The notes beneath the pieces were generated by a model. The model saw only the letters and a list, made by a program, of their open reading frames with translations, was not told the origin of the DNA and searched no databases. Positions 1 through 34,940 of a DNA stretch of 34,940 nt are shown here, piece by piece. Positions within the stretch are counted from its first letter, which is position 1. Every line of letters begins with the position of its first letter. The stretch spans positions 1 through 34,940 of the forward strand of contig JAKSLF010000029.1 in assembly GCA_024401355.1 (NCBI GenBank), given 5' to 3'. This DNA is from Bacteroidales bacterium. GTDB lineage: Bacteria; Bacteroidota; Bacteroidia; Bacteroidales; Marinilabiliaceae. The translations under genes and the position numbers were made by a program.

Positions 1-1
1 A

Positions 2-1648
2 AATCATATTAAAGGGAGCAAATACAGGTGCCCAATAGACACAGACCAGTTCCAGAAGATAAGGGAACAAGGGATGTTATACGTTGACAAGACAGACATG
101 ATGTATGATCTTGCCGATAGGTATAGTTATGTTTTTCTGGCTCGTCCTCGTCGTTTTGGCAAGTCTCTGCTTTGCAACACCTTCATGGCCTACTTCCTGG
201 GACAGAAGGAACTGTTTGAAGGGCTGAAGGTGATGGAGCTGGAGAAGGAGTGGAAAAAATTTCCTGTCCTACACTTCACCATGAGTGGATTGAAGAACCT
301 GTCGGTAAGTGAAGCAAAGACGAAATTGGAGAGTCTGATTAGAGGCTATGAGAATATATATGGTAAAGATACACTTTCTATAACTCCAGGTGATCGTTTC
401 CGTGATTTGATTCACAATGCCGCCCAACAGGCAGGAGAGAAGGTAGTGGTCATTCTTGACGAATATGACTCTCCTATCATGCGTCTGATGTATGATGAGG
501 AGCAACTTGATGCGATGCGTTCAATGTTGCGTGAATTCTATCAGGTGCTGAAGGACGAAGGGGCTTATCTACGTTTTGTCTTCATCACAGGCGTCACCAA
601 GTTCTCACAGCTCAGCATTTTCTCAGAGTTGAATAACCTGAAACAGATTTCGATGTTGGATGAATACTCTGGCATCTGCGGCATCACCCAGGAAGAACTT
701 AACACCGAGTTACGTCCTTGCGTGGAGGAATACGCTCAGAATCTGAAGATAACAGTCGATGAAGCATACGCTTTGTTGAAGAAGAACTATGATGGTTATC
801 ATTTCTCCAAGAACAGCCAAGATATATATGCCCCTTTCAGCCTGCTTAATGCCCTGAACGACAACGAAGCTTCGTACTATTGGTTTGAGACCGGCACGAC
901 AAAGTCCTTAATCGAACATCTTCAGCATCATCCGGAGTTCAATCCATTGGATTTTGACGGTGCTGAACTGTCATTGGGAGCATTCAATGCTCCATGTGAA
1001 TCTGCGGACACTCCGATTCCATTGCTATACCAGAGTGGATATCTGACAATACAGAATTATAATAAGGAAGATGAAGTGTATAATCTTCATTTTCCAAACT
1101 ATGAGGTCCGTCAAGGGATGGTATCAGGATTGTCTAATTATTTGCTTAACACAGACAACCTAGAGCGAGATGCAATAGTTCTTGCCATGTCCAGATCTCT
1201 TAAACGCGGAGACCTGTCAGAGGCTTTGCTACAGCTTCGTTCCTACATTGCCAGCCTGCCTTACGACATCATCACCAAGAAGGAATGGATGGCAAGGAAG
1301 AAGCGCGAGGCCTTCTATAAACTACTAATCTATGTCATCTTCTCTATGCTCAATAGCAAAGTTGATACCGAGGTCAAGAGTATTCTGGGTCGTGCCGACG
1401 TGGTAATCAAGACTCAATCGGACATCTATGTGCTCGAACTGAAGGTGGATGACACGGTTGAGAATGCTTTGGCACAGATTGACGGCAAAGGGTATGCTAT
1501 ACCTTACGAGGCTGACGGTCGGGAAGTAACCAAGTGCGGAATCAGCATATCAAGCGAACAGCGCAACATCACTCATTGGCGCATCACAAATGCAGATGGC
1601 GAAGTAATTGAAGACAAGGATTTTATCAATGCAAATAACATGAAATAA
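2..1648 (+). CDS. AAA-ATPase-like / PD-(D/E)XK nuclease-superfamily protein, 5' partial
   Basis: The reading frame is open to the left edge, and the codons before the first in-window ATG (74) still match the family (a DQFQKIREQG segment just before LYVDKT), so the true start lies outside the window. Counting from the ATG at 74, a Walker A-like motif (RPRRFGKSLL) sits at residues 24-33, a Walker B-like VVVILDEYDSPI near 125-136, and a conserved ITGVTKFSQLSIFSELNN block near 170-187. The C-terminal part (about 440-500) has the PD-(D/E)XK pattern GRADVVI...VLELKV followed by a conserved KGYAIPY. This two-domain family (AAA-ATPase-like plus PDDEXK_9) is very abundant in Bacteroidales and has many copies per genome. 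Its function is not established; a defence or mobile-element link is only speculation. Family assignment is firm, role unknown. Confidence 0.85.
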   Translation, partial: NHIKGSKYRCPIDTDQFQKIREQGMLYVDKTDMMYDLADRYSYVFLARPRRFGKSLLCNTFMAYFLGQKELFEGLKVMELEKEWKKFPVLHFTMSGLKNLSVSEAKTKLESLIRGYENIYGKDTLSITPGDRFRDLIHNAAQQAGEKVVVILDEYDSPIMRLMYDEEQLDAMRSMLREFYQVLKDEGAYLRFVFITGVTKFSQLSIFSELNNLKQISMLDEYSGICGITQEELNTELRPCVEEYAQNLKITVDEAYALLKKNYDGYHFSKNSQDIYAPFSLLNALNDNEASYYWFETGTTKSLIEHLQHHPEFNPLDFDGAELSLGAFNAPCESADTPIPLLYQSGYLTIQNYNKEDEVYNLHFPNYEVRQGMVSGLSNYLLNTDNLERDAIVLAMSRSLKRGDLSEALLQLRSYIASLPYDIITKKEWMARKKREAFYKLLIYVIFSMLNSKVDTEVKSILGRADVVIKTQSDIYVLELKVDDTVENALAQIDGKGYAIPYEADGREVTKCGISISSEQRNITHWRITNADGEVIEDKDFINANNMK

Positions 1649-1957
1649 GGGATTAACAACGCACTTGTGTTAACCCCTGATATTCCTTATAACAAAAAAC
1701 CAAAGAACGATATATGGCCAAAGGGGCTGCGGAGAGCCCGAAAGTGCCCAAGCACGTTTGCTTGAATATCATGCCAGACTCTGATTGAAATCTGACAATG
1801 CAAAGTTAGGGCAAAGAGAGGTGGTTGGCAATACCTAAAATGTGTCATTTTTTATGGGTGGGAATACCATGTAATAGGTAGAGAGACGAGAAAAGCGGAA
1901 GAGATTAGAGGAGAAAATTATTATATAGCAATTATTTTTCGTATCTTTGCACGAAAT
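1649..1957. other. Intergenic region with three small inverted repeats and the purM promoter
   Basis: There is no gene in this 309-base stretch. Directly after the stop codon of the ATPase gene is an imperfect hairpin (GGGATTAACA 1649-1658 with TGTTAACCC 1668-1676). It has no T-run, so it is a weak terminator candidate at best. Two further short hairpins follow: GGGCT/AGCCC (1724-1728 with 1735-1739) and CAAGCA/TGCTTG (1749-1754 with 1759-1764). The right end carries the purM promoter. I recognise no known structured RNA here. Confidence 0.4.
1942..1949 (+). promoter_or_regulatory. Bacteroidetes -7 box for purM-prfA
   Basis: TATCTTTG matches TAnnTTTG exactly. Transcription would begin near 1956, about 55 bases before the purM ATG at 2012. 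This argues against the earlier TTG codon at 1958 as the start. No clear -33 TTTG is seen. Confidence 0.6.
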
Positions 1958-2011
1958 TTGGGGTTATGCTTCCACGTCGGAGGCAGAGGACACCCGAAAA
2001 GGATAAAAACG

Positions 2012-3178
2012 ATGAGTTCAGAAAGATATAACCTGCGCGGCGTTTCCGCATCAAAGGAAGATGTGCACAACGCCATCAAGAACATCGACAAAGGCCTTTA
2101 TCCAAAGGCTTTCTGCAAGATAATACCAGACATACTCGGTGGTGATCCAAACTACTGCAACATCATGCATGCCGACGGTGCCGGCACAAAGTCGTCGCTT
2201 GCCTATATGTATTGGAAAGAGACTGGTGACCTCAGCGTATGGAAAGGCATAGCGCAGGATGCGCTCATCATGAACATCGACGACTTGCTTTGCGTAGGTG
2301 CTGTTGACAACATCCTTGTTTCGTCGACTATCGGTCGTAACAAGATGCTCGTGCCTGGCGAGGTAATTTCGGCTATCATCAATGGTACAGACGAGCTGCT
2401 GGCAGAACTACGCGAGATGGGCGTAGGCGTATATGCAACTGGTGGTGAGACTGCTGACGTGGGTGACCTTGTAAGAACAATCATCGTAGACTCGACAGTC
2501 ACTTGCCGCATGAAGCGCTCGGACGTCATCGACAATGCGAACATCCGTCCTGGTGACGTAATAGTTGGTTTGGCATCATACGGCCAGGCAACATACGAGA
2601 AGGAATACAATGGTGGCATGGGCTCGAACGGATTGACATCGGCACGTCACGACGTGTTTGCCAAGTATCTTGCAAAGAGTTATCCGGAGAGCTATGATGC
2701 GGCAGTGCCAGAAGACCTTGTATACTCGGGCAAGTTGCGCCTGACAGACGAGGTGGAAGGTTCGCCAATCAACGCAGGAAAACTTGTGCTTTCGCCAACA
2801 CGTACATACGCTCCGGTTGTCAAGAAATTGCTTGATGAATTGCGTCCAAAGATTCATGGTATGGTACATTGCTCGGGTGGTGCGCAGACCAAAGTGCTCC
2901 ACTTTGTAGAGAATGTACATGTCATCAAAGACAACCTCTTCCCAGTGCCACCACTCTTCAAGACTATCAAGGAGCAGAGCGGAACAGACTGGAAGGAGAT
3001 GTATAAGGTATTCAATATGGGTCACCGTCTTGAAGTATACCTCGACAAGGAGAATGCGCAGAAGGTGATGGAGATAAGCAAGTCGTTTGGCATCGACGCC
3101 CAGATAATCGGACGCATCGAGGCATCGGACAAGACGAAGCTCACCATAAACAGCGAATTCGGCACATTCGAATATTAA
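2012..3178 (+). CDS. purM: Phosphoribosylformylglycinamidine cyclo-ligase (AIR synthase)
   Basis: The protein makes aminoimidazole ribonucleotide from FGAM with ATP, in the fifth step of purine synthesis in the cytoplasm. It is 388 residues from the ATG at 2012; the frame is open further upstream to a TTG at 1958, but that would lie at the predicted transcription start and adds residues with no family match. PurM/AIRS family features are HADGAGTKS at about 53-61, MNIDDLLCVGA at about 87-97 and ATGGETADVGD at about 142-152. It resembles the longer Bacteroidetes form, which differs clearly from the E. coli enzyme. prfA starts 6 bases after the stop, so the two are co-transcribed. The pairing of purM with prfA is, from memory, common in Bacteroidales. 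Confidence 0.88.
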   Translation: MSSERYNLRGVSASKEDVHNAIKNIDKGLYPKAFCKIIPDILGGDPNYCNIMHADGAGTKSSLAYMYWKETGDLSVWKGIAQDALIMNIDDLLCVGAVDNILVSSTIGRNKMLVPGEVISAIINGTDELLAELREMGVGVYATGGETADVGDLVRTIIVDSTVTCRMKRSDVIDNANIRPGDVIVGLASYGQATYEKEYNGGMGSNGLTSARHDVFAKYLAKSYPESYDAAVPEDLVYSGKLRLTDEVEGSPINAGKLVLSPTRTYAPVVKKLLDELRPKIHGMVHCSGGAQTKVLHFVENVHVIKDNLFPVPPLFKTIKEQSGTDWKEMYKVFNMGHRLEVYLDKENAQKVMEISKSFGIDAQIIGRIEASDKTKLTINSEFGTFEY

Positions 3179-3184
3179 TCAGAT

Positions 3185-4294
3185 ATGGCAGAAAACACTA
3201 TATTAAGCAAGCTTGAAGGACTTATGTCGCGATATGATGAAGTGTCGACACTCATCACGGACCCAGGCGTAATAGCCGACCAGAAGCGATATGTCAAGCT
3301 ATCGAAGGAATATAAAGACCTTGGCGACATCTTGAAGAAGAGAGATGAATACGTCAAGGCGCTCAATGGTCTAGAAGAGGCAAAGGACATACTGGCCAAC
3401 GAGAGCGACCCAGACATGAAGGAGATGGCCCGTGAAGAGGCTAACGAATGTGAGCGACAGATACCAATACTCGAGGAAGAGATAAAGTTGTTGCTGATAC
3501 CTTCGGACCCTCAGGACGACCGCAATGCCATATTGGAAATACGTGGCGGTACGGGTGGCGACGAGGCAGCGATCTTTGCTGGTGACCTGTTGCGCATGTA
3601 CACCAAGTATTGCGAGACAAAGGGATGGAACCTGACAATCTCGAGTGCATCGGAAGGTGCTGCAGGCGGATTCAAGGAAGTAATATGCTCGGTGACAGGC
3701 GAGAAGGTATACGGCACATTGAAATACGAGTCGGGTGTACACCGTGTGCAGCGAGTACCTGCAACAGAGACTCAGGGACGTGTGCACACATCGGCTGCTT
3801 CGGTAGCGATATTGCCAGAGGCGCAGGAGTTTGATGTAGTGATCAACGAAGGTGAGATAAAGTGGGATACATTCCGAAGCGGTGGTGCTGGTGGACAGAA
3901 CGTCAACAAGGTGGAATCTGGTGTACGCTTGCGTTATAACTGGAAGAACCCTAATACAGGAGCCGTAGAGGAGATACTGATAGAATGTACGGAGACACGT
4001 GACCAGCCAAAGAACAAGGAGCGTGCATTGAGTCGTCTGCGTACGTTCATCTATGACAAGGAGCACCAGAAGTATATCGACGACATTGCACAGAAGCGCA
4101 AGACCCTCGTATCAACAGGTGACCGTTCGGCAAAGATCAGAACATACAACTATCCTCAGGGACGTATCACAGACCACCGAATAAACTACACCATCTACAA
4201 CCTTAATGCGTTTATGGACGGTGACATTCAGGACTGCATTGACCACTTGATAGTGGCAGAGAATGCAGAGCGACTGAAGGAGAGCGAGCTTTGA
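3185..4294 (+). CDS. prfA: Peptide chain release factor 1
   Basis: RF1 reads UAA and UAG stop codons in the ribosomal A site and triggers release of the finished peptide. The 369-residue length fits the family (about 355-370). The codon-reading PxT motif is seen as PAT at 192-194, which is the RF1 form (RF2 has SPF). The peptidyl-hydrolysis GGQ motif is at about 236-238 within RSGGAGGQNVN. The N-terminal helical domain spans roughly 1-105. It follows purM by 6 bases, has no promoter of its own, and ends in a strong intrinsic terminator. Confidence 0.96.
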   Translation: MAENTILSKLEGLMSRYDEVSTLITDPGVIADQKRYVKLSKEYKDLGDILKKRDEYVKALNGLEEAKDILANESDPDMKEMAREEANECERQIPILEEEIKLLLIPSDPQDDRNAILEIRGGTGGDEAAIFAGDLLRMYTKYCETKGWNLTISSASEGAAGGFKEVICSVTGEKVYGTLKYESGVHRVQRVPATETQGRVHTSAASVAILPEAQEFDVVINEGEIKWDTFRSGGAGGQNVNKVESGVRLRYNWKNPNTGAVEEILIECTETRDQPKNKERALSRLRTFIYDKEHQKYIDDIAQKRKTLVSTGDRSAKIRTYNYPQGRITDHRINYTIYNLNAFMDGDIQDCIDHLIVAENAERLKESEL

Positions 4295-4326
4295 CAATGG
4301 ACAATGGATAATTGATAATGGACAAT
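4295..4326 (+). repeat. Degenerate ACAATGG/ATAATTG intergenic repeat
   Basis: Directly after prfA the sequence runs through several near-copies of a 7-8 base word (GACAATGG, ACAATGG, ATAATTG, ATAATGG, ACAATGA). Translated on the reverse strand it gives a SIIHCPLS-like string. Such AT-rich strings are commonly seen between genes in Bacteroidales and are often mis-called as protein ends. Its function is unknown. Confidence 0.55.
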
Positions 4327-4329
4327 GAA

Positions 4330-4360
4330 GAGAGGTGCTATAAGGCATCTCTTTTTTTTT
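4330..4360 (+). terminator. Intrinsic terminator of purM-prfA
   Basis: Stem GAGAGGTGC (4330-4338) pairs with GCATCTCTT (4345-4353), 9 pairs including two G-U, and runs into a T-tract to 4360. Confidence 0.85.
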
Positions 4361-4371
4361 CGCTGATTGGA

Positions 4372-4409
4372 CAAAAAAAGAGAAAGGGGCATCCGGAAAG
4401 GACGCCCCT
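4372..4409 (-). terminator. Intrinsic terminator of the lipocalin-like lipoprotein gene
   Basis: On the minus strand AGGGGCGTCC pairs with GGATGCCCCT (plus-strand arms 4385-4394 and 4400-4409). The seventh pair is G-U on this strand but A-C on the other, which favours the minus strand. A T-rich tract follows (4372-4384). Confidence 0.8.
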
Positions 4410-4433
4410 AAAATGTTTTATGGAAACTAAATA

Positions 4434-5090
4434 TTACTCGCGGTTTGCATCGAGACGAGTCATATCGAGCTTAGAAGTACCGTTAGTAAGAACGAGCTTC
4501 TCAACGTCGTTAGTCTCGATAGCCCATGGCATAGAGAACTCCTGACCAGAAGCAGCCTTAACCTGGAAAGTGATAGAGTCGCCAGTAAGATCCCAGTGCT
4601 TGAACTCGATGTTCTGCTGACCGATGCTGTTTGCACGACCACGCTTACGGAGTTCCATAGTGATCTTGTTGCCTTCAGTAGCCCACTTACCGAGGAGGTT
4701 AGTGTACTTGAAACCAGGAACCTTAACGCCACCCTGGTAAGCAACGAGCTTGCCGTCAACTTCCTTATACTTGATTTCGATAGGAGAACCTTCGATGAGT
4801 TCCTCAGATGGATTCTCGATAGTAACAACGATATCCTCGCCGTCAGTAGCGATAGTTACGTCGTTGCCGTTGATTTCCTTAATAGTACCCTTCTTGACAG
4901 GAGCAGCTGCGAGTTCAGCAGCCTCAGCGCTCTGCTCAGCACCAGCTGTGCATGCTGTGCTGTCCTGGTTTGCACACTGCTCAGTTGCCTCAGCATTGTC
5001 CTGAGCCTGGTTGTCAGCTGACTTGTTGCAGCTGCAAGATGCGAATGCTGCAACGATAGCAGCAGAAGCAAGAATGTTTACGAATTTCAT
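4434..5090 (-). CDS. Lipocalin-like lipoprotein, function unknown
   Basis: The 218-residue protein starts with a lipoprotein signal: a hydrophobic stretch ending FASC, with Cys19 as the likely lipid-carrying residue and a second Cys at 21. Residues about 22-65 are a low-complexity linker rich in Ala, Gln, Glu and Asn. A small beta-rich segment follows (GTIKEINGNDVTIATDGED). The C-terminal half begins with LLGKWATEGNKITMELR (about 132-148) and has alternating strands, a pattern typical of small Bacteroidales lipocalin-like or NlpE-like lipoproteins. No enzymatic motif is visible. It is transcribed alone, with its own promoter and terminator. The lipoprotein call is firm; the lipocalin-like fold is an inference. 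Confidence 0.7.
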   Translation of the reverse strand: MKFVNILASAAIVAAFASCSCNKSADNQAQDNAEATEQCANQDSTACTAGAEQSAEAAELAAAPVKKGTIKEINGNDVTIATDGEDIVVTIENPSEELIEGSPIEIKYKEVDGKLVAYQGGVKVPGFKYTNLLGKWATEGNKITMELRKRGRANSIGQQNIEFKHWDLTGDSITFQVKAASGQEFSMPWAIETNDVEKLVLTNGTSKLDMTRLDANRE

Positions 5091-5194
5091 TTTTTAGAGA
5101 TATTTTTGAGTTAATAATTATTTTGTCGCTTGCCTTAATTTATAAAATTATCATCCTTCAATCACATTATACTGACGAAGAACTAAATTTGTTG

Positions 5195-5202
5195 CAAAAC
5201 TA
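5195..5202 (-). promoter_or_regulatory. -7 box upstream of the lipoprotein gene
   Basis: TAGTTTTG on the minus strand fits TAnnTTTG. A TTTG lies 24 bases further upstream (5227-5230), slightly far for a -33 box. The leader to the ATG at 5090 would be about 100 bases. Confidence 0.5.
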
Positions 5203-5292
5203 TCAAATATTTTGGTTCCTTGTGCTCAAAAAACGAAAATATTATATTATTTAACAAACAAAACCTACAATAGACACTATTTTTATATGAAA

Positions 5293-5315
5293 GGGGGCAC
5301 TAACATGGTGCCCCC
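5293..5315 (-). terminator. Probable terminator hairpin after glnN
   Basis: A perfect 8-pair stem, GGGGGCAC (5293-5300) and GTGCCCCC (5308-5315), lies 54 bases past the glnN stop. The T-run on the minus strand is only TTTCAT, so termination strength is uncertain. Confidence 0.55.
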
Positions 5316-5368
5316 CCTAAGTTTGGTGTATGATTAAACAGCGGCTAATTAAACCGACTCTTTATCTA

Positions 5369-7555
5369 CTAACGGAAGAAGAGGAGCTCACGATACTTTG
5401 GCAATGGCCACATCTCGTTGTCGATGATAAGCTCGAGCTTGTCGACATGGTAGCGGATAGCATCCTGATGTGGGTGAACATTATCGTGGTAAGCGACAGC
5501 CTTAGCGTCAACACCATCGATAGCATTAGCAGCCTTACGAGCATCGATCATAGCCTGAGTCTCCTTGCGGATAATAGTCACGTGCTCAGAGATCTTACGG
5601 ATAAGCTCCTTCTCGTTCTCTACCATAGCGTCAGCCTCAGCGCCGAAAACATCCTTCATACCCTTAACGTTGCTGATGAGAGTATTCTGATACTTGAGGG
5701 CAGTAGGAACGATATGGTTGATAACGATTTCGCCCATAACACGAGCCTCAATCTGCTCCTTGAGGACATACTTCTCATACTCGACCTCAGCACGAGCCTC
5801 GAGCTCACGGTCAGTAAGGATACCGCTCTCGACGAGAACCTTCTTAGCGTGAGGAGTAACCATCTTAGAGATAGACTCTGGAACGCTTGTGATGTTAGAG
5901 AGACCACGCTTAGCAGCTTCAGCCTTCCATTCGTCAGAATAGCCGTTACCGTCGAAGTGGATAGGAGAGCTTTCGATAATGAGTCGGCGGATTTCCTGGA
6001 AGAGAGCCTCATCCTTCTTAACACCCTTAGCGATAAGAGCATCGACATTCTTCTTGAACTCAACGAGCTGCTCAGCGACCATAGCATTGATAGCAGTCAT
6101 AGCGCCAGCGCAGTTAGCCTGTGAACCTACAGCACGGAACTCGAAGCGGTCGCCAGTGAAAGCGAATGGTGAAGTACGGTTACGGTCAGTATTATCAACC
6201 AAGATCTCTGGAAGACGACCAATACCAAGTTTGAGAGCAGTCTTCTCCTCAGGAGTCATCTTAGCGTCGCTAACCTTCTCAACGATAGAGTCGAGCATAG
6301 CAGTAAGCTGAGTGCCGAGGAAGATAGAGATGATTGAAGGAGGTGCCTCGTTGGCGCCGAGACGATGCTGGTTAGAAGAGTTAAGGATCATAGAACGGAG
6401 GAGATCCTGTCCCTTATATACTGCAGCCATCACGTTAGTCAAGAAAGTGAGGAAGAGCAGGTTGCCCTTAGGATTCTTGGCAGGAGCGAAGAGGTTTACA
6501 CCAGTGTTGGTACCGAGTGACCAGTTGTTGTGCTTACCAGAACCGTTGACACCAGCAAAAGGCTTCTCGTGGAGAAGAACCTCAAAGCCATGGTGCTTAG
6601 CGATACGCTTCATTACATCCATAACGAGAAGGTTGTGGTCGTTAGCCAAGTTAACCTCCTCATAGATAGGAGCGAGCTCGAACTGGTTAGGAGCAACCTC
6701 ATTGTGACGAGTCTTAACAGGAATGCCGAGACGCTGACACTGAACCTCGAGGTCGCGCATGAAGATAGCTACACGCTCAGGAATCTGTGCGAAATAGTGG
6801 TCCTCGAGCTGCTGGTTCTTTGCTGAGTTGTTACCGAGCAAAGTACGGCCAGTAAGCATAAGGTCTGGACGAGCCATATAGAGACCCTGGTCAACGAGGA
6901 AGTATTCCTGCTCCCATCCGAGGTAAGAATATACCTTAGTTACATTCTTGTCGAAATACTGGCAAACATCAACAGCAGCCTTATCAACTGCATGAAGTGC
7001 CTTAAGAAGTGGAGTCTTATAGTCGAGCGCATCACCTGTATAAGAGATAAAGATAGTAGGGATGCAAAGAGTAGAACCTACGATAAATGCAGGTGACGAC
7101 ACATCCCATGCAGTATAACCACGAGCCTCGAAAGTAGCTCGGATACCACCGTTAGGGAATGAAGATGCATCAGGCTCCTGCTGTGCGAGGTGCTTGCCTG
7201 CGAACTCTTCGATTACCTTGCCGTCTGGACCATAATTAATAAAACCATCATGTTTCTCAGCAGTACCATCTGTAAGAGGCTGGAACCAGTGAGTATAGTG
7301 AACTGCTCCGTGGTCGATAGCCCAAGCCTTCATACCTGCCGCAACGCCATCGGCAATCTTACGGTCGATAGGTTCGCCACTTGCCATAGCAGCCTTGACC
7401 TGCTTATAAACAGAAGTCTGAAGATACTTCTTCATAGCCTCGTCATTGAACGTGAGTTCACCGTAGAAATCAGGAACTCGGTCCTCTGGCCACTGCATCT
7501 GAGGAGCTTTCTTCTCCATCAGGTCGCCCAACGCTTTAAATCTAAGTGTTGCCAT
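5369..7555 (-). CDS. glnN: Glutamine synthetase type III
   Basis: The enzyme makes glutamine from glutamate, ammonia and ATP in the cytoplasm. At 728 residues it matches the long GSIII class found in Bacteroides and Prevotella rather than the roughly 450-residue GSI. Family blocks are GWEQEYFLVD at about 213-222 (metal-binding glutamates), KTRHNEVAPNQFELAP at about 281-296 and EKPFAGVNGSGKHNNWS at about 330-346, then NRTSPFAFTGDRFEFRAVGS further on. The start at 7555 gives the usual MATLRFKAL N-terminus. It is a single-gene unit with a promoter near 7720. In ammonia-using gut Bacteroidales this class is, from general knowledge, a main nitrogen-assimilation enzyme; no nitrogen-control site could be identified here. 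Confidence 0.95.
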   Translation of the reverse strand: MATLRFKALGDLMEKKAPQMQWPEDRVPDFYGELTFNDEAMKKYLQTSVYKQVKAAMASGEPIDRKIADGVAAGMKAWAIDHGAVHYTHWFQPLTDGTAEKHDGFINYGPDGKVIEEFAGKHLAQQEPDASSFPNGGIRATFEARGYTAWDVSSPAFIVGSTLCIPTIFISYTGDALDYKTPLLKALHAVDKAAVDVCQYFDKNVTKVYSYLGWEQEYFLVDQGLYMARPDLMLTGRTLLGNNSAKNQQLEDHYFAQIPERVAIFMRDLEVQCQRLGIPVKTRHNEVAPNQFELAPIYEEVNLANDHNLLVMDVMKRIAKHHGFEVLLHEKPFAGVNGSGKHNNWSLGTNTGVNLFAPAKNPKGNLLFLTFLTNVMAAVYKGQDLLRSMILNSSNQHRLGANEAPPSIISIFLGTQLTAMLDSIVEKVSDAKMTPEEKTALKLGIGRLPEILVDNTDRNRTSPFAFTGDRFEFRAVGSQANCAGAMTAINAMVAEQLVEFKKNVDALIAKGVKKDEALFQEIRRLIIESSPIHFDGNGYSDEWKAEAAKRGLSNITSVPESISKMVTPHAKKVLVESGILTDRELEARAEVEYEKYVLKEQIEARVMGEIVINHIVPTALKYQNTLISNVKGMKDVFGAEADAMVENEKELIRKISEHVTIIRKETQAMIDARKAANAIDGVDAKAVAYHDNVHPHQDAIRYHVDKLELIIDNEMWPLPKYRELLFFR

Positions 7556-7719
7556 AATTACTGAATTAGATAGTTATTATTTTTTTTCTTTGTTTTCTAA
7601 ACTCAAGCCTTTCGACTTAGACAACAAAACAAGTTTTTCAAACGACCCCCTAATTTTAATAGGGTACTCATAAAATCACTCAAAAATGACTCAGAACCTT
7701 CTTGTTTTATAATCTGACA

Positions 7720-7752
7720 CAAAAATATGGAGGAAATTTATAATTTGCAAGT
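7720..7752 (-). promoter_or_regulatory. glnN promoter
   Basis: On the minus strand the -7 box TATTTTTG (7727-7720) has a TTG-type -33 box (CTTG, 7752-7749) 21 bases upstream. Transcription would start near 7713. Confidence 0.6.
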
Positions 7753-7879
7753 AATTTGCCTAAAATATTGCTAATTTTTGAATAATATAAGGAAAAGTGG
7801 TCGAAAATATAGAAAACAATAACCAAAACTAGGGTTTTTATCATTATTTATCATCAACCCTCACAAAATAAGGGGTACT

Positions 7880-7928
7880 CACAAAAACAAGTAGCACTAT
7901 ATCGTCGGAAACCCGAACAATATAGTGC
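7880..7928 (-). terminator. Intrinsic terminator of the ABC-F gene
   Basis: GCACTATAT (7894-7902) and ATATAGTGC (7920-7928) form a perfect 9-pair outer stem, with an inner TCGG/CCGA pair and TTGTTTTTG following on the minus strand. Confidence 0.8.
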
Positions 7929-7960
7929 CTACATATAGATTTACAAATAAAAAACGAGAT

Positions 7961-9862
7961 TTACCCCTCTATTTCACTCAACTCAAGCCAACGCATCTCC
8001 ATTTCATCAATTTTCTCATTCAACTCCCCATATTCGGCTGAGAGTTCGGTAATTTTTGCCATATCGGTAGTCCCGCCGCTCATGAGTGCTTCAATCTCGG
8101 CCTTGCGTTCGTTGAGACGTGGAAGTTCCTTATCGAGAGCCTCGAGTTCCTTTTTTTCGTTGTAGGTAAGTCGACGCTGGCGTTCCTTGACAGGTTTGGC
8201 AGTCTTAGCCTCAACTTCAGCGGCCATTTCGGCCTTGAGTTTCTGCTGTTCACGATCCTGCTTTTTATTCCAAGCGATATACTCGGTGTAGTCGCCAGGA
8301 AAATCCTTAACACCACCCCTTCCGTCGAGGACGAAAAGATGCTGAGCAACCTTATCGACAAAGAAACGGTCGTGTGAAACGATAATGACCGTACCCTGAA
8401 ACTGTTGGAGATACTCCTCGAGGACATTGAGCGTTAGAATATCGAGATCGTTAGTAGGCTCGTCGAGGATGAGGAAGTTAGGGTTTTTGACAAGGACCGT
8501 CATAAGGTAGAGACGTTTCTTTTCGCCACCACTTAGTTTATTGACCTCGACATGATGCATCTCATTAGGGAAAAGGAAGTAGCGAAGGAACTGTGCAGCC
8601 GACATAGTCTTGTCGCCACCCATACGAATATGGTCGGCAATGTCGGTTATAACCTCGAGCACAGTCTTACCATCGTCGACAACGATACCTTCCTGGCGAT
8701 AATAACCAAAGACGATAGTCTCGCCGACCTCGATATGTCCCTTATCGGGAGCAAGACTACCTGTGAGCATATTGAGGAGCGTAGTCTTACCGCAACCATT
8801 GCGACCGACGATACCGACCTTTTCTTTGGGTGCGAACTTATATGAAAAATCGTCGATAAGATGCTTATCACCATAAGACTTACCTATATTATATATATCG
8901 ACAACCTTTTTACCCATGCGCTGAGCTTCGAACTGAATATCGAGACTCTTCTGCTGGCGTTCGACCTTAGCCTTATCCTTGAGTTCGTAGAAAGCATCGA
9001 TACGATACTGTGCCTTAGTAGCACGAGCCTGTGGCTGACGGTTCATCCAGTCCTGCTCCTTGCGTAGGAGGTTGCGTGCCTTATCAGCTTCGGCCTCACG
9101 AATATCCTGGCGTTCCTGTTTCTTCTGGAGGAAGTAGGAGTAGTTACCCTGATAGTGCCAAATTTTCTGGTGGTCGAGTTCGATAATGTCGGTGCAGACA
9201 CGATCGAGGAAATATCGGTCGTGGGTGACCATCAGGAGAGTGACATTGGAGCGAGTAAGATAATCCTCGAGCCAGTCAATAATATCAAGGTCGAGGTGGT
9301 TAGTAGGCTCATCAAGGATGAGGAAATTAGGTTCGGAGATGAGGAGAGCAGCGAGAGCGACACGCTTCTGCTGTCCACCACTGAGACTCTTGACCTTCTG
9401 ATCGAAATCGGAAATCTTAAGTTGCGAGAGAATCTGCTTGATACGCTGTTCATAGTCCCAAGCCTTGAGAGAATCCATGCGGTCGGTAGCCTTAGTCATG
9501 AGATCGGTATCGCCACTCTCGAGTGCAAGTTCGTAATCGCGTATGGCATTAGTAATCTCGGTGCCGCAGTCGAAGACCTGCTGCATGACAGTATTCTCGT
9601 TGTTGAAATAAGGATTCTGCTCGAGATAGCCGACACGGATGGCATCGTTGAAAACGATACGTCCCTCATCGGGATAGAGTTTGCCATCGGACTTAACATT
9701 AGGAAGCTTAGCAGTAATCATGTTAAGGAGCGTTGTCTTGCCAGTACCGTTGCGTGCTACGAGAGCTGTCTTCTGACCTTCATTAATACCGAAGCTGATA
9801 TCGTCGAAAAGACGCACATAGCCCCAATGATATGATAGATTCTCAACCGAGAGGTAATTCAT
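7961..9862 (-). CDS. ABC-F family ATP-binding protein (Uup-like)
   Basis: This is a soluble protein with two ABC domains and no membrane segments, as in ABC-F proteins that act on the ribosome or in DNA transactions. Domain 1 has Walker A ARNGTGKTT at 36-44, signature LSGGQQKRVALA near 160-171 and Walker B LILDEPTNHLD near 181-191. Domain 2 has GRNGCGKTT, LSGGEKKRLYL and LILDEPTNDLD. A charged linker separates the two. The C-terminal 90 residues form a Lys/Glu-rich coiled coil (starting near KPVKERQRRLTYNEKKELE), which points to the Uup branch. The first Walker A has Ala in place of the first Gly; I believe this is normal in Bacteroidetes members. It is transcribed alone. Confidence 0.9.
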   Translation of the reverse strand: MNYLSVENLSYHWGYVRLFDDISFGINEGQKTALVARNGTGKTTLLNMITAKLPNVKSDGKLYPDEGRIVFNDAIRVGYLEQNPYFNNENTVMQQVFDCGTEITNAIRDYELALESGDTDLMTKATDRMDSLKAWDYEQRIKQILSQLKISDFDQKVKSLSGGQQKRVALAALLISEPNFLILDEPTNHLDLDIIDWLEDYLTRSNVTLLMVTHDRYFLDRVCTDIIELDHQKIWHYQGNYSYFLQKKQERQDIREAEADKARNLLRKEQDWMNRQPQARATKAQYRIDAFYELKDKAKVERQQKSLDIQFEAQRMGKKVVDIYNIGKSYGDKHLIDDFSYKFAPKEKVGIVGRNGCGKTTLLNMLTGSLAPDKGHIEVGETIVFGYYRQEGIVVDDGKTVLEVITDIADHIRMGGDKTMSAAQFLRYFLFPNEMHHVEVNKLSGGEKKRLYLMTVLVKNPNFLILDEPTNDLDILTLNVLEEYLQQFQGTVIIVSHDRFFVDKVAQHLFVLDGRGGVKDFPGDYTEYIAWNKKQDREQQKLKAEMAAEVEAKTAKPVKERQRRLTYNEKKELEALDKELPRLNERKAEIEALMSGGTTDMAKITELSAEYGELNEKIDEMEMRWLELSEIEG

Positions 9863-9890
9863 AAGATATAAGTATTATAAAATGTAGTGG

Positions 9891-9898
9891 CAAAGGTA
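9891..9898 (-). promoter_or_regulatory. -7 box for the ABC-F gene
   Basis: TACCTTTG on the minus strand fits TAnnTTTG. It lies between the tRNA terminator and the ATG at 9862, which leaves a leader of about 20 bases. No clear -33 box is seen. Confidence 0.55.
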
Positions 9899-9931
9899 AT
9901 AAATAATTACGAATGGAGCATGTGGGAGATA

Positions 9932-9968
9932 TAAAAACGGAAAGGACAACCTTTGCAGATTGTCCTTT
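9932..9968 (-). terminator. Terminator after tRNA-Trp
   Basis: AAAGGACAA (9941-9949) pairs perfectly with TTGTCCTTT (9960-9968). On the minus strand the stem is followed by CCGTTTTTAT. Confidence 0.7.
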
Positions 9969-9976
9969 TACTATCG

Positions 9977-10048
9977 CACGGGAGGAGAGATTCGAACTCC
10001 CGACAGCTGGTTTTGGAGACCAGTGCTCTACCACTGAACTACTCCCGT
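9977..10048 (-). tRNA. tRNA-Trp (anticodon CCA)
   Basis: A 72-base cloverleaf on the minus strand: acceptor ACGGGAG/CTCCCGT; D arm GTTC/GAGC with loop AGTGGTA; anticodon stem CTGGT/ACCAG with loop CTCCAAA, which gives anticodon CCA; five-base variable loop CTGTC; T arm GGGAG/CTCTC with loop TTCGAAT; discriminator G. The 3' CCA is not encoded and must be added afterwards. It has its own promoter and terminator. In many Bacteroidales tRNA-Trp precedes secE-nusG; here the next gene is the ABC-F ATPase instead. Confidence 0.95.
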
Positions 10049-10077
10049 GTATCGCAAACCTCATCGGAATTGCGGTG

Positions 10078-10109
10078 CAAAGGTATTTAATAATTATTTA
10101 CTTTCCAAA
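10078..10109 (-). promoter_or_regulatory. tRNA-Trp promoter
   Basis: A full consensus promoter on the minus strand: TTTG (10109-10106), 20 bases, then TACCTTTG (10085-10078). The tRNA begins 30 bases past the -7 box. It is the best consensus match of the promoters listed here. Confidence 0.85.
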
Positions 10110-10136
10110 TGTTGCGGCGTTTATTTTTGGCGCTTC

Positions 10137-10184
10137 AAAAGAAAAGAAGAAGCCCCGCATGGGCTTGCAAGAGCGACATGCGGG
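10137..10184 (-). terminator. Terminator at the end of the sus operon
   Basis: CCCGCATG (10154-10161) and CATGCGGG (10177-10184) form an 8-pair stem; the minus strand then reads GGCTTCTTCTTTTCTTTT. It lies 31 bases past the susB stop. Confidence 0.8.
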
Positions 10185-10215
10185 ACTATGACGAGAGACG
10201 TCAGCATGCAAGATG

Positions 10216-12387
<2,172 letters not shown>

Positions 12388-14472
12388 TTATTGTTTGACA
12401 AGAAAAACCACAGTAGTGTATGCGCCAAGACGCAAGTGTGTCTTACCATCGGCAGAAGAACTTTCAGCACGGCCAAAGAGGCCGACAGCCTTGTCGATGG
12501 CATCGGTAAGAGTGACTTCCTTCTGAGAAGATCCAAAATTATGGAGTACCAAGAGTTTCTGACCCTCTGTACTGCGATACCATGCAGCCACCTCTTTGAG
12601 AGCATTGCGACTGTTGTAGGTTGAATGTTCGACAACTGCACCCGTTGCTAGGGCCTTATAGGTATTGCGCAGCTGTGCAAGTTGACGGTAACGGACTAGC
12701 AGGGAAGCAGAATCTGCGCTTTGGGCAACGACTGATGCGATATTCTGAGCCACCTTGGGATCGATACTCTTGAAAGGAGTTGTAGTCGAGGCATCGCCCC
12801 ATAGCATTGGCGAACGAACATATTCATCACCATTGGACTGAGTGCCATAGAGACCAAGTTCCTCACCATAATAGACATAAGGCTGTCCTGGAGATGTCAT
12901 AAGTACGGCAGCTGCCAATTTCTCCTTATCAGTCGAACGCCCCAACTCTGAACCAGTACGCTTCTCGTCGTGATTTGACAACTTGATGGCATCAATATAG
13001 TCGGCACGCACAACAGAATAGGCTTTCTGAAAACCGATGACAGAACTGATGAACCCATTGCCGGAAGATGAGGCTATAGCATCACGAAGCGTATACCAGA
13101 ACGAAAAGTCGAAAAGAGCAGGAAGACCGGAATAATAAGGAGCAACCTCGTTATAACCAGAGAGCACCTCACCAACCATATAGAAATCATTGTCATGCCC
13201 TTTGCGATAGTAGTCATTCATCTCGTCATAGAAAGTCTTGAGGAAACGAGGATTCTCGTCACTCGCGGCACTATGATAGATATGTTTTACGGCATCGAGA
13301 CGCAATCCGTCGACGCCCTTGTCTACCCATCCTTTGGCCACACTAACCATAGCCTTGTAGGCAGCACTTTCAGTACACTTGTCAACAGGTCCATAGTTAA
13401 GGTCAGCAAACGAGCCAGTTTGGAAATGACTATGATAATAATAGGTCTGCATCGAATCAAAGACGATATTGGCAGCCGTTGCATTGTTGAGTACAAAAGG
13501 CTTGTCGAGACTGATCTTGGAGTCCTGTGACTTGGCACCATATTTAGTACCACCGTCCCATGTCGTATCGCTGGTACGGATAAGGAATCCCCACGAGGTG
13601 TCGAGATTGACAGTAAGTTGATACTTGTTGCCCCCCATGTCGTAGAAACGCTTGCAAACAGCATCGCCATAGTAGAGGAACTTATCGACATTTGTATCGG
13701 TGTTATCAGCATCAACAGAAGTGCCACGACTTACCGTCACCACAGGCGCAGACGCATCACTCCAATCGAGAGTGAAAGTATACAGACCAGAAAAATTATC
13801 ACTCTGGTCAACCGAGAACCATTCACCTGCATTATAGGCTGCACTACCCTCGCTACCAAGCATGGGTATTGAGCCTTCGTCTATATCTGCCTTAGGATTG
13901 GCCGAGAACAGATAGTAGTTGCGATATTCGCTATTGACATCACCCTTGGCAGTTTTAAACCACTCGTTATCCACACTTGTATGGTTCATCACGAAATCGA
14001 GATAAACCTTGATGCCCTTACTGTGGGCCGCGTCAACAAGTCGTTCAAAATCATCCATCGTACCATAGTCAGGATTGACTTTTGTATAATCGATAACATC
14101 ATAGCCATGATATGACGAAGCGGGATGAATTGGCGAAAGCCATATAGCATTGGCACCAAGGCTGCTTATATAGTCGAGATGCTCAGTAATGCCATTGAAG
14201 TCGCCCATGCCATCACCGTCAGAGTCGGCAAAGGAGTAGACAAGTAGCTGGTAAGTGATATTACCACGGCACTCATTGTCCCACGTATCAGGAACAGCGA
14301 CCAGATCACTCCATGTGGCATCTTCGGGGTCACCAGATGGATTGACCGGCGCAGGCGGCACAAGAGGTTCGGGCTCTTTAGGGTCGTCTTTGCCACACGA
14401 AGAGAGTGGCATTAAGCACACGACCGCCACAACCGCCAATAAAGCAGTTTTGAAAACCATTGATAAATGCAT
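12388..14472 (-). CDS. susG: GH13 surface alpha-amylase lipoprotein, SusG-like with CBM58-type insert
   Basis: The outer-surface amylase that cuts bound starch into pieces small enough for SusC. It has 694 residues. Its lipoprotein signal ends LSSC (Cys26), followed by an acidic GKDDPKEPE and a Pro-rich spacer. GH13 catalytic residues are Asp393 (GLRLDAVKH), Glu435 (MVGEVLSGY) and Asp502 (SNHDEKR), almost the same numbers as in B. thetaiotaomicron SusG (388, 431, 498 from memory). Residues about 215-345 interrupt the barrel, as CBM58 does in SusG; Trp294 and Trp305 are candidate starch-contact residues. An ATG four codons later (14460) is an equally good start. A terminator-like hairpin separates it from the preceding susF. 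Confidence 0.93.
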   Translation of the reverse strand: MHLSMVFKTALLAVVAVVCLMPLSSCGKDDPKEPEPLVPPAPVNPSGDPEDATWSDLVAVPDTWDNECRGNITYQLLVYSFADSDGDGMGDFNGITEHLDYISSLGANAIWLSPIHPASSYHGYDVIDYTKVNPDYGTMDDFERLVDAAHSKGIKVYLDFVMNHTSVDNEWFKTAKGDVNSEYRNYYLFSANPKADIDEGSIPMLGSEGSAAYNAGEWFSVDQSDNFSGLYTFTLDWSDASAPVVTVSRGTSVDADNTDTNVDKFLYYGDAVCKRFYDMGGNKYQLTVNLDTSWGFLIRTSDTTWDGGTKYGAKSQDSKISLDKPFVLNNATAANIVFDSMQTYYYHSHFQTGSFADLNYGPVDKCTESAAYKAMVSVAKGWVDKGVDGLRLDAVKHIYHSAASDENPRFLKTFYDEMNDYYRKGHDNDFYMVGEVLSGYNEVAPYYSGLPALFDFSFWYTLRDAIASSSGNGFISSVIGFQKAYSVVRADYIDAIKLSNHDEKRTGSELGRSTDKEKLAAAVLMTSPGQPYVYYGEELGLYGTQSNGDEYVRSPMLWGDASTTTPFKSIDPKVAQNIASVVAQSADSASLLVRYRQLAQLRNTYKALATGAVVEHSTYNSRNALKEVAAWYRSTEGQKLLVLHNFGSSQKEVTLTDAIDKAVGLFGRAESSSADGKTHLRLGAYTTVVFLVKQ

Positions 14473-14491
14473 TGACTTAATGACAGTTAAA

Positions 14492-14531
14492 CAATTGGAA
14501 AAGAAAGGGCCTCCAACAGGTGGGAAGCCCT
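14492..14531 (-). terminator. Terminator-like hairpin between susF and susG
   Basis: On the minus strand AGGGCTTCC pairs with GGAGGCCCT (arms 14523-14531 and 14506-14514, one G-U pair), followed by TTCTTTTCC. It lies inside the operon, and no promoter is visible between it and susG. It may cause partial termination or mark an RNA-processing point, so that the enzyme genes are expressed less than the binding-protein genes. Confidence 0.6.
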
Positions 14532-14543
14532 ATGGATTGTCAA

Positions 14544-15971
14544 TTATAATTCTGCTTTGATGAAGACAAACTGGCCAGTGATATCATTGAAGTAGATATC
14601 GTATGTACCGTCGACGATAGTAATATTGTCGCCATCGTTGACACCCGCGCCAAAATTCTGCTCGGCGATATTGACACTAGTACCCCAGTTTGTCGCCCAG
14701 TCAAGGTTGGCTTTAAACTTAATGCCACCAGCTGTAACAGCCTGACCGAGAACATACCAGTTGTGGTTATTGTCATCACTTACCCTGGCAAGCTCTGTAT
14801 CGCCCCAACCATTGAAATCGCCAGAAATAGAGATATGCTCATAGGTTGCTGGTTCCTGGTTCTCAAGCTTAGTCCATGTATACGTCAATGCGTCGAAATC
14901 AACAGTAAGCGTATAATAACCGGCCTCTGGAGACTGGAATGCGTTGGCACCCGAAGCAATGAGTGAACCAGAAGCTGCACCTTCGCCATCGACAACAGTA
15001 CCGAGACATGCATCCCAATTAGAGAAATTGTCAGCCGACCACACCTTAAGGTCCCATGCACCTGTCCAACGAGCAGTATAGCTCTGGACTGTACGGCTCT
15101 GAGGATAGAATGCGCAATTCTTGACGCTGTCACTCCAACCATTTGGAGAACCTGTAACGAAATAGTTAGAAGCAGGAGCTACCTGATACTTATATGTGTA
15201 GTTCTTCATATCGAGAACAAACCTATATGTACCACCCTTTTCGCACTGGAAACTGAAGCCTGAAGCCTGGTCGCTGTCGAGATAGCCGAAATTGTCAGTA
15301 CAGCCATTCGATGGAGCACGGAAAAGAGCATTCCAGTCTTCATCTTCGACAGCCGACTGAGGAGCGAAAGCGAACCATTCGCCATCACCGATAGTGATCG
15401 TCAAAGTATAGACTCCATCACCTTCATCAGTAAATTTTGTAGGTGAGGCAAGATTCCATCCGTTGTAGCCGCCCACATAATAATAGGCCTCTTCAGAAGC
15501 ATTAGAAGGCAGCTTGGCTGTCTTGTATGACAATTTGATTTTGTTGTCGGCCATAGGTGTAGCAATAGCCTGTCCATCTTCATCGTAAGAGGCAATAGCT
15601 GCGGTGAGTTCAACCTCTCGAGTTGTTTCGGCAAGAGAAGAGAATGCATCACGCACGATATTATGAAGATCAGCTGTCTTTACAACAAGGGCGTTGCCAT
15701 CGCATGAGAAAGGGACATCAGTCTCACCCATCTTGAGCGACACGAATTTTGCCGAGCCGTAATTGGTGTTAGCCTTTGCCAGTTCGATGACAGATTCGGC
15801 AGCAGCCTCGTCTATAACACCGGCAACATTGGCAAGTGAGCCCTGAGTTGCGGCCATCAGGCCTTCCTGCTCATAGTGCTGTGGCTCGGCCCAGTCCTTG
15901 TAGTCCTCGTCGCAAGAGACCATTGTCATGGCCGATGCCAAGAGACCTGCATATATATATGTCTTTTTCAT
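14544..15971 (-). CDS. susF: Starch-binding surface lipoprotein, SusF-like
   Basis: A non-enzymatic outer-surface protein that holds starch for SusG and SusCD. It has 475 residues. The signal ends MVSC (Cys20) and is followed by the acidic export signal DEDYKD. An N-terminal SusE/F-type domain covers about 21-160. Three starch-binding-like modules follow, each opening with an aromatic-Gly-xx-Asn-Gly-Trp pattern: YYYVGGYNGW (about 164), YFVTGSPNGW (about 269) and SISGDFNGW (about 378). Three binding modules after the N-terminal domain is the SusF arrangement; SusE has two. It lies 22 bases after susE. Sequence identity in this family is low, so the name rests on module count and position. Confidence 0.8.
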   Translation of the reverse strand: MKKTYIYAGLLASAMTMVSCDEDYKDWAEPQHYEQEGLMAATQGSLANVAGVIDEAAAESVIELAKANTNYGSAKFVSLKMGETDVPFSCDGNALVVKTADLHNIVRDAFSSLAETTREVELTAAIASYDEDGQAIATPMADNKIKLSYKTAKLPSNASEEAYYYVGGYNGWNLASPTKFTDEGDGVYTLTITIGDGEWFAFAPQSAVEDEDWNALFRAPSNGCTDNFGYLDSDQASGFSFQCEKGGTYRFVLDMKNYTYKYQVAPASNYFVTGSPNGWSDSVKNCAFYPQSRTVQSYTARWTGAWDLKVWSADNFSNWDACLGTVVDGEGAASGSLIASGANAFQSPEAGYYTLTVDFDALTYTWTKLENQEPATYEHISISGDFNGWGDTELARVSDDNNHNWYVLGQAVTAGGIKFKANLDWATNWGTSVNIAEQNFGAGVNDGDNITIVDGTYDIYFNDITGQFVFIKAEL

Positions 15972-15993
15972 TTCGTCAAAAAGTTTAATGTGA

Positions 15994-17127
15994 TTATTCT
16001 ATACGTCCCTTGCCTGTAGTGAAGTTGAGGTAGATATGACCACCTGCAGCCGCTGTCTTTGAATAGTCGGCGCCTACATTTTCAGCCCAATTGGCAGGAA
16101 TATCGCAATTGCGGTAGAATATATTGTCGCTGCCATCGAGAGTAAACTCAGTCTTCCACCAGTCGATGCCACAATCAACACCCATACGGATTTCGCCAGA
16201 ACCAGCGAATACCGGAGAAGTCCATTCAGCATCAGCCGAAGCTGGAGCAGTGAACTGACCACCATCGATGAAGCCCCAATCGCTGAAACCTGTTGCAGCA
16301 CCAATGAGATAGATGACTGTTTCGCGGAACGAAACTGTATACTGAACAGAGCCATTGGCAATCTTGGCCTTTGTCACAACAGTATACCAGCCTGTTGGGC
16401 CATTGAAGATAGCGTTGCCATCGTCTGAACTTGTGCTTGCCGCTGCAAGGTCGCCATCGAAAGCCATGCCGCTGAATCCGAAGTCAGTACCCCAACCTGG
16501 CTTGAGACTCATCTTGAAATTAGAACCGTTCTCGAGGTATACAATACCATAGAAGAAGCCTTCCTGAGAATAAGCCTCATGCATCTGGATGAAGTTGCTC
16601 CATCCTGAAGCAGGGAAACTACCAACAATATAGAGATCAGTAGGGAGAACCACATCGACCTTAGGAACATACATCTTCACATTAGGAAGAGTAATAGTGT
16701 TCGACTCACAAAGTCCCAGATCAGGGTCATCGCCATAGATATGAGCCGAGAGCTTGACATATACAGGCTTTGGCTCGCTTAGGTCGGCATCACCAGCCTG
16801 CTCGAGAAGCACGCTATTGAGTTCAGAAGCGCTAACTTCAATCTTAGCCTTGGTGCTAGTAACAGACAGAGGCTTGAAATCAGTACCGTCGAGACTTGCA
16901 TAGACAGTATAGACAGTCGATGCTGTAAATCCATAATCAGGCTGAGACGTTGTCAAGATAAGATTCTTGGAATTCTCGAGGTCGTATGTATTATTGCCCA
17001 CAGCAGGAGCGTTGAGTACGAACCCATTGGCTTCGCTGAATACTGGGTTGCTGTCGCGATCTTCGTCACATGCCTGGAAAAACATGACAGAGGCAAACAG
17101 GACAGCACTTATATATCTAAGTTTCAT
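15994..17127 (-). CDS. susE: Starch-binding surface lipoprotein, SusE-like
   Basis: A 377-residue lipoprotein. The signal ends FFQAC (Cys20), followed by DEDRDSN, an acidic surface-export signal. The N-terminal Ig-like SusE domain covers about 22-155 (FVLNAPAVGNNTYDLENS at its start). Two starch-binding-like modules follow: one from DLYIVGSFPASGW (about 165-265) and one from IYLIGAATGFSDWGF (about 275-377), each with several exposed Trp. This two-module layout equals SusE of B. thetaiotaomicron. It lies 19 bases after susD in the same transcript. Role and order fit well; close sequence similarity cannot be judged by eye. Confidence 0.82.
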   Translation of the reverse strand: MKLRYISAVLFASVMFFQACDEDRDSNPVFSEANGFVLNAPAVGNNTYDLENSKNLILTTSQPDYGFTASTVYTVYASLDGTDFKPLSVTSTKAKIEVSASELNSVLLEQAGDADLSEPKPVYVKLSAHIYGDDPDLGLCESNTITLPNVKMYVPKVDVVLPTDLYIVGSFPASGWSNFIQMHEAYSQEGFFYGIVYLENGSNFKMSLKPGWGTDFGFSGMAFDGDLAAASTSSDDGNAIFNGPTGWYTVVTKAKIANGSVQYTVSFRETVIYLIGAATGFSDWGFIDGGQFTAPASADAEWTSPVFAGSGEIRMGVDCGIDWWKTEFTLDGSDNIFYRNCDIPANWAENVGADYSKTAAAGGHIYLNFTTGKGRIE

Positions 17128-17146
17128 CTTTTTAGTTATTTATCTG

Positions 17147-18772
17147 TTAGTAACCTGCATTCTGAGCCATATTCTTGTTGGAAGTAAGCTCATTGTAAGG
17201 TATTGGATATACATTGTATGTGCCATTGACACCACTACCGGCGTAAGTACCACCCTTCCAATCCCACACATAAGAACCTGATGTGAAGAGTCCGAAACGG
17301 ATGAGGTCGGAACGACGACGGCCTTCGAAATAGAACTCTCGGCCCCATTCGTCGATGATATCCTGCTCAGTAAGACTAGTCAGAGGTTCTGCATTGGCAC
17401 GTGTACGAATTGCATTGATATCATTGAGAGCCTCTGCGTTACCAAGACGATAGTTGGCTTCGGCACGTGTCAGATATGCTTCAGCAAGACGCATATATGG
17501 AACGTCTGTATCAGGGAATGTCTCATCTTTTGGCGAACCGTTGTTTGGATCGCAATAGAGGTTAGACCACTTCAGAATGCCCAGACCTGCTGTAAAAGTT
17601 GTCTTGTCTTCTGTCGAGAATGTACGGCCTCCACCTGTAAAGAACAGAGCGCGGTCGTCACCTGCAGCATCGGCAACCTCGGCAACAGTCTCCTTGCCCA
17701 TAGGGATGTCATTCTCACTATTGAAGAAGAGAAGCACACCTGCCTGACGAGCACGGTTACATGTCCACTGCGAACTCTGGAGTCCCATATTAGGAGTACC
17801 TGCACCTGTAGCAGAAGCGATAGGATAGATAGAACCACCATACGAACGGCTGTCGCCACCATCACAACGGATAGGGAATACTATCTCCTGACGTGCATTG
17901 GCATTCTCGCCATTGTCGCCCATGAAGAGCTGCTGGAAGGCAGAATAGCCATTCTTGGCCTGAGTGCAGAGAGCATATTTACTATTGATAGCCTTGTCAG
18001 AATAATATCTTGCACTATCCCACTTTGCTGTTCCTGTATACACTTCGGCATTAAGGTAGAGACGCGCAAGAAGCATATTGGCTGCAGTCTTGTCGGCACG
18101 ACCATAGTTGGCATTGTCACCAGCGAAGTCGAGCAACTGCTCATCAGATGATGCATCCTCACCATTTATCGAACGGAGTTCGCTAGCGATATAATCGAAC
18201 ATCTGCTTACGGCTACGCTCGACAGGAAGTTCTGTGTCAACATGGAGCTTGAATGGTGCACGTCCGTAAAGGTCGACAAACTGGAACATGAAGAGCGAAC
18301 GGAGGAAACGCACCTCAGCACGGTTCTGAAGAACCTGACTGTCTTTCATGCCCTCTGTTTGGTCGAGGTAGGAATTGCAGAGAGTAATGTTATACTCTGT
18401 ACGATAATAGGTAAGCTCATTGTAGCCGTGAGATGAATTCCAGCTGATATGTGTAAGTTCTGGAATACCGGCATCACTCTGCCATGTCCAGATAGCACCA
18501 TCGGCGCAAAGTTCGTTGGCTTCAAAAATTCGACGATAGAAAGCTGAGTTACCCTCGTCAAACTGTGCCATATCAGGATCATCAGAGCCACCCTTCTGTC
18601 CTGTCAGTACAAGGCTGCCATAAACCTTGGCTAGGAATGCATTGGCATTAAACTCTGTAACAGTCTGTGGATCCACGATGCTCATGTTGAGATCATCGGC
18701 GCAGGAAGTCATGCCCATTGAAAGGGCAAGCGCTGCTGCAGGAACCATATATTTAATATTCATGAGTTTCAT
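17147..18772 (-). CDS. susD: SusD-family starch-binding lipoprotein
   Basis: The lid and glycan-binding partner that closes over the SusC channel at the cell surface. It has 541 residues, the usual length. The lipoprotein signal ends GMTSC (Cys24). Family features are the N-terminal TPR-like helices (from about YGSLVLTG), the FLRSLFMFQFVDLYGRAPF block in the middle, and the C-terminal PYMRLAEAYLTRAEANYRLG, EWGREFYFEGRRRSDLIRFG and YPIPYNELTSNKNMAQNAGY blocks. Another ATG lies three codons downstream (18763). It directly follows susC (17 bases). Its place beside SusE, F and G homologues makes starch the likely ligand. Confidence 0.93.
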   Translation of the reverse strand: MKLMNIKYMVPAAALALSMGMTSCADDLNMSIVDPQTVTEFNANAFLAKVYGSLVLTGQKGGSDDPDMAQFDEGNSAFYRRIFEANELCADGAIWTWQSDAGIPELTHISWNSSHGYNELTYYRTEYNITLCNSYLDQTEGMKDSQVLQNRAEVRFLRSLFMFQFVDLYGRAPFKLHVDTELPVERSRKQMFDYIASELRSINGEDASSDEQLLDFAGDNANYGRADKTAANMLLARLYLNAEVYTGTAKWDSARYYSDKAINSKYALCTQAKNGYSAFQQLFMGDNGENANARQEIVFPIRCDGGDSRSYGGSIYPIASATGAGTPNMGLQSSQWTCNRARQAGVLLFFNSENDIPMGKETVAEVADAAGDDRALFFTGGGRTFSTEDKTTFTAGLGILKWSNLYCDPNNGSPKDETFPDTDVPYMRLAEAYLTRAEANYRLGNAEALNDINAIRTRANAEPLTSLTEQDIIDEWGREFYFEGRRRSDLIRFGLFTSGSYVWDWKGGTYAGSGVNGTYNVYPIPYNELTSNKNMAQNAGY

Positions 18773-18789
18773 ATTCTGTGTTGTAAAGA

Positions 18790-21771
18790 TTAGAAGTTAA
18801 GGCTCATTCCGATCATGTAGACTGTTGGACGTGGATACTTGCCATTGTCTACACCAGAAGTGATTTCTGGATCGAGACCATCATACTTTGTGATAACAAA
18901 TGGATTCTGAACTGTCGCATATATACGTCCATTGAGTCCCTTGTATGTCGACGTGCTGAACAACTTGTCGAACGAATATCCAAGTGTGATATTGTCACAA
19001 CGGAGGAACGATGCATTTCTCACGAAATAGTCAGACTTGTAGTAGTCGGTCTTGCCCTGGAATCCGAGTGCGACAGCTTCTGGTGAAGTGTTGCTCACAC
19101 CCTGGCTGAAAATACCACTTGTCGAGACATTGGCCTTCGAGCTAAGGAAGTCGTAATAGAGATAGTTGTTGAGCGATGCACGCCATGTGAAGCTGAAGTC
19201 GAACGACTTGTAGAGGAACTTGTTTGTCATGCCCATTGTGACGTCTGCCGATGGCTTCTTGTATACATACTTGTCGTCATCGTTGATTGTTCCATCACCA
19301 TTGCGGTCAACAAAGACACCCTCCATTGGTTTGCCATTCTTGTCATAAACCTGCTGGAAAACGTAGAAGCTATTGGTAGCACAACCTACTTTGTTAATCT
19401 GCACTTTGTTGCTCAATCCGGCAGAGATGTCGTCACCTGCGGTATAGCCATTTTCGGCAACAAGCGAAGTGATCTCGTTCTTGTTCCATCCAACGTTGTA
19501 TGTAACCTGCCATGTAAAATCGTTCTTGACTACTGGACGCGCATCGATAGAGAATTCAACACCATAGTTTGTAAGTGTACCGATATTCTTGTATATATAG
19601 TTACCGAAGTTTGTTCCCGACGCTACAGACACCTCACTTATAAGGTCTTTTGTCTCGCGATAATAGTAGTCGGCGGCACCAGTGATACGGCCATTCAAGA
19701 AGTTATAGTCGATTCCTGCATTGTAGGTCGTTGTCTGCTCCCATTTCAAATCTTCGTTGAACACTTCAGGACGTGCGGTATAGTATGACTCCTGACCAAG
19801 AGGATACTTGCCATACTGGTCTGATGTGACATAACGTATGGTGTAGTAGTTTTCCTTGCCTATGTTCTGCTGACCTGTCACACCCCATCCGAGACGAAGC
19901 TTGAGATCAGACAATACGTCGACATCCTTGAGGAACGACTCTTCCTTAATCTTCCATGCGAAAGCCGCAGCAGGGAATGTTCCCCACTGGTTATCCTTTG
20001 CAAATCGGCTCGAACCATCCCAACGAATAGTGAATGTAAGGAGATAACGGTCGAGAAGTGAGTAATTGACACGGCCAAAGTATGAAACAAGAGTTGTACG
20101 ATAGATGTGCTTTGTCTCACCACGAAGCTTGGCATTCTTTATTTCACCTGTCTTAGGGTCTGTACCATTGCCTTCATTAAACTCTGTTCTGCGGAAGTGC
20201 TGCTCTTCAGCACCTGCCATCACATTAAGACTCTGGTTTTCGAAGTCGTGGTTATACTGCAGATAGGCATTACCCTGAAGGTTGTACTTATATGACTGAT
20301 CGAAACCGTCCCAGCCGTAGTAGTTGTTTGAATATGAATATGGAGAGATAACGGTTGTCTGACGGCCTTCCGAGTAGTCGCCACCGATATTACCATGAAT
20401 TCTCAAATCCTCAAAGTTGTGAATCTTATAGTCTACCTCGAGGTTGCCTACAAACGAGTGAGCCTTTGCCTGGTCATTCTTAAGATTGAGAAGAGCAACA
20501 GGGTTCTGAGGCGCATTTGTATTAACTGATGGCTCAGACCATTCACTTTCGTTCTTTGTTCCTGTCATTTCCTGCCAGTACCCACCTGTTGTCTGGAACG
20601 ACTCGTCACGTACAGGACGTGTTGGGTCGGCTGAAATAGCACCACCGAATACAGCGTCATCAGCATAACGGCTCTTCGCAAACATGTATTTAGCAGTAAG
20701 GTTGACTGCCAAATGATCCTCGAGGAATTTAGGGTTGAGGTTCACTGCTGTTGTCAGACGCTGATATTTTGAAGTTTCAACGATACCGTTGTCGCATGTA
20801 TAACCTACGCTGAGACGATATGGGAAATTACCCGCAGCACCACTGACACTTATATTATGGTCAGTCGAAAGAGCCAGACGATAGATCTCGTCCTGCCAGT
20901 CGGTATTTGCCGTACCAAGGTCTTCCTTGCTTTTACCAAGCTTGTTGAAAGCATAGTCGCGAAGTTCATCGCCGTCGAGCACTTCGTATAGCTTGCGAGG
21001 TGTCGATACCGAAACATTGCCTGCATAAGCAATTACAGGACGACCACTCTTGCCTTTCTTTGTTGTGATGATGATGACACCATTCGATGCACGTGATCCA
21101 TAGATTGCCGTTGCCGAAGCGTCTTTCAAAACAGTGAAGCTTTCTATATCGTCTGGATTGACCATTGAAAGTCCGTTAGAAAGACCCTTAACGCCATCGT
21201 TATCCATTGCCAGACCATCAATAACGATAAGTGGATCGTTTGATGCGTTGAGAGATGATCCACCACGGATACGGATTGTTGCGCCTGCACCTGGAGCACC
21301 GCCATCTGTCGTTACATTGACACCGGCAATCTTACCTACCATCATGTCTTGCGCACTTGTCGTAACTCCCTTTGTCATTTCGTCAGGCTTTATGGCTGAT
21401 ACCGAACCCGTCATGTCATTTTTCTTAACGGTACCATAACCGATAACAATGACATCATTAAGCTCTTGAGTGTCTGTGCTAAGCAACACATCAAGATTTG
21501 GCGCTGCAGCCACTTCTTGTGTTGTATAGCCAATGAATGAGAACACGAGAACATCACCTTCGCTAGCGTTAAGGCTATAGTTTCCGTCGAAATCGGTGAT
21601 TGTTCCCTTGGTTGTCGACTTGATCACGACAGAGACGCCTGGTATAGGCGAATTATCTGCCGCATCACGAACCACACCCTTGACTGCGACCTGCTGCGCA
21701 TATACTGTCATTGCGCCCATCAGCCCCATTACCATCACGAGTGCTCTTTTTAGGAAAATACTTCCGTTCAT
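18790..21771 (-). CDS. susC: SusC-family TonB-dependent outer-membrane transporter
   Basis: The outer-membrane channel that imports starch oligosaccharides using TonB energy. The frame is open to 21858, but the ATG at 21771 begins a normal signal peptide (MNGSIFLKRALVMVMG...VYAQ), so I take this start; it gives 993 residues. After cleavage come a carboxypeptidase D-like regulatory domain (VKGVVRDAADNSPIPGVSVV, about 28-110), a TonB box region (DVIVIGYG), the plug with IRGGSSLNASNDPLIVIDG and IYGSRASNGVIIITTKKG, and the 22-strand barrel. The chain ends in SLNF; a C-terminal Phe is typical of barrel insertion signals. It is the first gene of the operon, with a leader of about 155 bases. Confidence 0.94.
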   Translation of the reverse strand: MNGSIFLKRALVMVMGLMGAMTVYAQQVAVKGVVRDAADNSPIPGVSVVIKSTTKGTITDFDGNYSLNASEGDVLVFSFIGYTTQEVAAAPNLDVLLSTDTQELNDVIVIGYGTVKKNDMTGSVSAIKPDEMTKGVTTSAQDMMVGKIAGVNVTTDGGAPGAGATIRIRGGSSLNASNDPLIVIDGLAMDNDGVKGLSNGLSMVNPDDIESFTVLKDASATAIYGSRASNGVIIITTKKGKSGRPVIAYAGNVSVSTPRKLYEVLDGDELRDYAFNKLGKSKEDLGTANTDWQDEIYRLALSTDHNISVSGAAGNFPYRLSVGYTCDNGIVETSKYQRLTTAVNLNPKFLEDHLAVNLTAKYMFAKSRYADDAVFGGAISADPTRPVRDESFQTTGGYWQEMTGTKNESEWSEPSVNTNAPQNPVALLNLKNDQAKAHSFVGNLEVDYKIHNFEDLRIHGNIGGDYSEGRQTTVISPYSYSNNYYGWDGFDQSYKYNLQGNAYLQYNHDFENQSLNVMAGAEEQHFRRTEFNEGNGTDPKTGEIKNAKLRGETKHIYRTTLVSYFGRVNYSLLDRYLLTFTIRWDGSSRFAKDNQWGTFPAAAFAWKIKEESFLKDVDVLSDLKLRLGWGVTGQQNIGKENYYTIRYVTSDQYGKYPLGQESYYTARPEVFNEDLKWEQTTTYNAGIDYNFLNGRITGAADYYYRETKDLISEVSVASGTNFGNYIYKNIGTLTNYGVEFSIDARPVVKNDFTWQVTYNVGWNKNEITSLVAENGYTAGDDISAGLSNKVQINKVGCATNSFYVFQQVYDKNGKPMEGVFVDRNGDGTINDDDKYVYKKPSADVTMGMTNKFLYKSFDFSFTWRASLNNYLYYDFLSSKANVSTSGIFSQGVSNTSPEAVALGFQGKTDYYKSDYFVRNASFLRCDNITLGYSFDKLFSTSTYKGLNGRIYATVQNPFVITKYDGLDPEITSGVDNGKYPRPTVYMIGMSLNF

Positions 21772-21931
21772 GATAGATTTGTTTTTAATTATTTTTAATT
21801 TGTTTAACTTTATCCGTACATCTATATAAATAGAGGCACGAAGTGTTTTTTTGGACAATTGATCGTGGACACTGATTAGTCAGTTCTGAAAAGACATGCA
21901 TTCGCTGCACTTTCCTTTCATTTCCACGCCA

Positions 21932-21963
21932 CAAAGATACAACGTTTCTACGTGTAAATCAAC
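21932..21963 (-). promoter_or_regulatory. sus operon promoter
   Basis: On the minus strand the -7 box TATCTTTG (21939-21932) has GTTG (21963-21960) 20 bases upstream as a near-consensus -33 box. Transcription would start near 21926. Confidence 0.7.
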
Positions 21964-22029
21964 ACTTTTTCGCACACCCAAGACACTGAATTACAAATAA
22001 TCTCCGCAACCGATTGTGCAAACGACGCC

Positions 22030-22041
22030 GCAAACGTTTGC
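22030..22041. promoter_or_regulatory. LacI-family-type operator, copy 1
   Basis: GCAAACGTTTGC is a perfect 12-base palindrome with the central CG typical of LacI/GalR-family sites. It lies about 105-115 bases upstream of the predicted susC transcript start and about 150-160 bases upstream of the MFS start, outside both core promoters. The same word occurs at 30720-30731. Confidence 0.65.
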
Positions 22042-22175
22042 AAGAAATCATCATGATAAAAATCATATTATTTTTCTCATCCGGCTTGACTATCCATTGC
22101 TTTTTAGTGAGTATTTTTTGTAATTTTTAAACTATTGCATCCCTTTTCCATGAACACCCTATCCTCAAAAATGCG

Positions 22176-22183
22176 TAATTTTG
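22176..22183 (+). promoter_or_regulatory. -7 box of the rightward MFS gene
   Basis: TAATTTTG fits TAnnTTTG and lies 23 bases before the ATG at 22207. No clear -33 box is seen, so expression may need an activator. Confidence 0.55.
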
Positions 22184-22206
22184 TGTCCGAATAATTATTT
22201 TTTCCA

Positions 22207-23427
22207 ATGACTACCCTGCCAGAAAACAAAGGAACGAAGGAAAAACTATGGAACGCCAACTACAATAAGGTGATGTTTATCAATTTCGCCCTGTTCTTCT
22301 CGTTCTATCTGCTCATGCCTCTTCTGCCTATATATCTCAGCGAGAACTTCAATGCTACAAAGGATACCATAGGAGTTGTACTCTCGGGCTATACTCTTGT
22401 CGCACTTATAACGCGAATGTTCTCTGGCTACATTGTCGACAGCTTCTCACGCAAGAAGGTACTCATGGCTTGCCTTTTCGTCTATTTTCTTGTATTCGGC
22501 GGCTATCTTGCTGCAGGGAGTCTTGTACTGTTTGCCATCTTCAGGACCTTGCATGGCGCACCATTTGGTGCATCGACCGTGGCCAACAGCACTATGGCCA
22601 TCGACGTATTGCCTGCTTCACGACGCAATGAAGGTATCGGACTCTATGGGCTTAGCAACAATCTTGGATCGGCTCTGGCACCTCTGGCTGGCATATACAT
22701 ATACGACACGTTTCATGATTTCGACATAATCTTCTGGCTGGCATTCATAATGGCTGGAATGGGCTTTCTAGCCACTTGGACCATCAAAGCCCCAGCCAAT
22801 GCCCAGGAGAAAAACAAACAGCCCCTGTCGCTCGACAGATTCTTTCTCTCACGAGGATGGTACCTGGCTCTCAACATGGCGTTCTTCGGATTCTGCTGGG
22901 GAGTACTGAGCAACTACCTTGCCATCTATGGCAAAGAGTGCCTTGGCATGACTGGTGGGACAGCCAATTTCTTCCTCATCCTTTCGGCCGGACTAATCAT
23001 ATCGCGTCTGCAAGGCAGCAAGTCGCTGCGCGAGGGGAAACTGTTGCCTAACGCCATGGAAGGCATCATACTATCAACTGTTGGCTATGCCATATTTATC
23101 GCCTGGCCTTCATATATAGGCTACTATGGAGCGGCCATACTGATCGGATTTGGCAACGGACATCTATGGCCTGCATTCCAGAATATGATTATTGCAGTGG
23201 CTCACCACAACGAACGTGGCACAGCCAATTCCACTATACTCACCTCTTGGGACCTTGGACTCGGACTGGGCATTCTTCTCGGTGGAGTTGTTGCAGAGCA
23301 TGTGAGCTACTCAGCAGCCTTCTGGATGAATGCAGCAGTTCAGTTTGCCGGATGTATAGTGTTTTTCCTTCTGACCAAGGGGATGTATAGCAAGATGACA
23401 GAAAAAGAGGGTGACCTTATTTTCTGA
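22207..23427 (+). CDS. MFS transporter, drug/sugar-efflux-like
   Basis: A 406-residue inner-membrane protein with about 12 hydrophobic segments. After the second segment it has the MFS motif A (GYIVDSFSRKKVLM, about 74-87), and there is a central cytoplasmic loop near 198-212. The TM4/5 region HGAPFGASTVANSTMAIDVLP and the repeat NNLGSALAPLAG match the general MFS_1 fold of YfcJ/YhhS-like carriers. The substrate cannot be read from the sequence. Its divergence from the sus operon and the LacI-type site between them suggest co-regulation with starch use, but the site is far from its promoter. Its last 11 bases overlap the oppositely oriented cyclophilin gene. Confidence 0.85.
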   Translation: MTTLPENKGTKEKLWNANYNKVMFINFALFFSFYLLMPLLPIYLSENFNATKDTIGVVLSGYTLVALITRMFSGYIVDSFSRKKVLMACLFVYFLVFGGYLAAGSLVLFAIFRTLHGAPFGASTVANSTMAIDVLPASRRNEGIGLYGLSNNLGSALAPLAGIYIYDTFHDFDIIFWLAFIMAGMGFLATWTIKAPANAQEKNKQPLSLDRFFLSRGWYLALNMAFFGFCWGVLSNYLAIYGKECLGMTGGTANFFLILSAGLIISRLQGSKSLREGKLLPNAMEGIILSTVGYAIFIAWPSYIGYYGAAILIGFGNGHLWPAFQNMIIAVAHHNERGTANSTILTSWDLGLGLGILLGGVVAEHVSYSAAFWMNAAVQFAGCIVFFLLTKGMYSKMTEKEGDLIF

Positions 23428-24667
23428 TTATAACCACGTCTTTTACCCTGATATCCTCAACGGGTCTGTCACCATTTAGCTTGACGTCGGCAATACGGTC
23501 TACCACATCCATGCCCGATGTCACTTCACCAAATATCGTGTAATCTCCATCAAGATATGGTGCTCCACCCACACTGCGATATGCCTCACGCTGACGTTGT
23601 GAGAATTTCTTTCCGTAATCTTTCTCTATTTCGTTGAGTTCGGAATCAGTAAATTTTCTTCCCGCCACAATGAAAAACTGCGATCCGTCTGACCTGTTTG
23701 AGGAGTTATGGTCAGATGGCAACTTCGACGCCGACACCACTCCACGTTTATGGAATATGCCGTCAACCAGATGCATTGGCAATTTGTAACCAGGTCCCTG
23801 CCATCCTACAACATCATCTTTCTTGGCATGTTTGCTATCAGCCGCACCTGTCTGTATAAGGTAGTTAGGAAGCACCCTGTGCACCAGCAGCGAGTCATAG
23901 AAATCATCGCATACAAGACGGATGAAGTTGTCACGGTATTCGGGTGTTTCGTCATAGAGCCTTATGGTTATATTGCCCATGGTGGTAACAATCCTCATGC
24001 CACTGATAGTTTTATATGAAGGATATACCTTGTTAGTCTTGAGACGAAGGTCGTATATATTTTCGTGGCCGTCGCCTATGTGACTCATCAGAGCTCTCAC
24101 CTTGGTTGCATCAATGACGCTTTCATGACCGTCACATATTGCAGCCAGATTGCCATCCATATCAAAGAGAGCCGTGCCTGCCACATTTTTTACAGTCGGC
24201 GTATAGAATGTCCTCATCATCTTACCCTTGTTATACGACAAAGTGTAGAGTGTGTCCTTTCCAGAGACAACTGCCGTATCGACCGGGTTTACATCCTGTA
24301 TTCTCTTTCCTACTCGCAGCGCCACAAGATTATTGTCAATATCGTAACAGACAAATCCATACACATTAACAGCCTGTTTATTGTCCATCTTATTCATCTT
24401 TGCAGTGAACGCCCCCTTGATGAAATCGAAGGGAGTGACCACGATATCAGGAGCCACATACACACCTTGCCCGTCGGCTATCTTCTGGCCATATACATCG
24501 TATGTTATGATGTGAGCCATATTGTCGAGGTTACGTGAATAATGCATTGGACGTGCCTTGACCACTGCAGGCTTTTCCTCTTTTTTCTCACCACCGCCAC
24601 AAGATGCGACAAGTATCGACAACATGGCGGCTGAACAATATTTTATGATGGAGATAAAGTGTGGCAT
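23417..24667 (-). CDS. Lipoprotein with trypsin-like pseudoprotease domain and C-terminal cyclophilin domain
   Basis: A 416-residue lipoprotein; the signal ends VASC (Cys23), followed by GGGEKKEEK. Residues about 222-415 are a cyclophilin-type peptidyl-prolyl isomerase. Of the human CypA active-site set, Arg264, Gln272, Gln330 and Phe331 (GSQFFIV) remain, but the Phe of the FMxQGGD motif is Tyr269 and the GG is TG. Residues about 60-190 resemble a trypsin-like (HtrA-type) barrel: GQGVYVAPDIVVTPFDFI, YDIDNNLVALRV and AGTALFDMDGNLAAI. The positions of the catalytic His, Asp and Ser appear to be Asp81, Asn113 and Ala163, so no protease activity is expected. It is the last gene of a three-cyclophilin operon, 6 bases after the preceding gene. 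The cyclophilin call is firm; the protease-like fold is an inference. Confidence 0.8.
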   Translation of the reverse strand: MPHFISIIKYCSAAMLSILVASCGGGEKKEEKPAVVKARPMHYSRNLDNMAHIITYDVYGQKIADGQGVYVAPDIVVTPFDFIKGAFTAKMNKMDNKQAVNVYGFVCYDIDNNLVALRVGKRIQDVNPVDTAVVSGKDTLYTLSYNKGKMMRTFYTPTVKNVAGTALFDMDGNLAAICDGHESVIDATKVRALMSHIGDGHENIYDLRLKTNKVYPSYKTISGMRIVTTMGNITIRLYDETPEYRDNFIRLVCDDFYDSLLVHRVLPNYLIQTGAADSKHAKKDDVVGWQGPGYKLPMHLVDGIFHKRGVVSASKLPSDHNSSNRSDGSQFFIVAGRKFTDSELNEIEKDYGKKFSQRQREAYRSVGGAPYLDGDYTIFGEVTSGMDVVDRIADVKLNGDRPVEDIRVKDVVIIRK

Positions 24668-24673
24668 GGTCGG

Positions 24674-25474
24674 CTAGTCTATTATTTCTATCGTTATCTT
24701 GACATCGGTAAGTGGTCGGTCGTTTTTGTCCACCTTCAACTCACTTATCTTGCGCAACACGTCAAGTCCTTCTATCACTTGGCCAAAAACTGTGTATTCT
24801 CCATCAAGCTCTGGTGTACCTCCTCGTGTTGTATAGGCTTCGCGCATTTCGGGCGTGAACTCCTTGTAGTCGGATATCCTGTACTCATAGTCCATACGTT
24901 CTTTGATCTCCGTCACGAGGGCATTATATTCCTTTGCCTTACCTTCTGCCTTAAGTTTCTGCAACTCTTCCTTGTGAGGCAGATAATACGTTTTCTTCAA
25001 CTTGTTTCTAATAGGCTGGTTGACTGCCAACTCCATCTTTGTCAATATAGAGTCGGCATAGACACGGCCCTTGACGATATAGAACTGAGAGATGTCGGAA
25101 TACTTCAGGATATTTATCTTATCGGGCTGGCGAGGAGCGCAGAGAGCACCGAGCTGGTGGAAATGTTTCTTTGTAAACTCCGAATCTATCTCGTCAGCTT
25201 CGTCGCCATATCCTATGTGTTGTCCTGGCTGGGCATTTCTGGAGTCAGACGATCCGCCCTGAATGACAAAATTCCTCACGCATCGATAAAAGAGAGTGCC
25301 GTCGAAATGCTTCTTTTCGACAAGCCGTATAAACTCATTCCTGTGCTTTGGCGTATCGTCAAACAACACGGCTTTCATATTGCCCATATTGGTCTTTATC
25401 AGTACATGATGCGTTTGCGCCACGGCCATACTCGTCATGACAAGTGACAATATGAGTGCTGTCAGTCGTTTCAT
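24674..25474 (-). CDS. Secreted cyclophilin-type peptidyl-prolyl isomerase with helical insert
   Basis: A 266-residue protein with a type I signal peptide (cleavage near MAVAQ, 20) and so probably soluble in the periplasm. The cyclophilin core covers about 22-136 and 218-266. It keeps Arg64, Phe69, Gln72 (RCVRNFVIQGG), Gln130 and Phe131 (ISQFYIV); the Trp of CypA is absent, as in many bacterial forms. Residues about 140-217 are an inserted, charged helical segment rich in Lys and Glu, not part of a minimal cyclophilin. It helps prolyl isomerisation in exported proteins, by family. It is the middle gene of the operon, with gaps of 7 and 6 bases on either side. Confidence 0.88.
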   Translation of the reverse strand: MKRLTALILSLVMTSMAVAQTHHVLIKTNMGNMKAVLFDDTPKHRNEFIRLVEKKHFDGTLFYRCVRNFVIQGGSSDSRNAQPGQHIGYGDEADEIDSEFTKKHFHQLGALCAPRQPDKINILKYSDISQFYIVKGRVYADSILTKMELAVNQPIRNKLKKTYYLPHKEELQKLKAEGKAKEYNALVTEIKERMDYEYRISDYKEFTPEMREAYTTRGGTPELDGEYTVFGQVIEGLDVLRKISELKVDKNDRPLTDVKITIEIID

Positions 25475-25481
25475 CTCTACC

Positions 25482-26306
25482 CTATTTTTCTACCCTTACA
25501 GTCATGCGTATGTCATCCAGCGGACGGCTCTTCAAGTCGGTCTGTACCGATGCAATCTTGTCTACCACATCCATACCCTCTTCGACCTCACCAAACACGG
25601 TATAGTCACCATCGAGATGTGGTGTTCCGCCTGTTGTCATATATTCATTCCTCAACTCCTCGGGGATTACAAACAGTCCGTGGTCTTCAGCCATTTCGGT
25701 TGCCTTTGCCAATATGCGCAACTGCAGATCCATAAGTTCGGCACTCATGCCGTTCTGCTGATAATAAAGCAGCGAGTCCTGATAATGAGGCTGTATCTTG
25801 TAGAAATAGTCGTTCTTCAGACGAGTGTTGCGCTTGGCCTCTATCATGTCAAGATCTTCGCTGCTGAACGCTTCGCCCTGAACGATGTAGAACTGTGATC
25901 CCGACGACTTTTTCTCCGGATTGACCTTGTCAGGTTTACGTGCTGCAGCGACAGCCCCTCGCTTGTGATGATGCTTCGGATAGACGATCTCCGCATCGAG
26001 CGCCTCACCTATCTCGCCTTCACCTAGCTGTACGCCCTTGTCCGCATCACGAGAGTTAGGGTCACCGCCCTGTATCATAAAGCCTTCAATGACTCTGTGG
26101 AACAAGAGTGAATCGAGCTGGCCACTGTCAGCCAACTTCAGAAAATTCTGCTTGTGCACAGGTGTGTCGTCATACAGAAGTATCTTTATGTCACCATAAG
26201 GTGTCGATATCACCACATGGTCGGCGTCTATTTCTCCAGGGTTAGCGCATGCGCTGCATGCCATAAATGCCGTGGTCAAAATGAATATGGTCAGAATCGT
26301 TTTCAT
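25482..26306 (-). CDS. Cyclophilin-type peptidyl-prolyl isomerase lipoprotein with helical insert
   Basis: A 274-residue lipoprotein; the signal ends at Cys17 or Cys20 (FMACSAC). Of the three tandem cyclophilins it has the most complete active site: Arg71, Phe76 and Gln79 in HRVIEGFMIQGGD, Gln138 and Phe139 in GSQFYIV, then LDGDYTVFGEV at 231-241. Between the GSQFYIV strand and the last strands is an inserted segment (about 148-225), predicted helical. The same placement of an insert in the next gene shows the two arose by duplication. It is the first gene of the operon; the -7 box at 26332 leaves a leader of about 20 bases. It likely assists folding of exported proteins. Confidence 0.9.
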   Translation of the reverse strand: MKTILTIFILTTAFMACSACANPGEIDADHVVISTPYGDIKILLYDDTPVHKQNFLKLADSGQLDSLLFHRVIEGFMIQGGDPNSRDADKGVQLGEGEIGEALDAEIVYPKHHHKRGAVAAARKPDKVNPEKKSSGSQFYIVQGEAFSSEDLDMIEAKRNTRLKNDYFYKIQPHYQDSLLYYQQNGMSAELMDLQLRILAKATEMAEDHGLFVIPEELRNEYMTTGGTPHLDGDYTVFGEVEEGMDVVDKIASVQTDLKSRPLDDIRMTVRVEK

Positions 26307-26331
26307 CTTTCTTTGACTTTTTGGTCTGTGA

Positions 26332-26339
26332 CAAAGATA
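26332..26339 (-). promoter_or_regulatory. -7 box of the cyclophilin operon
   Basis: TATCTTTG on the minus strand, 26 bases before the ATG at 26306. No -33 box is evident. No terminator could be found between this box and the end of the SusA-like gene (26416), so read-through from upstream is possible. Confidence 0.55.
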
Positions 26340-26415
26340 GAAAGAATTATTTCTATATCCTAATGTTCAGCACACATAACCACTTCAATCGCTCAATCTA
26401 TGGACGACACTTTTG

Positions 26416-28266
26416 CTATTTCAGCTCAACCACCATAGCTCTCCTGCCATCCACCTTCACAGATGCAAGATCTACCGCCTTGCCGGTCTCGATATCCTTG
26501 CCCACACTATATTTCTTCAGCATTTCGGCATATCTTTCGCTGTCGAGAGTCTGCTCTTTGTCGCTGTTGTTAATCACCACCATCACACAGTCGTTGTCGG
26601 TATATCTGAAGTAGACATACACCTCGTCAACCGGCAGGAAATGCAGCAATTTGCCATGACGCAACGCATCACTTGTCTTTCGGTAATTGAACATCTTTGC
26701 CACGTAGTCGTGCATCTCGGCAGCCTCACCCTTACGTGCCTTGAAATTGTCATCGGCATCGCCTTCCCATCCGCCGGCGAAGTCACGCCTAATTTCACAA
26801 TGTCGGGAGCCATCGCCTTCCATCAGCACTTCCGTACCAACATACCATTGTGCTATGCCCCTGACTGTTGCCAGGAAAGCTGTTGCCATCTTCAGACGTC
26901 TGACATCTCTGTTTAGATAGGTGTAGAGGCGTCCAGCATCGTGGTTTTCACCAAAGACCATCATCTTCATCGGGTCGGCTATCAGATAATCGTTAGCCAG
27001 CGAGTTGTAAAGTCGTATTATGCCTTCGTCCCATCCTGGATTCTCATTGAACGCAGCATGAATGGCAGACATCAGAGGGAAGTCCATTATCGTAGGCAGT
27101 TCCGAGTTATATCCGTCGCGATTGTTTGCATCTTTCTGCCAATATGCCAATTTCTCGGTCTGACTGATCCACGCCTCTCCAACAACATTGAAATTTGGAT
27201 ATTCTTCTCTCACTCTAAGGTTCCATTCCCTCATGGCCTCCTTGTCAGAATAGGGATATGTATCCTGTCTTATACCATCGAGACCTACCGTCTCTATCCA
27301 CCATATAGAGTTCTGTATGAAGTAGTTTTTCACCAGCTCGTTCTTCAGGTTCATGTCAGCCATGGTGTCGTCAAACCATCCTTCGGTAGCCATTTTAAGG
27401 TCGTATTCCGACACATGCATATCGGCTACAGTCGACAGTCTGTAGCTAGATTTCACTATCTTGCCGTTCCATTGATATATCCAGTCCTGACAAGGCAAGT
27501 CCTTCATCCACCAATGGTTAGTTCCACAATGGTTAAACACCATGTCCATGATAACCTTCAGACCCTTTTCATGTGCAGCCTTGCACATCTCCTTATAATC
27601 ATCCAGCGAGCCCAATCGTGCATCGACATTATAGTAGTCTGTTATTGCATAACCATGATATGACGAACTAGCCATATTATTCTCCATCACCGGAGTCATC
27701 CACAATGCTGTCATGCCAAGGTCAGCAATGTAATCCAAATGCTCTTTGACACCCTTCAAGTCACCACCATGACGGCCATAGTCGGCATTCCTGTCGGCCT
27801 TCTCCACCATGCCAGGCATGTCGTCGTTGCTCTTGTCGCCATTGGCGAACCTGTCGGGCATCAGGAGATAGATGGCATCTTCAGAGGTAAAACCTCCTCG
27901 TTCGGCCGATCCGGTCTCTCTCTGCTTCAACTCATATTTGCAGGTTGCCTTAACCTTGCCACGTCCATCAACAAACTCTATATTAAAAGTTCCGGGGCGT
28001 GCCGATGCACCTATCTTAAGATTCAGAAACAGGTAGTTTCCGTTATCCGTCTGCGTCACGCTTGCAACCTCAACGCCATTATATGCTATGCGTGGTGTAG
28101 TCTCGCCGATGCCTTTGGCCTCTACCATCAGCTGAAGGTTCTCATTCTTCATGCCGGCCCACCAGTTCATTGGCTCGACATGTTCAATCTTTATTGCCTG
28201 TTTCATCTGTGCCATAACAGGCATAAGTGTCAATGCCGCTATCGCAAGCGATATATATCTTTTCAT
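26416..28266 (-). CDS. susA: GH13 periplasmic neopullulanase/cyclomaltodextrinase, SusA-like
   Basis: Breaks down imported malto-oligosaccharides and pullulan pieces in the periplasm. It has 616 residues (B. thetaiotaomicron SusA has 617, from memory). A type I signal peptide ends near PVMAQ (20). An N-terminal beta domain of the cyclomaltodextrinase type covers about 22-115, the GH13 barrel about 125-540, and a short C-terminal beta domain the rest. Catalytic residues are Asp335 (GIRQDTYPYSD), Glu364 (VVGEAWIS) and Asp443 (FGENHDAGR); DMVFNHCG (241-248) and SSYHGYAITDYY (201-212) are conserved GH13 regions I and nearby. It is the third gene of the transporter-GH65 fragment-susA operon, 27 bases after the GH65 fragment. 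In B. thetaiotaomicron susA adjoins susB; here it is some 14 kb away from it. Confidence 0.92.
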   Translation of the reverse strand: MKRYISLAIAALTLMPVMAQMKQAIKIEHVEPMNWWAGMKNENLQLMVEAKGIGETTPRIAYNGVEVASVTQTDNGNYLFLNLKIGASARPGTFNIEFVDGRGKVKATCKYELKQRETGSAERGGFTSEDAIYLLMPDRFANGDKSNDDMPGMVEKADRNADYGRHGGDLKGVKEHLDYIADLGMTALWMTPVMENNMASSSYHGYAITDYYNVDARLGSLDDYKEMCKAAHEKGLKVIMDMVFNHCGTNHWWMKDLPCQDWIYQWNGKIVKSSYRLSTVADMHVSEYDLKMATEGWFDDTMADMNLKNELVKNYFIQNSIWWIETVGLDGIRQDTYPYSDKEAMREWNLRVREEYPNFNVVGEAWISQTEKLAYWQKDANNRDGYNSELPTIMDFPLMSAIHAAFNENPGWDEGIIRLYNSLANDYLIADPMKMMVFGENHDAGRLYTYLNRDVRRLKMATAFLATVRGIAQWYVGTEVLMEGDGSRHCEIRRDFAGGWEGDADDNFKARKGEAAEMHDYVAKMFNYRKTSDALRHGKLLHFLPVDEVYVYFRYTDNDCVMVVINNSDKEQTLDSERYAEMLKKYSVGKDIETGKAVDLASVKVDGRRAMVVELK

Positions 28267-28293
28267 GTTAATTGATTTGCTATAATTATAATG

Positions 28294-29193
28294 TTATCTT
28301 TTCTTCTCCAGTTCTTTGAATCTTTTCAGTCTCGCCATCCTCAGCTCTTCTATGCCGCCACTCTCCGATGTCACGTTCTTTTCCCAGATCCACGTCCACA
28401 CTTCCTTCTGTTCTTCCATCATACGGTCGAAACCCTTTGTAAGCGCCTTCATTGCCGTGGCATCGGCCAGTTCCACAATACGGTCTTCAACAATATCGTC
28501 GGTCGACGCATGACCAATGAACTTTTCTACCGTTATTGTCGTTCCCATCTGTCCGTTGATGTCGACCCTGTTGCCCACCCAGGCCTCTTTTTTTATCAGC
28601 TCGGGCTTAAGGCTAAGCTCATTCCTATTTTCCATAATCCGGTATCGCATGGTGTAGGCTTCAGCCTTTCCACCATGCCTCACAACCATCGACGCATATC
28701 CACTCTTCATGTTCATCTTCTCCACCACGCCGACATCCTCTCTGCCCATCGACCCACCTGTACGCAACTCCAGATATGGCATTATCGACAAGCGGCCTGT
28801 AAAGTTTAGAGGTGAGATACTATAACTAATGGCAGCCATCGACCTGTCGGCAACCGACAGGAACCTCCTGGCTTTCACCTGCAGCCTTTTTCCCTTGTCA
28901 ACCTCCACACACATACGTCTCTCGACATAGCCTTCTCTCATGTTCAGCTCGCGCCTATATTCCGCTATATTGCATACGTACATATTGACGACTTCGCCAT
29001 CAACGCAGACGCCTAGTCCCTTGATGCTGGGCGTCTCCTTGCGTCCGTCGTCGGAACACATCTCCTCAAAACCTCCGTCCATAGACATCAGTCCGTTGTC
29101 GAGCGCAAATATGTCCTCCGTCTTACGGAATCCTTCTGGCGTAAAATCATCTTCTACGATGCACCATTCGTCTTCTGTCAGATATCTTTTCAT
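28294..29193 (-). CDS. GH65-like N-terminal beta-sandwich domain without catalytic domain
   Basis: The 299-residue protein matches the start of family GH65 maltose/trehalose phosphorylases and hydrolases: WCIVEDDF...TEDIFALDNGLMSMDGGFEE (10-45) and FLSVADRSMAAISYSISPLNFTG (about 111-133). GH65 enzymes have about 750-800 residues; their (alpha/alpha)6 catalytic barrel, with the catalytic Glu and phosphate site, follows this domain. Here the chain stops in the linker just after VWTWIWEKNVTSESGG. A usual N-terminal loop of about 35-40 residues after GGFEE is also missing. The frame itself is clean. There is no signal peptide. It is not expected to be a phosphorylase; it may be a decaying remnant or a stand-alone binding domain. 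It lies between a sugar transporter and susA with gaps of only 6 and 27 bases. Confidence 0.8.
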   Translation of the reverse strand: MKRYLTEDEWCIVEDDFTPEGFRKTEDIFALDNGLMSMDGGFEEMCSDDGRKETPSIKGLGVCVDGEVVNMYVCNIAEYRRELNMREGYVERRMCVEVDKGKRLQVKARRFLSVADRSMAAISYSISPLNFTGRLSIMPYLELRTGGSMGREDVGVVEKMNMKSGYASMVVRHGGKAEAYTMRYRIMENRNELSLKPELIKKEAWVGNRVDINGQMGTTITVEKFIGHASTDDIVEDRIVELADATAMKALTKGFDRMMEEQKEVWTWIWEKNVTSESGGIEELRMARLKRFKELEKKR

Positions 29194-29199
29194 CTTTGG

Positions 29200-30552
29200 C
29201 TATCTATTGTTCTTTCTAGTGACAAACAACACAACCGCAATAGCGCCACACACCAGCAGCATACCGGCCACGCCAAGCATCGCTGGTTGACTGCCAACCA
29301 CACTCAATATCGCACCGCCACAAAGTGCGGCCACAATCTGAGGCATGCAGATGGCGCAGTTGAACAGACCCAGATATGTACCTATCGAGTCAGACCCCTC
29401 AAGTGCATTTGTCAACAAAGTAAATGGTATGGCAAGCATCGCCGCCCATGCGAAACCCACAAGTGTCAATGGCACAAACATCAGATACTGGTCGTGCACG
29501 AACATTGTCATCACAAAGCCGACGCCACCGAGCAGCAGACTCACTATATAAGCCATCTTTATCGACCTGAAACGTGGTATAACCATAGCCCACAGCACCG
29601 AGCCAACAGCCTGCACGGCATAGAGTATGCCGACCCAGTTGCCAGCCTCCTGATAGTCTTCAGATGTCACGTCAGTCGTTCCCCACACGTTATCAGCTAT
29701 TGCACCTGGCATATATGTCCACATGTACAAGAAAGCTGCCCAGCAGAAGAACTGCACAAGACCGACCGTCCAAAACTCTCGTGGAGCCTCCATCAGACAC
29801 CTCATCATGCCATGCTTCTTGGCTCCCGTATCTTTTTTTTCCTCTTTTATTCCATGAAATTCGGCGTACTCTTTCGGCGGCATCTCCTTTACTCTCAGCG
29901 TGGTATATATCACACACAAGATAAGTATCAATGCCCCGACGTAGAACGAGTATATCACCGAGTCGGGCACAACGCCCTCATCAGCAGTATTGCTTATTCC
30001 AATCCACGTGAAGAGGAATGGGAAGACAAAGCCCATGAGCGAACCGGCATTGCACAGGAAGCTCTGTATGGAATAGGCAAGTCCTTTCTGCCGTTCGTTC
30101 ACCATGTCGCCAACCAACATCTTGAACGGCTGCATCGCCATGTTGATGCTTGTATCGAGAAACATCAGCGCCACAAGTCCAAAAGCCATCGCTGCGGCAA
30201 CACTAAAGTTGAATCCACCAGCATTAGGTAGCAGACACATAACGATAACGGCCATAGCCGAACCTGCAAAAAGATATGGCAATCTGCGTCCATAGCGTGT
30301 CCAGGTCCTGTCCGACAACGTTCCTATTATCGGCTGAACAATCATACCCATCAACGGTGGCAAGACCCAAAAGAAACTCAAGTCATGAGGGTCGGCCCCA
30401 AGGGTAGCAAATATTCGGCTTATGTTTGCGCTTTGAAGGGCATAGGCTATCTGAACTCCGAAAAATCCGAAGCTTATATCGGTCAACGCCCTGAAACTAA
30501 GGTTGCGCTGTTCTCTGGCACCAGCGGTGTCACTCATGTTGTTCGCACTCAT
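29200..30552 (-). CDS. SLC45-like MFS transporter, probable maltose/maltodextrin importer
   Basis: A 450-residue inner-membrane protein with about 12 membrane segments. The motif between TM2 and TM3, GTLSDRTWTRYGRRLPYLFAG (about 78-98), is the form seen in SLC45/GPH-like sucrose and maltose carriers. The FFGVQIAYALQSANISRIFATLGA start (about 30-53) is also typical of this group. It heads an operon with a GH65-like fragment and susA, and a LacI-type palindrome lies upstream. This context suggests uptake of maltose or short maltodextrins into the cytoplasm. A second ATG five codons on (30537) could be the start. The sugar call is inference from family and neighbours. Confidence 0.85.
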   Translation of the reverse strand: MSANNMSDTAGAREQRNLSFRALTDISFGFFGVQIAYALQSANISRIFATLGADPHDLSFFWVLPPLMGMIVQPIIGTLSDRTWTRYGRRLPYLFAGSAMAVIVMCLLPNAGGFNFSVAAAMAFGLVALMFLDTSINMAMQPFKMLVGDMVNERQKGLAYSIQSFLCNAGSLMGFVFPFLFTWIGISNTADEGVVPDSVIYSFYVGALILILCVIYTTLRVKEMPPKEYAEFHGIKEEKKDTGAKKHGMMRCLMEAPREFWTVGLVQFFCWAAFLYMWTYMPGAIADNVWGTTDVTSEDYQEAGNWVGILYAVQAVGSVLWAMVIPRFRSIKMAYIVSLLLGGVGFVMTMFVHDQYLMFVPLTLVGFAWAAMLAIPFTLLTNALEGSDSIGTYLGLFNCAICMPQIVAALCGGAILSVVGSQPAMLGVAGMLLVCGAIAVVLFVTRKNNR

Positions 30553-30666
30553 ATTGCAGTTTTTTTCTCGTTGGCATTTTTTGCGGTCGTCAAAAAAAGT
30601 GGCTCTTTAGCCTTTATCATGCCGTGCAGAACCAACAGATATGTGTCTTTGATAAATTGTCCGTCA

Positions 30667-30674
30667 CAAATATA
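30667..30674 (-). promoter_or_regulatory. -7 box of the transporter-GH65 fragment-susA operon
   Basis: TATATTTG on the minus strand fits TAnnTTTG and would start transcription near 30660, about 108 bases before the ATG. No good -33 box is seen, which fits activator-dependent use. Confidence 0.5.
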
Positions 30675-30718
30675 TGTTATTTTATTCTTCTGCACCACCT
30701 ATTTTTAATATTTTTTTA

Positions 30719-30732
30719 CGCAAACGTTTGCG
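30719..30732. promoter_or_regulatory. LacI-family-type operator, copy 2
   Basis: CGCAAACGTTTGCG is a perfect 14-base palindrome containing the same 12-base core as the site at 22030. It lies about 60-70 bases upstream of the predicted transcript start of the transporter operon and directly beside the groEL terminator. It looks almost exactly like the E. coli PurR box, as expected for a LacI-family protein. A position upstream of the core promoter suggests activation rather than blocking. Confidence 0.68.
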
Positions 30733-30733
30733 A

Positions 30734-30769
30734 CAAAAACGACAGGAGACGTCTCGCTGAGACGTCCCC
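30734..30769 (-). terminator. groESL terminator
   Basis: An 11-pair stem on the minus strand (arms 30759-30769 and 30745-30755, one G-U pair), loop of three, then TGTCGTTTTTG. Confidence 0.88.
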
Positions 30770-30809
30770 TATACCTATATAAATTACAACTTTTATGCTC
30801 TACGATGGC

Positions 30810-32456
<1,647 letters not shown>

Positions 32457-32492
32457 TTAATAATAGAAAGTTGGTAAAATTTAATTGGCTTA

Positions 32493-32771
32493 TTAAGCGA
32501 TGTACAGAACGTCGCTCTGGTTGATGAGGAGATACTTCTCGTCGTCGATAGTGAGTTCCTGACCAGCATACTTGCCATAGAGAACTACGTCGCCAACCTT
32601 AACCTCAACAGCCTCGTCCTTCTTGGCTGCGCCAACAAGAACAACCTCGCCCTTCAAAGGCTTTTCCTGTGCTGCATCAGGAATGATGATACCGCTTGCT
32701 GTCTTTGTTTCTGCTGGCGCTGGCTTAATAAGCACCTTGCCTGCAAGAATTTTGCCTTTAATCTCTGCCAT
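32493..32771 (-). CDS. groS: Co-chaperonin GroES (10 kDa)
   Basis: The lid of the GroEL chamber. The frame is open back to 32864, but the ATG at 32771 gives the proper 92-residue protein (MAEIKGKILAGKVLIKPAPA...); the extra upstream residues have no family match. The mobile loop is seen as ETKTASGIIIPDAAQEKP (about 21-38), and the chain ends with YLLINQSDVLYIA. In the upstream sequence (32772-32990) there is a CCGCAG/CTGCGG inverted repeat (32810-32815 with 32829-32834) and a TGCCA-AAA-TGGCA repeat (32930-32942). No clean TAnnTTTG promoter was found; TATGCTTTG near 32860 is one base too long. Confidence 0.96.
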   Translation of the reverse strand: MAEIKGKILAGKVLIKPAPAETKTASGIIIPDAAQEKPLKGEVVLVGAAKKDEAVEVKVGDVVLYGKYAGQELTIDDEKYLLINQSDVLYIA

Positions 32772-32951
32772 GTTTGTATATTTTTTTGTTATTACTCTTA
32801 TATTATATACCGCAGCCTCCTTCCGTGTCTGCGGCCGCACATCATTTATCACAAAGTGTGCCAAAGCATAAACAGGCGGTCATTTCTGCCATAATGACTA
32901 TGTCTGTCATATAATAGGAGTCGTAGAATTGCCAAAATGGCAGAAGCTGTC

Positions 32952-32980
32952 TTGTTTTTTCATAAACTTTCATATCTTTG
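32952..32980 (+). promoter_or_regulatory. Promoter of the 34-codon small gene
   Basis: TTG (32952-32954), 18 bases, then TATCTTTG (32973-32980). Transcription would start near 32987, about 20 bases before the ATG at 33008. Confidence 0.65.
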
Positions 32981-33007
32981 CACCATGAACAATTAAAACA
33001 TAATCCT

Positions 33008-33112
33008 ATGTCAGACAAAATCATCAAGGCAATCAAGGATTTTTTCTGCCGACTCTTCTCGGGAGCAGCATCAAATGCTGTCAGCGGAAAGAAGGACGAC
33101 ACCAAGAAATAA
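33008..33112 (+). CDS. Small protein of 34 residues, unknown function
   Basis: An ATG-to-TAA frame of 34 codons beginning MSDKIIKAIKDFF and ending GKKDDTKK. The first 20 residues alternate charged and hydrophobic residues in a way that suggests an amphipathic helix (Ile, Phe and Leu on one face, Lys on the other), with one Cys at residue 14. The tail is hydrophilic. There is no classical signal peptide. It has a consensus promoter just upstream and a strong terminator just downstream, so it is its own transcription unit between the divergent groES and the rightward cysK. A peripheral membrane role is possible but unproven. The transcript might also act as a small RNA. Confidence 0.6.
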   Translation: MSDKIIKAIKDFFCRLFSGAASNAVSGKKDDTKK

Positions 33113-33121
33113 GCCAATAGT

Positions 33122-33157
33122 AAGGGGGATACGACAACGTGTCACCCCTTCTTTTTA
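33122..33157 (+). terminator. Terminator of the small gene
   Basis: AAGGGGGATACG (33122-33133) pairs with CGTGTCACCCCTT (33138-33150), with one bulged A and loop ACAA, followed by CTTTTTAT. Confidence 0.85.
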
Positions 33158-33202
33158 TATGGTAGATGTAAATATACCATACATGTGTTATTGTCTACCA
33201 TA
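33158..33202. promoter_or_regulatory. TATGGTA/TACCATA repeats upstream of cysK, possible operator
   Basis: TATGGTA (33158-33164) and TACCATA (33175-33181) form an inverted repeat with a 10-base gap. A further TACCATA (33196-33202) lies inside the -33/-7 spacer of the cysK promoter. This placement would suit a repressor of cysteine synthesis, but I cannot name the protein. Confidence 0.4.
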
Positions 33203-33221
33203 GAAAACCATCGTAACTTTG
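33191..33221 (+). promoter_or_regulatory. cysK promoter
   Basis: TTG (33191-33193), 20 bases, then TAACTTTG (33214-33221). The leader to the ATG at 33296 is about 68 bases. Confidence 0.7.
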
Positions 33222-33295
33222 CAATGTCGGAAATAAGGAAGGGATCCTTAGAGAAGACACGAAAAAAGAAACAATAACACTTAAAACATACAACT

Positions 33296-34243
33296 ATGGC
33301 TAAGATCGCAAAAAAACTAACAGACCTTATTGGTAACACACCATTGCTCGAGCTCGCATCATTCAGCAAGCAGAAGGGCACCGTGACCAACGTGATCGCA
33401 AAACTCGAATATTTCAATCCACTCGGAAGCGTCAAGGACCGCGTGGCAAACGCAATGATAGAAGACGCGGAGAAGAGCGGACGCCTCAAGCCAGGCGCAA
33501 CAATCATAGAGCCAACATCGGGCAACACAGGTGTAGGACTTGCATTTGTATCGTCGGTAAAGGGTTACCACCTCATCCTGACGATGCCAGAGACCATGAG
33601 CATCGAGCGTCGCAACCTGCTGAAGGCACTTGGAGCAGAGATAGTATTGACACCAGGTGCAGCAGGCATGAAGGGAGCGATAGCAGAGGCAGAAAGATTG
33701 CGTGACTCGAAGCCAGGTTCAATCATACTTCAGCAGTTTGAGAATCCAGCGAACCCAGAGATTCACACACACACGACAGCTGACGAGATATGGCGTGACA
33801 CAGACGGCAAAGTAGACGTCTTTGTAGCAGGTGTTGGTACAGGTGGAACAGTCAGTGGTGTAGGCAAGCGCTTGAAGGAGCTTAATCCTAATGTAGAGAT
33901 AGTAGCAGTAGAGCCAGCTACATCGCCAGTATTGTCGGGTGGCCAGCCTGGACCTCACAAGATTCAGGGTATTGGTGCTGGATTTGTGCCAAAGACCTTC
34001 AACCGTGACGTTATCGACAAGATAATAACAGTAGACAATGACGACGCAATACGCACAAGCCGTCAGCTTGCGAAGAGCGAAGGACTGCTGGTAGGCATCT
34101 CGGCTGGTGCAGCGACATTTGCGGCATCGGAACTTGCGAAGAAGCCAGAGTACAAGGGTAAGAATATCATTGCGCTGCTTCCAGACACAGGCGAGCGCTA
34201 TCTCTCGACAATACTCTATGCATTTGAGGAGTATCCACTCTAA
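33296..34243 (+). CDS. cysK: Cysteine synthase A (O-acetylserine sulfhydrylase)
   Basis: Makes cysteine from O-acetylserine and sulfide with pyridoxal phosphate, in the cytoplasm. It has 315 residues, the family length. The PLP lysine is Lys47 (NPLGSVKDR). Other conserved parts are the substrate loop [11 protein letters not shown] (about 76-86), the PLP phosphate loop [13 protein letters not shown] (about 179-191) and the [13 protein letters not shown] block near 261-273. It is a single-gene unit with its own promoter and terminator. A CysM-type or cystathionine synthase activity cannot be fully excluded by eye, but CysK is by far the best reading. Confidence 0.95.
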
Positions 34244-34273
34244 TAGAATAGACACACGAGATAAAAAAAAAGG

Positions 34274-34315
34274 AAAGGAGATGAGGCTCAAAAAGAGTCT
34301 CATCTCCTTTTTTAA
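34274..34315 (+). terminator. cysK terminator
   Basis: A 16-pair stem with one G-U pair (arms 34274-34289 and 34295-34310), loop AAAAA, then TTTTT. Confidence 0.92.
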
Positions 34316-34635
34316 ATGTTAAATAGCAAGAAGCCTGTGCAAAAAAATATTTAAAAAAGACAGGAAATCGAGTTTGACAACTTTGACCATGACCAAAGTT
34401 AAATAGAGTTAAGAAAATGCCTTTTTTAATGAAGTCAGAAAGGTATGGTAAGGGTACGGTAAGGTACCGTTATCCCTCCGAGAAAAGTGTCTAAAGTCGA
34501 GGCGGCCTAAACCGTGAAATATTATTAAATATCATTAAACGAATAGCACTTAAATTAACATAGCGGATTGGCGTTTTAACAAATAAAAACATGGCTAATT
34601 TGGAGTATAGTGCAGAAAACGTGGAATGGTCACGG
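34316..34635. other. Intergenic region between cysK and the reverse transcriptase, with repeats
   Basis: This AT-rich stretch of 320 bases holds no convincing gene. It contains an inverted repeat AACTTTG/CAAAGTT (34379-34385 with 34394-34400), an 11-base direct repeat GGTAyGGTAAG (34442-34452 and 34453-34463), and a hairpin ACGGTA/TACCGT (34456-34461 with 34465-34470). A 20-codon frame at 34591-34653 has an A-rich leader but overlaps the end of the reverse transcriptase, and I do not call it. Nothing here looks like a coding-derived template repeat. Confidence 0.5.
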
Positions 34636-34938
34636 TCAAAATGTCAAAGTTGATTTTGGGGGTGGCAACACATACTTTTGCCATACGGTGTCGAAATCGC
34701 CATGATGCCACACATGATTCATCCGCCCGAACATACTGCGGCGGATGGCATAGCTCCTATAATGCCCCAGCACTCCGCCAAACGACGAGAGCGTATCGCG
34801 CAGTTTTATTGGCAGATTGTCGTCGGCTCTGTGCTCCATGGCATAGCGGTCGAGAGCGATGACTTTGCGACGCATGCGCTTTAGAGTGCTGTTGCGCACA
34901 TACATGCGCCATGGCTTGAGATAGGCGCCAAGGAATTC
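34636..34938 (-). CDS. Reverse transcriptase, C-terminal part only (possible DGR type)
   Basis: The frame enters from the right edge and is open there; about 100 residues are visible. The first in-window residues, EFLGAYLKPWRMYVRNSTLKR, match the piece that follows the palm domain in bacterial reverse transcriptases (usually FLG...KP.R.Y). LRDTLSSFGGVLGHYRSYAIRR further on matches the C-terminal thumb-like S..S.LG...HY.SY..R pattern, which I associate most with diversity-generating retroelement enzymes. The catalytic YxDD motif would lie outside the window. Group II intron or other bacterial enzymes remain possible. It runs towards cysK and no terminator was found for it. Reverse transcriptase identity is likely; the subtype is uncertain. 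Confidence 0.68.
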   Translation of the reverse strand, partial: EFLGAYLKPWRMYVRNSTLKRMRRKVIALDRYAMEHRADDNLPIKLRDTLSSFGGVLGHYRSYAIRRSMFGRMNHVWHHGDFDTVWQKYVLPPPKSTLTF

Positions 34939-34940
34939 GA

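Follow-up and report, generated by a model that had tools for sequence, protein, structure and literature searches.

The window analysed here, a whole stretch of 34,940 nt of Bacteroidales DNA, ends in an open minus-strand frame, and the question raised by this locus is whether the frame is the tail of a reverse transcriptase (RT) belonging to a diversity-generating retroelement (DGR) and, if so, whether that element is chromosomal and intact. The original prediction, made from the letters alone, took the frame for the end of an RT gene, and both of the peptides that it quoted are encoded there (Table 1). The stop codon, TGA, occupies 34636-34638, and the frame stays open up to the window edge. 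The window is the whole of contig C22 of the source genome (G000; 2.92 Mb in 69 contigs, 85% complete), which ends at base 34940; thus, the RT gene cannot be extended in the assembly.

Table 1. Coordinates of the features discussed in the text. Positions without a locus handle are those of the window.
Feature	Position	Strand	Remark
C-terminal 100 codons of DGR-type RT	34636..34938	-	5′ part beyond contig end
Copy of MITE-like ~295-bp dispersed repeat	34364..34660	+	right end overlaps RT stop codon
Left imperfect terminal inverted repeat of MITE, AAATCGAGTTTGACAACTTTGACCATGACC	34365..34394	+	
Right imperfect terminal inverted repeat of MITE, reverse complement AAAATCAACTTTGACATTTTGACCGTGACC	34628..34657	-	
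Cysteine-synthase-like gene	33296..34243	+	convergent with RT
Gene for ~170-aa exported-looking protein	L225:6644-7156; L224:4348-4860		similar gene ends in L061, L063, L231, L057

Five of the 15 genomes of the genus, the source genome included, matched the RT tail (E ≤ 1e-3). The tail also matched phrog_1423 ("Reverse transcriptase"; E 1.1e-5), and its alignment with an intact congener RT had an E value of 1.5e-29. Thus, the frame is not a chance one. The 100-aa tail alone found nothing meaningful in Pfam, NCBIfam, PADLOC or the PDB, and neither an RT body nor a template repeat (TR) was found in the 85%-complete assembly; part of the case for a DGR therefore rests on sister species.

Full-length homologues of the tail, 47-57% identical to it, were found in three congeners (G002, G010 and G011) as ORFs of 395-509 aa, the 509-aa length counting an upstream extension. 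The window holds the RT tail only, and the YxDD and SQ motifs were read in the congener homologues. L011, L012 and L014, all full-length RTs of congeners, contain YVDD and IGNLTSQ. Across the 52 RT loci examined, in which some records were counted twice (e.g., L012 and L126), [IL]GNLTSQ was found in 50 (the exceptions, L151 and L190, are short ORFs), and YxDD was also found in 50 (missing in L144 and L151). YxDD, for which the original prediction looked to the full-length protein, is therefore present in the congener homologues. Excerpts of PMC3521204 give (I/V/L)GxxxSQ as a signature of DGR RTs.

The order of genes in G010 (contig C33) is a target gene with a variable repeat (VR) at its 3′-end, a 185-aa MutS-I-like accessory gene, TR and RT. 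The order is the same in G011 (C27), in which the target is truncated by the contig start, and G002 has TR, RT and part of the accessory gene. The TR lies directly 5′ of the RT in the congeners and encodes runs of asparagine (AAC). When TR L032 was compared with G010 VRs, mismatches fell at TR adenines in 22 of 22 (L036), 24 of 24 (L038) and 27 of 31 cases (L042), and in five more distant VR-like regions in 32/53, 23/67, 20/69, 32/61 and 28/60. For TR L033 and G011 VRs, the counts at adenines were 24/25 (L037) and 31/31 (L039); six further regions had 27-30 of 53-67 mismatches at adenines, and L040, itself a TR, had 9/44. G011:C10 carries a second TR, L040, next to a separate RT (L015); mismatches to L040 were at adenines in 24/24 (L052), 26/28 (L045) and 24/27 (L050) for G011 VRs and in 28/34 (L048) and 27/30 (L051) for G010 VRs. 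For the closest VRs of the L032 and L033 TRs and the G011 VRs of the second TR/RT pair, the adenine bias had P values of 1e-10 to 2e-17; distant VR-like regions in G010 and G011 showed a partial bias relative to the TRs compared. The adenine-biased near-repeat that had been anticipated close to the RT was thus found in sister species, with TR and VR ~1 kb apart, whereas the TR of the source genome itself was not.

Searching the source genome with the sister TR peptide gave 13 VR-like places, each of which was compared with three sister TRs (P values are for the best of the three, uncorrected). Differences were at adenines in 27/40 (L019), 23/37 (L020), 26/36 (L021) and 27/34 (L024) cases (P 2.6e-5 or less), the other 14 of the 37 differences in L020 being at non-adenine positions. 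The bias was weak in L022, L023, L025, L028, L029, L030 and L031 (best P 2e-4 to 3e-2), and L026 and L027 had zero adenine bias relative to the three sister TRs. With two VR-like regions unbiased and seven weakly biased, some FISUMP paralogues may not be live targets. Several of the source genome's own targets nevertheless seem to bear DGR footprints, judging from the adenine counts. More than one VR-like region was present in the proteins on C56 (455 aa, two), C23 (711 aa, two) and C34 (804 aa, three). The three-VR C34 target passed the FISUMP (TIGR02145) cut-off and the C56 target scored below it; both were above the Lcl_C cut-off. The G010 target had zero matches when scanned against Pfam, and profile searches of the PDB with accessory and target alignments gave zero matches. 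The structure model of a target protein (pLDDT 46) was too poor for judging a C-lectin fold. The target proteins are predicted to be exported. A stretch of C52 (41-223) was considered as a TR and rejected, as its codons are diversified rather than AAC-rich; it is a VR.

YVDD, IGNLTSQ, the adjacent adenine-rich TR and the VR differences confined almost wholly to adenines in congeners all point to the window tail being that of a DGR RT. We are confident that it is the 3′-end of the RT gene of a chromosomal DGR of an uncultured gut Bacteroidales, the kind of RT that had been proposed originally. By homology to established DGRs, reverse transcription of the TR RNA would introduce errors opposite adenines, and the mutated cDNA would replace the VR of target genes; in FISUMP/Lcl-type domains, the AAC (asparagine) codons of the TR could then turn into nearly any NNC codon. 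The dispersed target genes of the source genome, some with two or three VR-like regions, would be the likely recipients in trans. The source cell presumably holds an intact RT and TR, and close relatives appear to use the RT for rewriting small parts of exported-protein genes.

RT tails were also found without an RT body, next to a RAYT-like gene. This gene had a weak match to Y1_Tnp (E 0.0068, below cut-off), and we assign it to the RAYT kind chiefly on the basis of motifs and palindromes. In G011:C25 and G009:C6:19619, it is directly followed by the 3′ part of an RT gene, and at G009:C6:46958 by short RT-tail pieces. On the source genome's C52, the end of a VR target is followed, in this order, by palindromes, RAYT, ~15 RT-tail-like bases, MITE and a glycosidase-like gene. 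The RT-tail-like bases lie at the same junction as at the other RAYT loci, and the RAYT-to-RT-tail junction is common to three species. In G011, target L039 and its palindromes lie at the end of C15, which has a 55-base overlap with the end of C25, suggesting that the two contigs may form one locus with target, palindromes, RAYT, RT tail and glycosidase-like gene. L039, the target at this RAYT-occupied locus, differs at adenines only from the TR of C27, as expected under diversification in trans. More distant RAYT loci that were fetched (~57% identity or less) had flanks without a DGR part. At G009:C6:43500-50000 (L224), an upstream gene, palindromes and a RAYT with RT-tail pieces were observed with no target between, possibly a case of target excision. 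In addition, a gene for a ~170-aa exported-looking protein repeatedly ends just upstream of DGR targets, with palindromes between; its product is a possible partner of the target protein.

When the cassettes of G010 and G011 were compared, most 100-base blocks from the target to approximately RT codon 315 were 98-100% identical, the lower blocks being target-gene 101-200 (85%) and the two that hold the VR (82% and 90%). Past codon 315, identity drops to 79% and then to 63-69%. The groESL genes of the two species are 86.8% identical. Differences between the cassettes numbered 19/474 in the target before the VR, 28/180 in the VR, 0/180 in the TR, 4/558 in the accessory gene and 3/924 in the first 924 bases of the RT. 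The window RT tail and the G009 orphan tail share 129 bases at 94.6% identity; the background between these two genomes is 74% in the cysK stretch and 80-82% in the groEL stretch. From these identities, we infer that DGR parts may move between species, with a boundary within the RT 3′ region.

The alternative that survives best is that the window tail is itself a remnant, the RT body having been lost beyond the contig end and the source genome's VRs being either undiversified now or diversified by another RT. The orphan tails directly 3′ of the RAYT-like gene in G009 and G011, the similar arrangement on C52, and an assembly that yielded neither RT body nor TR are all in keeping with such a loss. 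However, the window frame is open and extends ~37 codons beyond the orphan-tail junction in the 5′ direction, the tail shows 57% overall identity to an intact RT, and the contig breaks ~10-14 codons from the G010/G011 cassette boundary, which would be a plausible site for an assembly break. We consider a remnant unlikely, and the tail of a DGR RT that continues beyond the contig end is the preferred reading.

The observation that the 320 bases downstream of this RT hold no template-like repeat was consistent with our results; that stretch is itself a MITE-like repeat. The element has the features by which a MITE is defined: ~295 bp, imperfect inverted ends of ~30 bp and many dispersed copies. 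In the source genome, 40 of 62 candidates were scored as matches (39 besides the window copy), so that 40 is a minimum, and the scored copies were 68-89% identical to the window copy; the consensus was built from 26 copies. None was found in 14 congeners at E ≤ 1e-10. Because the repeat overlaps the RT stop, the last RT codons (..KSTLTF) lie within it. On C52, a further copy adjoins the RT-tail remnant and is oriented to the tail just as the window copy is. An Rfam search over 33300-34940 gave three matches, all far below gathering scores, so that no known RNA family was matched by the repeat. Beyond the repeat lies the cysteine-synthase-like gene, which we take to be cysK. We saw no DGR part in 19 congener loci with a cysK or groES match, taken with flanks of ~1.5 kb.

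Residence in a prophage is very improbable. A full-length congener RT has a relative in 102 of 50,697 phage records (the top one 36.9% identical over 90%), but the tail itself matched 2 of the 50,697 at E up to 1, the best of them 29% identical over 76%. Moreover, the window RT lies near groESL-like and cysK-like genes, the congener cassettes lie, by eye, beside metabolic genes, and no phage genes were recognised by eye among the window ORFs. The chromosomal position favored in the original prediction is thus retained as far as the window reaches, with the housekeeping-type neighbors and the weak phage-record matches of the tail both in its favor. That the tail comes from another RT class (group II intron, retron or defence RT) has next to no probability: although the best NCBIfam model for the full-length homologue is a group II RT/maturase and 73 PADLOC models match it, nearly all RTs among the matches listed, the score of congener L012 against that model (TIGR04416), 105.8 bits, is far below the cut-off of 300, its motif 4 is IGNLTSQ instead of the QGxxxSP type, its best PDB sequence match, 8ub7_A (125.8 bits; second match 33.9 bits, a maturase RT), is far ahead of the group II and retron types that the original prediction had named as alternatives, relatives have adenine-biased TR/VR pairs, and the AbiP2-type RT on the source genome's C69 differs from the window RT. 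This second RT (G000:C69:9512-10066; L009, ORF 1075-2739) matched AbiP2 in PADLOC with E 2.8e-163 and is likely a phage-defence RT unrelated to the DGR.

RAYT/REP systems have a Y1-type transposase gene and GTAG-headed palindromes inside and around it. The palindrome unit counted here, GTAGAGACG(6-16)CGTCT, was defined after the target loci had been seen. Sixty 20-kb stretches of G000 and G011 (1.2 Mb) were searched; the sample was non-random, and some stretches were picked because they held targets already known. Four of the stretches contained ten units between them, each no more than ~270 bp upstream of a target-gene start when the chosen ATG is counted as the start of the C46 target. The 51 G000 and G011 stretches in which no target was recognised (1.02 Mb, including one with a weak VR-like region, C5) had zero units, and so did twelve stretches of G010 (0.24 Mb), 1.26 Mb in total. 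A unit was present within 300 bp upstream or 1 kb downstream of 10 of 26 target genes (from 27 loci listed, two without an assigned target gene). The 16 without a unit nearby include the SSTP-type genes of G000:C34 and G011:C10, as well as that of G011:C27, the upstream side of which is truncated by the contig end. In one of the 10 palindrome-bearing targets, G000:C62, the VR-like region lacks adenine bias. The RAYT loci of G009, at which we saw no target gene, carry units as well. An invertible promoter was considered for the upstream palindromes and judged less likely, the paired short palindromes downstream and inside RAYT fitting REP/BIME better.

In this genus, target genes could travel as REP-flanked cassettes, dispersed and deleted by the RAYT, an HUH transposase, and by the REP palindromes standing between target and former RT tail, while recombination within the RT 3′-end exchanges RT/TR cassettes among species. 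We put this forward as a tentative reading that is rather doubtful. The clustering of units, the shared RAYT-to-RT-tail junction and the target-less G009 locus support it; the 16 of 26 unit-free targets, the unbiased region of G000:C62 and the post hoc definition of the unit weaken it. So does the shared upstream sequence, because one duplicated palindrome-bearing unit may explain part, or even much, of the pattern. Our literature search found no DGR target genes tied to RAYT/REP elements in print. If the reading is true, hypermutation and the dispersal of targets would be the joint work of two mobile systems.

The 185-aa product of the accessory gene weakly resembles domain I of MutS. Among six homologues, Pfam MutS_I was above cut-off in L059 and L130, below it in L058, L131 and L133, and absent in L128. 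In the AlphaFold model (mean pLDDT 82), the 12 best Foldseek matches were MutS-type with E 0.05-0.11, and no match was below 0.001. No free-standing Avd was seen between target and RT in the G010 and G011 cassettes. In a goat rumen MAG (L133:2461-3183), one accessory protein combines the MutS-I-like domain with an Avd-like part, which matched phrog_3206 (E 3.5e-6) and scored below cut-off against Pfam bAvd. The MutS-I-like product may thus take the place of Avd.

To our knowledge, the spread of DGR cassettes and the way in which one cassette serves many targets are little understood. The genus offers a natural series in these respects: cassettes that species have in common and that differ most in the VR, loci at which a transposase occupies the RT position and the target keeps adenine-only changes, and targets beside transposase palindromes. 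Diversification in trans and the dispersal of targets are therefore directly testable here.

As a DGR, the element is of a known kind. As far as excerpts of PMC4159848, PMC3521204 and PMC6642488 describe them, DGRs with FISUMP/DUF1566/FGE-type targets share with it the SQ-motif RT, the RT-adjacent TR, the adenine-specific TR/VR differences and targets of the FISUMP kind. Unlike those, the cassettes here have a MutS-I-like accessory gene between target and TR, where no free-standing Avd was seen, and some targets have REP palindromes and a RAYT-like gene next to them. Multiple or tandem VRs in one ORF and remote targets are already on record in the excerpted text of PMC3521204, PMC6642488 and PMC10907252. 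A parallel to the degenerate loci is Thiohalocapsa PB-PSB1, in which, according to excerpts of PMC10907252, MITE-like arrays replaced the RT at DGR 4 and 5. There, too, degenerate loci retain a target and have mobile repeats in place of RT or TR, diversification in trans is considered, and tandem VR domains occur in one target. Thiohalocapsa PB-PSB1 belongs to another phylum, and its mobile sequences, in the same excerpts, are MITE-like arrays and IS elements, whereas here one RAYT clade with its palindromes is involved and the RAYT-to-RT-tail junction is common to three species. The Bacteroides DGRs that act on type V pilus tips, in the excerpted text of PMC12632263, are likewise from gut Bacteroidales and concern surface or exported proteins, but the targets here belong to the FISUMP/Lcl_C proteins, and the three that were scanned (two from the source genome and one from G010, the latter being the one without a Pfam match) contained no pilin domain. 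RAYT/REP systems have the same kind of transposase gene and palindromes, but here, in the sampled stretches, the palindromes are clustered at DGR targets rather than scattered.
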